Shown one piece after another: positions 1 to 64,000 of a stretch of DNA of 64,000 nt. The position numbers were made by a program, and so were the translations under genes. The notes under the pieces were generated by a model. It was not told the origin of the DNA. It did no database searches and was given only the letters and a program-made list of their open reading frames with translations. Source of the stretch: Enterococcus haemoperoxidus ATCC BAA-382 (GTDB lineage: Bacteria; Bacillota; Bacilli; Lactobacillales; Enterococcaceae). Each line of letters begins with the position of its first letter. The first letter of the stretch is position 1. The stretch covers positions 1,054,001 through 1,118,000 of the forward strand of contig NZ_KE136480.1 of NCBI RefSeq assembly GCF_000407165.1. Reading direction: 5' to 3'.

Positions 1-888
1 GAAATGGGGTATGTCCCGAACATTGCTGCTCGAAATCTTGGGAAACGATCTTCAGGAGCCGTGGGTGTGATCTTGCCGCCATTAGATTCTCGCGAGCGGA
101 TGGGAAACCCATTTTATTTAGAGATTATTGAGTCGATCAATGACGAGGCACGCCAACACAGCATGACAACAGCGATCGCAACGGCACAGACTTTTGAGAC
201 TTTACTGGAAAACGTACAGCTAATGCATCGGCAAAAACAAGTTGACGGTTTTATTTTGCTCTATTCTGATAAGGACGATCCCGTCATCGATTACTTATTC
301 GAAAATCAGGTTCCCTTCTCCTTGATCGGTCAACCTTATACAAATGAAGATAAAGTGATTTATGTAGATAACGATAATCAGCTGCTAGGAAAACATGCAA
401 CTGATTATTTGATTGAAAATGGCCACAAAACTATTTTATTTATTACGAATACGACACACGAAAATGTTTATTATGAGCGCTATTTTGGGTATCAAAAAGC
501 GATGATGTTAGCGGATTTAACGGTGCTTCCTTCTGTTGATATGGAGAAGCCAGAAGATTATGTAGCATTTGAGGAGCTTTTAAAAGACACACAAGCAACC
601 GCGGCTGTCGTGATTGACGATATCTTTGCAATGCGGATGATCCAGTTAGCGCAAATGTATGGCTATCGTGTACCAGATGATTTTTCGGTGATCAGTTTTA
701 ACAATTCGATTTATGCGACGTTAGTCCATCCTTATTTGACAAGTATTGATATCGATATTGCAGAACTTGGGAGAATGGGGATGCAAAAACTGATTGAGTC
801 ATTGCAGGAAAAAGAAGCGACAGGCGTTCGGATGGTGATTCCGCATAAATTGATTAAGCGAGAGACGGTACTTTCTTTGAAAGAATAG
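1..888 (+). CDS. LacI/GalR-family repressor, 5' partial (MalR-like)
   Basis: The reading frame is open at the left edge, so the first part of the DNA-binding domain is missing. The visible part starts at the end of the HTH (EMGYVPNIAARNLGKRSS, the hinge-helix region) and continues with a periplasmic-binding-like effector domain: VGVILPP, FYLEIIESI, VDGFILLYS, and FSVISFNN near the C-terminus. This layout is typical of LacI/GalR repressors, which bind an operator and release it when a sugar or sugar phosphate binds. The effector domain resembles enterococcal and streptococcal MalR (maltose/maltodextrin), but its gene neighbours lie outside the window, so the sugar is an inference. The stop is TAG at 886-888. 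Confidence 0.85.
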   Translation, partial: EMGYVPNIAARNLGKRSSGAVGVILPPLDSRERMGNPFYLEIIESINDEARQHSMTTAIATAQTFETLLENVQLMHRQKQVDGFILLYSDKDDPVIDYLFENQVPFSLIGQPYTNEDKVIYVDNDNQLLGKHATDYLIENGHKTILFITNTTHENVYYERYFGYQKAMMLADLTVLPSVDMEKPEDYVAFEELLKDTQATAAVVIDDIFAMRMIQLAQMYGYRVPDDFSVISFNNSIYATLVHPYLTSIDIDIAELGRMGMQKLIESLQEKEATGVRMVIPHKLIKRETVLSLKE

Positions 889-997
889 AGTGTTTTCGGA
901 GGGGCTACTAGAGCTTTCACCGGTGGTACGGATTTTATGTGATTGGGATAAGACTTGTAGAGTTATTTCGCAATCATTTTTTATTGTAAACTCAAAA

Positions 998-1167
998 GGG
1001 TGTGGGACAAAAGTAAACAGCACTTTTGTTTCACACCCTAAATACGAATAAACGGTGGGAGCAGAAGCAACCCCTTCGGAAATAAGCTGGAATTCACAAA
1101 AATTTGAAGAGCAATTTTCGTGAATTCCTTCTTATTTCTCGGGGTTAAACACTCCTGTCCCAACCTC
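998..1167. repeat. Mosaic intergenic repeat, copy E1
   Basis: A hairpin comes first (GGGTGTGGGACAAAAGT pairing with ACTTTTGTTTCACACCC). A second, longer inverted structure follows, in which AACCCC, GAAATAAG and GGAATTCAC pair with GTGAATTCC, CTTATTTC and GGGGTT. It ends with TGTCCCAACCTC followed by Ts, so it could also terminate transcription. It lies between the end of the LacI-type gene and the end of the LPMO gene. Related copies are at about 10.2, 26.5, 46.8, 51.6 and 56.0 kb. Confidence 0.75.
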
Positions 1168-1196
1168 TTTTTTGTTTACATGGAATGTTAAAAATA

Positions 1197-1835
1197 TTAT
1201 TTTACGTTCACATCAATAGCTTGGAAGAATGAGTTAATTGTATCGTTAATGTCCCAAACGGCATAAACGACATGATATCCACTTCTGTCAGTTGGAATAT
1301 TTACTTGTTGCATTTCATCTACAGCTGGCGTAAAGCCTTCTCCTTTAGGGAAGTCTTCACCGATAGGTTGACCGATTACTTTAATAAGATCCATATTTTT
1401 TAAAGTCAAAGGTTCATTTTGGTTCCAACCTTGTTTTGTCATATAGTATCTGTATCTGTTTGTTTTGTGAACAGCGGTATGGTGCCAATTGAAATTATTT
1501 TCTCCAGTGCTGATTGTATTTTTAACCCATCTACTTGAAGTTTGCTCGTTCAATGGTGAGTATACATCTAAACCGGCAGAAGCTAATTTACCATTCAATT
1601 TTCCAGAATCCAAATCAGCAGTCGGAGCTTCAACTCCTTGTGGTGTCGAGATGATTTCAGGATGTGATGAAATTTCGCCAGGTCCCCAACCAAACCCGTT
1701 TGCTTTAGCATTGACCACTCGGCTTGCAGGTTGATTTACGTAACCGTGAGCTGATGCTTCGTTTCCTCCACTAAACATTGTTAATCCTGTAACACCTAAA
1801 GCTAATAAACATAACGTTAAAGATTTCTTTTTCAA
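1197..1835 (-). CDS. Secreted lytic polysaccharide monooxygenase, AA10 (chitin-active)
   Basis: Copper enzyme that oxidatively cleaves crystalline chitin outside the cell. Residues 1-29 form a signal peptide that would be cut just before His30 (ASA-HGYVNQPASR). This gives the free N-terminal histidine of the copper-binding histidine brace. His123 in the WHHTAVHKT stretch is the likely second brace ligand, with an aromatic FF pair near the C-terminus. At 212 residues it is a single-domain AA10 like the E. faecalis chitin-binding LPMO, with no extra carbohydrate-binding module. It stands alone: the usual neighbouring GH18 chitinase is absent, although an EndoH-like GH18 enzyme is encoded at 33064-34020. 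A GGAGAG-type RBS lies before the ATG at 1835. Confidence 0.93.
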   Translation of the reverse strand: MKKKSLTLCLLALGVTGLTMFSGGNEASAHGYVNQPASRVVNAKANGFGWGPGEISSHPEIISTPQGVEAPTADLDSGKLNGKLASAGLDVYSPLNEQTSSRWVKNTISTGENNFNWHHTAVHKTNRYRYYMTKQGWNQNEPLTLKNMDLIKVIGQPIGEDFPKGEGFTPAVDEMQQVNIPTDRSGYHVVYAVWDINDTINSFFQAIDVNVK

Positions 1836-2432
1836 AATGTTCTCTCCTCTACAAATTGGTTAAATAATTATTTACAAACTGATAATAACACTGTTTGACA
1901 AGTTTACGAATCATTATGTATGTTATTTAATGTGAGGAAGGTATTTAAAATAAAATAACATAGTTGGAAATTAAAAAATAGTATCAGAAAAGTTGTTTTA
2001 TTTGTTTTTACACTTTATGTTAATTAAATGTATAATAAAGTGATGTGCTGTTGCTGTTAAGTTTGGTTAAAAATTCTTAGTAATAATTTTGATTAACAAA
2101 AAGAAAATATAAAAGGTTAATTAGTGAGTAATTATCTATATTTTTATGATATAATAAACAGAAAATGATGAGTATGATTAGTTTTTGAGTATGTAAATTG
2201 AAAAAATAACGAAAAAATCGAAAAATATTTTATTTAAAGGTTTAAAAGAAGGAAAAATATATCTATCTTTAAATAGCTATTCACTTGATTAAGTTAATGA
2301 GTTGAAGTGTATTTGAAATCAAAAAATAAAAGCTATATGAACTCACTTTTGAACTAGTTTCGAGTATTCTACTTAAAGAATGCTCGAAACTATTTTTTTA
2401 TACTTTTTAAATAAAACTGTCAGATCTTTAGG
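1836..2432. other. AT-rich intergenic region with an orphan rightward transcription signal
   Basis: No protein-coding frame is convincing here. Rightward -10-like hexamers occur at 2031-2036 (TATAAT, with TTTACA at 2007-2012) and at 2150-2155 (TATAAT with an upstream TG). A strong rightward terminator follows at 2356-2400. Together they suggest a short untranslated RNA of roughly 200-350 nt, but only promoter-like and terminator-like sequence is actually visible. Confidence 0.35.
2356..2400 (+). terminator. Strong orphan terminator upstream of the copper ATPase gene
   Basis: A 15-bp stem (AGTTTCGAGTATTCT against AGAATGCTCGAAACT, one G-T pair) with a six-base loop is followed by ATTTTTTTA. 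The T-tract is on the rightward side, yet no rightward gene lies upstream. It either ends an unrecognised RNA or insulates the copper ATPase promoter just downstream. Confidence 0.8.
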
Positions 2433-2461
2433 TTGACAAATAGAATATTCTACCTTAATAT
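2433..2461 (+). promoter_or_regulatory. Promoter of the copper ATPase gene with palindromic operator
   Basis: TTGACA (2433-2438) and TAATAT (2456-2461) are 17 bases apart. The spacer holds a perfect 12-base palindrome, TAGAATATTCTA (2441-2452), a natural place for a repressor or a MerR-type activator. A second near-palindrome, GACTACAAATATAGTC (2478-2493), lies in the 5' leader. It differs by one base from the TACANNTGTA core of CopY sites. Confidence 0.7.
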
Positions 2462-2546
2462 AAAGAAGAAATGAGTAGACTACAAATATAGTCGATGCGT
2501 GTATAAGCATAAAATAGAAAGCAAAAAATAAAGGAGATGGAGAAAA

Positions 2547-5012
2547 ATGGAAGCAAAAACATTTGATATAGAAGGAATGACCTGTGCCTCTTGTGCGCAA
2601 ACAGTAGAAAAAGCCACCGCAAAGCTAACGGGCGTATCAAAAGCCACTGTCAATCTAGCGACAGAAAAGCTAAATGTTGAATACGATGAAAGTAAATTGT
2701 CAGAAAGGGACATTCAAAAAGCCGTATCAGATGCAGGGTACGAGGCATTAAGTAATGTCCAGCAAAGAACATTTGATATAGAAGGAATGACCTGTGCCTC
2801 TTGTGCCCAAACAATCGAAAAAGCCACAAGTAAATTAACAGGTGTCACAAAAGCCTCTGTCAATTTAGCCACTGAAAAAATGGTTGTTGATTTTGATCCG
2901 TCAATAATAAACGTTTCGGATATTACCAAAGCCGTATCAGATGCAGGGTATGAGGCAATTGAGCAAGTAGATTCTGCAGATACTGTAGACAAAGACCGCG
3001 AGAAAAAACAAAAACATATCAAAGAAATGTGGCAACGTTTTTGGCTATCAGCTGTGTTTACAGTTCCACTATTATATGTTGCGATGGGACATATGGTTGG
3101 CTTACCATTACCGACATTTCTAGATCCAATGATGCATGCTGAAACTTTTGCAATGGTTCAATTGGTTTTAACGATTCCTGTATTATATTTAGGTAGAAGT
3201 TTCTTTACAGTGGGGTTTAAAGCTTTATTTAAAGGACATCCTAATATGGATTCGTTAGTTGCTTTAGGAACTAGTGCAGCAGTAGCGTATAGTTTATATG
3301 GAACAGCGATGATTTTTGCTGGTGATCCACAATTTACGATGGCGCTTTACTATGAATCAGCGGGTGTGATTTTAACCTTGATCACATTAGGTAAATACTT
3401 TGAAGCAGTTTCAAAAGGAAAAACGTCAGAAGCTATCAAGAAATTAATGGGTCTCGCACCAAAAAATGCCCGTGTTTTCCGTAATGGGCAAGAAATGGAA
3501 ATCCCAGTAGATAGTGTTCAATTAGACGATACGATCATTGTTCGCCCAGGTGAAAAAATTCCTGTAGATGGTGTTGTGATCGAAGGTTCATCAGCAATCG
3601 ATGAGTCGATGCTGACAGGTGAAAGTATGCCTGTTGAGAAAAAAATCGGTGATAATGTTATCGGTGCAAGTATTAACAAGAATGGTAGCTTCCGTTTTAA
3701 AGCAACTAAAGTCGGCAAAGATACAGCATTGTCTCAAATCATCAAATTAGTAGAAGATGCGCAAGGCTCAAAAGCACCGATTGCCAAAATGGCGGATAAA
3801 ATTTCTGGTGTTTTTGTACCAATTGTAATGGTTTTATCTGTCTTGGCTGGTTTAGCTTGGTATTTCTTAGGACAAGAATCATGGGTCTTTGCATTGACGA
3901 TCACGATTTCCGTTTTAGTTATCGCTTGTCCATGTGCGTTAGGACTAGCAACACCGACTGCAATTATGGTTGGAACAGGAAAAGGCGCTGAAAATGGCGT
4001 ATTGATCAAAAGTGGGGATGCACTTGAAACGACACACAAAATTGAAACAATCGTTTTCGATAAGACAGGAACAATTACAGAAGGCAAACCAAAAGTGACA
4101 GATATCGTGACAATAAATGATATCAGCCGTGATGAACTCTTAAGACTAGCTGCTTCAGCCGAAAAAGGGTCAGAACATCCTTTAGGTGAAGCAATCGTAA
4201 ATGGTGCAGAAGAAAAAAATCTAGCTTTTGCCAAAACAGAAGATTTTGCAGCAATTCCAGGTCATGGGATCGAAGTGACGATCGAAGGTAGCCGCTTATT
4301 GTTAGGAAACAAAAAACTGATGGATGACCGCGGTATTTCTCTAGGGAATTTAGGCGTTACCTCCGATCAATTAGCAGAGCAAGGAAAAACACCAATGTAT
4401 ATTGCCAAAGACGGTAAGATTGCTGGAATTATCGCAGTAGCAGATACAATCAAACCAAACAGTATTCCAGCAATCAAAAAACTGCATCAAATGGGTATTG
4501 AAGTGGCGATGATTACAGGAGACAACAAACGAACAGCTCAAGCGATTGCTAAGCAAGTTGGCATCGACCGTGTGCTAAGTGAAGTTTTACCAGAAGATAA
4601 AGCCAACAAAGTGATGAAACTTCAAAAAGAAGGCAAAAAAGTTGCCATGGTTGGAGATGGAATCAACGATGCTCCAGCTTTAGCGCAAGCGGATATCGGG
4701 ATCGCAATTGGTTCTGGTACAGATGTTGCAATGGAATCAGCGGATATCGTCTTGATGCGCAGTGATTTGATGGATGTACCGACAGCGGTAGAATTGAGTA
4801 AAGCCACAATCAAAAACATCAAAGAAAACCTATTCTGGGCTTTTGCCTATAATACATTAGGTATTCCGGTAGCGATGGGTGTACTGTATCTATTTGGTGG
4901 ACCATTGTTGAATCCGATGATCGCAGGGGCTGCAATGAGTTTTAGCTCAGTATCTGTATTGTTGAATGCGTTAAGATTGAAAGGGTTTAAGCCTTCAGTG
5001 TTGAAGAAATAA
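2547..5012 (+). CDS. copA: Copper-translocating P1B-type ATPase with two HMA domains
   Basis: Membrane pump that exports monovalent copper using ATP. Two N-terminal heavy-metal-associated domains (about residues 1-70 and 74-142) each carry a GMTCASCA copper site. The core follows: the CPC motif in the transmembrane metal site (IACPCALGL, about residue 458), the phosphorylated aspartate in DKTGTITEG (about 504), the HP dipeptide in SEHPLGEA, and the hinge [14 protein letters not shown]. At 821 residues the length is normal for a two-HMA CopA. The two HMA repeats are unusually alike at the DNA level. No copY regulator or copZ chaperone gene is adjacent. An AGGAG ribosome site precedes the ATG, and the gene has its own promoter and terminator. 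Confidence 0.95.
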
Positions 5013-5030
5013 ATAGATAAACTTAAGATG

Positions 5031-5097
5031 AAAAAATCGACTAATTTCTTAGTGAGCAGTAAAGAATACTGCTTCTAAGGTGATTAGTCGATTTTTT
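5031..5097. terminator. Bidirectional terminator between copA and the nitroreductase gene
   Basis: A long inverted repeat (AAAAAATCGACTAAT paired with ATTAGTCGATTTTTT, with further inner pairing around AGCAGTA/TACTGCT) ends in a T-run on the right and has an A-run on the left. It can therefore serve both convergent genes. Confidence 0.85.
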
Positions 5098-5131
5098 CGC
5101 TGTTCAAGTGAAGAGATAGAAAGGATTTATT

Positions 5132-5803
5132 TTATTCGACAACAGTCAGAATTTCATCAGTCGTTTGGCGTTTTTTCAATGGTATTTCTTTTGTACGATA
5201 ACCTAATCCAAGCATATAAGAAACACCGAATTCAGTTGTATCTAACAGTCCTTTTTTACTCAAATAAGTTTCTAATTCAGATCGATTAAAGCCTTCAATG
5301 GGACAACTATCAATTTTCAATAAAGCTGCAGTAGTCATCATGTTAGCCAAAGGAATATACGTTTGTTTTGATGCCCAATCGAATAGAGCGCGTTCACTGT
5401 TTAAATCAAAATCTTTTACTTGAAACTGTTTGAACATTTGAGTTTGTGGTGCATCAGCTGAAAACGGTAGGCCAAATACATCTTCGACCATATGTTTGAC
5501 ATGAGAGCTATCAGCCGTAACATTTTTACGTGCTAGTGCTATGATAAAATGGCTGGCTCCGTTTAAACTGTTGATTGCGCCCCAAGCAAATTCTTTCAAT
5601 TCTTCTTTTACTTGAGGGCTTTCGATTAGTAAAAAAGACCATGGCTCATATCCAAATGAGCTTGGAGACAACCGTGCTGCTTCTAAAATTGTTTCCCAAT
5701 CTTCTGCTGAGATTTTCTTGGATGGGTCAAACGCTTTTGTGGCATGACGATGTTCAAAAGCTGATAAAATCTCTTGGCGTTTTTCTGGTGTGTTCATAGT
5801 CAA
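5132..5803 (-). CDS. NAD(P)H-dependent nitroreductase family protein
   Basis: FMN-dependent oxidoreductase of the NfsB/YdgI-like nitroreductase family. It begins with a typical FMN-binding segment (FEHRHATKAFDPSKKI, then SPSSFGYEPWSFLLIE) and ends with the family pattern GLGYRTKE. Such enzymes reduce nitroaromatics, quinones or flavins; the substrate here is unknown. An in-frame ATG exists at 5818, but the Shine-Dalgarno GGAGG (5816-5812) lies inside that codon's own sequence. Its 8-base spacing points to TTG at 5803 as the real start, giving 223 residues. The gene lies downstream of an HxlR-type regulator on the same strand, a common arrangement for redox-stress control of such enzymes. Confidence 0.85.
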   Translation of the reverse strand: MTMNTPEKRQEILSAFEHRHATKAFDPSKKISAEDWETILEAARLSPSSFGYEPWSFLLIESPQVKEELKEFAWGAINSLNGASHFIIALARKNVTADSSHVKHMVEDVFGLPFSADAPQTQMFKQFQVKDFDLNSERALFDWASKQTYIPLANMMTTAALLKIDSCPIEGFNRSELETYLSKKGLLDTTEFGVSYMLGLGYRTKEIPLKKRQTTDEILTVVE

Positions 5804-5919
5804 TTTGTTTTCCTCCATTTACTTGAAAGTTTATCGCGCTAAGCAATAAGTGATTTTAGTGTAAAGGAAGTAAGTAGTGATGTAAATCGGGGAATTTTTT
5901 TATACCATCATTTGAACGG

Positions 5920-6267
5920 CTAGTGTATTTCTGAATGTTGTTTATTAAAAGAATTGCCCCAATGATACATTGATTCAATAACAGGAGCTAATGTTCGGCC
6001 ATATTCGGTTACGGAATAACTCACAGCTATGGGTTTTTCCTGTATTACTGTCCGTTGAATGAGTTTATCGGCTTCTAGGTCTTTTAATTGTAAACTTAAC
6101 ATTCGTTTAGTGATACCAGGGACAAAACGTTGTAATTCGCTGTAACGATAAGACCCTTCAAAAATCAAATGGTACAGCAGCACACATTTCCATTTACCTG
6201 AAATTAGTTGTAAGGTTGATTCTACAGAACAACCGTCTAAACAATTATGAATTTTCCGATTTTTCAT
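5920..6267 (-). CDS. HxlR-family winged-helix transcriptional regulator
   Basis: Small (115-residue) DNA-binding protein. The N-terminal cysteine-containing CLDGCSVESTLQLISGKWKCVLLYHL is the HxlR signature, followed by the wing region RYSELQRFVPGITKRMLSLQLKDLE. Cysteines at the N-terminus are often the redox or aldehyde sensor in this family. It is upstream of the nitroreductase gene on the same strand with about 100 bases between, so control of that gene is the simplest inference. The gap is long enough for a separate promoter. Confidence 0.9.
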   Translation of the reverse strand: MKNRKIHNCLDGCSVESTLQLISGKWKCVLLYHLIFEGSYRYSELQRFVPGITKRMLSLQLKDLEADKLIQRTVIQEKPIAVSYSVTEYGRTLAPVIESMYHWGNSFNKQHSEIH

Positions 6268-6313
6268 TGTATCACGCCCTTTTACTTATTTATGAGTATA
6301 ACAAACAAGTTTC

Positions 6314-7321
6314 TTATGACTGTATCTTATCATCTTTTTCAAGTAAAACCGTAGAAAGTTCTTTATGCAATGCCCAAACGTTTTGCCCTAAATTGCTCAT
6401 GATCGTAATATTCTGGTTTAATGAGCTATCATAAGAAGAAATAAATGAAACACCTGGATCTTGCCCTTGCATATAAGGAAAAGCCTGTTCGTTATTTTTA
6501 GCAATCCAAAAGCCATAGCCATAATAATCAGAAGCTTGGATGGTTTGCATCAAACTCACCGCATGTGTAGAAATAATTTTTCCGCTAAGCAAGGTTTGCC
6601 AAAAACATTCAAGGTCTTTTAAGGTAGTAAAACAACCGCCAGCCCCAGTTCCTTTGACGTCTATACTATAAATATTGCTGTAATATGCTTTGGCTTCTTC
6701 ATCGTAGATGTAAGCATTAGCGACGTTAGCAGGCAGTCGATCCAAAGCGAAATAACCTGTTGAAGTCATACCAGCTGGTTCAAAAATGACTTGTTTCAAA
6801 TAACAATCAAAATCTTGGCGAGTGAGCTCTTCGATGATCGTAGCTAAAAGAACATATCCGGTATTATTGTATTGGAATTTTTTCCCAGGTGTATCCACCA
6901 TTTTTTTATCAATAAAAAGTGGCAATAGATCGCTGTTTTTGCGTATTTTATAATTAGGAAAATCTTTCCATAATTCAGCATAATCAGTAATTTCTTCTTC
7001 ATCATAATAATCCCCGATTCCAGAGGTATGATTCAGTAGTTGGTGTACTGTAACTTTAGGGTCGATGTTAGGCATATTTTTTGAGAGAATTTGATTGATT
7101 GGCTGATCGATCCCCAGTTTCTTTTCTTCAATCAGTTTCATGATTGCAACAGCAATGAAGGTTTTACTACCGGACGCTGTTCCAAAAATCGTGTTTACAT
7201 TATTTTTTATTTGATTAGGAAGATCTCGATAGCCATATGCTTCCATTAATATAGGTTCATTATTGGATGTGATGCTGATAAGGCCGCTGAAGTCTTTTGG
7301 AATAGCTTGTTTTAAGTTCAT
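6314..7321 (-). CDS. Serine hydrolase of the beta-lactamase/class C family
   Basis: 335-residue member of the penicillin-binding-protein-like serine hydrolase family. The nucleophile motif is SGSK (about residues 51-54, in FGTASGSKTFIAVAI) and the second motif is YNN (in FQYNNTGYVLL). No signal peptide or membrane segment is visible, so the protein is probably cytosolic, unlike true class C beta-lactamases. Family members include esterases and D-aminopeptidases; the substrate cannot be read from the sequence. The gene is on the same strand as the HxlR and nitroreductase genes but separated from HxlR by about 46 bases. Confidence 0.8.
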   Translation of the reverse strand: MNLKQAIPKDFSGLISITSNNEPILMEAYGYRDLPNQIKNNVNTIFGTASGSKTFIAVAIMKLIEEKKLGIDQPINQILSKNMPNIDPKVTVHQLLNHTSGIGDYYDEEEITDYAELWKDFPNYKIRKNSDLLPLFIDKKMVDTPGKKFQYNNTGYVLLATIIEELTRQDFDCYLKQVIFEPAGMTSTGYFALDRLPANVANAYIYDEEAKAYYSNIYSIDVKGTGAGGCFTTLKDLECFWQTLLSGKIISTHAVSLMQTIQASDYYGYGFWIAKNNEQAFPYMQGQDPGVSFISSYDSSLNQNITIMSNLGQNVWALHKELSTVLLEKDDKIQS

Positions 7322-7462
7322 GAGGGAAACTCCTTTATTTAGAATATGTATATAGTAAGTTTACCATTGAATGGCTACTATCATTATTTTATTTTCTGAT
7401 AAAAGTTTGAACGGTCAATACTCAAAACCAGAAAAGTGATGATAGTTAAAGTATTGTTGGAA

Positions 7463-7492
7463 TTGAAATCGTAACTGGATATATGCTACCAT
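7463..7492 (+). promoter_or_regulatory. Promoter of the MFS exporter leader
   Basis: TTGAAA (7463-7468) and TACCAT (7487-7492) lie 18 bases apart. An upstream TG one base before the -10 makes it an extended -10 promoter. Transcription would start near 7500, giving a leader of about 380 nt before the exporter start codon. Confidence 0.55.
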
Positions 7493-7543
7493 AAAGAAGA
7501 TGTTAAATAAACGTATAGTAAAAGAAAAGGAAGTGATTCGCTG

Positions 7544-7618
7544 GTGAATACATATAAATTAATATTGATCATGCTCCCGCCGCTTCCCGGAGATAGATGT
7601 TTTTTTTCAACTCTGTAA
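7544..7618 (+). CDS. Putative 24-residue regulatory leader peptide
   Basis: A GTG start at 7544 follows an almost perfect Shine-Dalgarno (AAAGGAAGTGAT, 7526-7537), stronger than most in this window. The peptide begins MNTYKLILIMLPPLPG and ends GDRCFFSTL before TAA. The Pro-Pro-Leu-Pro stretch is the kind of sequence that slows ribosomes. Its place in a long structured leader before a drug exporter fits translation-coupled attenuation, as known for antibiotic-inducible resistance genes. No homologue is recognised. The strong ribosome site makes translation likely; the regulatory role is inferred. Confidence 0.6.
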   Translation: MNTYKLILIMLPPLPGDRCFFSTL

Positions 7619-7630
7619 GGTAATGAAATT

Positions 7631-7867
7631 GCTAAGTGGGCTAGCTCTTCGTAAAAAAGATAAAATATGTCAGTGGCAAAGAACGCACAACCATATTTTC
7701 CTATTTTTCAGTCAAAGCTGAATGAGCCCACCTCGCTTTTAATTTTATCTAGCTAAGTGGGCTAGCTCTTCGTAAAAAAGATAAAATATGTCAGTGGCAA
7801 AGAATGCCACAACCATATTTTCCTATTTTTCAGTCAGAGCTGAATGAGCCCACCTCGCTTTTAATTT
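7631..7867 (+). promoter_or_regulatory. Tandemly duplicated attenuator-like hairpin element
   Basis: Two near-identical 116-base units (7631-7746 and 7752-7867) sit head to tail. Each has an outer stem GTGGGCT/AGCCCAC, an inner stem AAAATATG/CATATTTT, and a tail CACCTCGCTTTTAATTT that looks like a terminator run-out. The units differ only by a few substitutions and one inserted base. The exporter's Shine-Dalgarno AGGAGG (7868-7873) begins directly after the second unit. Each unit could act as a conditional terminator, and two in series would tighten repression. Confidence 0.7.
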
Positions 7868-7880
7868 AGGAGGAAGTATT

Positions 7881-9083
7881 TTGAAAAAAAGCATCAAAAT
7901 TCGTGTACCATCTTTAGTGTTACTGATTGTTTTAGTTGGGTTTCCACAGATCAGTGAAACGATTTTTACTCCGTCGCTGCCAGATATTGCCCATGATTTT
8001 CAAACATCCATGGCAATGGTTCAGTTAACGTTGAGTATTTATTTTCTAGCTTTTGCGCTAGGTGTGTTCTTTTGGGGCTGGTTGTCTGATTTTGTTGGGC
8101 GACGTAAGGCTATGCTTTATGGATTGTTGTTTTACGGGTTAGGTAGTTTTCTTTGTTTTCGCTCATCGACGATTGAGATATTACTTATGGCTCGATTTGT
8201 TCAGGCTTTTGGTGCCAGTACAGGATCCGTTGTAACTCAAACAATATTACGTGAAAGTTATTCTGGTAATCAGCGCCATGCGTTATTTGCGCAAATTTCT
8301 GCAGCTCTTGCGTTTACTCCGGCGATTGGTCCATTGATTGGCGGTGTTGTCGATCAGTATTGGGGGTTTAGAGCTGTCTTTCTTGTATTAGTATTGATGA
8401 GTGTTTTGATATTCTGTTATGCATTTTTGCGCTTGCCTGAAACGTTTGAAGTTAATAAGCGAGTACCAGTAAAATTATTGCCGATCATTAAACGATTTTT
8501 AATAAATCCTAAAGTATTGACTTATGGTTTTTTAATAGGCGCGATCAATGGTATTTTATTCAGTTACTATGCAGAAGCGCCATTTATCTTTATAGAACAA
8601 TTTCATTTATCGGCAGCGATGTATGGATTTTTAGGCATTGGTGTGGCAGGTGCGTCGATTCTAGGCTCTTTATTGTCCAAAAGGTTACTGCCAGTTTATC
8701 CACCGGAAAAAATCATTTTGATTGGGATTAGAACGTTGGTGTTTGGTGCAATTTTTCTGCTTTGTGTCAGTGGGGGAAGTATTCTTCTGGAGAGTGTCCA
8801 GTTTTGGCTAATGTTGATGGGGATTTTTATCTTGTTAACTGGAGCAGGGATGGCCTTGCCTAATTGTCTAAGTTTAGCGTTGACCGATTTTCAAGATGTG
8901 ATCGGCACTGCAGGAGCAATCTTTAGCTTAGGTTATTACTTGTTGGTTAGTCTATTCACGTTTTGCATGAGTAAATTGCATAATGAGACTTTATGGATGA
9001 TGCCTTTGTATTTTCTTGCCATTGGTAGTTTGATGCTATTGTTAGTACGAAAATTTTTATTGTCTAAGAATAAAGTAAGTTAG
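7881..9083 (+). CDS. MFS drug exporter, Bcr/CflA type
   Basis: A 400-residue, 12-segment major facilitator transporter. The N-terminus (PQISETIFTPSLPDIAHDFQTS) and the motif-A loop between helices 2 and 3 (GWLSDFVGRRKAML) match the Bcr/CflA branch of proton-driven drug exporters (chloramphenicol, bicyclomycin and similar). TTG at 7881 is the start, seven bases after a perfect AGGAGG. The gene is preceded by a leader peptide and a duplicated attenuator-like element, so expression is probably induced by its drug substrate. It stands alone and is closed by its own terminator. Confidence 0.88.
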   Translation: MKKSIKIRVPSLVLLIVLVGFPQISETIFTPSLPDIAHDFQTSMAMVQLTLSIYFLAFALGVFFWGWLSDFVGRRKAMLYGLLFYGLGSFLCFRSSTIEILLMARFVQAFGASTGSVVTQTILRESYSGNQRHALFAQISAALAFTPAIGPLIGGVVDQYWGFRAVFLVLVLMSVLIFCYAFLRLPETFEVNKRVPVKLLPIIKRFLINPKVLTYGFLIGAINGILFSYYAEAPFIFIEQFHLSAAMYGFLGIGVAGASILGSLLSKRLLPVYPPEKIILIGIRTLVFGAIFLLCVSGGSILLESVQFWLMLMGIFILLTGAGMALPNCLSLALTDFQDVIGTAGAIFSLGYYLLVSLFTFCMSKLHNETLWMMPLYFLAIGSLMLLLVRKFLLSKNKVS

Positions 9084-9103
9084 CTAAGTGAAAAAAAACA
9101 AAA

Positions 9104-9139
9104 AACATCTGTGCAAAAAAGTTGCACAGATGTTTTCTT
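9104..9139 (+). terminator. Terminator of the MFS exporter
   Basis: AACATCTGTGCAA pairs with TTGCACAGATGTT across an AAAAAG loop and is followed by TTCTT. It lies about 20 bases after the exporter stop codon. Confidence 0.85.
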
Positions 9140-9217
9140 ATTCAAACCAGTAGGGAATAGATTTTTTTGCTATAATTTATGGTAGTGTTAGAAATAATTA
9201 AGTGAGGGGTGCGTTGG

Positions 9218-10126
9218 ATGAAGGAAATTTTATTACAGGCGATTGGGTTTTGTTTTGTTATATTTTTAGGGTATTTAATGAAGCGAATTGGCTTGCTGAG
9301 TAAAGCAGATGGTGGTATGTTGTCAGTTATTATTGTAAATATTACCTTGCCGGCAACCGTGATCGTTAGTTTAGCTAACGTGGTTGTTTCAGGCACGCTA
9401 TTTTTCTTATTAGCAATGGGAATTGTTTTGAATATCTTGGTTATTTTGATTGGTGGTAAAGTAAGTAAGAAACGTTCCATTTTAGAGCAGAAATTCCAAA
9501 TGTATTCAATGTCAGGCTATAATATTGGTAATTTTAGTTTGCCGTTTATCCAAGGTTTTTATCCGTTAGCGGTGCCATTTCTTTTGATGTTTGATATTGG
9601 CAATAGCGTGATGTTGACAGGTGGAACCACCTTGTTGATTGATAAAGTGGTTGGGACTAAAGAAGAGACTACGTTTAAGAAAATCGTTTTAGCTTTGTTT
9701 AAATCAGCACCGTTTACAGCGTATATGGTTATGTTGCTGTTACGGATCATTCAGTTTAACTTACCTGTGGAAGTGTTGGGTGTGTTAGAAATGATTGCCA
9801 AGGCAAATGGTTTTTTATCGATGTTTATGATCGGACTATATTTTGAATTACGTTTACCTAAAAAAGCGCTGCACTTAGTAAAAGAAGTTTTAGTTTGGCG
9901 TTATTTATGTGGAGCGATTTTTGCGTTATTATTTGCTTTTGTCATTCCGCTAGATCCATTGTTACGGATTGTTTTAGTCGTATTGAGTGTGGCTCCCATG
10001 CCAACTTTTTCGGTGATCAATAGCGTTAAGGTCGGAATGCCGGAAGAGACAGTTGGATTTACGTCTTCTGCGAGTATTTTGATCAGTTTAGTATTGATGA
10101 CACTAATAATGATGTTTATGGGATGA
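9218..10126 (+). CDS. AEC-family (auxin efflux carrier) transporter
   Basis: A 302-residue hydrophobic protein with about ten membrane segments. The family features are an opening QAIGFCFVIFLGYLMKRIGLL, then IIVNITLPATVI, and SGYNIGNFSLPF before the central loop. AEC carriers in lactic acid bacteria export organic acids such as malate or other small anions; the substrate is not evident here. ATG at 9218 is preferred over an upstream GTG (9209) because GAGGGG ends at 9209, eight bases before it. The gene is monocistronic, with repeat E2 after it. Confidence 0.85.
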   Translation: MKEILLQAIGFCFVIFLGYLMKRIGLLSKADGGMLSVIIVNITLPATVIVSLANVVVSGTLFFLLAMGIVLNILVILIGGKVSKKRSILEQKFQMYSMSGYNIGNFSLPFIQGFYPLAVPFLLMFDIGNSVMLTGGTTLLIDKVVGTKEETTFKKIVLALFKSAPFTAYMVMLLLRIIQFNLPVEVLGVLEMIAKANGFLSMFMIGLYFELRLPKKALHLVKEVLVWRYLCGAIFALLFAFVIPLDPLLRIVLVVLSVAPMPTFSVINSVKVGMPEETVGFTSSASILISLVLMTLIMMFMG

Positions 10127-10138
10127 CACTAGAAAAAT

Positions 10139-10307
10139 GTGAGTGAGAGATAACTCTTTGAGTTATATCCCGCCCACATGGAATCGGTATAAATGGAGGA
10201 AGCAGAAGCAATTCCTTCTTATTGCTGTAAAACACAACGAAGTAGGAGTTGATGTTGCATAGTCCCTACTTGGTTTTTGGCATTAAACACACCTGTTCCA
10301 ACCTCTC
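10139..10307. repeat. Mosaic intergenic repeat, copy E2
   Basis: It shares the AGCAGAAGCAA and CCTGTTCCAACCTC parts with E1. It also holds, in inverse orientation at 10222-10260, the module TGCAACATCAACTC...TTCGTTGTGTTTTACAGCAA, which occurs twice in E6. It separates the AEC gene from the end of murE and could terminate either. Confidence 0.7.
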
Positions 10308-10310
10308 AGG

Positions 10311-11828
10311 TTATTTAAGTATTAGACGTTCAGCAATATAGAAATCACCTTTATAAGGCGTATCTTCTCCGCCTACTTTTTGGTATAGGTCTGCGCCTTT
10401 TCCAGCTAAGACGACGGCGTCTTCTGCTAGACTCATTGCCAAAGCTTTTTCAATTGCTTCACTGCGGTCTTCAATTATTTCAACTGGAATATCCGTTGTG
10501 ATGTATGATTGAATCTCTTCGCAAATCGTAACGGGATTTTCATCAGCTGGATCATCTGTAGTTAAGATAGCAATATCAGCTAATTCAGATAAGACAGTAC
10601 CGAAATCTTTTCTTCTGGAAATAGCTTTATTTCCTGTACTGCCAATCACCACAAGTAAACGGCCAGTAGGATGCTCTTTTTTGACAAAGGCTAACAGATT
10701 TTTTAAACTATCATAATTATGCGCATAATCTACATAGATTTTTGCACCATTTGTATTCGTTAATAATTCCATTCGTCCAGGAACAGTCGTTTCTTTGATT
10801 CCTTTCTCACAGTCATTGCGTGTAGCGCCAACTAAGGCACTAGCAAGAACAGCGCTCAAGGCATTCCCCTTATTAAAATCACCGCCCAAACGCAAGTGAT
10901 ACTCACCAGAAACGGCTAAGGAGTCATTTTTTCCTTTGATAGAAAAGGCAAGAGAATCATCTGCACAGGTTTGATAGATATAATCTGTGTCTGGAGATGC
11001 TTGGTCGCCATAAACAAGATAAGGAATTTTATGCAATTCAGCTGTTTCTTTCAATAATTGAAAATAATCGGATTCGTGATTAAAAATCATCGTTTTTGAA
11101 TGCTTAATTAGTTGCCGTTTACAGTAAAAGTAATCATCAAATGTTGGATGTTCGATCGGACTGATATGATCCGGTGTAATATTTAGGAAAATTCCTACAT
11201 CAAAAAATAAACCATACACGCGATTTGTTTTGTAAGCTTGAGATGACACTTCCATAATGAAATGAGTCATGTTGTTTTTTACAGCTTCTGCCATCATTTG
11301 ATAAAGGTCAAGTGACTCAGGGGTTGTTAAATGTGATTTGAAAAAGGTTTTTCCATCTAACGTAGAGTTCATAGTAGACAACATGGCTGTTTTGTTATTT
11401 GTAGCGTTATCTAAGATAAATTTAGTAAAGTAAGCAGCAGTTGTTTTGCCTTTTGTGCCAGTAAAACCAATTAATTTTAATTTATTTTGTGGATAGTCAT
11501 AAAAAGCCATGCTTAAAACAGCCATTGCCTTTTTGATATCTGTCACAATGATTCCTAATGTTGCGGGGACATCATAAGGTTGTTCTGCTACATAAACAGT
11601 AAGCCCAGATTTGACTGCCATTTCTAAATACTCTGATTTGAAATTCATTCCTTTACAGAAAAAAAGAGTATTAGCATTTACAGTACGGGAATCATAGGAA
11701 AGAGTGTCAAAATTTTTATTATTCAACGAGGTAGGTAAGGTCAAAGACCAGCCGTCAGCTGAAGTAAATTCTTTTAAAAGATGTTCTTCAAGTAAACATT
11801 CTCGGATTGTTTCTAAAGAAATAGTCAT
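10311..11828 (-). CDS. murE: UDP-MurNAc-tripeptide synthetase, L-lysine-adding
   Basis: Cytoplasmic Mur ligase that adds the third amino acid to UDP-MurNAc-L-Ala-D-Glu using ATP. It has an N-terminal UDP-binding domain (SYDSRTVNANTLFFCKG), the P-loop GFTGTKGKTTAAYF (about residue 120), the family segment MEVSSQAYKTNRVYGLFFDVGIFLNITPDH, and a C-terminal domain with DYAHNYDSL. The substrate motif reads DDPA (TTDDPADENP) rather than the DNPR of diaminopimelate enzymes, fitting L-lysine peptidoglycan. Two ATGs stand side by side (11831 and 11828). The second has better spacing from GGAGG. The gene is divergent from the flippase gene ytgP across about 460 bases. Confidence 0.93.
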   Translation of the reverse strand: MTISLETIRECLLEEHLLKEFTSADGWSLTLPTSLNNKNFDTLSYDSRTVNANTLFFCKGMNFKSEYLEMAVKSGLTVYVAEQPYDVPATLGIIVTDIKKAMAVLSMAFYDYPQNKLKLIGFTGTKGKTTAAYFTKFILDNATNNKTAMLSTMNSTLDGKTFFKSHLTTPESLDLYQMMAEAVKNNMTHFIMEVSSQAYKTNRVYGLFFDVGIFLNITPDHISPIEHPTFDDYFYCKRQLIKHSKTMIFNHESDYFQLLKETAELHKIPYLVYGDQASPDTDYIYQTCADDSLAFSIKGKNDSLAVSGEYHLRLGGDFNKGNALSAVLASALVGATRNDCEKGIKETTVPGRMELLTNTNGAKIYVDYAHNYDSLKNLLAFVKKEHPTGRLLVVIGSTGNKAISRRKDFGTVLSELADIAILTTDDPADENPVTICEEIQSYITTDIPVEIIEDRSEAIEKALAMSLAEDAVVLAGKGADLYQKVGGEDTPYKGDFYIAERLILK

Positions 11829-11831
11829 CAT

Positions 11832-12226
11832 TACGCCTCCAAGCAGTATCTAATAATCTGATTTTCAGATTTTTTGGATAGAAAACTTTAGAAATTCATC
11901 ATACAATTTAAACGTCAAAACTTCAAGGCGCTTGACTGGTAGGTGGGGAAAAAAGATTGCGATATTCTCAATGTAAATACGTCTCATTCTAATATAAAAA
12001 AGGAATTAAAATAACAACCATATAATAAATGTTTTTTTATCTAATATAAAAATAATCACAAAATCTAATTAGTATAGAGCGTTTTTTTCTTTTAATATAA
12101 ACAAAAATGGAATAGTTATAAATGAAGTGTTTCGTTGGTTTTTAGATATTTAAAATATGAAAACGACTGTTTTTTTACAAAATCTGTGTGGAAAGTATAA
12201 ATAAGTTAATTTATTCAAGAAAGTCG
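11832..12226. other. AT-rich divergent intergenic region between murE and ytgP
   Basis: Very AT-rich sequence with several T-runs. No ORF with a ribosome site, no clear hairpin with a T-tail and no repeat copy was seen. It must hold the murE promoter, but no pair of hexamers stands out on the minus strand. Confidence 0.5.
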
Positions 12227-12255
12227 TTGCATATACTTGGTTTAACAATTAAAAT
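12227..12255 (+). promoter_or_regulatory. Candidate promoter of ytgP
   Basis: TTGCAT (12227-12232) and TAAAAT (12250-12255) are separated by 17 bases and lie about 35 bases before the start codon. Confidence 0.5.
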
Positions 12256-12291
12256 AAAGAAAGCATGTTCAAAGAAAGTTGGAGGAGTTAA

Positions 12292-13941
12292 ATGATAAAT
12301 CAACCAAATCCTGCTGATCAACCGATCTTGACTAACCAAGAGAAAATGGTTAAAGGATCTGCTTGGATGACAGCTAGTAATATAATTTCTCGTTTGTTGG
12401 GTGCGGTATACATTATCCCATGGTACGCATGGATGGGAGAACACGCCAACGAAGCAAATAGTTTATCTTCAATGGGATATACTGTGTATGCTCTCTTTTT
12501 ATTAATATCTACAGCGGGGCTTCCTGCGGCTATAGCTAAGCAGACCTCTTATTACAATTCATTGAATGAATATAAGCTCAGCCGACAGCTTTTTTATAAG
12601 GCTCTTCAGTTGATGGCTATTTTAGGTGCTATTTTTGCAATCATCATGTATCTTGCAGCACCACTTCTAGCTAAGTGGTCAGGCGGCGGAGAAGAATTGA
12701 TTCCAACGATGCGTTCACTAAGTTTAGCTGTATTGATTTTTCCTTGTATGAGCGTTGTTCGAGGTTATTTCCAAGGAAACCAAGATATGATGCCTTATGC
12801 TTTGTCACAAATTGTTGAACAAGTTGCACGTGTTTTTTATATGTTATTGACAGCATTTATCATTATGAAAGTCATCGATGGAAATTATGTTGATGCAGTA
12901 ACACAATCAACACTTGCCGCATTCGTAGGAATGTTAGCTAGCTTAGTTGTTTTGCTTTACTATATTCGTAAACAAAAACCAATGTTTGACTATCTTGAAG
13001 CTCACAGTGCCAATGAGCATGAAGCTTCAACTCGAGATTTATTGACAGAGACTTTAAAAGAAGCAATTCCGTTTATTATTGTTGGATCAGGTGTGACAGT
13101 TTTTAAACTAGTTGACCAGTTTACATTTTCTAATTTTATGAATACCTTTACCGCATATTCTGGCAGTCAGTTGAGAACTTTGTTTGCAATATTTAATGCA
13201 AATCCAGATAAACTAACAATGGTAGTGATTGCGTTAGCAACCTCTATTTCAGCTACAGGGTTACCATTGATCACTGAAGCGATTACCTTGAAAAAATACC
13301 GTGATTTGTCTAAATTGATTAGTAACAATTTTCAATTGTTTATGTTTGTGATGTTGCCGGCGACATTCGGTATGATCGTCTTAGCAAAACCACTTTATAC
13401 AATGTTTTATGCACCAGATGACTTAGGTGTTTCGGTCTTGATTCAAGCCTGTTTTGCTGGTTTGTTTATGGGATTATATATGTTATCATCAACAATGTTA
13501 ATGGGGATGTATGAGAATAAGGCCGCCATCAAATACTTTGGTTTAGGTCTTGCTTTGAAATTGATTATTCAATATCCAAGTATACGACTTTTCGAAGTTT
13601 ATGGCCCATTGATTGCTACGATGATCGGGTTTGCGCTATCTTGCGTGTTGATCATGAGAAAAATCAAGAAAGTCAGTCACTTCAATTTTGGCTTGACGTT
13701 ACGACGTGGATTATTGATTTTCTTGATCACATTAGTAATGGTGATTGCAGCAATCGTGATGAGACAATTCTTGTATCTATTCTTGGATCCAACACGCAAA
13801 TTCCAATCTTTTGTGATTATCATGATCGTAGCGGCATTTGGCGGGGCAGTATACGGATATATCACATTAAAACTGCGCTTAGCGGACAAATTACTAGGAG
13901 CAAGTGTAGTTAAAATTCGTCGTAAGTTGAAAATAAAATAA
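12292..13941 (+). CDS. ytgP: MurJ-type lipid II flippase (YtgP family, MOP superfamily)
   Basis: A 549-residue polytopic membrane protein of the polysaccharide-exporter/MurJ superfamily, with about 14 hydrophobic segments. The N-terminal stretch MVKGSAWMTASNIISRLLGAVYIIPW and the loop PCMSVVRGYFQGNQDMMPYALSQIVEQ are typical of the Firmicute YtgP/SpoVB-like group. YtgP of Bacillus and streptococci flips lipid-linked peptidoglycan precursors. Divergence from murE supports a cell-wall role. It is followed by rsuA, an association also found in other Firmicutes. GGAGG precedes the ATG. Confidence 0.85.
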   Translation: MINQPNPADQPILTNQEKMVKGSAWMTASNIISRLLGAVYIIPWYAWMGEHANEANSLSSMGYTVYALFLLISTAGLPAAIAKQTSYYNSLNEYKLSRQLFYKALQLMAILGAIFAIIMYLAAPLLAKWSGGGEELIPTMRSLSLAVLIFPCMSVVRGYFQGNQDMMPYALSQIVEQVARVFYMLLTAFIIMKVIDGNYVDAVTQSTLAAFVGMLASLVVLLYYIRKQKPMFDYLEAHSANEHEASTRDLLTETLKEAIPFIIVGSGVTVFKLVDQFTFSNFMNTFTAYSGSQLRTLFAIFNANPDKLTMVVIALATSISATGLPLITEAITLKKYRDLSKLISNNFQLFMFVMLPATFGMIVLAKPLYTMFYAPDDLGVSVLIQACFAGLFMGLYMLSSTMLMGMYENKAAIKYFGLGLALKLIIQYPSIRLFEVYGPLIATMIGFALSCVLIMRKIKKVSHFNFGLTLRRGLLIFLITLVMVIAAIVMRQFLYLFLDPTRKFQSFVIIMIVAAFGGAVYGYITLKLRLADKLLGASVVKIRRKLKIK

Positions 13942-13954
13942 ATAAAACGAAATC

Positions 13955-13986
13955 AATAGCGGGACGCAATGTTCCGCTATTTTCGT
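13955..13986 (+). terminator. Terminator of ytgP
   Basis: AATAGCGGGA and GTTCCGCTATT form a stem of about ten pairs followed by TTCG. It may be partial, since rsuA begins 35 bases later on the same strand. Confidence 0.65.
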
Positions 13987-14020
13987 TAAAATACATACGC
14001 TTTTAAAACTGGAGGATCAT

Positions 14021-14743
14021 ATGCGTTTAGATAAATTTCTTGCAGAAACTGGAGTTGGCAGTCGGAAAGAAGCCAAACAATTGTTGAAAAAAGGATTAGT
14101 CACTGTAAATGAGAAGGTCATCAAAGATGGTAAGACACACATTGATGAAAAGCAGGATAGCATTAAATTTGCTGGAGAAACATTAACCTATCAAAAATAT
14201 TACTATTATTTGTTGCACAAACCGCAAGGCGTGATCTCAGCAACAGAAGATAAATGGGATCAAACAGTAATAGATATACTAAGAAATGAAGACTATCGCG
14301 AAGATCTATTTCCTGTCGGTCGTCTGGATAAGGATACAGAAGGTTTATTGCTGTTAACGAATGATGGACAACTGGCTCATCAATTATTATCTCCTAAAAA
14401 ACATGTAGACAAAGAATACTTCGCAAAAGTTCAAGGAGTCGTAACTGAAAAAGATGTACGTCAGTTTGCGGAAGGATTTGCGTTGAACAATAAAGAGCAA
14501 GTCAAACCGAGTGAACTAATGATTGAATCAGTAGACGAAACAAGCGAAATCTCAGAAATACGTTTGATTATTCAAGAAGGAAAATTTCATCAAGTAAAAC
14601 GCATGTTTGAAGCGGTCGATAAAAAAGTAGTTTACCTAAAACGGTTGCGAATGGGAACGTTATGGCTAGATGAAGACTTGGCCTTAGGTGAATATCGAGC
14701 TTTGACTGAAAAAGAGCTTGAAGACCTAAATAAAAGGTTTTAG
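14021..14743 (+). CDS. rsuA: 16S rRNA pseudouridine synthase, RsuA family
   Basis: A 240-residue enzyme that converts a uridine in the 16S rRNA to pseudouridine (U516 in E. coli numbering, by family). An N-terminal S4 RNA-binding domain (MRLDKFLAETGVGSRKEAKQLLKKGLVTVN) precedes the catalytic domain with the signature PVGRLDKDTEGLLLLTNDGQLAH, whose first Asp in RLDKDT is the catalytic residue. The C-terminal FHQVKRMFEAV helix is typical. A GGAGG-type site lies just before the ATG. Confidence 0.92.
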   Translation: MRLDKFLAETGVGSRKEAKQLLKKGLVTVNEKVIKDGKTHIDEKQDSIKFAGETLTYQKYYYYLLHKPQGVISATEDKWDQTVIDILRNEDYREDLFPVGRLDKDTEGLLLLTNDGQLAHQLLSPKKHVDKEYFAKVQGVVTEKDVRQFAEGFALNNKEQVKPSELMIESVDETSEISEIRLIIQEGKFHQVKRMFEAVDKKVVYLKRLRMGTLWLDEDLALGEYRALTEKELEDLNKRF

Positions 14744-14836
14744 CTCCGAGAATTGAGATGATCAGAACGGAGTTTAGTTTGCTTTTTTCTCGCTGTTTAT
14801 TCGTACAACAATATATAAATTTCTAAAAGGTGCAAG

Positions 14837-14892
14837 AAAAGACAACAAGAAGCGACTGTTTATTTTAAACAATTCTTTCTTGTTGTTTTTTC
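14837..14892 (+). terminator. Terminator between rsuA and the ABC operon
   Basis: AAAAGACAACAAGAA pairs with TTCTTGTTGTTTTTTC across a loop of about 25 bases and has a T-run. It ends just before the -35 box of the following operon. Confidence 0.8.
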
Positions 14893-14893
14893 T

Positions 14894-14943
14894 TTGACTA
14901 GCCAGTCAGTACAGGTATATACTTCTATTGACTGGCTAGTCAA
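14894..14943 (+). promoter_or_regulatory. ABC-tetR operon promoter with two inverted TetR operators
   Basis: Two perfect 15-base arms, TTGACTAGCCAGTCA (14894-14908) and TGACTGGCTAGTCAA (14929-14943), face each other. Each is itself a palindrome of the form GACTNGCNAGTC, the size expected for a TetR dimer. The first contains the -35 (TTGACT); the -10 (TATACT, 14918-14923, spacer 18) sits between the arms. Binding would occlude RNA polymerase. The tetR gene is third in this operon, so autorepression is the natural reading. Confidence 0.85.
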
Positions 14944-14960
14944 TGAGGAGGAATAATAAA

Positions 14961-15848
14961 ATGAATGTTATTGAACTGAAAGGGTTGACCAAGCTATACA
15001 AAAAACAAGCAGCTATCGATCAAGTAGATTTATCAGTAGAAAAAGGTGAAATCTACGGTTTTATCGGTCCAAATGGTGCCGGAAAATCAACGACAATCAA
15101 AGCCATGCTAAATTTTATCTATCCTGATCAAGGAACAGCTACTTTACTTGGTTTGGATAGCATTAAAGATGTTAAAGAAATTCGTAAGCGTACAGGTTAT
15201 GTATCAAGCGATGTCCGTTTTTATCCAAATATGACAACAATTGACGTGCTTAAATACGTGGCTGATTTTCACCAACTAAAAAACAGCAAACAGCAAATCG
15301 ATTATTTTATTGAGTTGTTTGATATAGATGCTCGTAAAAAAATGTCCGATCTATCACTAGGAAATAAAAAGAAAATTGCGATTACAGCAGGTATCTTACC
15401 AAATCCAGAATTACTGATTTTAGACGAACCTACCAACGGGTTGGACCCATTGATGCAGCACCGTCTATTTGAAGAGTTAGAAAAATACAATAAAAAAGGC
15501 ATGACAATTTTTTTATCTAGCCATGATTTAAATGAAGTTCAACAACACGCACATCGAGCAGCCTTTATTCGTCAAGGAAAAATCATCACAGTTCAAGATA
15601 TTACAAAGGAAAAATCATTAGGTAAAGTCATCACATTGATTGGTGATCACATCCCATTGTCGTTATTTGAACAAATGGGTGCTGCTATTTTAAAACACCA
15701 AGGAAATGAAACTCGATTATTATACGAAGGTGATTTACGTAAAGTCCTGCCACTATTGAGTGATACTTCGATTCAAGATTTTACGATCACAAATCCTGAA
15801 TTAGAAGATCAGTTTATGGCCTTGTATGAAGGAGGAGATGGAAAATGA
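14961..15848 (+). CDS. ABC-2 type transporter ATP-binding protein
   Basis: A 295-residue ATPase of a drug- or peptide-exporter type ABC system. It has Walker A GPNGAGKSTT, the signature SLGNKKKIAI, Walker B LLILDEPTNGLDP and the switch SHDLNEVQQHAHRA. The signature begins SLGNKK rather than the canonical LSGGQ, as is common for this ABC-2 subgroup. An upstream in-frame ATG at 14943 overlaps the operator; AGGAGG at 14946-14951 points to ATG at 14961. The gene overlaps the permease gene by four bases, so they are co-translated. Its substrate is unknown. Confidence 0.9.
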   Translation: MNVIELKGLTKLYKKQAAIDQVDLSVEKGEIYGFIGPNGAGKSTTIKAMLNFIYPDQGTATLLGLDSIKDVKEIRKRTGYVSSDVRFYPNMTTIDVLKYVADFHQLKNSKQQIDYFIELFDIDARKKMSDLSLGNKKKIAITAGILPNPELLILDEPTNGLDPLMQHRLFEELEKYNKKGMTIFLSSHDLNEVQQHAHRAAFIRQGKIITVQDITKEKSLGKVITLIGDHIPLSLFEQMGAAILKHQGNETRLLYEGDLRKVLPLLSDTSIQDFTITNPELEDQFMALYEGGDGK

Positions 15849-16666
15849 TTACAGCAAAAATCGAAAGTAAGTCGTTAGTAAAGGGGCTGATCATTTGGAC
15901 TATTTTATTTGCCGTTATTATTTTTGGCTTTAGTGCAGTTTATCCCCAAATGCACAGTTCAGCGATGGAGGATCTTTTGGGAGCTAAATTGAACGGGTTA
16001 TCTCCATCCTTACTAAAGACGTTCAACATTAGCGTGAGTGGACAAACAAGCTTTTTAGTAGCTACCGGGTTCTTTGGTTACTATTTTCAGTATATGTTTT
16101 TAGCAGCATGCATTTATGCTATGATGCTGGGAAGTCAGTCTTTGATCAAAGAAGAGACAGATGGCACGATTGAATTCTTATATGCACAACCTGTAACACG
16201 TATTGGGATCGTGACAAGTAAATTTGTAGGAAATGTATTGATTCTAGCTATTTTTTGGTTATTTTCATTTGCAGTTTCTGTAGGTTCAACGCTATTATAT
16301 CGCCAATCAAGTGATTCTGCTGCAACGATCATCAGAGAAATCAGTAGAATCTATATCCAAGAAAGTTTGATTTTGTTGTTTTTCTTAACACTGGGCTTTT
16401 TTGTTTCGACATTTTTAAAATCTAGTAAACAAAGTACCAGTATTTCATTAGGTATTGTGTTTGGGTTTTATTTAATTGGCATTTTTTCAGATTTGAATGA
16501 CTCATTTAGTTGGGCAAAAAATGTTTCACCCACACATATGGGGATTCCAGGCAACTTGTTGGATAAAGGGTTATCTGTTGGAAATGTGGCTTCATTGAGT
16601 GTCCTGCTTATTTTATTTTTAGCTGGAACATATGGAGTTTATCAACGGAAGGATTTGAAAGTCTAG
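15845..16666 (+). CDS. ABC-2 type transporter permease
   Basis: A 273-residue membrane protein with six predicted segments and the typical ABC-2 loop GSQSLIKEETDGTIEFLYAQPVTRIGIVTSKFVGN between the second and third. It pairs with the ATPase just upstream (ATGA overlap) and is followed by tetR, whose GTG overlaps its stop codon by one base. Related three-gene sets export antimicrobial peptides, lipids or drugs; nothing in the sequence decides between these. Confidence 0.87.
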   Translation: MITAKIESKSLVKGLIIWTILFAVIIFGFSAVYPQMHSSAMEDLLGAKLNGLSPSLLKTFNISVSGQTSFLVATGFFGYYFQYMFLAACIYAMMLGSQSLIKEETDGTIEFLYAQPVTRIGIVTSKFVGNVLILAIFWLFSFAVSVGSTLLYRQSSDSAATIIREISRIYIQESLILLFFLTLGFFVSTFLKSSKQSTSISLGIVFGFYLIGIFSDLNDSFSWAKNVSPTHMGIPGNLLDKGLSVGNVASLSVLLILFLAGTYGVYQRKDLKV

Positions 16667-17316
16667 TGAACGAAGTCAAGATCGATCAAAAAAAATACGA
16701 CCGAATTTTAGAAGCGGCATTAAGCCATTTTGCAAAGTATGGATATCAAAAATCCAGTACGGATCAGATTGCAAACGATGCTGAAGTTTCAAAAGGATTG
16801 ATTTTCCATTATTTTGGTAAAAAACACGTATTATATGAACGAACGATCAGTGCAGTGGTTGATTTTTTAACTGAACAATCAAAGGGTTTATTTACGGAAA
16901 AGAATCCAGATTTGGTAGAAGTCATAGTTGTATCGATTCAGCATAAAATGAAATTAGAACAAGCTTATCCGAAACATCTTCAATTGTTGAAAGTGGCATA
17001 TACACAAAAACAACTGCTACCAAAAGGAATCCAAGCTAAGTTAACACAGTATATGGATGAAAATACGAACATCACCTATCCGTTATTAACTAGAATTCTT
17101 GGACAATTGCCGATCAAAAAAGGCATTGAAAAACAAAATGTTGTTCAGTTAGTTTTGGGTGTATTTAATCAAATCTCTACTGAAAGTTTGCAGCTTTTGA
17201 AAGCTGATCCAGAAGTTACCGAGGTCAAACAAATGGATTTTTTAGCAGAACGGGCAGAGATTTATATGAGAATTTTACAAACAGGATACCTAGAAAATAA
17301 AACAGAGGAAAAATGA
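16666..17316 (+). CDS. TetR/AcrR-family regulator, probable autorepressor of the ABC operon
   Basis: A 216-residue regulator. The N-terminal HTH reads YDRILEAALSHFAKYGYQKSSTDQIANDAEVSKGLIFHYFGKKHVLYE, a classic TetR domain; the rest is a helical ligand domain. It starts with GTG, sharing a base with the permease stop. Two TetR-size palindromes in the operon promoter (14894-14943) are its likely targets. The last residues, NKTEEK, are encoded by a palindrome that also encodes the end of the convergent nnrD gene. Confidence 0.9.
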   Translation: MNEVKIDQKKYDRILEAALSHFAKYGYQKSSTDQIANDAEVSKGLIFHYFGKKHVLYERTISAVVDFLTEQSKGLFTEKNPDLVEVIVVSIQHKMKLEQAYPKHLQLLKVAYTQKQLLPKGIQAKLTQYMDENTNITYPLLTRILGQLPIKKGIEKQNVVQLVLGVFNQISTESLQLLKADPEVTEVKQMDFLAERAEIYMRILQTGYLENKTEEK

Positions 17317-17340
17317 TTATCGTTTTTCTTCTGTTTTATT
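17296..17340. terminator. Bidirectional terminator inside both converging genes
   Basis: An 18-base arm (AATAAAACAGAGGAAAAA, 17296-17313) and its near-perfect complement (17323-17340) surround a nine-base loop. The T-runs on both strands make it a bidirectional terminator. The loop contains the stop codon of the TetR gene on one strand and that of nnrD on the other, so both coding ends lie within the hairpin. Confidence 0.85.
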
Positions 17341-18171
17341 GTGTAACTGTTCAAAACGTTTCATGTAATAGGGCAAATTCTTACTGATTTCAGTCGGTAA
17401 GACCACGTAATTTTCTTTCCCTAATTCTTCTCCAATGAAACTATGCAAATAAACGGCTGCACAAACGGCCGCTTCTTTTTCTTTAAATTGCGCTAGAAAA
17501 CTAGCAATCATCCCAGCAAGTGTATCACCCATACCACCAGTTGCCATGGCAGGTGATCCTAAGGGGTTTTTGTATTTTGCGTTGGCGGTATAAATTTCAG
17601 TTCGATGGCTTTTTAAAACAATCGTAGCCCCTAGTTTCATTTGCCAAAGTTGGTTATTTTCGACAGTTTGATCAATGATTTTAAGGCCACTTAGACGTTC
17701 CCATTCCATTTGATGAGGTGTGAATACAACTTGTTTTGGGTAGTTTAAAGAATAATGATTTTGCGCAAATAAAGTAATAGCAGACCCGTCGATCACAAGC
17801 CACTGGGACGATTTTTGCTGTTGTAAGACGTTGTCTAAAATATGTTGACTATGAGTATCTAACCCTAGACCAGGTCCAATTAAAATGACATCTGCTGTAT
17901 CAATTAAATCATTGAATTCTTGAGTGAGCGTCCAATCAAGAACCATCGCCTCAGGTAAGCGAGCATGAAGTGCAGTATGATTTTTTTCAGCTGTACTAAC
18001 AGAAGTTAAGCCACAACCTGCTTTAACGCAAGCTTCTGCACTCATAATGATTGCTCCGCCATACGAGTCATTTCCACCAATCAAAACGGAACGTCCAAAG
18101 GTTCCTTTGTGAGAATTTTGTAGGCGAGTCTTGATCACAGCAGTCAAATTTTCTTTTGATAGTTCTTTCAT
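17317..18171 (-). CDS. nnrD: ADP-dependent NAD(P)H-hydrate dehydratase
   Basis: A 284-residue ribokinase-fold repair enzyme that dehydrates damaged NADHX/NADPHX back to NADH/NADPH using ADP. Family motifs are SVLIGGNDSYGGAIIMSAEACVKAG, ILIGPGLGLDTH, and the nucleotide-binding TGGMGDTLAGMIASFLAQ. It is the single-domain bacterial form, lacking the N-terminal epimerase domain found in fused YjeF proteins. The gene converges on the TetR gene with directly abutting stop codons. Its last residues, NKTEEKR, mirror those of its neighbour because both lie in the same palindrome. Confidence 0.92.
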   Translation of the reverse strand: MKELSKENLTAVIKTRLQNSHKGTFGRSVLIGGNDSYGGAIIMSAEACVKAGCGLTSVSTAEKNHTALHARLPEAMVLDWTLTQEFNDLIDTADVILIGPGLGLDTHSQHILDNVLQQQKSSQWLVIDGSAITLFAQNHYSLNYPKQVVFTPHQMEWERLSGLKIIDQTVENNQLWQMKLGATIVLKSHRTEIYTANAKYKNPLGSPAMATGGMGDTLAGMIASFLAQFKEKEAAVCAAVYLHSFIGEELGKENYVVLPTEISKNLPYYMKRFEQLHNKTEEKR

Positions 18172-18323
18172 CTGAATATTCTCCTTTCGTGATTTACCTT
18201 CAGTATAAAACTGTTTAGAATGAAGCGCAAAATATTACAGAAAAAAACTGTTCCCGCCTTTTTCTTTTAAGCCAGTTAGTGGTATGATGGGGAGGTAGAA
18301 TAATGAATTGGAGTGACTAAAAA

Positions 18324-19739
18324 ATGACAATTGATTGGCAAAAAGAAGTAGACGCACGTAAAGATGCGCTATTAGAAGATTTACAAAATCTATTACGCAT
18401 CAATAGTGAGCGTGATGACTCAAAAGTAACACCAGATGCACCATTTGGACCAGGACCTGTTGCTGGCTTAAAACATATGTTAGCGTATGGCGAACGTGAT
18501 GGTTTTGCTGTGAAAAATGTTGATAACTATGCTGGTCATATTGAATACGGCGAAGGCGATGAAACGTTAGGAATTTTCGGTCACATGGACGTTGTTCCTG
18601 CTGGTGATGGTTGGGATACGGATCCTTATGAGCCTGTCATCAAAGACGGTAAAATCTTTGCCCGTGGTTCAAGTGACGATAAAGGCCCAAGTATGGCCGC
18701 TTATTATGCATTACGAATCATCAAAGATTTAGGTGTACCATTATCTAAAAAAGTTCGTTTTGTCGTTGGTAGTGACGAAGAAAGTGGCTGGGGTGATATG
18801 GATTATTACTTCAAACATGAAGAAACTCCTGATTTCGGGTTCTCTCCAGATGCAGAATTCCCAATCATCAATGGTGAAAAAGGGAATGTCTCTTTATACG
18901 CTCGTTTTGGCGGATCAAGCGAAGGCGAATATGTTTTAGAAAGCTTCAATGCTGGTTTACGTGAAAACATGGTTCCAGGTACAGCAACCGCTGTAATCAC
19001 TGTTCCAACTGCCGAAGCGGCAGAAAAAATGCAAGGCGCATTTAGTGTATTTGTGGATGAAGAGCCGATTTCTGGCGAGTTAGAAGCGAATGGTACAAGT
19101 GTAACGATCAAAGTTGTAGGAAAAGGTGCACATGGTGCTAGTCCGCAATCAGGGATCAATGCGGCGACATTCTTAGCAGTATTCCTAAACAGCTATGCAT
19201 TTGCTGGCGCAGCGAAAGAATTTATTCAAGTTGCAGCAACACTTGTCCATGAAGATTTCTATGGGGAAAAATTAGGCGTAGCTTTTGAAGATGCTAAGAT
19301 GGGTAAATTAACAATGAACGCTGGTTTATTCGTCTTCAAGAAAGATGCTGAAGAAGGCAACTTTATGAGCTTGAATTTCCGTTACCCTAAAGGAACAACG
19401 GCTGCTGATTTAGAAACTGGTGTGAAAGCTACAGCAGGCGCTATCGGTGCAGAAATCGTTCAAGGCGGACGTAATCAAGAACCGCATTATGTTCCAGCAG
19501 ATGATCCATTAGTTGAAACATTATTACAAGTTTACGAAGATCATACTGGTCAAAAAGGTCATGAACAAATCATCGGTGGCGGAACGTACGGACGTTTACT
19601 AAAACGTGGTGTCGCTTATGGTGCAATGTTCCCAGGCTATACAGATACAATGCACCAAGCCAATGAATTTATGGCGTTGGATGATTTATTCCGTGCAACA
19701 GCAATTTATGCGGATGCGATTTATCGTTTGGCGAAATAA
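18324..19739 (+). CDS. pepV: Dipeptidase PepV, M20 family
   Basis: A 471-residue cytosolic zinc peptidase that hydrolyses dipeptides, notably with N-terminal beta-Ala or D-Ala in characterised members. Catalytic-domain motifs are GIFGHMDVVPAGDGW (zinc His and general region), GSSDDKGPSMAAYYAL (bridging Asp), VVGSDEESGWGDMDYY (catalytic Glu pair) and FSPDAEFP. The lid domain contains GKGAHGASPQSG. Length and motif order are typical of Lactobacillales PepV. The gene is monocistronic, with a GGAG ribosome site and a strong terminator. Confidence 0.94.
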   Translation: MTIDWQKEVDARKDALLEDLQNLLRINSERDDSKVTPDAPFGPGPVAGLKHMLAYGERDGFAVKNVDNYAGHIEYGEGDETLGIFGHMDVVPAGDGWDTDPYEPVIKDGKIFARGSSDDKGPSMAAYYALRIIKDLGVPLSKKVRFVVGSDEESGWGDMDYYFKHEETPDFGFSPDAEFPIINGEKGNVSLYARFGGSSEGEYVLESFNAGLRENMVPGTATAVITVPTAEAAEKMQGAFSVFVDEEPISGELEANGTSVTIKVVGKGAHGASPQSGINAATFLAVFLNSYAFAGAAKEFIQVAATLVHEDFYGEKLGVAFEDAKMGKLTMNAGLFVFKKDAEEGNFMSLNFRYPKGTTAADLETGVKATAGAIGAEIVQGGRNQEPHYVPADDPLVETLLQVYEDHTGQKGHEQIIGGGTYGRLLKRGVAYGAMFPGYTDTMHQANEFMALDDLFRATAIYADAIYRLAK

Positions 19740-19768
19740 ACTTCGCCACGCTAATTTAAAAAAATCAG

Positions 19769-19800
19769 AAAACCTGACAGACAGTTGTCAGGTTTTTTTC
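19769..19800 (+). terminator. Terminator of pepV
   Basis: AAACCTGACA and TGTCAGGTTT form a stem across GACAGT, followed by seven Ts. Confidence 0.9.
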
Positions 19801-19928
19801 TGTACAATAGAAACAAGTCGTTAGAAACATCGGACATTTTCAAGTATACTTATAAACATACTTAAAAATAATGAAAGATTACCTAAAGATAAATAGCACG
19901 TGCACACAAGAAAAAATGAGGTGAACAA

Positions 19929-20879
19929 ATGATTAATTTCCAAAACGTATCAAAAAAATACAACGACCAATTAGTATTGGAAGACTTCGATGTCTCAATT
20001 GAGGACGGTGAATTTTTTGTATTAGTCGGTCCAAGTGGGAGCGGAAAAACAACCACTTTAAAAATGATCAATCGCTTGATCGAACCAACAGACGGCGATA
20101 TCTATTTTAACGAGCAAAGGCTGATCGATTACAATCTAAAAGAGCTACGCTTAACAATCGGCTATGTCCTTCAGCAAATTGCGCTATTCCCAAATCTAAC
20201 AGTTGCTGAAAACATTGAATTGATTCCAGAAATGAAACACTGGAGCAAAGCCAAAAGACGGGAAAGAACGGAAGAATTACTAAGAAAAGTTAGTTTACCG
20301 CCAGAAGAATACCTCCATCGAAAACCAGCTGAATTATCTGGAGGCGAACAACAACGGATCGGAATCTTACGAGCGATCGCAGCCAAACCAGATATTATTT
20401 TAATGGACGAACCGTTCAGTGCATTAGATCCAATTTCCAAAGGACAATTACAATTGTTGATCAAAGAGCTGCATAAAGAATTAGCCAGCACTGTTGTTTT
20501 TGTGACCCATGATATGAATGAGGCTCTTCTTTTAGGCGATCGGATTTGTGTGATGAAAGACGGTAAAATCGTTCAAACAGATACACCAGAAGCTATCAAA
20601 AGTCATCCAGCCAATGAATTTGTAGCACAGTTCTTCCAACATGAGCATGCCAATTTGGAGAATTATTGTGCAGAGGATTTAGTAGCCGCTGGTTTTGTAG
20701 AGGATGGACAAGTAGAGAGTGAAACAACCGTGAATTTAGGAACAGATTTACCAACGGTGATCCGCATACTTGTAGAAGGAAAAACCGTTGTATTAGTCGA
20801 TGAAGATGGTCCAATCGGTGAAATCACAGATCGAACGATTCTACGCTTTTTAGAAACAAAGATAGAAGGTGATCAATAA
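19929..20879 (+). CDS. ABC importer ATPase, osmoprotectant/ergothioneine (EgtUA/OpuCA) type
   Basis: A 316-residue ATPase with Walker [11 protein letters not shown], signature [14 protein letters not shown], Walker [15 protein letters not shown] and switch [12 protein letters not shown]. The Q-loop ([17 protein letters not shown]) and length match quaternary-amine importers. The C-terminal 80 residues are a shortened CBS-like tail rather than a full CBS pair. RBS AGGTG precedes the ATG. The downstream gene is a fused permease and substrate-binding protein, so the two genes make a complete importer. Candidates for the substrate are glycine betaine, choline, carnitine or ergothioneine. Confidence 0.87.
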
Positions 20880-20880
20880 T

Positions 20881-22398
20881 ATGGGAAAACTGATTGAAAC
20901 ATTCATTGCCCGTAAAGAAGACTTTATTCAAGCGGTCGTCGAACATATCCAACTATCGTTATTGTCATTATTGATTGCGATTCTTATTGCAATTCCGTTA
21001 GCCATTCTACTGACGAATTACAAAAAAGTCGCTGAATTTGTTCTGCAAATTACGGGGATTTTCCAAACGATTCCGTCACTGGCTTTATTAGGATTACTGA
21101 TTCCGGTTATTGGGATTGGCAGTCCACCAGCTATTGTGGCGTTAGTGATTTATGCCCTGTTTCCGATTTTGCAAAATACGTATACAGGCTTGACTGAAAT
21201 CGATCCTTCGTTGGAAGAAGCAGCTGAAGCTTTTGGGATGAATAAACGGGAAAAACTAATCAAGTTTGAGTTGCAGTTAGCGTTACCTTATATCATTTCA
21301 GGGATTCGCACAGCAACCGTTATGATCATCGGAACAGCGACACTTGCGGCCTTGATAGGTGCAGGAGGTCTCGGAACATTCATTTTACTTGGAATCGACC
21401 GAAACAATGTGTACCTGATCTTGATTGGAGCAATTTCTTCCGCTGTTTTAGCAGTATTGTTTAACTTTGGGATCCATTTATTGGAAAAAGCTACAGTGAA
21501 ACGAATTGTAGCCGCATTTATGGTGTTACTTGCTTTATTAGTGGGTTCATTTGTCTATACTCATCATGAAGCAGAACAAAAAGAAATCACTGTTGCAGGA
21601 AAATTAGGTGCAGAACCAGATATCCTGATCAACATGTATAAAGAATTAATTGAAGCAAATAGCGATATCCACGTAAACTTAAAATCAAACTTTGGGAAAA
21701 CCAGTTTCCTATTTAATGCACTAAAATCTGGTGAAATCGATGTCTACCCTGAATTTACAGGAACCGTACTTGAAACATTTTTGAAGGACAACAAAAATAC
21801 ATCGAATGATCCAAGAGAAGTGTACGAATACGCACGAGATCAAATTAAGAAACAAGAAAATATGGATTATCTCGAACCAATGCGTTATCAAAATACGTAT
21901 GCGGTGGCAGTCAAACGATCATTTGCAGAAGAGAACGGTCTGAAAACCATTGAAGATCTGAAAAAAGTTGAAAGTCAGTTAAAAGCTGGTTTTACGCTAG
22001 AATTTATCGATCGTGAAGATGGGTATAAAGGATTGCAAAAATTGTACAACTTGAATTTAGATGTGAAGTCGATGGAACCGTCATTACGTTACCAAGCAAT
22101 CAATAATGGGGATGTGAATGTGGTAGACGCTTATTCGACTGATAGTGAATTGAAGCAATATGATTTGGTGATTTTAAAAGATAATAAACAGCTATTTCCA
22201 CCGTATCAAGGTGCGCCATTGCTGAAAGCTGAAACGCTTGAGAAATACCCGGAATTAAAAGAATTATTGCAGCCTTTAGTTGGTAAGATCACGGAAGAAG
22301 AAATGAGTGAGATGAATTACCAAGTGAATGTGGAGCAAAAAGATCCGGCGACCGTTGCGCATGATTATTTGGTGGAGCATGGGATGTTGGAAGAATAG
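20881..22398 (+). CDS. Fused permease and substrate-binding protein of a betaine/ergothioneine-type importer
   Basis: A 505-residue protein. Residues 1-215 carry five to six membrane segments and the inner-membrane signature [30 protein letters not shown]. After one more hydrophobic segment an extracellular binding domain starts ([23 protein letters not shown], then DVYPEFTGT and [20 protein letters not shown]). This fusion is the architecture of EgtUBC, the ergothioneine importer of pneumococcus, and of choline/betaine OpuF-like systems. ATG at 20881 is chosen over GTG at 20869 because AAGGTGATC lies just before it. It overlaps nothing and follows the ATPase stop by one base. Confidence 0.87.
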
Positions 22399-22416
22399 TA
22401 ATGGATAAATGAACAG

Positions 22417-22458
22417 ATACAACAAGGGAGATGAATCGTTATCTTTCTTGTTGTATAT
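22417..22458 (+). terminator. Terminator of the importer operon
   Basis: ATACAACAAGGGAGAT and ATCTTTCTTGTTGTAT pair across GAATCGTT, about 18 bases after the stop codon. The T-tail is weak, so this is less certain than other terminators here. Confidence 0.6.
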
Positions 22459-22534
22459 ATATAATTAATTATAGAGCAAATTATATAAGGCGACAATTAG
22501 AATAATTGTTCCCGCTATAAGTGCCAAAATTCCA

Positions 22535-22560
22535 GATAGTGTATTAAATATTTTACAAAA
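22535..22560 (+). repeat. 26-bp direct repeat, left copy, flanking the toxin-antitoxin-like cassette
   Basis: The 26 bases starting GATAGTGTATTAAATA recur exactly at 22974-22999, 439 bases away. Read on the minus strand, the left copy leads into an open hydrophobic frame (GILALIAGTIILIVALYN) that ends at 22465. This frame has no clear start codon of its own. Confidence 0.9.
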
Positions 22561-22574
22561 GCAAGTATGCTAAG

Positions 22575-22604
22575 TTGCTTTTCAGAGATATTATAAGGTA
22601 TAAT
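22575..22604 (+). promoter_or_regulatory. Promoter of the putative antisense RNA
   Basis: TTGCTT (22575-22580) and TATAAT (22599-22604) are 18 bases apart. They point rightward into the structured region that overlaps the 3' end of the toxin-like transcript. Confidence 0.6.
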
Positions 22605-22610
22605 TAAAGA

Positions 22611-22747
22611 GAAGGTAATCGATAATCATTACGATTACAAAAAAGCCAGTGCTGATAACACTGACTCTTTAGTTGAATATTGACTAAAGCTCGATAAGAC
22701 GAATTGCCACTATCTTACTTTAGCTGAGCAGATAGTGGTCTTTTTTT
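22611..22747 (+). ncRNA. Putative antitoxin antisense RNA (type I toxin-antitoxin-like)
   Basis: A rightward transcript of about 140 nt would start near 22611 and end at a strong terminator (CCACTATCT...AGATAGTGG then TCTTTTTTT, 22707-22747). It contains two further hairpins (CCAGTG...CACTG and CTTTAGT...ACTAAAG). It runs antisense to the end of the leftward peptide transcript, whose own terminator lies within it. Two convergent transcripts overlapping at their 3' ends is the layout of type I systems such as txpA/RatA or bsrG/SR4. No Rfam family could be checked. Confidence 0.55.
22639..22665 (-). terminator. Leftward terminator of the toxin-like transcript
   Basis: On the minus strand GTCAGTGTTATCAGCACTGGC is followed by TTTTTT. 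It lies about 80 bases downstream of the peptide stop codon. Confidence 0.7.
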
Positions 22748-22850
22748 ACTCAAAAATAGAAGTGATAAAAAGTTTGATCCCTTCGACAATATAGTAAGCC
22801 ACAAGTGTGACTACTATTTTCGAAGCGATATCTTTTAACAAATCTTTCAA
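22746..22850 (-). CDS. Putative small hydrophobic type-I-toxin-like peptide (34 residues)
   Basis: The TTG start at 22850 follows AGGAAAAG. The peptide begins (M)KDLLKDIASK, continues VVTLVAYYIVEGIKLF and ends ITSIFE: a charged N-terminus followed by one membrane segment. The MKDL opening and the single helix recall Fst-type toxins of enterococcal par loci, though the sequence is not clearly the same family. A strong Shine-Dalgarno-like AAAGGAGTTGATG (about 22921-22909) lies further upstream, with a tiny frame (MSLSLLSCFIA, 22898-22863) whose stop overlaps the peptide's ribosome site. That suggests translational coupling or masking. It is opposed by the antisense RNA. Confidence 0.5.
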   Translation of the reverse strand: MKDLLKDIASKIVVTLVAYYIVEGIKLFITSIFE

Positions 22851-22973
22851 GGACCGCTTTTCCTAAGCAATAAAGCAGGACAAAAGCGATAAAGACATAT
22901 CTTTATGGCATCAACTCCTTTTTCAGAGCTTCAGCCGTTATTCAACTAGTTATAGTATATCAAAAATTGTACT

Positions 22974-22999
22974 GATAGTGTATTAAATATTTTACAAAA
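22974..22999 (+). repeat. 26-bp direct repeat, right copy
   Basis: Exact copy of 22535-22560. It lies just upstream of the leftward promoter-like sequence of the peptide transcript (TGATATACT on the minus strand). On the minus strand, a frame starting TTG with MLVIFCKIFNTLS runs into it; a hydrophobic continuation lies beyond the other copy. Confidence 0.9.
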
Positions 23000-23042
23000 A
23001 ATAACGAGCAAACAGTCAGCCTAGAAGAATGTTTATCTGATC

Positions 23043-23170
23043 GAATGCTACGGATTCTGGTAGATAGCATTCTTTCTTAACTATACGCATTATTGACTTA
23101 GGCAACTTGATTTATCATTGTATAAAGCTCTGTAGGATGACGACCAATCTTCCTGCAGAGTGCTTTTTTA
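23043..23170 (+). other. Two rightward terminator-like hairpins in the gap before 23393
   Basis: GAATGCTA...TAGATAGCATTC followed by TTTCTT (23043-23077), and GCTCTGTAGGA...TCCTGCAGAGTGC followed by TTTTTTA (23124-23170), both read rightward. They may end small RNAs or be decayed relatives of the cassette to the left. The remaining sequence up to 23392 is AT-rich and holds only promoter-like hexamers. Confidence 0.5.
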
Positions 23171-23392
23171 TTTTGTCTAGCTGAACGAGATTTGTTTGGC
23201 TAGAGTTTTTTCGTTCTATCTTATTTTATTTCAAATTAAGTTAGGTTGAGAGGTAATGGGGGAATGTAAGTTTGTGTAAAAAAAGTTATTAATAGAATTT
23301 ATATCTATGTATTTAGAGTATAATGTATAACTTTTTGTTTGTTTTTGTTATAATGAAGAAGAATTTTATCATAGAAAAAGGAGAGTTACATA

Positions 23393-24343
23393 TTGAGCAC
23401 TTTTTTAGTAGTATTTTTAGGGATTATCTTATTATTAATTTTTATTTCAATGTTTTTGTTTTGGAGATTAAATACAAGGAAGAAAAATCAACAAGAGCAA
23501 ACAAAATCCGATTTAATAAAAGAATTTTCACCGTTGATTGTGGCTTATGTAGGGATTATTATTACTGCATTACCTTACGTAATTCCAGAAGAAAGAGTTC
23601 CTGTTTTCTTTCCAGAATATGAGGATAAGATATCAGAAATTGATGAATTAAAAAAAGAGAATAGCGAACTAAAATCAGTGATAGCGGATCAGACTCAAGA
23701 GAAAACTAAGTTGTCTAAAAAGAATAAAGATTTAGAAGAGAAAAATTATGCTGAGCTAACGAAAGCATCTTTAGTAGTGGACGGTTTGGCAATTGAAGAC
23801 GGAAATAATGTAGTTGCAGATGTTAATGATACGTTCTATTACAATGAAGATGTATTGAAAAATTTTGTTGATCAAGAAATAAATTATAATGATGAAGATA
23901 AGACAATCTATATAGGAAAAAAATCTGATCAGAAGATTACAAAACAAAAATTATCGGAGCAGTATGGTATCTTGTATGGTGGAAAAGATTACAAATCACT
24001 TAAAGATGTAGAAGATGATTACTATGTTGGAGGGAAAAATATTGAAGGCGGGTTTGTTATTAATGGATCTACTTGGAGAGAAAATTTTGCGTTACTAAAT
24101 ACAAATAATAAGTTTATCAAAGTAGAGTTTGATGTTGGGAGAACAGACGAACCAAGTAATTCTTTGGAAAATGGGAAGATGAAAATAGAGTTCAATGGAG
24201 AAAAGAAACACCAAGAAAGTATTCGTGCAGACATAACCACACAGCATTATGAATATGATATTACAAATGTAGAGACACTAAAAATAGCTTTGGCTGACAG
24301 TAACTCTACGTTTGGATTTTATAATATTGTTTTTACTAAATAA
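23393..24343 (+). CDS. Membrane-anchored protein with coiled coil and extracellular beta domain, function unknown
   Basis: 316 residues starting at TTG, with AGGAG 10 bases upstream. Residues 3-24 and about 47-65 are membrane segments. A charged coiled coil follows (EIDELKKENSELKSVIADQ, then KLSKKNKDLEEKNY). A segment like a copper-amine-oxidase-type stalk (VVADVNDTFYYNEDVLKNFV...IYIGKK) and a C-terminal domain with an NPCBM-like look (GGFVINGSTWRENFALLN...ALADSNSTFGFYNIVF) come last. Such proteins display a beta-sandwich outside the membrane, perhaps binding cell-wall sugars. No specific function is recognised. Confidence 0.7.
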   Translation: MSTFLVVFLGIILLLIFISMFLFWRLNTRKKNQQEQTKSDLIKEFSPLIVAYVGIIITALPYVIPEERVPVFFPEYEDKISEIDELKKENSELKSVIADQTQEKTKLSKKNKDLEEKNYAELTKASLVVDGLAIEDGNNVVADVNDTFYYNEDVLKNFVDQEINYNDEDKTIYIGKKSDQKITKQKLSEQYGILYGGKDYKSLKDVEDDYYVGGKNIEGGFVINGSTWRENFALLNTNNKFIKVEFDVGRTDEPSNSLENGKMKIEFNGEKKHQESIRADITTQHYEYDITNVETLKIALADSNSTFGFYNIVFTK

Positions 24344-24384
24344 GGTCAAATTGTCTTTAGTAGACTAGAATACGGTGATAAAAA

Positions 24385-25220
24385 ATGAAAAAACTAACTG
24401 TAATAACACTTCTTTGCTCAAGCATTCTTTTAACTGGTTGCAACAATACGTCTTCCAAAAATGCCGAAGTCAAAGAGCAACCAACAGAAAAAAGCAGTTC
24501 AAATGTAACACCTAAAACCAAAGAAGAAACATCATCAGAAGTCAAAAAACAAACTACTACTCTTATCTCGATGAAGTTGATCGTTCCAACATACAATCAT
24601 CAACAGTAGAATCATTTCTAATGTATGATAATACCAACCCAAAAAGTCTTCAAGAAAATACAAACACTATTTTCTTAGCCCGTGTAATCTCTATAGATAA
24701 AGCGGATGTAGATGCCAATCTTTCTGAAACTGACAGCAACAGCATTTTACCTGACACTTATGGAAAGCTAGAAGTATTGAAAAATATTGAAGGAACAACA
24801 GATAAAGAAGTATCATTTATTAGATCAGGTGGTATTATCAAAGAAAAAGATCGATTTAAAAACGCTGAAAAAGAAGAAGTAGATAAACACAATCGTTTGA
24901 GAGCTGAATTGGGCCGGCCCCCTATTACTCAGAGTGAGGATTGGGTGGAAGTGAGAGAAGATGGCGATATTGAACTTCAAGCAGGTGAGGTATATTTGTT
25001 CTTTGCTACGTATAGTGAGGAAAGAGGAGCATACATTCTAGAAGGCTATCAGTATGGTGCTTTGCTACTAGAAGATGACGAACAACCAATTTCAAGAACA
25101 CGTTCTGTCCCAAATGAAATTGGAAAAACATGGAAAATAAAAAATGCTTCTTCAGGTGAAGAGCAAGATCTTGGCGATTATTTAAAAAATGAGCTAGGAA
25201 TCGAGCTAAAGGAAAACTAG
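24385..25220 (+). pseudogene. Lipoprotein gene interrupted by a frameshift at an A6 run
   Basis: The first frame (24385-24609) encodes a lipoprotein signal with lipobox LTGCNN and a Ser/Lys-rich linker. From about 24549 the reading shifts by -1. The other frame is open well upstream of its first ATG (24621) and reads KTNYYSYLDEVDRSNIQSST, then SFLMYDNTNP and ARVISIDKAD, ending at 25220. The join lies at CAAAAAAC (24543-24550). One base gained or lost there restores a secreted lipoprotein of about 278 residues. Either it is a broken gene, a homopolymer sequencing error, or a -1 slippage site. Function unknown. Confidence 0.75.
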
Positions 25221-25252
25221 GCAAATAAAACCAAATGTAATCAAAATATAGT

Positions 25253-25298
25253 AAAAAGCTTTAAGATCTTTTATCACAAAGATCTTGAAGCTTTTTAT
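25253..25298. terminator. Bidirectional terminator
   Basis: AAAAAGCTTTAAGATCTTT and AAAGATCTTGAAGCTTTTT form a long stem with T-runs on both strands. It serves the frameshifted lipoprotein gene and the convergent XRE regulator, whose stop lies inside its right arm. Confidence 0.88.
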
Positions 25299-25780
25299 TG
25301 ATTTCTTACAATAGCCTGAACAATAATAAGAATCAAAACGGGAACTACAACATTAAATACATATAGTTTATAACCCGTTGAAATGAAGAGTATAATCATA
25401 TTTGCCAATAGAATAACTCCTAACAAAAATAGAATAAACCATGTGAAAACGCTATGTGTATGTAGAAAAAAAGCGCTTTGTATCAAATTAAATATAAGAA
25501 TCATTACAATAACAATATTTATACAAATAGCTAAGTACTTTATAAGCTTTTCATTGTGAAAGCTTTCTTTTTTTTCAGAACTTTCTTCAGATAACAAAAA
25601 TGATAACTGGATATTATAGAAATCACAAATTCTATTTAATGTTTGAATGTCTGGAACCGTTTTTCCATTTTCCCATTTTGAAATAGTCTGCCGTGTGACA
25701 AATAGCTGTTTCGCCAATTCTTCTTGTGTGTATTTTTTCTGTGTTCTTAATGTTTTTAGTTTATAACCTAAAGAATCCAT
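25295..25780 (-). CDS. XRE-family regulator with membrane domain
   Basis: 161 residues. The N-terminal HTH (LKTLRTQKKYTQEELAKQLFVTRQTISKWENGKTVPDIQTLNRICDFYNI) is a standard Cro/C1 domain. From about residue 80 three hydrophobic stretches follow, so the DNA-binding domain is tied to the membrane. This layout occurs in regulators next to bacteriocin and stress genes in lactic acid bacteria. The gene is divergent from the bacteriocin gene 268 bases away, with a perfect palindrome between them. GGGAGGG precedes the ATG. Confidence 0.88.
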   Translation of the reverse strand: MDSLGYKLKTLRTQKKYTQEELAKQLFVTRQTISKWENGKTVPDIQTLNRICDFYNIQLSFLLSEESSEKKESFHNEKLIKYLAICINIVIVMILIFNLIQSAFFLHTHSVFTWFILFLLGVILLANMIILFISTGYKLYVFNVVVPVLILIIVQAIVRNQ

Positions 25781-25912
25781 ATTCCCTCCCTATGTAAATA
25801 TAAATATGCACAATTTTATTTTAGCATAATTCACATTGAAAATTAATAATAGTTTATTGTAGTTGCAAAAGTAAAGTGCCAAAAAGGCATTATTTAGGCA
25901 TGGAAAGTTGAG

Positions 25913-25927
25913 TTTCCACGGTGGAAA
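25913..25927. promoter_or_regulatory. Palindromic operator between the XRE and bacteriocin genes
   Basis: TTTCCAC and GTGGAAA flank a single G, and an overlapping GGAAA...TTTCC inverted pair lies just to the left (25902-25917). The position in the divergent intergenic region makes it a likely target of the XRE regulator. Confidence 0.55.
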
Positions 25928-26047
25928 TCTAAATGTACAGGCTTTTTTTGTCATGTAACTCGATAAGTTCTTTATAAAAATAGCCAAATGCTAGTAAGCT
26001 AAGTTTGTACTAGAAATGGTAACAAAAAAGTAATGGAGGACGATAGT

Positions 26048-26407
26048 ATGAAGAAGACAATTTTATTTTTGGGGATTTTAGCAACGACGGTTGTGGGTGG
26101 CTTTTCGGTACAAGCAAGTGAAGACCCGGAAGCTTTATTTGGAGGTGGAATGGAAGCACGCAATGGTGTAACTCCAGATGATGTTGTTCCTCAATCAAGA
26201 TATGCCGCTGGTGGAGGAGACTTTGCGTGTGGTGTTAATGGATTTAAAGTCTGGGCAAGATACGATCACTCTAGAAGAACGCATAGTGCGACAGCTAAGA
26301 ATGGTTGGGGTGGTTCTGTCCGCGATAAGCAAGGTGCTGGCAGACGCGCTTATGCAACTGCAAATGCCGCGTTATCTGGTAATACAGGTTGGTGGAATGT
26401 CTACTAG
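26048..26407 (+). CDS. Lactococcin 972-family bacteriocin precursor
   Basis: 119 residues starting at ATG 26048, eight bases after GGAGG. Residues 1-24 are a Sec signal peptide (MKKTILFLGILATTVVGG, then FSVQAS). The C-terminal half carries the family pattern: VWARYDHSRRTHSATAKNG, then KQGAGRRAYATANAAL and a final aromatic WWNVY. Lactococcin 972 is an unmodified peptide that binds lipid II and blocks septum formation. An integral membrane protein and ABC ATPase downstream complete the usual three-gene set. Repeat E3 lies between this gene and the transporter, which may separate their transcription. Confidence 0.87.
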   Translation: MKKTILFLGILATTVVGGFSVQASEDPEALFGGGMEARNGVTPDDVVPQSRYAAGGGDFACGVNGFKVWARYDHSRRTHSATAKNGWGGSVRDKQGAGRRAYATANAALSGNTGWWNVY

Positions 26408-26418
26408 GTAGCTAAATA

Positions 26419-26591
26419 TGGATAAACGGCGATAAAAAAGCAGCTCCGTTGAAAATAAGAAGAAATACTCAAAAATTTGAATAACACAAGGTAGGTACCA
26501 ATCATCATCAGCTCGTAAACTCACTGTGATTCTTGGGGATTTTCGTGAATTTCTTTTTATTTCTCGGAGCTAATTGCTTTATCTCGACCTC
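26419..26591. repeat. Mosaic intergenic repeat, copy E3
   Basis: It contains GATAAACGGCGAT, GCAGCTCCG...CGGAGCTAATTGC inverted arms and TATTTCTCGGAGCTAA as in E5. Its internal part (26469-26554) is the reverse complement of a stretch in E6 (GAATTCACGAAAAT...GATGAT...GGTACC). It lies inside the bacteriocin locus between precursor and transporter genes. Confidence 0.7.
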
Positions 26592-26621
26592 TTTTTATTC
26601 TTTTAGAAAGGTTGCATACAT

Positions 26622-28763
26622 ATGATTAAAAAAATAAATTTTTGTTTATCAACGATAATTTTTCTGTTACTGCTATTTTCTGCTACTAGTTTATTAAAAG
26701 GATTAGATATAAAAAAGGCACTTTATGATAATACGAAGGAACTGCATATTATTTATGAGCCCGGAATTAATTATAAACAGTTTGTTTATGATCTTTACGA
26801 GACTTCTCTTAAAGAGGATATAACAATTTCGCAGTACAATTTTACTGCGAAAGACACATTAAGTATTCTCTCGACAAATCCTAAGATAAATCCATTCTTT
26901 CGCTTGAAATCGGGCGTATTTCCTACTAATTCAGAATCTTCTTGTGTGGCAAATTATTCTGATGGAAATCGAAAAAATATAGGAAGTATCAATTTACCTA
27001 GTGATTATTTAAAAATAAAACTTTATTCATTTGAATACGTAAAAAATATAGGACTAGGAAATGTTTTCTACATCCAAGGGAATGGGCGCCATAAAAAGCT
27101 TATTGATGTATTCCAAAAATACGGAACTATTAAGATAGCTAACCCAGTTATATCAGATACATTTACAGTTAACATCTACCAAAATCTGATTACGTTGTAC
27201 TTGATTATATTTTTCTTTGTTTGTATCATTTCATTAGCATTTTCACAAAGGAAAATGATTTCTTTGAAAAAAATCTTGGGCTATTCTATTCGACAAATTG
27301 TATTCCAATCCATCAAGTCAACTTTTTCTATAGTCTACGGACTGCTACTAGCTTTAACTCTATATATTATTTTATCTAGGGATATAACTCTCAACCTAGT
27401 TTGGTCATTATTACTTTGCGTATGTGTTTACTTGTTATCGTTAATAGTCTATAGTTCGATCGTAGTATTTTTGTATCAGTTTACAAATTTAAAGAATAAT
27501 ATAAAGGGAGCTGCGCCAAGTAAATTATTAACAATAATCCTTGGAGGAGCGTTGTGTATCACATTATTTCTGTTTCTTGGGAAATCACAAGAAATAAAGC
27601 AGGAGTTCAAACATTATAATAAGATAAAGCAATCAACGCAATTGTGGGCAAAAACTGAAAATCTATATAAAACAAATATAACAAATCAACTAGATAGAGG
27701 AGACCCATTAGAAGAAACAACCTATTTGAAAAATGCTCAATTATTTTATGAAAAGCTTTCAAAAAAACATAAAACATTTATAATAGCTCCCTATAACTAT
27801 ACTGTTTTAAATGACTCAAAAGGAAAATCCATAATCATTGGACAAGATAGAATCCCTGATAAAGAGGAATATATTACTTCGCCAGGAGGGGCGGATATCA
27901 CCATTGACACAAATTATTTAAAGGTTAACCCCATAAAATTTATTAACCCGTCTGAAATGGAACAAATGAATGCAGATGCTAATACACAGTCATTGTTAGT
28001 GCCTCAAAAATACCAGAAATATGAAGCAGAAATCAAGCAAAACTATTTATCAGATCTGAAGTTCAGGCTAACGGAAGAACCTTCAAATGGATTGATTTCA
28101 TTGGACAAAGTAAAAATTCAAGTGCTGTATGTTGAGAATCAACAAAAGTATTTCACTTATAACTCATTTTATGGAACCCAAGCGGACGAAAATAAAATCG
28201 AAGATCCTATAGCTGTAGTCGTAAACCCAAAATTAATGGATGGACTCTTTTGGGGGAATATATTGACGATGAATGGTGGTCTGTTTATTGATTTTGATAG
28301 TACATCGAAAAAAGAGCCTTTTGACCTGATTAAACAAGATGTGAAAGATTCAGGTCTCAATGGTATTGTGAATTTTACGTTATCAGTTTTTAAAGAACGA
28401 GGAGAAGAGACGGCAAGAAATGAAGCGAATGTCTTTAACCTAAGTATTCAATATAGTATCTTGATTATCTTGATTATCACGTTGAATGTTCAAATTATGT
28501 ATATCTTATTCAAGTTGAATGCAAAAAAACGATTGGTAAAAGAAATATTGGGGTATTCAGTATTTAATCAAATGACTGATATTGTATTGATTCCAATACT
28601 CATAGAGTTGACTACTGTAGTCCTCTTTAATGTTTTACATTCTCAAACTTCGATTGTAGTAGTACCGCTTGTCATCATTGCATTATTGAACTGCTTCATT
28701 TATGGATGCATCTATTTGAATAGTAAGTCTATTACTTTGAAAGGAGATTTTTATGATATTTGA
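26622..28763 (+). CDS. Bacteriocin-associated integral membrane protein (lactococcin 972 transporter/immunity type)
   Basis: 713 residues. One membrane segment lies at the N-terminus, and a three-segment bundle lies at about residues 185-310 and again at about 605-705, like a MacB/FtsX-type permease. Two large extracellular domains lie between (for example TSPGGADITIDTNYLKVNPI). The conserved cytoplasmic segments SLKKILGYSIRQIVFQS and RLVKEILGYSVFNQM come at the ends of the two halves. Families of this kind occur beside lactococcin 972 genes and are credited with export or immunity. The gene overlaps the following ATPase gene by 11 bases, so they are co-translated. Confidence 0.85.
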   Translation: MIKKINFCLSTIIFLLLLFSATSLLKGLDIKKALYDNTKELHIIYEPGINYKQFVYDLYETSLKEDITISQYNFTAKDTLSILSTNPKINPFFRLKSGVFPTNSESSCVANYSDGNRKNIGSINLPSDYLKIKLYSFEYVKNIGLGNVFYIQGNGRHKKLIDVFQKYGTIKIANPVISDTFTVNIYQNLITLYLIIFFFVCIISLAFSQRKMISLKKILGYSIRQIVFQSIKSTFSIVYGLLLALTLYIILSRDITLNLVWSLLLCVCVYLLSLIVYSSIVVFLYQFTNLKNNIKGAAPSKLLTIILGGALCITLFLFLGKSQEIKQEFKHYNKIKQSTQLWAKTENLYKTNITNQLDRGDPLEETTYLKNAQLFYEKLSKKHKTFIIAPYNYTVLNDSKGKSIIIGQDRIPDKEEYITSPGGADITIDTNYLKVNPIKFINPSEMEQMNADANTQSLLVPQKYQKYEAEIKQNYLSDLKFRLTEEPSNGLISLDKVKIQVLYVENQQKYFTYNSFYGTQADENKIEDPIAVVVNPKLMDGLFWGNILTMNGGLFIDFDSTSKKEPFDLIKQDVKDSGLNGIVNFTLSVFKERGEETARNEANVFNLSIQYSILIILIITLNVQIMYILFKLNAKKRLVKEILGYSVFNQMTDIVLIPILIELTTVVLFNVLHSQTSIVVVPLVIIALLNCFIYGCIYLNSKSITLKGDFYDI

Positions 28764-29391
28764 AGCAAATAACTTATCGATTGAAATCAATAAGAAGAAA
28801 ATCGTCACCAATTTTAACTTATCAGTAAAAGCAGGAGATTTTATCTTAATAACTGGTAAGAGTGGTACAGGAAAAACGACGCTCATTAATAATTTGAGTT
28901 TATTGGAGAAGGTCTATACAGGAAGTTTAAACTATGAACAATTTGAAAATACGAAAAAAAATTGCCAAAGGATTAGAAAAAATGTAATCAGCTATATGTT
29001 TCAAAACTATGGGTTACTAGAAAATATGACGGTTTTAGAAAATCTTAAACTAGCTATTAAATACAATAAATCGTTTAAAAAAAGTGATCTTACGCTTCTT
29101 CTAGAAAAATTTTCATTATCAGAATCGATTTTAACGAAAAAAGTATTTTTATTGAGTGGAGGAGAACAACAGAGAATCGCTCTGATTCGTTCATTATTGA
29201 AGCCGTTTGATATTATTTTTGCTGATGAACCAACTGGAAATTTAGACGATGAAAATGCTTCATTTATAATAAAGTATTTTCAATATCTAGTAACGGAAAA
29301 AAATAAAGCAGTTGTAATGGTCACACATGATAAACAATTATTGAAATATGCTTCCCTAGTTATAGACTTAGACCTTAAACAGACTCAGTAG
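28753..29391 (+). CDS. ABC ATPase of the lactococcin 972-type locus
   Basis: 212 residues, MacB/LolD type: Walker A TGKSGTGKTTLINNLS, signature [16 protein letters not shown], Walker B DIIFADEPTGNLDDEN and switch MVTHDKQLLKYA. It starts inside the permease gene. Together with the 713-residue membrane protein it would form the transporter or self-protection complex for the bacteriocin. Confidence 0.9.
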   Translation: MIFEANNLSIEINKKKIVTNFNLSVKAGDFILITGKSGTGKTTLINNLSLLEKVYTGSLNYEQFENTKKNCQRIRKNVISYMFQNYGLLENMTVLENLKLAIKYNKSFKKSDLTLLLEKFSLSESILTKKVFLLSGGEQQRIALIRSLLKPFDIIFADEPTGNLDDENASFIIKYFQYLVTEKNKAVVMVTHDKQLLKYASLVIDLDLKQTQ

Positions 29392-29411
29392 AATAGGAAG
29401 CAGCTAAAAAA

Positions 29412-29463
29412 GAGTATGAACAACACGTAAGTCTTATGAGCAGTGTCGTTCATACTTTTTTTC
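29412..29463 (+). terminator. Terminator of the bacteriocin transporter operon
   Basis: GAGTATGAACaACAC pairs with GTGTcGTTCATACTTTTTTT across a loop of about 15 bases, with a T-run. Confidence 0.85.
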
Positions 29464-29562
29464 TTTTCTCATAATAAAGTAATTTTTACCAAAAAGAAAT
29501 GCAAATTTCCTCAACTTTCGCTATAATAAAGAAAATAACCAAAACAGGAAGTGTAGCTAAAC

Positions 29563-30018
29563 ATGAAAAAAGCAGACCGACAACGGTTGATCAAGCAACT
29601 GATCACAGAAAATGAAATAGAAACCCAAGACGACCTGATTGCACTTCTTGAACAATCTGGTGTCAAAGCAACCCAAGCAACAGTTTCAAGAGATGTACGT
29701 GAAATGAGCATCGTTAAAACACACGGCTCAGATGGTCGAGTGAAATACGCCTTATTTTCTCAACAACAAGCATCTAGCAGTGAGGAAAAACTAAAAGAAT
29801 CTGTGAAAGATTCAGTGATTCGCATGGAACGTGTCCAATTTATGGTGATCGTTCATACAGATATGGGCGCAGCAGATGTCGTCACTAATTTTTTAGATGA
29901 AGTCAGTTATGAAGAAATTGCAGGAACGGTCGCAGGTGTTGATACCATCATTATTATTGCTCGTTCGGAAGATGACGCAGTAGCTGTTGTTGAACGTTTT
30001 GAGGCAATGATGGATTAA
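29563..30018 (+). CDS. argR: ArgR/AhrC-family arginine repressor
   Basis: 151 residues. The N-terminal winged helix (RQRLIKQLITENEIETQDDLIALLEQSGVKATQATVSRDVREM) carries the SRD recognition residues. The C-terminal domain (MGAADVVTNFLDEVSYEEIAGTVAGVDTIIII) keeps the GTVAGDDT-type arginine and trimer motif, here reading GTVAGVDT with a valine in place of the first aspartate. Lactobacillales often have several paralogues, and a change at this aspartate is known from paralogues with altered arginine sensing, so the role may differ from classical ArgR. The phosphohexomutase gene follows 38 bases later and has no obvious link to arginine. Confidence 0.88.
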   Translation: MKKADRQRLIKQLITENEIETQDDLIALLEQSGVKATQATVSRDVREMSIVKTHGSDGRVKYALFSQQQASSSEEKLKESVKDSVIRMERVQFMVIVHTDMGAADVVTNFLDEVSYEEIAGTVAGVDTIIIIARSEDDAVAVVERFEAMMD

Positions 30019-30056
30019 AATAGAACCAATCAAAAAATGAAGGGAGATTTGGTTAC

Positions 30057-31577
30057 ATGGATTTGAAAGCGTTACAAAACGGGTCAGATATAAGAGGAAT
30101 AGCAGTAGAACATGAGGGAAAAACAGCGAACTTAACACCAGCGCAAGTCGGGAAAATTGCAGTCGGAATGGTTCATTGGCTTCGTGATGAAAAAAACTTA
30201 GCTGACAAACATCAATCGGGACAATTGAAAATCGGTATCGGTCATGATAGCCGGATTTCAGCAGATAGTTTGAAACAAGCCTTGATCGATAGCTTTTTTG
30301 AGCAAAATGTCGAAGTCTTAGACTTTGGTTTAGCGACAACGCCAGCCATGTTTATGGCTACGCAATTTCCGCAATATGATTGTGATGCAGCAATTATGAT
30401 CACAGCCAGTCATTTGCCTTATTATTTTAATGGCTTAAAGCTGTTCACTAAATCTGGTGGTGCAGAAAAAGCGGACATTGCTTTTATCTTAGAACACGCT
30501 GACGAACCTGCACTTGTAGCAAAAGGCTCAGTAACCAAATACTCGATTTTAGAAGATTACTCTGCTGATTTAACTGATAAAATTCGTAAAGGCATGAAAA
30601 CGGCAGAAGAAAAACCTTTATCTGGTTTTCATATTATAGTCGATGCTGGTAATGGCGCAGGCGGTTTCTTTGCGGAAAAAGTCTTAGCAAAACTTGGCGC
30701 AGACATTACAGGTTCGCAATTTTTAGAACCTGACGGTATGTTCCCTAATCATATTCCTAATCCAGATAATAAAGAAGCAATGGCAAGCATCCAACAAGCT
30801 GTTTTGAAAAACAAAGCTGATTTAGGGGTGATTTTTGATACGGATGTGGACCGCTCAGCAGTGGTAGATGCGTCAGGCGAAGTCATCAATCGAAATAATT
30901 TGATTGCGGTCTTAGCGACGATTGTTTTGGCTGAATATCCTGGTAGCAGTATTGTGACAAACTCACCAACTTCAAGCCATCTGAAAGAGTTTATCGAGTC
31001 AAAAGGTGGCAAACAAGTGCGTTATATTTCTGGTTACCGCAATGTGATCAACAAAATGATTGAACTCAATGATGAGGGAATCGATACCCAATTAGCGATC
31101 GAAACAAGTGGACATGCAGCCTTTAAAGAAAACTACTATTTAGATGATGGGGCCTATGTTATCGCTAAAATTCTGATGTTGTTACCTACATTAAAAAAAG
31201 AAGGCTCAACACTCGGTGATTTGATCAGTTCATTAAAACAACCAGCAGAAACCCAAGAATTACGTTTTGAAATTTTGGACAGTCATGTCCGTGATTATGG
31301 AGAGCAAGTAATTCGAGATTTAAGTGGGTTTGTTTTAAGTCAACGAGGCATGAAAGTCGATCCTGAAAATCATGAAGGAATTCGAGTAAATGTTTATGAT
31401 GAGTATGGGAGAGGTTGGTTTTTACTGCGGATGAGTTTGCATGAACCATTGTTGGTTTTACAAGTTGAAAATGATCAAGCTGGGATGAATCAAAAGGTTT
31501 TAGATGAATTGGCTCTTTTTTTTGAAGGGTATAAACAGTTAGATTTAACTAAACTATACGAAATATTGAAAAAATAA
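30057..31577 (+). CDS. Phosphomannomutase/phosphoglucomutase family protein
   Basis: 506 residues, alpha-D-phosphohexomutase family, which interconverts 1- and 6-phosphosugars. The phosphoserine loop reads ITASHLPYYFNGLKLF, the magnesium loop DTDVDRSAV, the sugar-binding loop ETSGHAAFKENYYLDDGAY, and the C-terminal phosphate loop is near RMSLHEPLLVLQVE. The ASHLPY serine loop differs from the commoner ASHNP and is typical of a distinct plant-like or Firmicute PMM/PGM group. Whether glucose or mannose is preferred cannot be told. It closes with a bidirectional terminator. Confidence 0.88.
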   Translation: MDLKALQNGSDIRGIAVEHEGKTANLTPAQVGKIAVGMVHWLRDEKNLADKHQSGQLKIGIGHDSRISADSLKQALIDSFFEQNVEVLDFGLATTPAMFMATQFPQYDCDAAIMITASHLPYYFNGLKLFTKSGGAEKADIAFILEHADEPALVAKGSVTKYSILEDYSADLTDKIRKGMKTAEEKPLSGFHIIVDAGNGAGGFFAEKVLAKLGADITGSQFLEPDGMFPNHIPNPDNKEAMASIQQAVLKNKADLGVIFDTDVDRSAVVDASGEVINRNNLIAVLATIVLAEYPGSSIVTNSPTSSHLKEFIESKGGKQVRYISGYRNVINKMIELNDEGIDTQLAIETSGHAAFKENYYLDDGAYVIAKILMLLPTLKKEGSTLGDLISSLKQPAETQELRFEILDSHVRDYGEQVIRDLSGFVLSQRGMKVDPENHEGIRVNVYDEYGRGWFLLRMSLHEPLLVLQVENDQAGMNQKVLDELALFFEGYKQLDLTKLYEILKK

Positions 31578-31578
31578 T

Positions 31579-31620
31579 AAACAGCTAGGAAAGAACAAAA
31601 AAGTTCTCTCCTAGCTGTTT
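31579..31620. terminator. Bidirectional terminator
   Basis: AACAGCTAGGAaAGAAC and GTTCTcTCCTAGCTGTT form a near-perfect stem around AAAAAA, serving the phosphohexomutase gene and the convergent RluA-type gene. Confidence 0.85.
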
Positions 31621-31624
31621 CAGC

Positions 31625-32485
31625 TTACCACAAACTAGGCTCAGCAACTGCCATAATCGTTTCTCCAGTAAATGGGTGTGTCAGGTGCAGCTCATAAGCA
31701 TGAAGCATCAAGCGCCCATTAGGTTTTGGATGATACAAGGGATCACCAATGATTGGATGCCCAATGCTTGCTAGATGTACACGGATTTGATGCGTTCGTC
31801 CCGTTTCCAGAACACAATAAATAGTGGTATGGTTCGTCTTTCGATCATAAGTTTCAACCTCAACATGAGTAACAGCACCATCGCCATTTCGTTCATCAAT
31901 CACTCGTTTTCGTCGATCATGACGATCACGGCCAATTTTTTTTCGAATGGTCATAGACTCTTTTAGAATACCTGAAACGATTGATTGATAGCGCCGATAG
32001 ATTAGCTTGCTTTCTAGTAATCGGCCTAAAATCGGTAATACAAAAGGGTTTTTAGCAAATAAAATCGCACCACTAGTTTCTTTATCAAGCCGATGAACCA
32101 CATAGGGGATTTGGTTTTTAGGTGCTAAGTATGCGGCTAAATGGTTAAGTAGTGTGTCATTTTCATTTGGTTGATTCGGGTGAGTTTTCATGCCGATCGG
32201 TTTATTTAAAATAATCAAATGGTCATCTTCAAACAGCATATTCACTTTAGACTCATTCCCCAAAAGAATCGTAGGCATCGGATAGTCTTCTGATTCAAAC
32301 TGTAAAGTAACAATATCGCCACTTTTCACAGGAAAATGGAATAAAGCGGGCTCTCCATTGATCGAAACATTTTTTCGAGTGCGCAAAAAGTGTCTTACTT
32401 TACGAGGAACTAACCATTCTTGTTCAAGCAGTTCTCGGACGGTTTGTTCTTTAAAATTCTTCGGTAACTGGATGGCTAATTCCAT
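31625..32485 (-). CDS. RluA-family 23S rRNA/tRNA pseudouridine synthase
   Basis: 286 residues. An S4-like N-terminal RNA-binding region (QTVRELLEQEWLVPRKVRHFLRTRKNVSING) precedes the catalytic domain with the signature PYVVHRLDKETSGAILFAKN, where the Asp in HRLD is catalytic. The later motif LETGRTHQIRVHLASIGHPIIGDPLY is also family-defining. The exact uridine target is not predictable because RluA paralogues look alike. Confidence 0.92.
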   Translation of the reverse strand: MELAIQLPKNFKEQTVRELLEQEWLVPRKVRHFLRTRKNVSINGEPALFHFPVKSGDIVTLQFESEDYPMPTILLGNESKVNMLFEDDHLIILNKPIGMKTHPNQPNENDTLLNHLAAYLAPKNQIPYVVHRLDKETSGAILFAKNPFVLPILGRLLESKLIYRRYQSIVSGILKESMTIRKKIGRDRHDRRKRVIDERNGDGAVTHVEVETYDRKTNHTTIYCVLETGRTHQIRVHLASIGHPIIGDPLYHPKPNGRLMLHAYELHLTHPFTGETIMAVAEPSLW

Positions 32486-32924
32486 TTGTTTTCCACCTTT
32501 TCAATAGCGTTCTATCTTAGTTTAACAAATGGAAGGATAAGTGCAAGTGGTTAGGTAGAATTAAAGAGACAGAAGAGGCAGTAGTCTATTTTTGAACTGG
32601 ATTGGTAGAAAGAAATAGCTTTTCTAAAGGGTATTTTTGTATTGTTTACTATTAAATCACGTTATTTTTTTGATTCACAAGTAAGAAGACTTCTCTCACT
32701 ATTTTTAGCTCATCATCTACTCTGGCAAAGCCAGTTGTAGTCCTTTAATTCTTAGAGCTGTAGCTCTTAGAAAATAAAGGGAGCAATGTATCTTTCTGAT
32801 ACCTTGTATTGTGCATCATCGAATCACTTCGTTCTTTGTGATTTACAACAATGAGATCGAAACGAAGTGTAGTGATTGAAAGCAAATACCCGTCCTTTGG
32901 GGAAGGACGGGAAAGGAGTTAAAA
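32486..32924. other. Intergenic region with a run of five hairpins
   Basis: No ORF with a ribosome site lies in 32486-32924. Between 32717 and 32911 five stems follow one another on the plus strand: CTAC-TCTGGC/GCCAG-TTGTAG (32717-32740), TCCTTTA...AGAGCT/AGCTCT...TAAAGGGA (32741-32782), GCAA-GTATC/GATAC-TTGT (32783-32814), CACTTCGTT/AACGAAGTG (about 32825-32868, with AATCAC/GTGATT outside), and CCCGTCCTT/AAGGACGGG (32889-32911). This looks like a structured leader RNA for the short ORF that follows. Confidence 0.5.
32889..32911 (+). promoter_or_regulatory. Hairpin before short ORF, copy 1
   Basis: A nine-pair stem CCCGTCCTT/AAGGACGGG with loop TGGGG, immediately followed by AAAGGAG. Copy 2 at 34182-34204 has the same loop and stem length with paired base changes. 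Confidence 0.8.
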
Positions 32925-33002
32925 ATGAAAAAGTGTTTTGTTAGGGTTGTTTGTTGGTATACATATATAATACAAACTAAATATGAATTTTTTGTGTATT
33001 AA
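32925..33002 (+). CDS. 25-residue short ORF, copy 1 of a duplicated hairpin-sORF element
   Basis: ATG at 32925 is six bases after AAAGGAG (32912-32918), a near-ideal ribosome site. The peptide begins MKKCFVRVVCWYTYII and ends YEFFVY before TAA. Its first 13 residues are identical to those of the copy at 34220. It has two cysteines, a basic start and an aromatic, hydrophobic body. The family is not recognised. The shared hairpin, ribosome site and start argue that it is translated. Confidence 0.6.
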   Translation: MKKCFVRVVCWYTYIIQTKYEFFVY

Positions 33003-33063
33003 TTTGTCTAAAAATGTAAATATTTTCTAAAGAAGGGTTTAAGATTTACACAAAAATTCCTAA

Positions 33064-34020
33064 CTAGTTATTATTCATTGTATTGATCAAACGTTTCGTC
33101 CAGTTAAAATCGGTTTTTGTGATTGTATCATCACCATATGTCTTACCATCCCGATCGATAGCATAGACAAACATCCCGCCTTTTTGACCATCTTTTGGAT
33201 TCCATTTTGCATAAGAATAAGCTCGGCTTGTTTCATATGGTTCTACCGTATCATTCCAACGGTTGTGATCTTGTTCTTCTGGGAAAGAGATGCCAGGAAG
33301 AAATTGTTGCGGCGTAATTGACGTTTTGTAGGTATTCCATGTATTATCTAAAGAACTAACTGAACGGCCATATGCTTGGACAAATAAATAATCAAAGTAA
33401 GAGGCTGTTTTTTTAAATAAAGAATGATTATCTTTATTTGTATCATAAATCAATAATTTTCCAGAATTGGAATTTGGACCTAGTTTTTTAGATAAAGCGT
33501 TGAACGTACCAACCGCCATTTCTTCTTGCTTCGCAGTCAAACTAGATTCCATATCAACATCCAGTCCATCTAAATTCCACGGAGTTAGATAAGTATCAAT
33601 CAGTTGTTGTGCATATTTATCATATTCAGCTGTCGTGGGCGTAGTACCTGCATGAGGAACATTCCAAATTTCTCTTATATCGATTGTCCGAATGACACGA
33701 GTCCCTCTAGCATGCAGTGTAGGGACGTAAGTATCTTTCAAGGTATCCCAAAATTTCTGTTGATTTGTTCCAGGATTGACATAATGGAAAACAGAGACAA
33801 TATCTACGCCTTCAGGAATATCTGTCATGGCAGTGACGTTTGGATCAGGCAAGGTGGAATTTGCATCGTGAGGCATTGTAACGTCTCGCCATGTACGATA
33901 ATAAGCCATCATGATCGGATCTTTTGAATTTGCTTGAGTAGCATCTGATTGATTAGGCAACAGACTAAAACTTAGTAAAAAGAAAATCGGAATAAGTAAA
34001 AATGTTAGTTTTTTAGACAT
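33064..34020 (-). CDS. Secreted endo-beta-N-acetylglucosaminidase, GH18 (EndoH-like)
   Basis: 318 residues with a Sec signal peptide (about residues 1-27). The GH18 catalytic motif DGLDVDMES gives Asp151, Asp154, Asp156 and the acid/base Glu158. The fold elements MMAYYRTWRD, VSVFHYVNP and FVQAYGRSV surround it. Size and sequence resemble the single-domain enterococcal enzyme that cuts N-glycans between the two core GlcNAc residues, releasing host high-mannose glycans for use as sugars. A cre-like site lies just upstream. The gene is flanked on both sides by the hairpin-sORF element and has no other neighbour. Confidence 0.9.
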   Translation of the reverse strand: MSKKLTFLLIPIFFLLSFSLLPNQSDATQANSKDPIMMAYYRTWRDVTMPHDANSTLPDPNVTAMTDIPEGVDIVSVFHYVNPGTNQQKFWDTLKDTYVPTLHARGTRVIRTIDIREIWNVPHAGTTPTTAEYDKYAQQLIDTYLTPWNLDGLDVDMESSLTAKQEEMAVGTFNALSKKLGPNSNSGKLLIYDTNKDNHSLFKKTASYFDYLFVQAYGRSVSSLDNTWNTYKTSITPQQFLPGISFPEEQDHNRWNDTVEPYETSRAYSYAKWNPKDGQKGGMFVYAIDRDGKTYGDDTITKTDFNWTKRLINTMNNN

Positions 34021-34044
34021 AAAAATTCTCCTCTTCTATTTTTT

Positions 34045-34058
34045 GTAAAACGGTTACA
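34045..34058. promoter_or_regulatory. Possible cre site (CcpA) upstream of the GH18 gene
   Basis: GTAAAACGGTTACA matches the catabolite-responsive consensus TGWAANCGNTNWCA at all but the first two positions. It sits 25 bases before the start codon. Catabolite repression would suit a glycan-releasing enzyme. Confidence 0.45.
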
Positions 34059-34181
34059 TTTCAAAAAAAGTGTAGCATAAAAAAAGGTATAATAACAGTT
34101 AGGGAAGCGCTAGTAAATCATCTAGGTAGAAGTTTCACATCTGTTAGTCAGAGCTGAAAATTTTCTCAAAACAAAAAGAGA

Positions 34182-34204
34182 CCCACTCTTTGGGGAAGAG
34201 TGGG
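34182..34204 (+). promoter_or_regulatory. Hairpin before short ORF, copy 2
   Basis: CCCACTCTT/AAGAGTGGG with loop TGGGG, followed by AAAAGGAG. Relative to copy 1 the stem differs at three positions in each arm, and every change is compensated so pairing is kept. Confidence 0.8.
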
Positions 34205-34219
34205 AAAAGGAGTTAAAAA

Positions 34220-34312
34220 ATGAAAAAGTGTTTTGTTAGGGTTGTTTGTTGGTATACTTGTATAATAAAGGGAAAATATGAATTTTTTATGATCAAAGTT
34301 CTGTTAAATTAG
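34220..34312 (+). CDS. 30-residue short ORF, copy 2 of the hairpin-sORF element
   Basis: ATG at 34220 follows AAAAGGAG. The peptide begins MKKCFVRVVCWYTCII, continues KGKYEFF and ends MIKVLLN. The first 13 residues match copy 1 exactly and the block KYEFF is also shared. Beyond that the two diverge, as expected when only the first part is constrained. Function unknown. Confidence 0.6.
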   Translation: MKKCFVRVVCWYTCIIKGKYEFFMIKVLLN

Positions 34313-34540
34313 CACTTTTTTTCAACGAAAAGAAGAATTTATACATAAAATGCTATTTTCCTCCGTCAATCCCCTGATTTCTTGATGTATTCTTAAACTT
34401 TTCTACATAAAAATAAAAGAAAAGCATGGTAAAATAGGCAAAACAAAATCTATGTGCATTATTCATGCTAAAGCCGTATGAATGAGAGCGGCAATCTATG
34501 GTAAAATGGCTTAGAAACTTTTATGCAAAGAGGGAGCACT

Positions 34541-36703
34541 ATGGACTTTAAAACAATTATGGGAAAATTAAAATCTGGTTTTCAGCGCTTTTGGGCTTGG
34601 ATCAAACCTTATCTTGTTCGTTTTCATCACTGGAGAAAGCGAATTTGGAAAAAATATCAAATCAATAAGATTATTTTGCTATTAGGTATGTTAGTCGTTT
34701 TAGTAGCAAGTATCTATCTATTTACCTTAGCTAAATCAGCAAATGTTGGTGCTTTGAAAAAAGGGTTAGAAGAATCAACGGTCATTTATGATAAAAATGG
34801 AGATGAGGCAGGGAAGTTGTTTGGGCAAAAAGGAACATTTGTCACAATCGATCAAATTTCTCCACATGTCAAAGATGCCTTGATTTCAACTGAGGATCGT
34901 AATTTTGAAACCCATCACGGTTATGATATTAAAGGACTTTTGCGGGCAGTAGTTGGCAAGTTGAGTTTTGGCATGATCGGTGGCGGTGGTGGCGGTAGTA
35001 CGATCACTCAGCAATTAGCCAAAAATGCCTACCTTACACAAGAACAAACGATGACGCGTAAGGCAAGAGAGCTATTTTTAGCAATCGAAATCGAGAAAAA
35101 GTATGACAAACAACAAATTCTAGAAATGTATCTGAACAATTCTTACTTTGGAAACGGAGTTTGGGGAATTGAAGACGCATCACATAAATACTTTGGAGTT
35201 AGTGCAAGCGAGTTATCAGTCGGTGAATCGGCAACTTTAGTCGGGATGTTGAAAGGTCCAGGAATCTATAATCCGATAGACTATGTTGAAAATGCAGTCA
35301 ATCGCCGCAATACGGTTTTACAGTTAATGGTAGATAACGGTAAATTATCTCAAGGAGAAGCCGATGCACAAGCAGGTGTCGATATGAATAGTTTATTGGC
35401 GGACAATTATTCTGACCAAAATTCAGATTACAGATATCCTTATTACTTCGATGCGGTCATCGATGAAGCGGTCAATAAATATGGGTTAAAAGAAGAAGAT
35501 CTATTGAATAAAGGGTACAAAATTTATACAGCATTAGACCAAAACTATCAAAAAGCGATGGAACAAACATACGCTAATGACGCTTTATTCCCACCGAATG
35601 CAGAAGATGGCGCAATGGTTCAAAGTGGCTCCGTTGCACTAAATCCCAAAACGGGTGGTGTACAAGGTGTTGTAGGTGGACGCGGCGAACACGTCTATCG
35701 TGGGTTTAACTTCGCAACACAAACAAAACGTTCACCAGGTTCGTCATTGAAACCAATTTCGGTTTATACGCCAGCTTTAGAATCTGGAATGAAGCCAAAT
35801 AGTATTTTAGAAGACAAACCGCAAGATTATTACCCCGCTGAAAATTATAGTCGTACAAATAGCGGTGAAGTAACGATGTACCAAGCACTAGGTGAAAGTT
35901 TAAATTTACCAGCCGTTTGGACATTGCACAAAATTGGGCTAGATAAAGGGTTCGAAAAAACAGAGAAATTCGGTATTCCGTTAGCGCCAGAAGATAAATA
36001 TTATGGTTTAGCACTTGGTGGTTTGAAAACCGGAGTATCCCCTTTAACGATGGCGAATGCGTATAGTCCATTTGCGACAGGCGGCTCTCAGTCAGAAGCA
36101 CATTTGATTACAAAAATCGTTGATTCTACAGGAGCAGTCATCGAAGATAATACTAATGCGAAAACCAAGCAAATTATTACAAAAGATACTGCAGATCAAA
36201 TGACAAGTATGCTGTTAGGTGTCTTTAGCTCAGGGACTGGGATTAATGCTGATCCAGCAGGATATGTCATGGCTGGGAAAACAGGAACCACAGAAACGAA
36301 CTTTGACACAGATAAAACCAATGACCAATGGGTTGTCGGCTATACACCTGATGTGGTGGTCGCAACATGGTTAGGCTTTGAACAAACGAGTGAAAGTCAT
36401 TATTTGCAAGGTAGCAGTGCTACGCATGCTTCTACTGTATTTAGCAGTCAAACACAAGGCATTTTACCGTACACAGCACAAACTCCTTTTACAGTAGCAG
36501 ATTCGTATGTAACAGGTGGCGTCGTACAACCAGCAAGTGAAGTAGCGACAAATGAAAATAACGATGCTTGGAAAGACAGCGTCAAAGATATTAGCGGCCA
36601 AGTTAAAGAGGGCGCAAAAGATATCGGCGGCAAAATCAAAGAAGGCTGGGACAAAACAAAAAATGGACTGAAAGACTTCTTCGGTGGTTTGACAGGAGAA
36701 TAA
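34541..36703 (+). CDS. pbp1A: Class A penicillin-binding protein PBP1A
   Basis: A 720-residue bifunctional peptidoglycan synthase anchored by one membrane segment (about residues 45-65). The glycosyltransferase domain (GT51) has the catalytic EDRNFETHHGYDIKGLLRA and GGSTITQQLAKN motifs. The transpeptidase has SSLK with nucleophile Ser401, SLN (GESLNLPAV) and KTG at 580-582. The C-terminal tail is low-complexity (VKDISGQVKEGAKD). ATG at 34541 is preferred over an upstream in-frame ATG because GAGGGAG precedes it directly. A separate small gene for a YheA-like protein follows. Confidence 0.92.
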   Translation: MDFKTIMGKLKSGFQRFWAWIKPYLVRFHHWRKRIWKKYQINKIILLLGMLVVLVASIYLFTLAKSANVGALKKGLEESTVIYDKNGDEAGKLFGQKGTFVTIDQISPHVKDALISTEDRNFETHHGYDIKGLLRAVVGKLSFGMIGGGGGGSTITQQLAKNAYLTQEQTMTRKARELFLAIEIEKKYDKQQILEMYLNNSYFGNGVWGIEDASHKYFGVSASELSVGESATLVGMLKGPGIYNPIDYVENAVNRRNTVLQLMVDNGKLSQGEADAQAGVDMNSLLADNYSDQNSDYRYPYYFDAVIDEAVNKYGLKEEDLLNKGYKIYTALDQNYQKAMEQTYANDALFPPNAEDGAMVQSGSVALNPKTGGVQGVVGGRGEHVYRGFNFATQTKRSPGSSLKPISVYTPALESGMKPNSILEDKPQDYYPAENYSRTNSGEVTMYQALGESLNLPAVWTLHKIGLDKGFEKTEKFGIPLAPEDKYYGLALGGLKTGVSPLTMANAYSPFATGGSQSEAHLITKIVDSTGAVIEDNTNAKTKQIITKDTADQMTSMLLGVFSSGTGINADPAGYVMAGKTGTTETNFDTDKTNDQWVVGYTPDVVVATWLGFEQTSESHYLQGSSATHASTVFSSQTQGILPYTAQTPFTVADSYVTGGVVQPASEVATNENNDAWKDSVKDISGQVKEGAKDIGGKIKEGWDKTKNGLKDFFGGLTGE

Positions 36704-36771
36704 TCGGTTTGAAAACGAATCAAAGAATGGTACAATCAAAGAGAAGAATTTATAGAAACGAGGGAGATTGA

Positions 36772-37113
36772 ATGAGTAATATTTATGATACAGCTAATCA
36801 AGTAGAACGTGAAATCCGTGAAATGGAAGAGTTTAAAGCATTGGAACAAGCTTATGCAGATGTAAAAGCGGATGAAGAAGCATACAAGTTGTTCAAAGAA
36901 TTCCAAAGCTTCCAACAAGGATTACAAGAAAAACAAATGCGTGGAGAAGAATTTTCAGAAGAAGATGCTGAGAAAGCTCAAGCATTAGCTACGGAAGTTC
37001 AAAAAGCAGAAGTTATCAACCAATTGATGCAAAAAGAACAAGCGTTTAGCTTGATCGTAAATGATTTGAACCGTATTATCATGACACCGATTCGTGATTT
37101 GTATAACGATTAA
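36772..37113 (+). CDS. YlbF/YheA-family protein (UPF0342)
   Basis: A 113-residue, highly charged, fully helical protein ([23 protein letters not shown], then [33 protein letters not shown]). It matches the YheA/YlbF/YmcA family. YmcA and YlbF help RNase Y-dependent mRNA maturation in Bacillus; the YheA branch is less understood. GAGGGAG precedes the ATG and a terminator follows. Confidence 0.85.
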
Positions 37114-37123
37114 TAGATGAAAA

Positions 37124-37185
37124 TAAAAGCTTTTAGAGATTAGTTGGTAAGAAACATCCTCAACGATCTTTAAAGGCTTTTTTTT
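37124..37185 (+). terminator. Terminator of the YheA-family gene
   Basis: AAAGCTTTTAGAGAT and the complementary ATCTTTAAAGGCTTT flank a loop of about 25 bases, followed by an eight-T run. Confidence 0.75.
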
Positions 37186-37321
37186 GTAGAATCATAAATA
37201 AGCTAAAAGGCAGTTTTTTTCTACTATCAAAAACACATGAAATCTTAAAAAATTTCCCAATTCTCTCTTTTTTAATGCTATAGTATTACTAAACGAAAAA
37301 AATGATTGGGGAACAAATAGT

Positions 37322-37927
37322 ATGATTGGCATTTATGATTACACAGTTATTCTAACGTATGGAAACGCAGTTTTTTCTATAGTAGGAATGTATTTAGCTT
37401 TGACGCAGCATGTTGTTGAAGCAATTTTTTGTTTAGTACTCTCAGGTATTTGTGATATGTTTGACGGATTAGTCGCAAATACGAAGGAACGTACTAAGAG
37501 TGAGATGTGCTACGGTATTCAAATTGATTCACTCGCTGATTTGATTAGTTTTGGGGTTTTCCCAACGGTTTTAGGTTATGCATCAGGGCTTACGCAAGGA
37601 ATTTATTTGCCATTATTTGTATTTTATATTTTAGCTGCCTTGATTCGTTTAGCCCACTATAATGTGACAGAAATGGAGAGAAAAGAACACGCAGAAGGAT
37701 ATCGCGAGTATTATGAAGGATTGCCAGTAACAAGTAGTGCTGCCTTGATTCCTTTGTTATTTTTTATTGCGGGTCGTTTCCATATTGGGATTACGCTCGT
37801 TTATCCTGCAGCGCTATTGATTATTGGGTTCTTATTTATTTCGAAGGTGAAAATAAAAAAAGTCGACCCTAGAAAACTAGTTTTTGGAGCCTTTTTAGGC
37901 GCTGTTGTTGCTTTTTTTGTTCGCTAA
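37322..37927 (+). CDS. pssA: CDP-diacylglycerol-serine O-phosphatidyltransferase
   Basis: A 201-residue membrane enzyme that makes phosphatidylserine from CDP-diacylglycerol and serine. The CDP-alcohol phosphotransferase motif is present: CDMFDGLVANTKER, then YGIQIDSLADLISFG (the D-D-G-A...G...D...D pattern with all aspartates). The downstream psd gene confirms the substrate choice. An extended -10 (TGCTATAGT, ending 37284) lies upstream. A complete phosphatidylethanolamine pathway is unusual for an Enterococcus. Confidence 0.9.
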   Translation: MIGIYDYTVILTYGNAVFSIVGMYLALTQHVVEAIFCLVLSGICDMFDGLVANTKERTKSEMCYGIQIDSLADLISFGVFPTVLGYASGLTQGIYLPLFVFYILAALIRLAHYNVTEMERKEHAEGYREYYEGLPVTSSAALIPLLFFIAGRFHIGITLVYPAALLIIGFLFISKVKIKKVDPRKLVFGAFLGAVVAFFVR

Positions 37928-37948
37928 ACTTTTCAAAGGGGAAAACAA

Positions 37949-38818
37949 ATGGAGAAGGGTTTTAAAACACAGATTATCACTGACAATGATAGCGGGATAG
38001 TACATTTTTTATATAAAAATCCAATTGGACGTTTTATGTTAAAAGGACTTATCCAACCACCGCTTACAAAAGTGGCTGGAGTTTATTTAAATAGCGCACT
38101 TTCAAAAAGAATGATCAAACGATTTATTAAGAAAAATAAGCTTCAAATGGACGAATATGAAACGATGTCATACCGTTCGTTCAACCATTTTTTTATGCGG
38201 GAAATCAAGCCAGAAGCACGCATTTTATCGAAAGGTGAATCTTCTTTAGGTGCGCCTTGCGACGGGAAAGTTACAGTTTATCCAATCAATAAAAGTCAAA
38301 CGTTTAACATAAAAAATTCGGAATATGATCTTGCAGAATTACTGGATAGCACAAGTCTTGCGGAAGAATGGCAAGCTGGTTGTGCTGTTATTTTTCGTTT
38401 AACTCCAGATGATTACCATCATTATTATTTTATCACTGAAGGAACGATTATAGGACATCAAAAAATAGAGGGTGTTTTCCACACAGTTCAGCCAGTAGCG
38501 ATTCATAATCAACCTGTATTTTCAAGAAATTCAAGAGAAATTACGATTATTGAGACAGAAAAATTTGGGAAAATTGCTCAAATTGAAGTTGGCGCTCTGA
38601 TGGTTGGAAAAATCAAAAATCTAAAAAAATCAGGAAATTGTCAGCGTTTTGAGAAAAAAGGCTGGTTTGAATTTGGTGGATCAACTGTTATTTTATTATT
38701 TCAAAAAAATCAAGTACAGATCGATCCGGAAATTTGGATGAACACTGAAAATAATCTTGAAACAATCGTGAAATTTGGTCAAGCCTTTGGAACAAAAATG
38801 GAGGAGTGTCATGAATAA
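37949..38818 (+). CDS. psd: Phosphatidylserine decarboxylase proenzyme
   Basis: 289 residues; it decarboxylates phosphatidylserine to phosphatidylethanolamine. The self-cleaving motif is FGGSTVILLF (GGST, the Ser becoming the pyruvoyl group). N-terminal features YRSFNHFFMREIKPEAR and GAPCDGKVTVYP, and the central RLTPDDYHHYYF, are family-typical. It follows pssA by 21 bases and overlaps the metallophosphoesterase start, so the three genes form one operon. Confidence 0.9.
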   Translation: MEKGFKTQIITDNDSGIVHFLYKNPIGRFMLKGLIQPPLTKVAGVYLNSALSKRMIKRFIKKNKLQMDEYETMSYRSFNHFFMREIKPEARILSKGESSLGAPCDGKVTVYPINKSQTFNIKNSEYDLAELLDSTSLAEEWQAGCAVIFRLTPDDYHHYYFITEGTIIGHQKIEGVFHTVQPVAIHNQPVFSRNSREITIIETEKFGKIAQIEVGALMVGKIKNLKKSGNCQRFEKKGWFEFGGSTVILLFQKNQVQIDPEIWMNTENNLETIVKFGQAFGTKMEECHE

Positions 38819-39941
38819 GCTAGTATTTTTGATGATTGGGGTGCTATTTCTTCTAAGTAATTTTTACATTGGTAGAAAACTGCTTTCATTACTTGAACAG
38901 TTTTCATTTTTTAAATATTCACTCATTTTATGGGGACTTATTGGTATTTTTTCGGTGGCATCGATGCTAACGATGTTATTGTTTAATGCTAATGTAGGTG
39001 GATTAATCGGGAAAATGGGTAGTTATTGGTTATCATTTTGGTTTGTATCTTTAGTTATATTTGCTCTAACAGATTTGATTTTGAAAATTACAGGTAAAAT
39101 TACGAGTGTGCCAGCAAAAACTGAGTTAATGGTTTGGATGGGAGCGGCATGTTTGGTCGCCGTGTTATTTTGCTATGGTTCCTGGCAAGCACAGCAAATC
39201 AAAACGGTGAATTATCACGTAGCAATCGATAAATCGGCAAACAATAAACAGAAAAAAATCAGGGCTGTATTGATTAGCGATCTGCATCTAGGTTATGTTA
39301 ATGACGCGAAAAAGTTGAAAAAAATCGTGACCAAAATCAACCAAATAAATCCTGATATTATCTTCATTTCAGGTGATTTGTTTGATGGGAATTATAAAGC
39401 ATTACAAGATGTAGACGGCATAAAAAAACAATTTAACCGTTTATCTTCAACGTATGGAACATATATGTGCTGGGGCAATCATGATGCTGGTGAGAGTTTT
39501 GAGAAGATGAAGGATCTTGTTGAAGCATCAAACATTACGTTATTGGAAGATGAAATGACTGTTATTGGGGAAGAAATTTTAGTAGTCGGCAGAAAAGATA
39601 GCCGACCGATCGGCTCACAAGATGGCCAGAGAAAAAGCATGAAGGAACAATTCGAAAAAGTAGGCAATCAACTGCCAAAAATCATCTTGGATCATCAGCC
39701 CTCAACAATTGATGAATATGATAATCCAAATGAGTTGATTCTTTCAGGTCATACCCATCAAGGACAGATTTTCCCCTTTAGTTTAGTCACAAAAGCTTAT
39801 TTCACTGTAGACTATGGTTATTATCGTAAAAATGAAAACAGCCCACAAGTCATCGTTTCTTCTGGCGTAGGTACATGGGGACCGCCGATGCGAATTGGAA
39901 CTCAAAGTGAAATTGTTCAAATAGAGATCACAATAGAATAA
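38811..39941 (+). CDS. Membrane metallophosphoesterase (YaeI/YkuE type)
   Basis: A 376-residue protein with about four N-terminal membrane segments and then a calcineurin-like phosphoesterase: LISDLHLGY, FISGDLFDG, WGNHDAG, and SGHTHQGQIFPFS supply the two-metal site. Related YkuE/YaeI proteins act on lipids or nucleotides. Overlap with psd suggests a role in phospholipid metabolism, but the substrate is unproven. ATG at 38811 lies after GGAGG and overlaps the psd stop by eight bases. Confidence 0.85.
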   Translation: MNKLVFLMIGVLFLLSNFYIGRKLLSLLEQFSFFKYSLILWGLIGIFSVASMLTMLLFNANVGGLIGKMGSYWLSFWFVSLVIFALTDLILKITGKITSVPAKTELMVWMGAACLVAVLFCYGSWQAQQIKTVNYHVAIDKSANNKQKKIRAVLISDLHLGYVNDAKKLKKIVTKINQINPDIIFISGDLFDGNYKALQDVDGIKKQFNRLSSTYGTYMCWGNHDAGESFEKMKDLVEASNITLLEDEMTVIGEEILVVGRKDSRPIGSQDGQRKSMKEQFEKVGNQLPKIILDHQPSTIDEYDNPNELILSGHTHQGQIFPFSLVTKAYFTVDYGYYRKNENSPQVIVSSGVGTWGPPMRIGTQSEIVQIEITIE

Positions 39942-39953
39942 GTTTAATAAATT

Positions 39954-39998
39954 AGGTGAGAATGAAACATACAAAGTTTTATTTTCACCTTTTTATTT
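39954..39998 (+). terminator. Terminator of the pssA-psd operon
   Basis: AGGTGAGAATGAAAC and GTTTTATTTTCACCT form the stem, followed by TTTTTATTTTTA. Confidence 0.75.
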
Positions 39999-40108
39999 TT
40001 AGGTCTTAAAAAAATGAAAAACGAACAAATTTTCGTATGTTTTTACTGACCGCTTCTAAATAAAATGATATGATTAAAGAAAAGAATTCGGGCGAATAGG
40101 AGGATCTA

Positions 40109-41341
40109 ATGAAAGTATTGCATACGGCAGATTTACATCTGGATCGGTCTTTTGAAGGCCTAAAAAATAGTCCCAAAGAAATCCTTGAAAAATTGCAACG
40201 GGCCAATCATGAAGTAATAACGGCAATTGTTGATATAGCAATAAAAAATCAGGTGGATGCTGTTGTTTTTGCTGGAGATACATTTCACCAAAGTCGTACG
40301 TCGATTCGAACACAAGCGTATTTTATCGATGAAATGAAGCGTTTGGATCAAGCAGAAATTCCAGTGATCATGTCATTTGGTAATCATGATTACTATGTAG
40401 CAGAGCGCTATTGGTTCGATTTTCCTAAAAACATGTTTCTTTTCCAAAAAGAACAGATTGAAACGCATTACTTTATGACGAAGAATCAAGAGAAAGTAGC
40501 AGTTTCCGGTTTTAGCTATGAACATCCTTGGATCAATGAGGATAAACTGTCGGCTTTCCCTAAAAAAGATCCAATGGTAGATTTACATATTGGGATTTAT
40601 CATGGTGATACGACGAATAACGGGCAGCAGAATTATGCCCCATTTTCATTCAGCAATATGAAAAGCAAAGGCTATGACTACTGGGCATTGGGACACATCC
40701 ATCAACCACAAGTAGTAAGTGCAGACCCTTTAATCGTGTATCCAGGAACACCACAAGGTCATACTAAAAAAGAACAGACAGTTCAAGGTGTGGCAATCGT
40801 TTCGATAGAACCAGGACATGCTACGGTTCACTTTGAACCTGTAGCTCAAGTTACTTGGCAGGTTCAAAGGTATTCCCTAAGCCAAGCTAGAAATCTGCAG
40901 GAAGCATTGAGTATCTTGATTGAGTTTCTTTTAAAAGACATGGAAAACCAAAAACAATTAACGTTAAAAGAAATTCAGTTAACTGATACTGAAGAACTTG
41001 GTGAAGAATTCCAAATATCATATGAAAATGGTGAGTTACTTCAATATTTGCAGACAACTTTACTACAGCAAACGAATCACTCCTTATTTTTATTTCAAGT
41101 AGGGGTAATGACTGACTATTTTGAGAAAAAAGTAGTGATCAGCGCAGCTCCAGAGCTGCTAAAACAATTGGAAAAAAACTATTTACAACCAGATATATTT
41201 TCAAATACCTTGCAGGAACTCGTTCAAAATCCACTCTTTTCTTCTATTGTACAGATAAATGAAGAATGGCGTGAGCGCAGCATCGAACAAGCAGATCAAA
41301 CTATCAAAGAAGATTTTGTTATACAGGAGGATCAGCTATGA
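40109..41341 (+). CDS. yhaO: SbcD-like DNA repair nuclease YhaO
   Basis: A 410-residue Mre11/SbcD-type metallophosphoesterase: LHTADLHLDRSFEGL, VVFAGDTFHQ, SFGNHDYY, and ALGHIHQPQ supply the metal ligands. It pairs with the ATPase YhaN, just as SbcD pairs with SbcC, and the genes overlap by four bases. The exact DNA substrate of YhaON is not established. It begins the yhaO-yhaN-yhaM operon, with AGGAGG before the ATG. Confidence 0.92.
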   Translation: MKVLHTADLHLDRSFEGLKNSPKEILEKLQRANHEVITAIVDIAIKNQVDAVVFAGDTFHQSRTSIRTQAYFIDEMKRLDQAEIPVIMSFGNHDYYVAERYWFDFPKNMFLFQKEQIETHYFMTKNQEKVAVSGFSYEHPWINEDKLSAFPKKDPMVDLHIGIYHGDTTNNGQQNYAPFSFSNMKSKGYDYWALGHIHQPQVVSADPLIVYPGTPQGHTKKEQTVQGVAIVSIEPGHATVHFEPVAQVTWQVQRYSLSQARNLQEALSILIEFLLKDMENQKQLTLKEIQLTDTEELGEEFQISYENGELLQYLQTTLLQQTNHSLFLFQVGVMTDYFEKKVVISAAPELLKQLEKNYLQPDIFSNTLQELVQNPLFSSIVQINEEWRERSIEQADQTIKEDFVIQEDQL

Positions 41342-44034
41342 AACTCATTGCAATAGAACTCGTTGGATTTGGTAAATGGCAACAACAGAAAATTGAGTTT
41401 CTTCCAAAAAATCAATTACTATTTGGGGCAAATGAAGCTGGCAAATCAACGATTTATCAATTTATTCAAGCAATGCTTTTTGGTTTTCCTGCTAAAGGCA
41501 AACGAAAAAAAGATTACCAACCTAAAAATGGTGCTGCTTATGGAGGACGTCTGTGGTTTTCCCATCCAGTTTATGGGGAAGTTCAGGTTGAACGTTTCAA
41601 AGGGCAAAATAAAGGCAGAGCAAAAGTCTACTTTAATGATCAAATCGGTGATGAAGCAATGCTGGAAAAGATGATTCATCCGTTAACGAGGGAATTATTT
41701 CAGTCAGTCTTTACCTTCCAACAAGAGCAACTTAGCCAACTAGAAAAGTTAAATGAAGAAGAGCTACAAACATCATTACTTTCGTTAGGACTATCAGGAA
41801 GTAAGCAGCTATTAGTGAGTAGAGAAGACTATTTTAAGCGAGCTCAGACGATCTATAAAGGCAAAGGAAGTCAGCCGCCATTAAATCAAAAGCTGAATGC
41901 ATACCAAAGCCTACAACAACGTATCAACGAAAAAGAACAGCAGGAACGTCCTTTCCAACAATTAATTACTGAATTAGCTAATACGGAGCAATTAATAGCA
42001 GAAAAGCGCCAAGCCGCACAAGAAATGAAAAGTCAATTAGCGCTTGTCGAAAAGCAAGTAATGAATCTACCCTTATACGAAGAACTGCACTCTATCGAAC
42101 AATCAAAAGCAACTGCTGTATTAAAAGCAGAAGAACAAGAGACACTGCTATCGATTTATCAGCAACATCGTTTTTTAAGTGAAGAATTGACTCGTCTGAA
42201 CCAAAGTATTGCTGCCCAAAGTGAGACAATAGATCAAACAGACGATTATCAGTTTTACTTACAAGAAGAAGAACATATTCAGCAATTACTCAACCAACGG
42301 TATGATATTGATAAATTGCTTTCTGAAATCAGTTGGATGACTCAATCCTTACAGCAAAACCAGCAAGAAATGTTTCCTTTGGAAAAAAAGTGGGGATGGA
42401 ACGCGGCAACACCACCACAATTATCCTTTGAAGAACAAGCAGTTAACGAGATGAGAGATGAGATTGTTGCACGGACAGTCAAATTACAAACGACTCAAAC
42501 CGATTTACAACTGTTAGAAGAGGAAATTGCAACACGAGAAGAAAATTTAAGTACTTTTGAAACAATCAATAAAGAAATGTTTCGAAAAAACCATCGCCAA
42601 ACAAAAAAAACAGTCAATCTACTTTTTTGCGGATTTGCAGGAATTATTTTATTGTTGAGTTTCTTTTTACCAGTGCCGCTTCGTTATGGAACATTCCTTT
42701 TGAGTGCAGGATTCCTGATTGCGGGGGTATTACCGCTTGTTTATCAACCCAAGGACACCTATGAAAATGAAAAACGACAATGGCAAGAAAAGCTCTCTCA
42801 ATTGGATTATTTGAATGATCAGCTAATAAAAATCAAAGCTGAAATCAAAACGGTCCAGGAAGAAGAAAAAGAAATGTCCCGATATATTGCTCAAAAAGTG
42901 AAAGAAAATCATTTAGGTCGCATGGATCAAGTTGAATTTTGGTTAACACATCGCACTGATATTACGCGTTATTTGATTTTGCTTAATACAAATCAAGAAC
43001 TTGAAAATCAGTTGAAAGAAGATCAAAAACGTGTGGCTAAATTAGCGGAACAGACGGAGCGCTTTACGGCACGATTGCCGATTGCTGGAACGACATTAGC
43101 ACAAAGGATAAGTGTCATCAGTCGTTTTGCTGACAAGATGGAAAAAGTTCGTTTTGCGCAAGAGTACCAAGCAGATGCGTATTCACGTCAGACGATTCGT
43201 GAAGTCAAAGAAAAGCAACAGCAAGTACTTGATCAAGCGAGACCATTGCTCCAGCGGTTCCAGATACCATCTATAAATGAGATTCCAAATAAAATCCAAA
43301 GTTACCAAAAAACTACGGCAAACAACAAACGAAAACAGGAATTACAAACAATGTTGGTAGGATTGTATTCTGAATCAAGCGATCCTAAACAACTGCCATT
43401 AAAACAAATAGAAATCTCTCAAAAGCTCAATGAGTTAGAGCAAAGTATGCAACAATTACAGGAAAAAGAACAAAAAATCCTTTATCAGCGCAAACAAATG
43501 TTATCAGACGGTACATTAGACGAACTGTATCAAGAACAAGCTGAGTTGAAAACGGAAATCGAGGAATTGGCTTTAAATTGGTCAGCGCATCAATTAGCTG
43601 GTCAATTATTGATGGATCTTTTAACAGAACTATCAGAAAAACAATTGCCTAATCTATTGAAGAAAGCAACGGATTATTTCAAGCTTTTAACACAAAATAC
43701 GTATCAAGGAATTCAATTACATGAAGAACAATTAATCGTTACTCGTGAGGATCAGCAGCGCTTCATGTTGCATGAGCTATCCACTGGTACAAGAGATCAA
43801 GTGATCATGGCTGTTCGTTTTGCCTTTCTTTATCTACAAGAGCAACGTAGCTTATGTCCGATCATAATAGATGATGGTTGGCTACATTATGATAGTCAAA
43901 GAAAAGAGCAACTAGCACAACTATTTGCAATTTTTTCTGAACATCAGCAAGTCATTTGTTTTTCTTCTGACCAAGAAATGGTAAGCTATTATAAAGCGTT
44001 GAAACAACCGATTATAGAATTAGAAGGAGTGTAA
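41338..44034 (+). CDS. yhaN: SbcC/Rad50-like ATPase YhaN
   Basis: An 898-residue SMC-like protein. The N-terminal P-loop is LLFGANEAGKSTIYQFIQAMLFGFP. A long coiled-coil region covers roughly residues 180-740 and is interrupted by a hydrophobic pair (about residues 425-465, LLFCGFAGIILLLSFFLPV), the feature that separates YhaN from SbcC. The C-terminal end has LSTGTRDQVIMAVRFAFL (signature) and PIIIDDGWLHYDSQR (Walker B). It is expected to work with YhaO in DNA end processing, possibly near the membrane. Confidence 0.9.
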   Translation: MKLIAIELVGFGKWQQQKIEFLPKNQLLFGANEAGKSTIYQFIQAMLFGFPAKGKRKKDYQPKNGAAYGGRLWFSHPVYGEVQVERFKGQNKGRAKVYFNDQIGDEAMLEKMIHPLTRELFQSVFTFQQEQLSQLEKLNEEELQTSLLSLGLSGSKQLLVSREDYFKRAQTIYKGKGSQPPLNQKLNAYQSLQQRINEKEQQERPFQQLITELANTEQLIAEKRQAAQEMKSQLALVEKQVMNLPLYEELHSIEQSKATAVLKAEEQETLLSIYQQHRFLSEELTRLNQSIAAQSETIDQTDDYQFYLQEEEHIQQLLNQRYDIDKLLSEISWMTQSLQQNQQEMFPLEKKWGWNAATPPQLSFEEQAVNEMRDEIVARTVKLQTTQTDLQLLEEEIATREENLSTFETINKEMFRKNHRQTKKTVNLLFCGFAGIILLLSFFLPVPLRYGTFLLSAGFLIAGVLPLVYQPKDTYENEKRQWQEKLSQLDYLNDQLIKIKAEIKTVQEEEKEMSRYIAQKVKENHLGRMDQVEFWLTHRTDITRYLILLNTNQELENQLKEDQKRVAKLAEQTERFTARLPIAGTTLAQRISVISRFADKMEKVRFAQEYQADAYSRQTIREVKEKQQQVLDQARPLLQRFQIPSINEIPNKIQSYQKTTANNKRKQELQTMLVGLYSESSDPKQLPLKQIEISQKLNELEQSMQQLQEKEQKILYQRKQMLSDGTLDELYQEQAELKTEIEELALNWSAHQLAGQLLMDLLTELSEKQLPNLLKKATDYFKLLTQNTYQGIQLHEEQLIVTREDQQRFMLHELSTGTRDQVIMAVRFAFLYLQEQRSLCPIIIDDGWLHYDSQRKEQLAQLFAIFSEHQQVICFSSDQEMVSYYKALKQPIIELEGV

Positions 44035-44036
44035 GT

Positions 44037-44981
44037 ATGAAAAAAATCCGTGAACTAGCTGTAGATGAAGTTTTTGAATTATTTCTTTTAATCAAAAATG
44101 CTGATGTTCGTATAGCTAAAAATGGCAAAAAATTTATTGCATTTACTTTTCAAGATACGTCAGGTACGATCGATGGGAAATATTGGGATGCTTCAGAAGA
44201 AGAAATCAGCCGCTTTACAGCAGGAAATGTTATTCTTTTAAATGGAAAAAGAGAAGTATATCAAGGCAATCCTCAAGTGAAAATCATCCATATGCGAGTT
44301 GCGCGGCCAGATGAGCCTAATCAACCAACATTATATATGGAACGAGCACCATTGAAAAGAGAAGATATGGTTGACGAAATTAACCAAACGGTCTTTGAAA
44401 TTACCAATGCTCATTGGCAACGAATCGTTCGCTTTCTACTAACGCAATACCAAAAAGAATTTTTTGATTATCCAGCTGCGAAAAGAAATCATCATGCCTT
44501 TGCAAACGGCTTGGCTTATCATACGGTTTCTATGCTTCGTTTAGGGAAAGCGATTTGTAAAGAATACAATGAATTAAATGCAGCATTACTTTATTCTGGA
44601 ATCATTTTACATGATTTAGGCAAAGTAAAAGAGCTTTCTGGCGCAATGACCACTGAGTATACACTATCAGGAAATCTGATTGGTCACTTAGTTCTTGTCG
44701 ATGAAGAAATCACGAAAGCTTGTATTGCGCTGAAGATCGATGAAAATGATGAGGATGTGATCGTTTTACGTCATATGGTTTTAGCACATCATGGTTTATT
44801 AGAATATGGTTCGCCTGTTCGACCACGGATCATGGAAGCTGAGGTATTGCATCAAATCGATAATATCGACGCATCGATCCAAATGATGTTAGGTTCTGTC
44901 CGCCAAACGGAACCAGGACAGTACACAGATCGAATCTTTGGGCTAGATAATCGTAGTTTTTATGTGCCAAAAGATATTTAA
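44037..44981 (+). CDS. yhaM: 3'-5' exoribonuclease YhaM
   Basis: 314 residues: an N-terminal OB-fold (LLIKNADVRIAKNGKKFIAFTFQDTSGTIDGKYWD) and an HD phosphohydrolase domain with NGLAYHTVSMLRL, ILHDLGKV and LAHHGLLEYGSP metal ligands. YhaM trims RNA (and ssDNA) 3' ends after the action of other nucleases. It starts two bases after the yhaN stop codon, so it belongs to the same operon, an arrangement shared with Bacillus. Confidence 0.94.
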   Translation: MKKIRELAVDEVFELFLLIKNADVRIAKNGKKFIAFTFQDTSGTIDGKYWDASEEEISRFTAGNVILLNGKREVYQGNPQVKIIHMRVARPDEPNQPTLYMERAPLKREDMVDEINQTVFEITNAHWQRIVRFLLTQYQKEFFDYPAAKRNHHAFANGLAYHTVSMLRLGKAICKEYNELNAALLYSGIILHDLGKVKELSGAMTTEYTLSGNLIGHLVLVDEEITKACIALKIDENDEDVIVLRHMVLAHHGLLEYGSPVRPRIMEAEVLHQIDNIDASIQMMLGSVRQTEPGQYTDRIFGLDNRSFYVPKDI

Positions 44982-45000
44982 GTGAAATGGGAGTTGTAAG

Positions 45001-45462
45001 ATGAACCAGTCCGCAATAGATTTATGGACACAATTTAAACATCAACATAAAATTACGCAACCTGATTATGAAGTTTGGGCCTTTGGCAACTCGCCAGAGA
45101 TGGCGGATGAGCTGTTAGCACATGTTCTTAGAGGAGAGAAAACAGGTACGTCTTCTCTTCACCTTTTATATGAGTTAGGTCTAGAAGATGAGAAAATACC
45201 GGAAGTTGGAAATTACAGTGTACTTTTAGATGGTAAGAATCAAGCACAAGCGATTATTTGTACAAGAGTAGTTGAAATTCTTTCGTATTCCAGAATATCA
45301 GAAGTTCACAGTTATCTTGAAGGAGAAGGCGACCGGACTCTGCAATATTGGCGCAGTGTCCATCACCCTTTTTTTGAGCAAGCATTAAAGGCGCATGGAC
45401 TGACTTTTTCAGAGGATCTATTGATTGTTTATGAACTATTTGAATTAGTTTTTCAAAAATAA
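45001..45462 (+). CDS. ASCH-domain protein
   Basis: 153 residues. The ASCH pattern is visible as VLRGEKTGTSSL, a nucleic-acid-binding G-x-K-x-x-E-like region, followed by VGNYSVLLDGKNQAQAIICTRVVEI and EGEGDRTLQYWRSVHHPFF. Bacterial ASCH proteins of this group bind RNA or act as ribonucleases. Its position after yhaM with an 19-base gap suggests co-transcription. The precise activity is unknown. Confidence 0.85.
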   Translation: MNQSAIDLWTQFKHQHKITQPDYEVWAFGNSPEMADELLAHVLRGEKTGTSSLHLLYELGLEDEKIPEVGNYSVLLDGKNQAQAIICTRVVEILSYSRISEVHSYLEGEGDRTLQYWRSVHHPFFEQALKAHGLTFSEDLLIVYELFELVFQK

Positions 45463-45463
45463 T

Positions 45464-45503
45464 ACAACAAAAAAAGAGATGAATTCATCTCTTTTTTTGT
45501 TGT
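45464..45503. terminator. Bidirectional terminator between the ASCH gene and prsA
   Basis: An almost perfect 40-base palindrome centred on GAATTC: ACAACAAAAAAAGAGATG and its complement. It lies between convergent genes and gives a T-run on either strand. Confidence 0.92.
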
Positions 45504-45505
45504 GC

Positions 45506-46552
45506 TTATTTAGAAGACTCTTCAGTCTTACTTGATGATTCTTCCGTTTTGCTTGAAGAATCTTTAGATTTTTCTGAATCACTTGATTTAGATTCTTTTT
45601 CTTTAGAAGATTTTTCTTCTTTCTTAGAAGAATCTTTAGATTTAGCAGAATCTTTTGTTTCAACTAAGCCAGCTAAAACATCTTTAAATGCATCATCTTT
45701 GATTTTAACATTTGCTTCAGTTAAAACTTCAGATGTCACTTTTTGGATAAATTCTTGATCGTTTTGTTTCGCTGTTTCAGCAATTTTCTTCAACTCTTTT
45801 TTGTAAGGAGCCATGTCGTTGCCTTTTTCTTTATTTTTTACCATTTTTACGATAGTGAATGTTGATTGGTAACCAGTTGAATCAGTCGCTTGAATTGGTT
45901 CTGAAACTTCACCATCTTTTAATTTGAAAGCAGCTGTTTTTACTGGTTCAGCAATTGTTTCTGTTTGAGAGTCAAATTTTACTTTGCCACCGTCTTTTTT
46001 AGTTGCTTCATCAGTTGATTTTTCTTTAGCGATTTTTGCAAAGTCGCCGCCGTCATTTAATTGTTTTTTGATCTCTTTTGCTTCATCTTCAGTAGCAACT
46101 TGGATAACTTGTGCTTCTACTTCTGGGTGGAATGTTTCCCAAGCAGTTTTTAAATCTGCATCAGTAATTTTGATGTGTGCTTTGATTCCAGCTTGATAAG
46201 CTAAACTTTGTTTGATTTGTTCTTTATAACTTTTCTCTGTAAGACCAGCTTGTTTCAATTGGTCAGCAAAGTTTCCGCCTTGTGATTCAATGCTTTTCTT
46301 CGTTTCATCAAATTTAGCTTGAACGTCTTTGTCTGAAACGTCTTTACCATATTTTTGATCAAATACTTTGAAAATGATCATTTGTTGAACTGTTTGTTGG
46401 CTTTGTTGGCTAGATTTGGTTTGGTTGTAAAAATCGTCAACAGTGATTGTTCCGCCTTTCATTGTTGCGATATCTTGTGAACCGCCTGTACATGCAGCTA
46501 AGGCAAAAATACTGAACATACCTGCTGCAGCTAAGATTAGTTTTTTCTTCAT
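45506..46552 (-). CDS. prsA: Foldase lipoprotein PrsA (parvulin-type prolyl isomerase)
   Basis: A 348-residue lipoprotein that folds exported proteins at the membrane surface. The signal and lipobox are MKKKLILAAAGMFSIFALAAC with Cys as the lipid anchor. The middle holds a PpiC-like domain (VIQVATEDEAKEIKKQLNDGGDFAKIAKEKSTD, then VKTAAFKLKDGEVSEPIQ). The C-terminal 45 residues are a low-complexity Ser/Lys/Glu tail (SKDSSKKEEKSSKE and TEESSSKTEESSK). The longer frame begins at 46609, but GGAG 11 bases before the ATG at 46552 and the signal sequence fix the start there. It is separated from the yhaH-hit pair by repeat E4. Confidence 0.93.
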   Translation of the reverse strand: MKKKLILAAAGMFSIFALAACTGGSQDIATMKGGTITVDDFYNQTKSSQQSQQTVQQMIIFKVFDQKYGKDVSDKDVQAKFDETKKSIESQGGNFADQLKQAGLTEKSYKEQIKQSLAYQAGIKAHIKITDADLKTAWETFHPEVEAQVIQVATEDEAKEIKKQLNDGGDFAKIAKEKSTDEATKKDGGKVKFDSQTETIAEPVKTAAFKLKDGEVSEPIQATDSTGYQSTFTIVKMVKNKEKGNDMAPYKKELKKIAETAKQNDQEFIQKVTSEVLTEANVKIKDDAFKDVLAGLVETKDSAKSKDSSKKEEKSSKEKESKSSDSEKSKDSSSKTEESSSKTEESSK

Positions 46553-46809
46553 TCTTGTAAGCACTCCTAAGTTTGTTTTATTTTTTATTATGTAGAAATA
46601 ATTTCTCACGGTTATAACTATACCACACTATGTTTCATAAAAGAAATACGTAAGCAATAGTTTCAAAGAATTTTCGAATTTAGGACACAATTTCATCTAT
46701 AAAAACGGATCGTTTTAAGAAATTTAGTCTAAATTGCGTGTACAATTGGTTAAACAAGCGAGTTGATCAGGCTTAAAAATAATGATTATTTGAATTTAAT
46801 TAGAAAAAT

Positions 46810-46882
46810 GAGGCCGAGACAAAAGCGTTTATTCGGATTTAGTGCGCGAAACAAAACTGTTTTTTAGTTTTGTCCCACGCTC
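46810..46882. repeat. Mosaic intergenic repeat, copy E4 (short form)
   Basis: It reads GAGGCCGAGACAAAAGCG, TTTATTCGGATTTAG, then two arms ACAAAACT/AGTTTTGTCCCACGCTC. Its reverse complement matches the left half of E5 joined to its right end, so it is an internally deleted copy in the opposite orientation. It lies just after the yhaH stop and may act as its terminator. Confidence 0.7.
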
Positions 46883-46888
46883 AAAATT

Positions 46889-47230
46889 TTAGTCTTCTGT
46901 TGGCAGTTTAGGTAATTCAGATTGAATTTTTTCAACTTGTTCTTGGATTTGATCTAATCTTGGTTCTGCTTGAAACATAAAATTTTCTACATCTTGATTG
47001 ATCCCGTCAATAAATGGTTCAATGTACATATCAGCTGTAGCTTGAAGCGCTTGTGCAGATTCTTTGAACTGATCTAATTTGTCATTAAAGTCGTCTTTTA
47101 GATCAGACCAATCCTCTAATTCATCGACAAACTTTTGTCGAGTCGCTTTACCGCTTCTTGGGGCAAAAAGCAAACCGCTAGCAGCGCCAACGACTGCACC
47201 AAATAAAATTCCTTTAGAAAATTTTCCCAT
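46889..47230 (-). CDS. yhaH: YtxH-domain protein (YhaH-like)
   Basis: 113 residues. The N-terminus KGILFGAVVGAASGLLFAPRSGKATR is a YtxH domain with a glycine-rich membrane helix. The rest is a charged helical region. Function is unknown; relatives are induced by stress in Firmicutes. It overlaps the hit gene by one base and follows it in the same operon, as in Bacillus. Confidence 0.85.
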   Translation of the reverse strand: MGKFSKGILFGAVVGAASGLLFAPRSGKATRQKFVDELEDWSDLKDDFNDKLDQFKESAQALQATADMYIEPFIDGINQDVENFMFQAEPRLDQIQEQVEKIQSELPKLPTED

Positions 47231-47658
47231 TATTGTGCCACCTGCTTCATAATTTTTTCAGCTATTTCCTGCATCTCTTCAGAAGAATAGACTCCTTGAT
47301 TATTCCCAAAATGAATGGAGAAGTCATCTGTTTTCCCATAACGTGGTATTAAATGGATATGAGAGTGAAAAACAGATTGATAAGCGAGTTCCTTATTATT
47401 ATTGATAATATTTAACCCGTCCATTTCTGGAAAAGCTTTCTCTAAAGCGCGTGCTACTTTAGGTACTCGTGCGAAGACTTCTCCAGCAAGTGTAGGTTCA
47501 TACTCAAAAATATCTGTTACATGCTCTTTAGGAACAAGCAATGTATGGCCTTTGGTCACTTGAGTAATGTCTAAAAAGGCATAAACCGTGTCATCTTCAT
47601 AAACTTTATAGCTTGGAATTTCCTGATTGACGATCTTACAAAAAATACAATCTGTCAT
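47230..47658 (-). CDS. hit: HIT-family nucleotide-binding hydrolase
   Basis: 142 residues, with the histidine triad HSHIHLIPRY (H-x-H-x-H) preceded by NINNNKELAYQSVF. An N-terminal DCIFCKIVNQEIPSYKVYEDD is the HINT-like start with CxxC. Such enzymes hydrolyse phosphoramidates such as AMP-lysine. It is divergent from the ecs genes, as in Bacillus. Confidence 0.93.
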   Translation of the reverse strand: MTDCIFCKIVNQEIPSYKVYEDDTVYAFLDITQVTKGHTLLVPKEHVTDIFEYEPTLAGEVFARVPKVARALEKAFPEMDGLNIINNNKELAYQSVFHSHIHLIPRYGKTDDFSIHFGNNQGVYSSEEMQEIAEKIMKQVAQ

Positions 47659-47793
47659 GGTTTCCCTTCTTTCTTTTTGCTGTTTCTTTTACTTTACCAT
47701 ACCTTGAAATTTATTTGGGAGGAAAAGTTCATGAAACCTTCAAAAAGTTCGTGGTATAATAGATTCACGATAAAAATAGTTGGAGGTACATTA

Positions 47794-48531
47794 ATGAGTT
47801 TAGCAATTGAACATTTAACAGGTGGCTACGGTCATATTCCTGTCTTAAAAGATATTAATTTTGAAGTAAAATCGGGTGAAATGGTTGGCTTGATAGGGTT
47901 AAATGGTGCAGGGAAGAGTACTACGATCAAAAATGTAATTGGCTTGTTAACACCACAAAAGGGGAAAATCTCTATTGATGGAGAAACATTGAGACAACAA
48001 CCTGAAAGCTACCGCAAAAAAATCGGCTATATTCCTGAAACGCCTTCTTTATATGAAGAGTTAACATTGAGAGAGCATATCGAAATTACTGCAATGGCCT
48101 ATGATATTCCAATTGAAGAAGCCTTTAAGAGAGCAGACACTTTATTAAAAACATTCCGTTTAGAAAATAAATTGGATTGGTTTCCAGCCAATTTTTCAAA
48201 AGGGATGAAACAAAAGGTTATGGTTTTGTGTGCTTTTTTGATCGAACCAAGTTTATATATCATCGATGAACCATTTTTAGGGTTAGATCCTTTAGCAATT
48301 CATGCGCTATTAGAATTAATGGATGAAATGCGCAACCAAGGTGCGGCCATTTTAATGTCAACGCATATTTTAGCTACAGCTGAGAGATATTGCGATCGTT
48401 TTGTCGTTTTACATGACGGGGAAGTTCGGGCAGTGGGCTCGATGGAGGAGCTGCGTGAAGAGTTCAGTTTACCAGGATCTTCTTTAGATGATATTTATAT
48501 CGCATTAACAAAAGAAGAAAAGGTGGGTTAA
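47794..48531 (+). CDS. ecsA: ABC transporter ATP-binding protein EcsA
   Basis: 246 residues: Walker A GLNGAGKSTTIKN, signature FSKGMKQKVMVLC, Walker B SLYIIDEPFLGLDPLAI and switch STHILATAERYCD. The FSKGMKQK signature in place of LSGGQ is typical of EcsA. The Ecs transporter affects secretion, peptide processing and competence in Bacillus, and pheromone or peptide turnover in enterococci. A longer frame exists from 47677, but GGAGG (47782-47786) seven bases before ATG 47794 marks the start. It precedes ecsB by one base. Confidence 0.92.
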   Translation: MSLAIEHLTGGYGHIPVLKDINFEVKSGEMVGLIGLNGAGKSTTIKNVIGLLTPQKGKISIDGETLRQQPESYRKKIGYIPETPSLYEELTLREHIEITAMAYDIPIEEAFKRADTLLKTFRLENKLDWFPANFSKGMKQKVMVLCAFLIEPSLYIIDEPFLGLDPLAIHALLELMDEMRNQGAAILMSTHILATAERYCDRFVVLHDGEVRAVGSMEELREEFSLPGSSLDDIYIALTKEEKVG

Positions 48532-48532
48532 T

Positions 48533-49750
48533 ATGTCTGGATTTTTTGGCATTCGTTTAGCACGCCATTTGAAAAAAATGATGAAATATATGCGTTATGT
48601 TTTTAATGACCATTTTATTTTAGTTTGCGTCTTTTTATTAGGGGGATTAGGTTTTTATTATTCTCAAGTGTTAAAAACACTACCAGCAAATTTTGTTTGG
48701 GGCAGACCGATTATTTTGTTTCTTTGGTTGGCGTTGTTGCAGATCGGCCGTATTGCTACATTGGCTGAGGAGGCAGATAAAGTCTTTATTTTACCGAAAG
48801 AACCTGAAATGAATAGTTATTTGAATCGAGCGCTGCGCTACTCTTTTTGGTTGCCGCTAGTAGCGTTATTCTTGGTCGGCGGTATGTCGATGCCTTTAGT
48901 AGTTGTTTCGACAGGATGGGCTTTTTCTACTTTTAGTTATTTTATAGTAATGTTAGGGATTTTAAAAGCCAGTCATTTGCGTTTGCAAAAGTATGAGTTG
49001 TATCAAATTTCTTCAAGAGAATATTATCAGTGGTTTGGCTTGTGGTTGATCACAAGTTTCGTCGCAATTGCGCTTAGTTTATATCTTATGCCATTGGCAG
49101 GACCTATTGTTGCTATTGTGCAGGCTGTTTTTTTCTATTTGGTTTTGAACAAAAAGGAACAGACAATATCGCTAGACTGGGAATTAATGGTGCAAAAAGA
49201 AAAGAATCGGATGCATCGAATTTATCAATTTATTCATTTGTTTACAGACGTACCTGAGATTTCTAGTAGCGTAAAACGTCGGAAATTTCTTGATCCATTG
49301 TTGAGGAAAATCAAGAAAACCAGCCAGAATACCTATTTATATCTCTATGCTCGTAGTTTTTTTAGAGGTTCTGAATATAGCGGCTTATTCATTCGTTTGG
49401 TATTGGTCGCTGGGGTTGTTTTATTTTTCTTAAAAGAATTTTGGATTTCGATGGGTGTATCCGTTTTGTTTGTTTATTTGATTGGGTTCCAGTTGATCCC
49501 GATCTATACGCAGTTTGATTATATGGTGATGACTCATCTTTACCCTGTATCAAATGGACAAAAGAAACAGGCCGTAAGTAAGCTTGTAACGGTGTTATTA
49601 CTTGTTGCAGCAGCTTTGTTTAGTATCTTTGTGTTGATTGCGTTACCGGATTTTAAAGAAGGACTGATGGTTGTGGCAGCGTTGTTTGTTGAGGTTTTGT
49701 TATTTGCTAAGTTTTATGTTCCTTATCGTTTGAAGAAAATGGAGGCTTAA
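48533..49750 (+). CDS. ecsB: ABC transporter permease EcsB
   Basis: 405 residues with about nine membrane segments. The opening IRLARHLKKMMKYMRYVFNDHFI and the ending KFYVPYRLKKMEA fit the EcsB family. It forms the Ecs complex with EcsA. The aminotransferase gene follows two bases after its stop codon. Confidence 0.9.
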   Translation: MSGFFGIRLARHLKKMMKYMRYVFNDHFILVCVFLLGGLGFYYSQVLKTLPANFVWGRPIILFLWLALLQIGRIATLAEEADKVFILPKEPEMNSYLNRALRYSFWLPLVALFLVGGMSMPLVVVSTGWAFSTFSYFIVMLGILKASHLRLQKYELYQISSREYYQWFGLWLITSFVAIALSLYLMPLAGPIVAIVQAVFFYLVLNKKEQTISLDWELMVQKEKNRMHRIYQFIHLFTDVPEISSSVKRRKFLDPLLRKIKKTSQNTYLYLYARSFFRGSEYSGLFIRLVLVAGVVLFFLKEFWISMGVSVLFVYLIGFQLIPIYTQFDYMVMTHLYPVSNGQKKQAVSKLVTVLLLVAAALFSIFVLIALPDFKEGLMVVAALFVEVLLFAKFYVPYRLKKMEA

Positions 49751-49752
49751 TC

Positions 49753-50616
49753 ATGCATATTTTATGGAATGATCAAATTGTTGAACGCGAAGAAGTAAAA
49801 ATCGATATCGAAGATCGCGGCTATCAGTATGGCGATGGTCTGTATGAAGTGGTTCGAGTGTACAATGGTCACTTGTATATGGTGGAAGAACATTTAAATC
49901 GTTTATGGAGCGGTGCTGAGAAAATCAGAATGCACTTACCGTTTACAAAAGAAGCATTGACAGACAATTTAAAAAAATTAGTTGAAATCGAAGGAATCAA
50001 AGAAGGAAAACTTTATTTTCAAGTAACCCGTGGCATTGATTCACCAAGAAATCATGCATTGCCAGATCCAGAAAAAGTCAAAGGGGTCTTAACAGCTAAT
50101 ATTAGATCGTATGAGCGTCCTGTGAAAAAAATGGAAGAAGGGATTACAGTGGCTGTAGTTCCTGATACACGCTGGTTACATTGCGATATCAAGTCATTGA
50201 GTTTAATGGGTAATGTATTATCATTAGATGAAGCACGTCGTCAAGGGTTTGATGATGCAGTACTTGTCCGTGATGACAAAGTAACAGAGGCCTCAGCGGC
50301 TAACTTTTGGCTAGTCAAAGACGGCACTGTTTATACTCATCCAGATGGCAACTTGATTTTACCAGGCATTACTAAAATGAAAATTATAGAATTGGCAAAA
50401 GAATTGGGAATTCCAGTTAAAGAAGAAGCGGCTTATGAAGAAGAATTATTTACGGCAGACGAGTGTTTTGTCTCAGGTTCGTTAACGGAGATTGTCCCAG
50501 TTGTAAAAATAAATGATCATATCGTAGGAACTGGAAAACCAGGGAAAATTACTAAACAGTTACTGAATGCTTATATTGCCAGGGTCGATGCAGCGTGTAA
50601 AGTGTCAGAAAATTAG
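49753..50616 (+). CDS. dat: D-amino-acid aminotransferase
   Basis: A 287-residue PLP enzyme of fold type IV that makes D-amino acids such as D-glutamate for the cell wall. Catalytic lysine is in HCDIKSLSLMGNV (about residue 146), with the phosphate-binding ILPGITKMKIIEL and the conserved YQYGDGLYEVVRVYNG and LTEIVPVVKINDHIVGTGKPG. It starts right after ecsB and shares its ribosome site region, GGAGG in the last codons. It may be transcribed with ecsAB. Confidence 0.93.
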   Translation: MHILWNDQIVEREEVKIDIEDRGYQYGDGLYEVVRVYNGHLYMVEEHLNRLWSGAEKIRMHLPFTKEALTDNLKKLVEIEGIKEGKLYFQVTRGIDSPRNHALPDPEKVKGVLTANIRSYERPVKKMEEGITVAVVPDTRWLHCDIKSLSLMGNVLSLDEARRQGFDDAVLVRDDKVTEASAANFWLVKDGTVYTHPDGNLILPGITKMKIIELAKELGIPVKEEAAYEEELFTADECFVSGSLTEIVPVVKINDHIVGTGKPGKITKQLLNAYIARVDAACKVSEN

Positions 50617-50726
50617 TTTGAATGTTAAAAGAACAAGAGAGATGCTTGACGTTAAACGCTATGGAAGCTAAAATGATACTTACTGTAAATAATTATTAGA
50701 AGTTGTTAGGATAGGAGATAATTTCC

Positions 50727-51506
50727 ATGGCATTTCAGTTGGATAAAGAATGGCGCTTGCAGCCAATAAAAGGCGCAACTGGCCAAACTTTCATGGGTAT
50801 ACGTGCGACTGAAAGAGTATTTATTAAACGAAATACTTCTCCTCTTTTGGCTGCACTGTCTAAAGAAGGAATTGCCCCTAAGCTAGTTTGGACGAAACGA
50901 ACAGTGACAGGCGATATTTTAACAGCACAAGAATGGCTTGATGGTCAAGTACTGAAAGCCCAAGAAATCGGGCAAAGAAATGACGTTGTGGATGTCCTTT
51001 ATCATTTACACCATTCGCATATGCTGAAAAGCATGCTGGAAAAAATCGGCGGTCAGATTCAAACACCTGCGACGATGCTTCAAGGATATGATGAGAAATT
51101 GCCTAAAGAACTTCAAAATAATTCATATCTTGCTAGGGTGTATCACTACCTACAAGAAAATATACCAAATTATTCTATTCATAATTATATGGTCGTTCAT
51201 GGCGATGTAAATCATCGCAATTGGATCGTATCGAATAATTATCTGTATTTAGTTGACTGGGATTCTGTAATGATTGCCGACCCGGCCTTAGACCTTGGGA
51301 TGTTGCTGGGCCATTATGTTCCACGAGGAAGTTGGAATAAGTGGTTATTATCATACGGTATGCGTCCTAGTGAAGAAGCCTTGACACGAATCAAGTGGTA
51401 TGCTTTATTCAATTTCTTACAAGAGATTCTCCGGCACTATCAATCAGGAGAAAAGAGAGAAATGAATGCAGAAATTTTGAAGCTGAAACAAGCTTTTGGG
51501 TATTAA
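50727..51506 (+). CDS. ccrZ: CcrZ/YtmP-family phosphotransferase (cell-cycle regulator)
   Basis: A 259-residue protein kinase-like phosphotransferase. The catalytic loop VVHGDVNHRNWIVSNN, the metal-binding LVDWDSVMIADPALDLGMLL and the N-terminal region of the choline/aminoglycoside kinase fold are present. In pneumococcus and Bacillus this protein (CcrZ, earlier YtmP) links FtsZ with DNA replication initiation and is next to trmB, as here. It therefore probably phosphorylates a small metabolite and is not a resistance enzyme. Repeat E5 lies between it and trmB. Confidence 0.87.
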   Translation: MAFQLDKEWRLQPIKGATGQTFMGIRATERVFIKRNTSPLLAALSKEGIAPKLVWTKRTVTGDILTAQEWLDGQVLKAQEIGQRNDVVDVLYHLHHSHMLKSMLEKIGGQIQTPATMLQGYDEKLPKELQNNSYLARVYHYLQENIPNYSIHNYMVVHGDVNHRNWIVSNNYLYLVDWDSVMIADPALDLGMLLGHYVPRGSWNKWLLSYGMRPSEEALTRIKWYALFNFLQEILRHYQSGEKREMNAEILKLKQAFGY

Positions 51507-51549
51507 AGAGGTTGAGTATTGTGCTCTTCCTGTTTACTTAAATAATAGA

Positions 51550-51678
51550 GGGTAGCGAGCGTGGGACAAAACTAAAGGTCAGTTTTGTCTCACGCTCTAA
51601 ATCCGAAATAAACGGTGAGAAAAAGCGACTCCCTCTTATTCCTCGGAGCTAAACGCTTTTGTCTCAGCTTCCCTACCC
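51550..51678. repeat. Mosaic intergenic repeat, copy E5
   Basis: Outer arms GGGTAG/CTACCC, then a hairpin GAGCGTGGGACAAAACT/AGTTTTGTCTCACGCTC and a second part AAATCCGAAATAAACGGTGAGAAAAAGCG ending in CGCTTTTGTCTCAGC. It splits the conserved ccrZ-trmB pair. Confidence 0.75.
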
Positions 51679-51716
51679 TTTTTAAAATTTGTTATTAAAG
51701 AAAGGAAACACTAAAC

Positions 51717-52361
51717 ATGCGAATGAGAAAAAGACCAGGAGCGGCTGAACTTTTAGCTAGTCATCCTGAATTAGTCGTTGACGAGCCAGAAAAGTGGCAA
51801 GGACGTTGGGCTGAACGTTTTGGGAATACTCACCCCATTCATATCGAAATCGGTTCTGGTAAGGGACAGTTTGTAGTAGGAATGGCGAAAGCTAATCCGA
51901 AAATCAATTATATTGGGATTGATATGCAATTAAGCGTTCTTTCGATCGCATTAGAAAAAGCGTTGGAAGAAGAATTACCTAACTTACAATTATTACATGT
52001 CAACGGAGAAGAATTGACACAATATTTTGCGGAAAATGAAGTGGATCAAATTTATTTGAATTTTTCTGATCCGTGGCCGAAAACGAGACATGAGAAACGT
52101 CGATTGACGTTTAAAACTTTTTTAGCAACGGATGAAAAAATTCTTAAACCAAATGGCGAAATTCATTTTAAAACAGACAACCGAGGCTTATTTGAATACT
52201 CGTTAAGTAGTTTTTCAAAATATGGTATGATTTTGGAACAAGTGTGGTTGGATCTGCATGCTAGTGATTATGAAGGTAACGTTATGACGGAATATGAAGA
52301 AAAATTTTCTGCTAAAGGACAGCCAATTTATCGTGTTGAAGCAAGGTTTCAAGCGGAATAA
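51717..52361 (+). CDS. trmB: tRNA (guanine-N7-)-methyltransferase TrmB
   Basis: 214 residues; it methylates G46 of tRNA using SAM. The motifs are [16 protein letters not shown] (SAM binding), [11 protein letters not shown], and the family-specific [19 protein letters not shown], then [15 protein letters not shown]. The N-terminal MRMRKRPGA is typical of Firmicute TrmB. It has its own weak ribosome site (AAAGGAAA). Confidence 0.95.
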
Positions 52362-52476
52362 GTAAATTAAGTGAAGTTTTATTAAAGAGGAGGTTTTGTA
52401 TTGCGGCAGGTATGTTGCGGTGCACTATCTTCTTTTTTATAAGTAACAGAGCGGATAGAATAGTCTAGATAGTGAT

Positions 52477-52533
52477 AAAAAAGAACGGTAGAAACCACAT
52501 AAGTATGCTGTAGTTTCCACCGTTCTCTTTTGT
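52477..52533. terminator. Bidirectional terminator between trmB and ytzB
   Basis: AAGAACGGTAGAAAC and GTTTCCACCGTTCT pair across a loop of about 16 bases. AAAAAA lies to the left and TCTTTTG to the right. A short GAGGAGG-preceded TTG frame (52401-52442) lies just before, with no recognisable product. Confidence 0.8.
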
Positions 52534-52875
52534 TTAATCTTTGATTCGTTTTACATCAATCACAGTTCCTGTAAAAGCATCAGCAGTAAATTCATACTGG
52601 ACCATAATGCCATCTTCTAAACGTGAAATTCCACCATTATAGGTCTTTGAATGAACTGCAAATTTCCGTAATGGTTTTTTCTCAAACTCGATCCAAGATC
52701 CTTCGATTGGGCCTTCCTTTAAAAAAGCGTCCTTAACGTTTTCTAAAACCAAATCAGCATCTAGTGTGCGTTTTTTTTGATACCATAGTGTAGAAGCAAT
52801 ACCGCTTATGATTCCGAGACTGACACCAAGTGCTAAGCCGCCTTTAAAATAGCTTAATTCATTTTCTTCATTCAT
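52534..52875 (-). CDS. YtzB-like small membrane-anchored protein (PepSY-type)
   Basis: 113 residues: one N-terminal membrane segment (GGLALGVSLGIISGIASTLWY) and an extracellular domain with PepSY-like pattern (ADLVLENVKDAFLKEGPIEGSWIEFEKKPL, then YNGGISRLEDGIMVQYEFTADAFTGTVIDVKRI). It sits upstream of and divergent from pepA, as ytzB does beside ytoP in Bacillus. PepSY domains may inhibit peptidases; no function is proven for this protein. Confidence 0.75.
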   Translation of the reverse strand: MNEENELSYFKGGLALGVSLGIISGIASTLWYQKKRTLDADLVLENVKDAFLKEGPIEGSWIEFEKKPLRKFAVHSKTYNGGISRLEDGIMVQYEFTADAFTGTVIDVKRIKD

Positions 52876-53038
52876 GGGGAATAACCTCCGCGTATTTTCA
52901 AAAGTTTGCTAAAATTCATCAGCTTTAACTACATTCTAACACATTGTATGAAAATACCGAAAAACAAAAAACGTGGGCAATTGAAAAAATTTGCGTTATA
53001 ATGAAAGTGAAATCATATGAAAGGAGTATCTGCCGTTT

Positions 53039-53152
53039 TTGTTTAAAAATCTTGTTATTTTTTTGCAAAAAAGAACGGGTAATCCGACGCAGGAGAACTG
53101 GCAGATAATACAACAATGGAAGAAAAAACATTTCAACGCATCAAAGAACTAA
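53039..53152 (+). CDS. Putative leader sORF overlapping the pepA start
   Basis: A 37-residue frame starting TTG at 53039 after AAAGGAG (53020-53026). It reads FKNLVIFLQKRTGNPTQENW, then [13 protein letters not shown], and ends TAA at 53152, overlapping the first 37 bases of pepA. A promoter-like TATAAT lies at 52997-53002. pepA itself has no ribosome site at the usual distance (GGAG is about 20 bases away). Coupled translation through this frame is therefore possible. Start spacing of 12 is long and the peptide is not recognised. Confidence 0.4.
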   Translation: MFKNLVIFLQKRTGNPTQENWQIIQQWKKKHFNASKN

Positions 53153-54192
53153 CAGAATTACAAGGAACAAGCGGATTTGAAGATGATATTCGTGCGTATA
53201 TGAAAAAAAATATGGCCCCATTAGTAGACGAGCTTCAATATGATGGTTTAGGTGGGATTTTTGGTCTTAAAAGAGCGAAAGAACAAGATGCACCACGCGT
53301 TATGGTAGCAGCCCATATGGACGAAGTTGGATTTATGTTGACACAGATCAAAGACAACGGATTATTCCAAGTGGTTCCTTTAGGTGGTTGGAATCCTTAT
53401 GTAGTATCAGCACAACGTTTTACCTTGAAAACAAGTAAAGGCAATTATCCATGTATTTCTTCTTCTGTACCCCCACATTTATTGCGTGGAACAAGCGGTC
53501 AAAAACAATTAGAAGTAACAGATGTGTTATTTGATGCTGGTTTTGAATCAAAAGAAGAAGCAGAAAGTTTTGGCGTTCGCCCAGGTGATTCAATCGTTCC
53601 ACAAACAGAAACGATCAAAACAGCCAATGGCAAAAATATCATCAGTAAATCATGGGATAACCGCTACGGTTGTACATTAGTTTTAGAAGCATTAGAAGCT
53701 TTGCAAAACGAACAATTAGGCCACACATTAATTGCTGGTGCTAATGTTCAAGAAGAAGTTGGCTTACGCGGTTCTAAACCTTCTGTTCATAAATTTAATC
53801 CGGATTTATTCTTTGCAGTTGATTGTTCAGCAGCCGATGATATTCAAACAAAAAAAGGAACTTACGGTCATCTTGGAGAAGGAACATTATTGCGGATTTA
53901 CGATCCAGGTATGATTACATTACCTCGTGTACGTGAATATTTATTAGATACAGCAGCCACACATAACATTCCTTACCAATATTTTGTTTCTAAAGGCGGA
54001 ACTGATGCAGGTGCTGCCCATACAACAAATAATGGCGTACCAAGTACTGTGATCGGCGTTTGCGGACGTTATATCCATACACACCAAACAATGTTTAATA
54101 TCAGAGACTTTGAAGCAGCCCGTGAAATGTTGATCCAAGTCTTAAAAGGATTAGATAAAACAACAGTTAATACGATCATTTACGGAAAGTAG
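53116..54192 (+). CDS. pepA: Glutamyl aminopeptidase, M42 family
   Basis: 358 residues; a cytosolic two-metal aminopeptidase that prefers N-terminal Glu/Asp in characterised relatives. Metal and catalytic motifs: [25 protein letters not shown] (bridging Asp), [12 protein letters not shown] (catalytic Glu), AVDCSAADD and HTHQTMFN. It is the equivalent of Bacillus YtoP by position. It starts at ATG 53116 with only a distant GGAG and is overlapped by the leader frame. Confidence 0.93.
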
Positions 54193-54202
54193 AGGACAGC
54201 TT

Positions 54203-54517
54203 ATGATTATACCAACATCTTATGAAGAACTTGCAGGCTATGTCTCGGAAGGAAAAAGTGTCTTCTTTTTCACTGCAGACTGGTGTGGTGACTGCCGTTT
54301 TATTAAGCCAGTGATGCCAGAAATTGAAGCAACATTCCCAGAGTTTCGTTTTATTGAAGTAGATCGAGATAAGTTTATGGATCTTGCTTCTGAATGGACG
54401 ATTTTCGGTATTCCAAGTTTTGTTGTGACAGATCAAGGGAAAGAGTTAGGTCGTTTAGTTAATAAGGATCGAAAAACAAAAGAAGAAATCACAGCCTTTT
54501 TAAAAAGTATCAGTTAA
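54203..54517 (+). CDS. ytpP: Thioredoxin-like protein (YtpP family)
   Basis: A 104-residue thioredoxin-fold protein with active site [11 protein letters not shown] (CGDC in place of CGPC). The cis-proline is in [10 protein letters not shown]. It follows pepA by ten bases in the same operon, as ytpP follows ytoP in Bacillus. It is likely a disulfide reductase, possibly linked to low-molecular-weight thiols. Confidence 0.9.
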
Positions 54518-54581
54518 CGTTTTAATTGACAATAATTAGCCGATTCAAGAGATAAAATAAAACAATCGGGAGATGGATACT

Positions 54582-55043
54582 ATGTTAACACAAACATATA
54601 AGAATATTTTAGTTGGTGTAGATGGTAGTGATCAAGGGAATTTAGCCTATCAACAAGCAATTGAAGTAGCTAAAAGAAACAATGGTCGTGTGATCGTGGC
54701 TCACGTTATAGAAAATAAAGTCTATACGATGATGGGCTATTCCTCTTTAAATGATGGTTTATTAGATCAAGAAACAGAAGGTGCTAAAGAGATATTAGCT
54801 GATTGCAAAGAGTATGCAAAAAGTGTTGATTTTAATCGAGTAGAAACTGTGCTGACTTATGGTACTGCAAAAGAAGTGATGTGTCAGGATTTACCAAAGA
54901 AATATGAGGTTGATTTGATCATGGTGGGGCAATCTGGATTAAATGCAGTTGAGCGCTTAATGATGGGTAGTGTCAGCAGTTATATCATTCGTCATGCACC
55001 GTGTGATGTTTTGATTGTTCATCCTGAAACAAAGAAAAAGTAA
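54582..55043 (+). CDS. Universal stress protein UspA family
   Basis: 153 residues. The ATP-binding pattern ILVGVDGSDQGNLAYQQAIEVAKRN, the loop DLIMVGQSGLNAVERLMMGSVSSYIIRHAPCDVLIV (GxxG-9x-GS/T) is intact, so it is likely an ATP-binding UspA. ATG at 54582 lies nine bases after GGGAG (54568-54572), so the in-frame ATG at 54573 is too close to be used. It lies between ytpP and ytpR, an insertion relative to Bacillus gene order, where ytpQ stands. Confidence 0.9.
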   Translation: MLTQTYKNILVGVDGSDQGNLAYQQAIEVAKRNNGRVIVAHVIENKVYTMMGYSSLNDGLLDQETEGAKEILADCKEYAKSVDFNRVETVLTYGTAKEVMCQDLPKKYEVDLIMVGQSGLNAVERLMMGSVSSYIIRHAPCDVLIVHPETKKK

Positions 55044-55229
55044 ATCAGTTTAGTGTAAAATAGGTGAAGCAAGGCGTAACCGTTTTGTTTTACCTATTTT
55101 TTCTGGGACAAATCCTGATAGGAAAAAATGTTATGCACTTGATCTGTTTTTTTGTTAAGATAGGACAAGTGATAGAGAGTCTTAAAAATTAGTATTTTGA
55201 AAAATGATAAAAATGGAGTGAGGTAAAAA

Positions 55230-55847
55230 ATGATTTTTGCTTATAATAAGGAACATGTCGGCGATGTTTTAATGGTCATTGTCTCTGACGATAAAGGACA
55301 AGAAAACCGAGTAGAACGTAAAGGGAATATAGCTCAAGTGAGTGTTGCAGAAGACGGACAAGTCGTTGCTTGGAATATTTTTGAGGCATCAACGATTTTA
55401 GGCGACATTGAGGGCAATGGGCAAGTAGTATTGACTGAAAAACAATTGACAAAAGTAAATGAAGAACTTGCCAAAGTTGGCTTTTCGGAGACATTAGTTG
55501 AAGATCATGAACCGAAAATCGTCATCGGTTTCGTAAAATCATGCAAAAAACATCCAGATTCTGATCATTTATCGATCACCCAAACAGAAGTGGATAACGG
55601 TGAAGTATTACAAATCGTTTGCGGTGCGCCGAATATCAAAGCAGGACAAAAAGTCGTTGTCGCAAAACCTGGTGCTATGATGCCAGATGGTATGATGATT
55701 TGGCCAGGTGTTTTACGAGGTGTAGAAAGTTTTGGTATGATTTGTTCTGCAGGTGAATTGCGTTTGCCAGATGCACCAGCGAAAAAAGGGATCTTAGAAT
55801 TGCCTTTTGATGCAGTGATTGGTGAAGCATTTCCTGTTGGGAAATAA
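55230..55847 (+). CDS. ytpR: tRNA-binding-domain protein YtpR
   Basis: 205 residues. N-terminal half is family-specific (VGDVLMVIVSDDKGQENRVERKG); the C-terminal half is the EMAP-II-like tRNA-binding OB fold seen at the start of PheT: IGFVKSCKKHPDSDHLSITQTEVDNGEVLQIVCGAPNI, then GVESFGMICSAGELRLP. Target RNA is unknown. Preceded by GGAGTGAGG before ATG. Confidence 0.9.
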   Translation: MIFAYNKEHVGDVLMVIVSDDKGQENRVERKGNIAQVSVAEDGQVVAWNIFEASTILGDIEGNGQVVLTEKQLTKVNEELAKVGFSETLVEDHEPKIVIGFVKSCKKHPDSDHLSITQTEVDNGEVLQIVCGAPNIKAGQKVVVAKPGAMMPDGMMIWPGVLRGVESFGMICSAGELRLPDAPAKKGILELPFDAVIGEAFPVGK

Positions 55848-55865
55848 ATAAAATGTAAAGTCGAA

Positions 55866-56192
55866 GTTGGGACAAAGTGTCTAACTCCAAGAACCAAGTA
55901 GGTACTGTGCAACATCAACTCATATTTCGTTGTGTTTTACAGCAATCAGAGGGAATTCACGAAAATTGCCAAGCATCACAGTGAGCTTGTGAACTGATGA
56001 TATCGGTACCTAATTGGTGCTCAAATTTTTGTGACCGAGTGAGTATTGTGCAACATCAGTTCATTATATTCGCTGTGTTTTACAACAATTTCAGCGTATT
56101 TCCGAAGCCTTCAAAACATGGTGCTTTAGCACCTAGAATTTGATTTGATCGAAGCAGAGCGTGGTAGTTGCTTCTGCCCCCGCTGTTTATTC
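55866..56192. repeat. Mosaic intergenic repeat, copy E6 (largest)
   Basis: It begins TTGGGACAAAG and ends GCTTCTGCCCCCGCTGTTTATTC, sharing the ends of E1 and E5. It contains two copies of the module TGTGCAACATCA...TTCGYTGTGTTTTACARCAAT (55906-55946 and 56046-56089). It also has the module GAATTCACGAAAAT...GGTACCTA (about 55953-56034) that is inverted in E3. It is the best evidence that the elements are built from rearranged blocks. Confidence 0.75.
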
Positions 56193-56213
56193 AGCCGTGG
56201 CTTACTTGCATGA

Positions 56214-56472
56214 TCAATCACCATTATATTCAGCAAAACTTGGTCCATTTGAACGGACTTTATTTTGTGTTTCCTCTTCTAAAGCGCTGAATAGTGTGCT
56301 GTTATTTAAAAAGGTATTCCAATCAGCATACATCATTGCATTTAACGCATCTATAGAACCAGAACCGTGTCCTAGAACGTCAGTATTTAGACCGTCATCT
56401 GTAATAAAGTTTCCATTCTCATCGTGTTTTGCCAAACAATGTATCCCATTCTTCACGTAATTTATGAGCCAT
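56214..56472 (-). pseudogene. Short protein gene broken by a frameshift
   Basis: Start ATG at 56472 with GAGGG seven bases upstream gives MAHKLREEWDTLFGK and then hits TGA. The neighbouring frame continues HDENGNFITDDGL, then TDVLGHGSGSIDALNAMMY and SFAEYNGD to the stop at 56214. One extra base in the AAAA of GGCAAAACACG explains it. Repaired length is about 84 residues, acidic, with no recognised domain. Confidence 0.6.
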
Positions 56473-56559
56473 GGTAAGTCCCTCTTTCTAAAGTTTTATG
56501 TATCTTTATTTTATAATAATAGTGAACATATTGCTTATATAAAGTTGTGCCTTTAGAGC

Positions 56560-56618
56560 AAAAAAACTAGGTTTTTCACTTTCCGACTAGCAGAGGAAAG
56601 TAAAACCTAGTTTTTTTA
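56560..56618. terminator. Bidirectional terminator after htrA
   Basis: AAAAAAACTAGGTTTTTCACTTTCC pairs with GGAAAGTAAAACCTAGTTTTTTT across a ten-base loop, giving T-runs on both strands. It lies just after the htrA stop on its strand. Confidence 0.9.
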
Positions 56619-56628
56619 TTTGTTCCGT

Positions 56629-57948
56629 TTATGGATTTTGGGAATTGTTTGAATTAGATGAATTTTGTTTAAGTGCTGATTGGTCGATGGTTAAATCAAC
56701 ATCCACACTTTGTTCTTTGCCATCACGATAGAATGTGATTTTCATTTTATCACCAACTTTTTTCTTGTAAAGAGTACTTTGTAAGTCAGTAACAGAGCTG
56801 ATATCTTTGCCATCGATTTTAGTGATGACATCATATCTTTCAAGACCTGCTTTATCCGCTGGAGTTGCTGTTTGAACTGAACGAACTAGTACGCCCACTT
56901 GGACAGTTTCAGGTAATTTCAAGATTTCTTTTCTTTGTTGTGTTGAGACATTCGTTAATTCTTCCATTGAAATTCCAAGCGCTGGACGAGTTACTTTACC
57001 CTCTTTTTCCAATTGGTTGATAATATTCACAACATCATTACTTGGAATCGCAAAGCCCATTCCTTCAACACTTACTTGGCTTTCAGATTGTACGATTTTA
57101 ACAGAATTGATTCCAATTACTTGACCTTCAATATTGACTAAAGGACCACCAGAATTCCCTGGGTTGATCGCTGCATCTGTTTGAATCGCATTGATATTGA
57201 TCGCTTGACCGTTATTTTCATTTTGGATATTTCTGTTTAATGAAGAAATGATCCCTTGTGTTACTGAGTTAGCATAAGCTGAACCTAATGGAGAACCGAT
57301 AGCTAATGCTGGTTCACCGATTTTTAATTTATCTGAGTTACCAAATTCGGCAATTGAATCAACTTTATCAGAAGAAATCTTTATTACAGCAAGGTCGGTA
57401 TAAGAATCGGTACCAACGAGTTCACCTTGAACTTTCGTGCCATCGTGTAAAACAACTTCTAAACCTTTTGCTTGGTCTACTACGTGATTATTGGTGACAA
57501 CATAAGCAGTTTTACCATCTTTTTTATAAATTACACCGCTACCTTCGCTGGCAGCTTGTAGATCACTGCCATCAGCTTTAGAATTATCAGATTCACTGCC
57601 GTCATTTCCACCAAAAATACTACCAAAACCCCCATCAGCTGTACTTTGACTAGGGCTTTGTAAGTTGATGACCGAAACAACAGAATCTTTCACTTTATCA
57701 ACGGCTTTAGTAACATCACTTGTCACGTCTAAATTAACGTTTGTTACTTTCGTATCACCTTTGTTGTCTTTTACTGAGTTTGTAGTTGTGGATGAATTAG
57801 ATGAGGATGGGGTTTGACCTGTGATAACATAAGCACCACCAAAAGCGAGTGCCCCTCCGAGTAAACCTCCAACTAAACCAATTCCAAATTTTTTGAATAG
57901 CCCATTTTGCTTTTTATCTGAATTAGGTGTAACATCTTTTTTTTGCAT
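56629..57948 (-). CDS. htrA: HtrA/DegP-type membrane-anchored serine protease
   Basis: 439 residues. One membrane anchor (about residues 22-44), a Ser/Thr-rich linker, the trypsin-like domain with His155 (NNHVVD), Asp185 (YTDLAVI) and Ser266 (NPGNSGGPL), and a single C-terminal PDZ domain (LVRSVQTATPADKAGLERYDVITKIDG). It degrades or refolds misfolded exported proteins. It is divergent from rlmH across 420 bases holding a DnaA-box cluster. GGAGG precedes the ATG. Confidence 0.94.
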   Translation of the reverse strand: MQKKDVTPNSDKKQNGLFKKFGIGLVGGLLGGALAFGGAYVITGQTPSSSNSSTTTNSVKDNKGDTKVTNVNLDVTSDVTKAVDKVKDSVVSVINLQSPSQSTADGGFGSIFGGNDGSESDNSKADGSDLQAASEGSGVIYKKDGKTAYVVTNNHVVDQAKGLEVVLHDGTKVQGELVGTDSYTDLAVIKISSDKVDSIAEFGNSDKLKIGEPALAIGSPLGSAYANSVTQGIISSLNRNIQNENNGQAININAIQTDAAINPGNSGGPLVNIEGQVIGINSVKIVQSESQVSVEGMGFAIPSNDVVNIINQLEKEGKVTRPALGISMEELTNVSTQQRKEILKLPETVQVGVLVRSVQTATPADKAGLERYDVITKIDGKDISSVTDLQSTLYKKKVGDKMKITFYRDGKEQSVDVDLTIDQSALKQNSSNSNNSQNP

Positions 57949-58099
57949 ACAAGCAACCTCCTATTTAATTATCATTATTTATTATATTTAGTATAGTCTT
58001 TCAAGACACCTTTAGTCTACCCAAGAGCTTTGAATTTTTTATGAACAAGTTGGGGAGAAAAACAGATATAAATAATGAAAAAATCATTTTAAGAAAAAC

Positions 58100-58281
58100 T
58101 TATACACAATAAAATGTGAAAAACTTTTGAAAAACAGAGGAAAACCCTTGTGAAAAAGTTATCCACAAAATGTGGATAATGTGGATAAATAAATGGGAAT
58201 ATGTGTTTGTATCTCAAAATACTATGAAATAAAGGATAATCCGACATGGAACTGTGGATAAGTCTGTGCATATGTGTATAA
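58100..58281. other. Cluster of six DnaA boxes between htrA and rlmH
   Basis: Four perfect TTATCCACA boxes occur at 58159-58167 (+), 58171-58179 (-), 58180-58188 (-) and 58253-58261 (-). TTATACACA variants occur at 58100-58108 (+) and 58273-58281 (-). The segment is AT-rich, and two of the perfect boxes are directly adjacent. This density in 182 bases is far above chance and resembles a replication origin or a DnaA-titrating site. dnaA itself is not in the window. Confidence 0.9.
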
Positions 58282-58370
58282 CTTTGTGGGAAAGTATGTG
58301 GAAGACTCAAAATATTCATGATAAAATTGTTAACAAGTAGAAAAATATAAAAGGAAGAGATGTGAAAGTA

Positions 58371-58850
58371 GTGAAAATAAAAATTATTACTGTGGGTAAG
58401 TTGAAAGAGAAATATTTGGTCCAAGGAATCAATGAGTATTTAAAACGCCTGAAAAGCTATGCAAAAGTTGAAATAATTGAAGTCGCAGATGAAAAAGCAC
58501 CAGAAAATTTAAGCGAAGCGGAGATGCTTCAGGTCAAAGGCAAAGAAGGCGAACGGATTTTAGCTAAAATTGGAGAACAGGATCATGTTTTTGTTTTGGC
58601 AATCAATGGTAAACAGTTTAGTAGTGAAGAATTTTCTAAGGAAATCGAACAACTTGGAATTAACGGCAAAAGTCAATTGGCTTTTGTAATTGGTGGTTCG
58701 TTGGGATTGAGTGATGAAGTGTTGAAGCGTAGCCAGCAGCAGATGTCGTTTGGAAAATTGACTTATCCACATCAGTTGATGCGGCTGGTTTTGGTGGAGC
58801 AGATTTATCGCGGGTTTCGGATAATGCGAGGGGAACCGTATCATAAATAG
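58371..58850 (+). CDS. rlmH: 23S rRNA (pseudouridine-1915-N3-)-methyltransferase RlmH
   Basis: 159 residues; a SPOUT methyltransferase acting on the 70S ribosome. Motifs are [13 protein letters not shown] at the start, [16 protein letters not shown], and the SAM-knot region [17 protein letters not shown] and [30 protein letters not shown] at the C-terminus. GTG at 58371 gives the standard family length, although GTG at 58362 is closer to GGAAG. Placed in the rlmH-htrA neighbourhood that is next to the chromosomal origin in streptococci. Confidence 0.93.
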
Positions 58851-59005
58851 GGATATTTTTAAAACTATTTTAGTTGAGAAAAATAAGCTTTTCTTTTTTT
58901 GAATCTGATATGATAATAGAATTAGGATATTGTAAAACAAGGCTTAAATTTTTTTAATCATTATAGTATAATTTAATTACATTGAATTATAAAGGATGTG
59001 CAGAA

Positions 59006-59662
59006 ATGATAAGCTTTTTTGATGTAGCTAAAATATTTGAAGATGGAAGTTTGGGATTAAAAGATATTAATCTCTCTATTGAAAAGGGAGACTTTGTATA
59101 CGTAGTTGGAAAGAGTGGGGCAGGAAAAAGTACATTTATAAAACTACTGACATTAGAGGAATATGAAACACGTGGGAAAATACTAATAGATAATCTAGAA
59201 ACTAAGTTTTTAAGTGAGAAAGATATTTCGAAATATAGGAGAGACATCGGAATAGTTTTTCAAGATTTCAAATTGATTGAAGAGATGAGTGTTTTTGAAA
59301 ACATATCTTATCGGTTGGAACTTATTGGAATGAAATATAGTTTAATCAAAAAGAAAGTTTCTTCAATACTCTCGGTTGTGGGATTGGAAGATAAAATGAA
59401 ATGTATGCCTAGCGAGCTATCAGGTGGTGAACAACAAAGAGTAGCAATTGCTAGAGCATGCGTGGTAGAACCTAAGATCTTATTGGCTGACGAACCAACA
59501 GCTAATTTAGATTATCAGAATGCAGTTAAAGTAGTTGAGTTATTTAAAACGATCAATTTGAATGGAACTACAGTAATAATAGCTACTCATGATGAAGCAA
59601 TACGTAATTATTTACCCTCTAAAACACTAGAGGTTAAAAATCATACAATATTTTGGTCTTGA
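59006..59662 (+). CDS. FtsE-like ABC ATPase
   Basis: 218 residues: Walker A GKSGAGKSTFIKLL, signature [16 protein letters not shown], Walker B KILLADEPTANLDYQN and switch ATHDEAI. The FDVAKIFEDGSLGLKDINLSIEKGDFVYVVG start is FtsE-like. AAAGGATG precedes ATG 59006, making the earlier in-frame TTG at 58982 unlikely. It forms a pair with the small FtsX-like permease 17 bases downstream. It is probably a paralogue in an accessory island and not the cell-division FtsE, since the partner is short. Confidence 0.85.
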   Translation: MISFFDVAKIFEDGSLGLKDINLSIEKGDFVYVVGKSGAGKSTFIKLLTLEEYETRGKILIDNLETKFLSEKDISKYRRDIGIVFQDFKLIEEMSVFENISYRLELIGMKYSLIKKKVSSILSVVGLEDKMKCMPSELSGGEQQRVAIARACVVEPKILLADEPTANLDYQNAVKVVELFKTINLNGTTVIIATHDEAIRNYLPSKTLEVKNHTIFWS

Positions 59663-59679
59663 AAAGAGGTAAATGTAAA

Positions 59680-60345
59680 ATGAGAACGATATATACGTTG
59701 AGTAGAATTATAAAAGGGAAGAAAAAGAATTATATGAAAACGTTCTTTGGAATATTAAAACAAACGGTTGCCATGACAATAATTAATTTCTTTTTTGTAT
59801 TTAGTTTGATATTTCAAAATTCAAAAAAACATGAGATTTTGATAAGTAAGAATAAAAAAATCGATCTACAAAGTGTAGATACTAGCGGAGAATTAATAAA
59901 TATACTATCAGTATTAGAAAAATTTTTTTGGCTATCTGGATGTTTGCTTTTTGTGTTATATATATTATACCTAAGTGTACATATTAATAAAAGATTTCTA
60001 ATAGATAGAGAGAACATGCTGATAAAAAAGTTAAATGGGTGTAATAATTCAATTTTGACTTTAGAGTTTACTATTAATCAGTTGTTTGAAGTGCCAGCTA
60101 CTATTTTTCTGGGGCTACTTATATCCAGCGTAATGGTTAAGGATATGGTTTCAATATTAAACAGCTTTTGGCTGTTCGAAGGTGTGACGTATGACAATTT
60201 ATCTTTGCTTTCTTATAGATTTTTGATAAGTCTATTATTACCTATTCTAATTCTTTTTGTTTGCGTTTTTTTTATTTCTTTTTGTAACGTGAAGATTCTG
60301 AAAATTGGAGCTATGAATCTGTCACATTGGAAAGGGAAGAACTAG
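59680..60345 (+). CDS. Short FtsX-like permease
   Basis: 222 residues with four membrane segments (about 24-44, 82-104, 130-155 and 180-205) and a short external loop between the first two. FtsX proper is longer (about 300 residues) and has a larger external domain, so this is a reduced or divergent form. It pairs with the upstream ATPase. The last 16 codons overlap another open frame (60288-60479) that reads like the end of an unrelated protein, so its own C-terminus may be a junction. Confidence 0.7.
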   Translation: MRTIYTLSRIIKGKKKNYMKTFFGILKQTVAMTIINFFFVFSLIFQNSKKHEILISKNKKIDLQSVDTSGELINILSVLEKFFWLSGCLLFVLYILYLSVHINKRFLIDRENMLIKKLNGCNNSILTLEFTINQLFEVPATIFLGLLISSVMVKDMVSILNSFWLFEGVTYDNLSLLSYRFLISLLLPILILFVCVFFISFCNVKILKIGAMNLSHWKGKN

Positions 60346-60627
60346 ACGAAGCTACTCTTCCAGTAGGAGCCAAAAAACAATTACCAAAACTAGTAATGAC
60401 TCATTTGTATTTATATGTAGATGGTGAAGCGAACGAATATGTTTTGTATTTGCTTACCGATGTGACCAGTCAACAATGAATATGCTGCTTTAATGGGTGT
60501 GTACATGTAAAACTATTTTCTTGAGTAGTCAGTTGGATTCTCAACTTAAAAATGGAAAACAATTTATCGAAGGTGATAGTATCAAAGATAGATGGGATGT
60601 AAAAACAGTTTTATATTTTTGTTATTG
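60288..60627 (+). pseudogene. Degenerate coding remnants
   Basis: Frame one (60288-60479) follows a stop directly and reads REDSENWSYESVTLEREELD, then LPVGAKKQLPKL and YLYVDGEANEYVLYLL to TGA. A second frame ends at 60627 with SQLDSQLKNGKQFIEGDSIK and DRWDVKTVLYFCY. Both look like protein but lack start codons and ribosome sites, so they are probably what is left of one or two deleted genes. No family is recognised. Confidence 0.45.
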
Positions 60628-60761
60628 AGTTTCATAAGTAAAAAAATTAGCGAAACAAGATTCGTTTGAAGCGTATCTGCGATTATGTGAGTTTAAATAA
60701 TGCAGATAGAATTTCTGAAATGAAACGATAAAATACCTCAAAAAAGTGTAGCAAGAAAAAA

Positions 60762-60806
60762 TTAGGCTGTCTGTTTCCCAGAAATTAAAGGAAGCAGACA
60801 GCCTAA
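60762..60806 (-). terminator. Terminator of the lipoprotein gene
   Basis: ATTAGGCTGTCTGnTTCC arms face each other across about ten bases. The minus strand continues into TTTTTTC. Confidence 0.88.
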
Positions 60807-60877
60807 TCAAAGTACTTTTATTCAATACTTATTTTTGTGGACTAATAAGAAATAGTTTCTGTAAGATTTTGTATAAC

Positions 60878-61981
60878 TTATCTTTTTGCATCAACTTCTA
60901 TTTTAATTCTAGTGAGTTGATCATCAAAATTACTAGAGAAATAGAATGTATAACTCTTGCTGACACCAATCTCATAAGTTAAAGCACCAATCGTTTCTAT
61001 GTCTCTTGAGTTTGTACTACCATACTTCTCTTTTATGGTATTTATCAGAATAGAATTATTCCTATCCGTAATTTTTATTCCACCAGGAAGAGTGATTCCT
61101 CTTCCAAGATCGGAAGCTTCTGAGGTATGAAGATACAATTCAGTAATATCGCAATCTTTTAATTTCTGATCTTTTTCAGAAAAGTTTTTTACTTTAACCG
61201 TTACTTCGGCATCACCTTTAACCATATAGAAGCTGCTTTCAGAATCTCCTGCTTCAAGAGTATCCGTTGTTTTAACGCTATTACTCTCTTTTGCAGACCA
61301 ACCAAATGCTTCAAATTCTTTATACGTAAGAGGAAGTTGAACCACTTCTCCATCAAGTTCTATTTGGAAAGAGTCCCAACTGTCACTTAAAGCACCAAAG
61401 TCAGGTTTTTTAGTTGTGTCATTGTCAGAATCCTCCTCCTCATCTGATGTGTCCTCACTATCTGATGTGTCAGTATCAAGTTCTTTCGCATCTTTTAAAT
61501 CTTCTTCACTTGCTTTATAGTTATCTTTTGCATATTGGAGCACAAAGTCTATAAAATCGCCTTTAGTCAAGCCTATTTTTTTCAACGATTTTGTATATGC
61601 CTCAAGGGTTTCTTCTTCATCAGCAGAATGTTTTCCTTGGAAATAGACGATTTCACTGTCGATATCATTATCTTTCTCATTATAGCGGATGCTTGCTATG
61701 CTATTGGGAATCAGGTTGTCCCCTTTTTTCTCTAATTCTACATAGGATTCAAATGTAATACCTGTATCTGGATTGTCCAGAACCAGAGAATAAATCATCG
61801 TGCCAAAGGAGGGATAACTTCTATCTGAAAATAGATATCCTTCATCTTTAAATTTTTTAACCGTGTCATTTTCCTTCTTTTTTGATCCCTCTTTATTCCC
61901 GCTGTTTGTACCGCAAGCAGCAATAGTTAATAAGAGCAACACCAGTAGACCAACCCAAGCCTTTTTTTTGAAATTTTTCAT
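60878..61981 (-). CDS. Lipoprotein of unknown function
   Basis: 367 residues. The signal and lipobox are LLVLLLLTIAACGT. A lysine-rich linker, an acidic low-complexity stretch (DTDTSDSEDTSDEEEDSDND) and a C-terminal half with a repeated beta-rich pattern follow (WDSFQIELDGEVVQLPLTYKEFEAFGW, IGALTYEIGVSKSYTFYFS). It resembles other enterococcal surface lipoproteins with DUF-type domains. No function is recognised. It stands alone with its own terminator. Confidence 0.75.
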   Translation of the reverse strand: MKNFKKKAWVGLLVLLLLTIAACGTNSGNKEGSKKKENDTVKKFKDEGYLFSDRSYPSFGTMIYSLVLDNPDTGITFESYVELEKKGDNLIPNSIASIRYNEKDNDIDSEIVYFQGKHSADEEETLEAYTKSLKKIGLTKGDFIDFVLQYAKDNYKASEEDLKDAKELDTDTSDSEDTSDEEEDSDNDTTKKPDFGALSDSWDSFQIELDGEVVQLPLTYKEFEAFGWSAKESNSVKTTDTLEAGDSESSFYMVKGDAEVTVKVKNFSEKDQKLKDCDITELYLHTSEASDLGRGITLPGGIKITDRNNSILINTIKEKYGSTNSRDIETIGALTYEIGVSKSYTFYFSSNFDDQLTRIKIEVDAKR

Positions 61982-62452
61982 AATATTCTCCTTTTTATGT
62001 TTTAAGTAATGTTATCTTTGTAAATAACATTACTACCTATAAAGAATAGCATAATTAAAACTCCAATTCAAACGCACAAGGAGTGGTATAAATGTAGTGT
62101 GAATGGTTGATAAAGGTATGTTTTTAAGCTGAAAATAGGAATGGATTTATAGAGAGATCTTGATTGAGTAACATTTAGTAAGTCTAAAAAATGATGATTA
62201 TGAAGACTAGAGTAAATACTCTTTAAAGGTAAATATATGGTAGTTAATAAAACAATTTATGTAGAACGGTCACTAGAATTCATTTATAAGAAATTGAAAG
62301 TATCTATGAAATCAGCTAAGATAAATATAGAAGTGAAAACAAACCATATGATGTGATAGAAATAAGACTTGTGTACTAACATTTACACAATCCTTTCATC
62401 ATGTGGATGTTTTAGGGAATGGAATAACTTTTCAGAATAGGAGAAATTGAGT
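61982..62452. other. AT-rich intergenic region in the accessory island
   Basis: Mostly promoter-like AT-rich sequence. The only frame with a ribosome-like site is the 39-codon ORF at 62237. No terminator or repeat copy was seen. Confidence 0.5.
62237..62356 (+). CDS. Possible 39-residue ORF, doubtful
   Basis: ATG at 62237 with AAAGG six bases upstream. It begins MVVNKTIYVERSLEFIYKKL and ends KTNHMM. Composition is plausible for a real peptide or the start of a decayed gene. No homologue is recognised. Confidence 0.25.
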   Translation: MVVNKTIYVERSLEFIYKKLKVSMKSAKINIEVKTNHMM

Positions 62453-62977
62453 ATGAAAATAATAGGGTTTTTGTTGTTGCTTCTTATTCTAAAAGGAATA
62501 GAATATTTTGCACGAGTACATGCATATAAAAAGCGGATCAAAGAATATCAGAAAAAAAACGAGTTAACAACCGATGAAATAGTCTTATTTAAAGAAACGA
62601 TGTCTATTGCAAAAGATCAAATTATACTTTTGGAATTAACAATCAACAAATCAAAAGCTTTAATGAAAATAGAAACAAAAGAAAAAGGACTAGGTTCTTC
62701 AAAATTGTTATTCTCTGAATTGATGGAACAACCAAAGAGGATGACTGAGCTTGAACAATTTTTGTATATAAAGCTACCAGGTATTGTCGAGGCCTCAGAA
62801 AAATTTATTCAAATACAAGAAGCGCAACTTTCAACAGCAGATATTGAAAGGTCAAAGAAAATGATTATGGAAACCATTACGTCGTATTCATCTAGTATTA
62901 CAGATGAATATGAAGAAATAATTCAAGACGCCTCAGAAGATATCTATCTAACTAAGAAATTGATCGAGGGAAAATAA
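62453..62977 (+). CDS. Membrane-anchored helical protein resembling the XpaC family
   Basis: 174 residues: one N-terminal membrane segment (FLLLLLILKGIEYF), then helices including ETMSIAKDQIILLELTINKSKALMKI, then KLPGIVEASEKFIQIQEAQLS. This pattern resembles the 5-bromo-4-chloroindolyl phosphate hydrolysis (XpaC) family found near toxic-anion resistance genes. GGAG before ATG 62453 fixes the start over an earlier TTG. It overlaps the next gene by one base. Confidence 0.6.
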   Translation: MKIIGFLLLLLILKGIEYFARVHAYKKRIKEYQKKNELTTDEIVLFKETMSIAKDQIILLELTINKSKALMKIETKEKGLGSSKLLFSELMEQPKRMTELEQFLYIKLPGIVEASEKFIQIQEAQLSTADIERSKKMIMETITSYSSSITDEYEEIIQDASEDIYLTKKLIEGK

Positions 62978-63861
62978 TGAGAAAAAAACAAAAGAATTTT
63001 TATGACTCGTATGATGCTCTGTTTTCAAAACCAGCTCTTTTTACAAAGCAAGAGAAGACATATGAAAAAAACATGCCAAAGCTTAAGCTGAAAAGTATAG
63101 TAATGATTATGAAAGACTCAGCTAAAACATCGTCAAAAAGCAAGAAAAAAGAAAAAAAAACTGCTAAAAAAAAATTATCAATGATTCTAGCGATTGTATT
63201 TTTAGCAATTATTTTTTTTGTTATCAAGACGGCGAATAATTCTTCTGGTTCATTTAGTTCATACTCAGATGAATATATTGATGTTTATCCTTTAAAAGAA
63301 GGAACTGTCAATAAAACAAGTGATAAAAATTTTAGTACACCACTTGCGCTTAGTATCAATGATCATAGTATTGTAACTAATAATGGTTATGTATTAGAAG
63401 TGTTGAATGATGCAGATATAGAAATCCAAAAAGAAGAATTGTCAGTGTTACCGACAAATGATAAATATGCGAATTATTTTTATATCGCCTATATTCCTTT
63501 TTATTCTAATCGACGTTATGAACGTTCAGCAAGTATGTTTATATCAGGAAATATCACGAATAGTTTAAATGAAAGTTTCATAAAAGATAAGAACTCTTTT
63601 TCTAAAGCATACTTTGAAAAGGACATTGGTGAAGTAAAGAATGGTTACGTTGTTACGTACAAAGAAGGGGAATACTCTAAAGTAAGTCTTTCACGTTTCT
63701 TCATATTTCCTGACGAAACTGGATTGTGGCTGAAGGCTGATTCTAATGAGGAAAATACCGAGAAGCTTACCGTAGAAAACACACTGGAAGAGGTTAAAGA
63801 GGTGTTAGGTAATGATTTTACCTTTTTAGATGAAAATTTTACGTTCAAAAAAAGTGAATAG
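62977..63861 (+). CDS. Single-pass membrane protein, function unknown
   Basis: 294 residues. A basic cytoplasmic N-terminus (KTSSKSKKKEKKTAKKK) is followed by one membrane segment (about residues 68-85, LSMILAIVFLAIIFFVIKTA). The external domain follows (VLEVLNDADIEIQKEELSVL, then NYFYIAYIPFYSNRRYERSA). The start codon overlaps the previous stop (TAATG), so both genes form an operon and the proteins probably work together at the membrane. No family is recognised. Confidence 0.7.
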   Translation: MRKKQKNFYDSYDALFSKPALFTKQEKTYEKNMPKLKLKSIVMIMKDSAKTSSKSKKKEKKTAKKKLSMILAIVFLAIIFFVIKTANNSSGSFSSYSDEYIDVYPLKEGTVNKTSDKNFSTPLALSINDHSIVTNNGYVLEVLNDADIEIQKEELSVLPTNDKYANYFYIAYIPFYSNRRYERSASMFISGNITNSLNESFIKDKNSFSKAYFEKDIGEVKNGYVVTYKEGEYSKVSLSRFFIFPDETGLWLKADSNEENTEKLTVENTLEEVKEVLGNDFTFLDENFTFKKSE

Positions 63862-63866
63862 AATAA

Positions 63867-63899
63867 ACAACTAGAGCAGAAGGAATCAGTTCTAGTTGT
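63867..63899 (+). terminator. Possible terminator of the two-gene operon
   Basis: ACAACTAGA and TCTAGTTGT arms across about 14 bases. The T-tail is absent, so it is a weak candidate. Confidence 0.45.
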
Positions 63900-63943
63900 C
63901 ACACATCAGTATAATTATGACAGCGCCTAAAATATGGCTGTTA

Positions 63944-64000
63944 TTAATAGTAATGTGATTTTCTATTTTTATACTCACTAGGCGAAATGCCCATCTCTTT
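63944..64000 (-). CDS. AraC-family regulator, 3' partial
   Basis: The right edge carries the last 18 codons of a minus-strand gene, reading KEMGISPSEYKNRKSHYY before TAA. The pattern G-[IM]-S-P-S-E-[YF]-[KR] is the end of the second HTH of AraC/XylS proteins. The rest of the gene lies beyond the window. Confidence 0.7.
   Translation of the reverse strand, partial: KEMGISPSEYKNRKSHYY

Follow-up and report, generated by a model that had tools for sequence, protein, structure and literature searches.

In streptococci, the csRNAs of the CiaR regulon occur as two to six siblings per species, combine an anti-Shine-Dalgarno (anti-SD) and anti-start stretch with a terminator, and are transcribed from promoters with hexamer-N5-hexamer repeats, TTTAAG-N5-TTTAAG (PMC4438229; here and below, this paper, PMC12826053, PMC4132741, PMC9426447 and PMC12870237 are cited from part of their text). 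The htrA gene is under the same regulator, CiaR (PMC12826053). The LhrC sRNAs of the LisR regulon in Listeria are multicopy and C/U-rich, bind an mRNA start and are under envelope-stress two-component control (PMC4132741).

Our window, a stretch of 64,000 nucleotides from Enterococcus haemoperoxidus ATCC BAA-382, contains two related elements whose predicted sRNAs likewise have an anti-SD and anti-start stretch. They differ from csRNAs in that TTTAAG-N5-TTTAAG is absent and TTCACA-type boxes stand at the same N5 spacing; moreover, pneumococcal csRNAs have two stem-loops, and the likeness considered here is one of design. LhrC (Rfam RF00616) appears similar in having several copies per genome with a C/U-rich, predicted SD-binding stretch, and its 5' stretch CUAACAACAAGCAAAACAUUUUCAUU resembles that of our family, whereas RF00616 is a 111-position model with three UCCC sites. 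We found no paper on this multicopy family in a search outside supplements and most subscription papers; sRNA_109/093 or sRNA_112/005 of PMC7724050 may belong to this branch.

Organization of the two elements

The two elements form the longest direct-repeat family in the searched region (135 nt, 75% identity, 1295 nt apart). As the initial annotation had recognized, each carries a hairpin of nine pairs with a 5-nt loop, TGGGG on the plus strand, and the two stems differ by matched changes in both arms. A terminator scan of positions 32700-34500 returned two sites, compared with a shuffle mean of 0.9 (sd 0.8). Both are these hairpins, read on the minus strand, and each has its T-run on that side. 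Computed on this strand, the architecture of each element comprises direct-repeat boxes, a -10 box, a 5' arm, and the hairpin with its T-run. The arm is nearly 50 nt long, contains zero G and has no predicted structure; within it lie the seed UUUUUCAUUUUU(U)AACUCC, complementary to start codon and SD, and the segment CCCUAAC. Judged from the sequence, each element is quite probably a minus-strand gene for a small regulatory RNA with an intrinsic terminator, a grade that we give to the explanation as a whole, including presumed transcription and a start-blocking role (Table 1).

Table 1. Positions of the predicted sRNA genes, their parts and related features in the window
Feature	Position	Strand	Remark
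sRNA gene, copy 1	32880..32960	-	predicted 5' end A32960, AUACCAACAAACAACCCUAAC..., placed from the -10 box
Copy 1 terminator hairpin, then TATTTGCTTT	32889..32911	-	
Copy 1 seed UUUUUCAUUUUUAACUCC	32915..32932	-	predicted anti-start-codon and anti-SD
Copy 1 -10 box TATTAT	32967..32972	-	
Copy 1 boxes at multiples of 11 nt	32982..33020	-	TTTACA 33020-33015, TACACA 32998-32993, TTCATA 32987-32982
sRNA gene, copy 2	34172..34255	-	predicted 5' end A34255
Copy 2 terminator hairpin, then TCTCTTTTTG	34182..34204	-	
Copy 2 seed UUUUUCAUUUUUUAACUCC	34209..34227	-	
Copy 2 -10 box TATTAT	34262..34267	-	
Copy 2 box pair ATCATA-N5-TTCATA	34277..34293	-	
GH18-type secreted protein, Pfam EndoS TIM-barrel	33064..34020	-	between the two copies; neighbour, outside the sRNA
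25-aa ORF of the initial annotation	32925..33002	+	sRNA seed seen in mirror image; not considered a gene
30-aa ORF of the initial annotation	34220..34312	+	sRNA seed seen in mirror image; not considered a gene
htrA, serine protease	56665..57948	-	G000:C2:1110665-1111948; predicted regulon co-member
htrA promoter, box pair TTCATA-N5-TTCAAA, then TAGACT	58014..58045	-	weak match to promoter model R2: 9.4 bits, E=0.14

The initial annotation had placed the elements on the plus strand, where an SD-like AAGGAG and ORFs of 25 and 30 aa with MKKCFVRVVCWYT and KYEFF in common are indeed present. A plus-strand gene for a leader peptide, or for a toxic or regulatory peptide, with a structured 5' UTR could thus appeal to a near-ideal SD, an ATG and 13 residues common to both window copies. 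It is hardly credible in view of the frame, which is broken in most of 166 distinct copies (170 less four that were too short, contained N or were duplicates). The ORF is at most 6 aa long in 94 of them, and the proposed N-terminus is not kept, the start MKKCFVRVV being present in 37. The nucleotides are fixed, but the distance between the two conserved blocks is spread over the three frames (82/57/27), and no conserved reading frame emerged across the 166 copies. Moreover, the T-run of the hairpin lies on the opposite side, and the conserved DNA continues past the 'ORF' into a promoter facing the other way.

Since the frame is broken in most copies, we regard the peptide as an artefact, and its near-ideal Shine-Dalgarno followed by ATG AAA AAG as the mirror image of the anti-start/anti-SD seed: seen from the opposite strand, an sRNA with an anti-SD stretch passes for a perfect small gene. 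The translational switch that had also been considered was rejected because T-run and promoter both sit on the minus strand.

Conservation and distribution of the family

We built a covariance model, R1, which recovers copy 1 (G000:C2:1086879-1086957:-, E=1.4e-16) and copy 2 (G000:C2:1088172-1088252:-, E=1.4e-15), both of which were among its building rows. It matches in 104 of 105 Enterococcaceae genomes, covering all 17 of 17 genera, with 1-17 copies each and six copies in E. haemoperoxidus. Many further copies with covarying stems, which the initial annotation had named as a test of its reading, exist, and multicopy conservation is family-wide.

Stem covariation was computed on 17 chosen sequences, the ten rows with odd hairpins among the 27 of the alignment having been omitted, and row L126 earlier. 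Here all nine of nine pairs change on both sides, which upholds the earlier claim of an RNA structure kept by compensatory changes, and 93.4% of cells pair. The covariation score is 0.727, and sliding lowers it to 0.227 or less. One measure, the count of further pair types, does not exceed the shuffles (182 of 500 attain its value), and nine of the 17 rows leave the innermost pair unpaired. Among the omitted rows, namely the ten with odd hairpins and one further row, eight of 11 pass the terminator script. Covariation of this kind would be expected for any terminator stem, whatever the role of the RNA.

The pair recurs at a distance of 1.27-1.30 kb in at least 13 genomes of the same genus. A GH18 gene is present in 11 of 16 tested loci, some of them from the same species, while the remaining five represent either other copies or adjacent stretches. 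In the E. faecium group, the copy lies next to a gene for a brnQ-like transporter, or next to a neighbour of that gene (names by ORF reading). Interspersed repeats of MITE or BOX type, maintained by transposition and without a cellular role, would account for elements that are multicopy, clustered and similar in their stems within one genome. We consider this origin highly improbable, given the presence in nearly every genome of the family, the conserved position around GH18, stem changes that are compensatory between lineages, and the retention of promoter, arm and terminator where the flanks differ among copies. Recurrence of the pair and of its GH18 neighbour, as read from the DNA, lends the mobile-unit reading of the initial annotation no support.

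Relation to described sRNA families

At its cut-offs, Rfam detects no known RNA in the window. In a relaxed search, however, RF02846 Ref84 ("Enterococcus sRNA 84") aligns with copy 2 at 33.3 bits (34174-34254, minus) and with copy 1 at 24.7 bits (32882-32959, minus). Both alignments are collinear over the full length (1-87/87) and on the same strand, and share the 5' end UACCAACA...ACAACC, the UUUUUCAU and ACUCC elements and the terminator. The gathering cut-off of 52 bits is reached neither by the two copies nor by any of 17 tested loci, 16 with R1-type copies and one polA sibling. Because they align end to end but remain below the cut-off, the window copies would be an offshoot that has diverged within a broader Ref84-like family. 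In contrast to Ref84, they lack an internal hairpin before the terminator, the 5' arm being unpaired in the folds of both; L174, a divergent copy of this genome, folds an internal hairpin of the Ref84 kind. What had appeared as a puzzling peptide thus becomes a putative near-universal sRNA family of the Enterococcaceae, missed here by the Rfam cut-offs.

Ern0160 (Ref19C) is also an enterococcal sRNA, but is described as 362-370 nt long and located in the queA-mgtA region (PMC12870237); identity was dismissed for place and length. As to LhrC, no match to RF00616 was obtained in the Enterococcaceae genomes of our sample at E<=0.001, and its Rfam cut-off of 110 was not reached; L174 scores 22.5 bits. 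Conversely, R1 picks out LhrC copies weakly: 12 LhrC loci gave 44 R1 matches, and of 35 on the plus strand that we examined, 34 fall on the LhrC 5' motif.

Promoter class and predicted sibling sRNAs

The promoter consensus of 163 distinct copies (170 less six without an anchor, with N or too near an end, and one duplicate) shows boxes at -61, -39 and -28 and a -10 element at -13; 109 of the 163 conform to a strict two-box expression. A sigma-70 scan of the window flagged neither copy's promoter. Among described motifs are the YclJ box, TTCATA-N5-TTCATA, and HssR-like repeats.

A model of the promoter only, R2, matches copy 1 (E=3.4e-8) and copy 2 (E=1.1e-11), whose promoters were among its building rows. 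We read 41 R2 matches that were absent from the listed R1 matches, with six R2 matches left unread. By script, 28 of the 41 have within 150 nt both an anti-start/anti-SD stretch and a terminator (17 of 20 and 11 of 21 in the two batches), compared with six of 1990 stretches drawn at random from this genome; by eye, 35 look like sRNA units. The promoter type is thus shared across copies and sibling sRNAs. Matches outside sRNAs include the htrA promoter of genome G015 and the promoter of an ABC exporter next to a PieRS-like system. By eye, the second batch of 21 holds both of these, together with one degenerate unit and three matches that represent no sRNA and no promoter. The match at C1:2169578 of this genome (L184) lies within a gene and was discarded as an sRNA. 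A promoter in common with LhrC was ruled out, R2 giving one weak match (E=0.3) in the 12 LhrC loci.

htrA and candidate regulators

The HtrA protein of the window is 75% identical to the G015 protein, for which HtrA is the nearest NCBIfam family, at a score below that family's cut-off. The box pair TTCATA-N5-TTCAAA precedes htrA in 17 of 19 loci of the same genus, which are close relatives; at E<=0.15, R2 misses htrA in two of these 19. For other families, seven of 11 loci were readable by script, three of the seven having a similar box pair, and R2 matches weakly in two of the 11. From these promoters, the sRNA genes and htrA, which encodes a cell-surface quality-control protease, may be switched on together. 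The envelope-stress circuits CiaR/csRNA and LisR/LhrC likewise join htrA to anti-SD sRNAs in several copies; by analogy, we propose that the sRNA family and htrA form the corresponding circuit of enterococci, possibly governed by a PieR-like regulator. Ref84, an orphan so far, could be assigned to a promoter class and given a likely function, and the link with htrA offers one testable envelope-stress circuit.

Our best guess for the regulator is the PieR-like system at G000:C1:1194912. R2 found one weak site (E=0.068) in 14 regulator loci of this genome, elsewhere than at the PieR-like gene. That the same sRNAs obey another regulator, be it CroR, LiaR, PhoP or a LisR/CiaR orthologue, has a chance only a little short of even. 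E. faecalis htrA is reported within the CroRS regulon, and Listeria htrA is reportedly affected by LisRK as well as PieRS (PMC12826053). The reported CroR motif TTTATTAA is nevertheless unlike the sRNA boxes (cited part of PMC9426447), for which CroR was set aside as direct regulator, and CiaR uses a different repeat (PMC4438229). By our own reading, TTTACA/TTAACA repeats of 11 nt precede one pstS, which would speak for PhoP; yet R2 gives nothing at either pstS locus up to E=5, and PhoP was rejected on this count.

Proposed mode of action and potential targets

For the preferred reading, we infer transcription, regulator, repression and targets from the features described above. An OmpR-family response regulator would bind the TTCACA-type direct repeats (11-nt period) in place of a -35 element, and transcription would start at AUACC. 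The product would be a trans-acting minus-strand RNA of about 80 nt, composed of a G-free unstructured 5' arm and a terminator hairpin, whose seed is predicted to pair with AAGGAG...AUGAAAAA translation starts and so to block ribosome binding. AUG-AAA-AAA/G encodes Met-Lys-Lys, a common beginning of exported proteins; the siblings would therefore jointly lower exported-protein synthesis while the same regulator raises HtrA. A seed covering SD, AUG and two Lys codons suggests that few RNAs could address the whole class of exported proteins.

In enterobacteria, the sigma-E scheme comprises DegP plus MicA/RybB. We tentatively suggest, as a possibility to be held with some doubt, that in Enterococcaceae, as well as in certain further families of the order, one PieR-like regulator raises HtrA and fires the sibling sRNAs, their SD-AUG-Lys-Lys seed acting as a collective brake on secretion load. 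If true, this would be a Gram-positive counterpart of the sigma-E scheme and would explain the orphan Ref84.

A search for the best-complementary starts gave 13 sites, three of which are the sRNA genes themselves, compared with three for the reversed pattern; no clear single best target emerged. With a generic seed, no best target and copy numbers per genome that fit titration, the sRNAs could instead act mainly as decoys for a protein or for ribosomal components, more than by pairing with individual mRNAs. We consider this improbable, since LhrC, of similar design, binds an mRNA start (PMC4132741) and predicted pairing is stronger at exported-protein starts. At genes with a signal-peptide or membrane start (67 of 292 sampled genes), pairing is favoured with an AUC of 0.617 (p=0.0019), an effect that is modest and depends on ad hoc gene calling and a simple duplex-energy calculation; 25 base-shuffled arms served as control and averaged 0.472, with none above 0.499.

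The Two Elements and Their Strand

The two elements flanking the GH18 gene belong to a Ref84-like sRNA family of the Enterococcaceae (Ref84: Rfam RF02846, Enterococcus sRNA 84), in which they represent a divergent, multicopy branch; their build is like that of the CiaR-controlled csRNAs of Streptococcus and LhrC of Listeria. Their identity as sRNA genes, their strand and their family are well supported. The layout described by the initial annotation, which read both elements on the plus strand, is real: both hairpins, the Shine-Dalgarno-like AAGGAG, two ORFs (25 and 30 aa) whose first 13 residues are shared, and the GH18 gene between them.

A scan of 32700-34500 gave two terminator-like sites, precisely both hairpins and both on the minus strand (shuffles: mean 0.9). 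In both copies, the minus-strand unit starts with AUACCAACAAACAACCCUAAC, carries UUUUUCAUUUUU(U)AACUCCUUU and is closed by the hairpin; the plus-strand SD-ATG-AAA-AAG is the complement of that middle stretch. G is absent from the 5' arm of both copies. Both window copies were folded along with two relatives, and in all four the terminator is the sole paired part (z -3.6 to -6.1). A sigma-70 scan of 32700-34500 reported sites, the proposed sRNA promoters not among them.

The conserved peptide did not hold up, as nucleotides are kept between the copies and the peptide is not. Among 166 distinct copies from a scan of named genomes (at least 119 stretches), the plus-strand ORF does not exceed 6 aa in 94 and starts with MKKCFVRVV in 37, and the spacing of the conserved blocks is spread over all three frames (82/57/27). 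By title, the fetched loci belong to Enterococcus, Tetragenococcus and one 'Lactobacillales bacterium' assembly.

Features of the window and of its genome (G000, contig C1); L-numbers denote fetched loci
Feature	Location	Strand	Description	Basis
Hairpin of copy 1	32889-32911	minus	terminator-like site	terminator scan
Hairpin of copy 2	34182-34204	minus	terminator-like site	terminator scan
GH18 gene between both elements	33064-34020	minus		Pfam EndoS TIM-barrel
polA sibling sRNA gene	G000:C1:1665460-1665522 (L182)		beside polA-like gene	shared promoter type
Divergent copy	G000:C1:794462-794559 (L174)		two ACUCC stretches around small hairpin	

The GH18 product is a lone EndoS-type TIM-barrel, a single domain in Pfam. 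At 32700-32885 lies a recurring TTCATCATCTACTCTGGC..GCCAGTCGTAGTGATTCACAACAA-like stretch, found directly past sRNA terminators in many same-genus copies; it is perhaps a REP-like repeat.

Copies, Structure and Distribution

A 31-nt pattern, allowing up to three mismatches, matched in 23 of 60 genomes, with no match of the reversed pattern among the matches listed. Further copies exist in related genomes: R1, a covariance model of the sRNA, matched at E<=0.001 in 104 of 105 Enterococcaceae genomes and all 17 genera, with 1-17 copies each. The extremes are G119 with 17 matches and the complete-looking G067 with none. G000 holds six copies, two of them divergent. Across the order sample, 88 of 395 genomes were matched, 18 of those outside the Enterococcaceae (14 at E 1e-4 to 1e-3, one at 2e-5, three below 1e-6). 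The sRNA pair, spaced 1.27-1.30 kb, recurs in at least 13 same-genus genomes.

Covariation of the stem, also part of the initial annotation, was borne out in 17 chosen sequences (alignment A3, which omits 10 odd rows of the larger alignment A1): each of the nine pairs varies on both sides, pairing holds in 93.4% of cells, and the covariation score for the named structure is 0.727, versus at most 0.227 when slid. In the same 17 sequences, further pair types are no more numerous than in shuffles, and nine leave the innermost pair open. Eight of 11 sequences (the 10 omitted rows of A1 and one more) passed a terminator script. A kept stem is expected of any terminator and is, alone, uninformative on mechanism.

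Promoter and Sibling Units

Counted from the T of UACC, 163 distinct copies show TATTAT at -13. Upstream of it stand one TTTACA-like box (-61) and two TTCACA-like boxes (-39, -28), spaced by multiples of 11 nt; in these upstream regions a -35 element is absent and the -50 position is weak. Of these copies, 109 satisfy a strict two-box expression.

R2, a model built from 16 promoter sequences without the sRNA body, was run over G000 and over 31 genomes, the latter giving 124 matches in 25 genomes. We fetched and read 41 matches outside the listed R1 matches, leaving out six further unlisted ones. By script, 28 of the 41 (17/20 and 11/21 in two batches) have, within 150 nt, a terminator as well as an anti-start/anti-SD stretch, as do 6 of 1990 random G000 stretches. 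By eye, 35 are sRNA-like (20/20 and 15/21); within the first batch, two lack CAU and two have AUCC instead of CUCC. These 35 include a polA-adjacent sibling, present in G000 too. Also among them are units of Ref84 type in two genomes, G043 and G037, and a similar one in G039, all three genomes being from other families, as well as some plain R1-type genes beyond the R1 matches listed. Of the remaining six, two are promoters (of htrA in G015 and of an ABC exporter in G042), one is a degenerate unit and three are neither sRNA nor promoter. The polA sibling of G000 shares the promoter type but differs in its body, where UUUCAUUUGUGUGAACUCCU precedes CCCGCTCTGAGTGTGCAGAGCGGG and a T-rich tail; units of this kind were also seen in several other genomes of the genus.

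Comparison with Known sRNAs

At gathering cut-offs, Rfam names no RNA in the window. A relaxed search aligns both copies, on the minus strand, with Ref84 over 1-87 of 87 positions at 33.3 and 24.7 bits, below the cut-off of 52 bits; the window copies are Ref84-like but fall outside the family by its own cut-off. The divergent copy L174 scores 35.5 bits against Ref84, also below the cut-off, and is perhaps what comes closest in G000 to a Ref84 orthologue. The available text of PMC7724050 describes a conserved Ref84-like sRNA pair, its function given as unknown, and an sRNA_112/sRNA_005 pair conserved over the first 50 nt. Like the boxes upstream of the sRNAs, CiaR sites are hexamer-N5-hexamer repeats, according to the available part of PMC4438229.

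LhrC (RF00616) was not found in the sampled Enterococcaceae genomes. Its 5' stretch resembles that of the window sRNAs: on 36 kb of LhrC loci, R1 gave 44 matches at E<=10 (best 19.7 bits, E=0.012), and 34 of 35 checked sit at the LhrC 5' motif. Kinship of the window sRNAs with LhrC is possible.

Predicted Targets

Gene calling on 400 kb of G000 plus the window gave 292 genes, among which predicted pairing of the arm is stronger at the 67 signal-peptide or membrane-start genes (AUC 0.617, p=0.0019), a class that takes in 21 of 25 MKK-start proteins; 25 base-shuffled arms gave a mean AUC of 0.472 (maximum 0.499). This modelled preference for the starts of exported proteins is suggestive only. 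The best-matching starts of the whole genome number 13 sites, three of them sRNA genes, versus three for the reversed pattern, and the genes behind them are mixed.

Probable Link to htrA and Candidate Regulators

The sRNAs probably serve as a brake in envelope stress and share their regulation with htrA, their transcription, regulator and targets being putative. TTCATA-N5-TTCAAA stands upstream of htrA in 17 of 19 same-genus loci. R2 likewise marks 17 of the 19 at E<=0.15, including both loci without a near-start pair and missing two that have it; the match in G000 is weak (E=0.14). The expression for box pair and -10 fits two places in the whole 64-kb window, htrA (58045, minus) and sRNA copy 2 (34293, minus). 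Of 11 htrA loci from other families, seven were script-readable, three of these with a similar box pair, and R2 matched two of the 11 weakly.

In the available text of PMC12826053, htrA is affected by PieRS and by LisRK in Listeria, and E. faecalis htrA is a reported member of the CroRS regulon; the CroR motif appears as TTTATTAA in that of PMC9426447. A PieR-like system is favoured as regulator of the sRNAs, with about an even chance of being correct. In G042, which belongs to the LhrC-carrying family, the boxed promoter is flanked by an ABC exporter and a two-component system that is divergent from it and has PieR/PieS as its nearest models (400 bits, cut-off 450; 839 bits, cut-off 850). The best G000 relative of this regulator, at C1:1194912, is 60% identical; its pair is nearest PieR/PieS too (329 and 437 bits, far under the cut-offs), and no R2 site was found there. 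Over 14 G000 regulator loci, R2 gave a single weak site (E=0.068).

Two further arrangements were observed. At L293:2132-6543 in G042, three TCAYA-type boxes at 11-nt spacing lie between the PieRS-like system and the ABC exporter. The region upstream of a pstS gene (L207; G000:C1:1232125) has a number of hexamers of TTTACA/TTAACA type, 11 nt apart, that by eye resemble Pho boxes.
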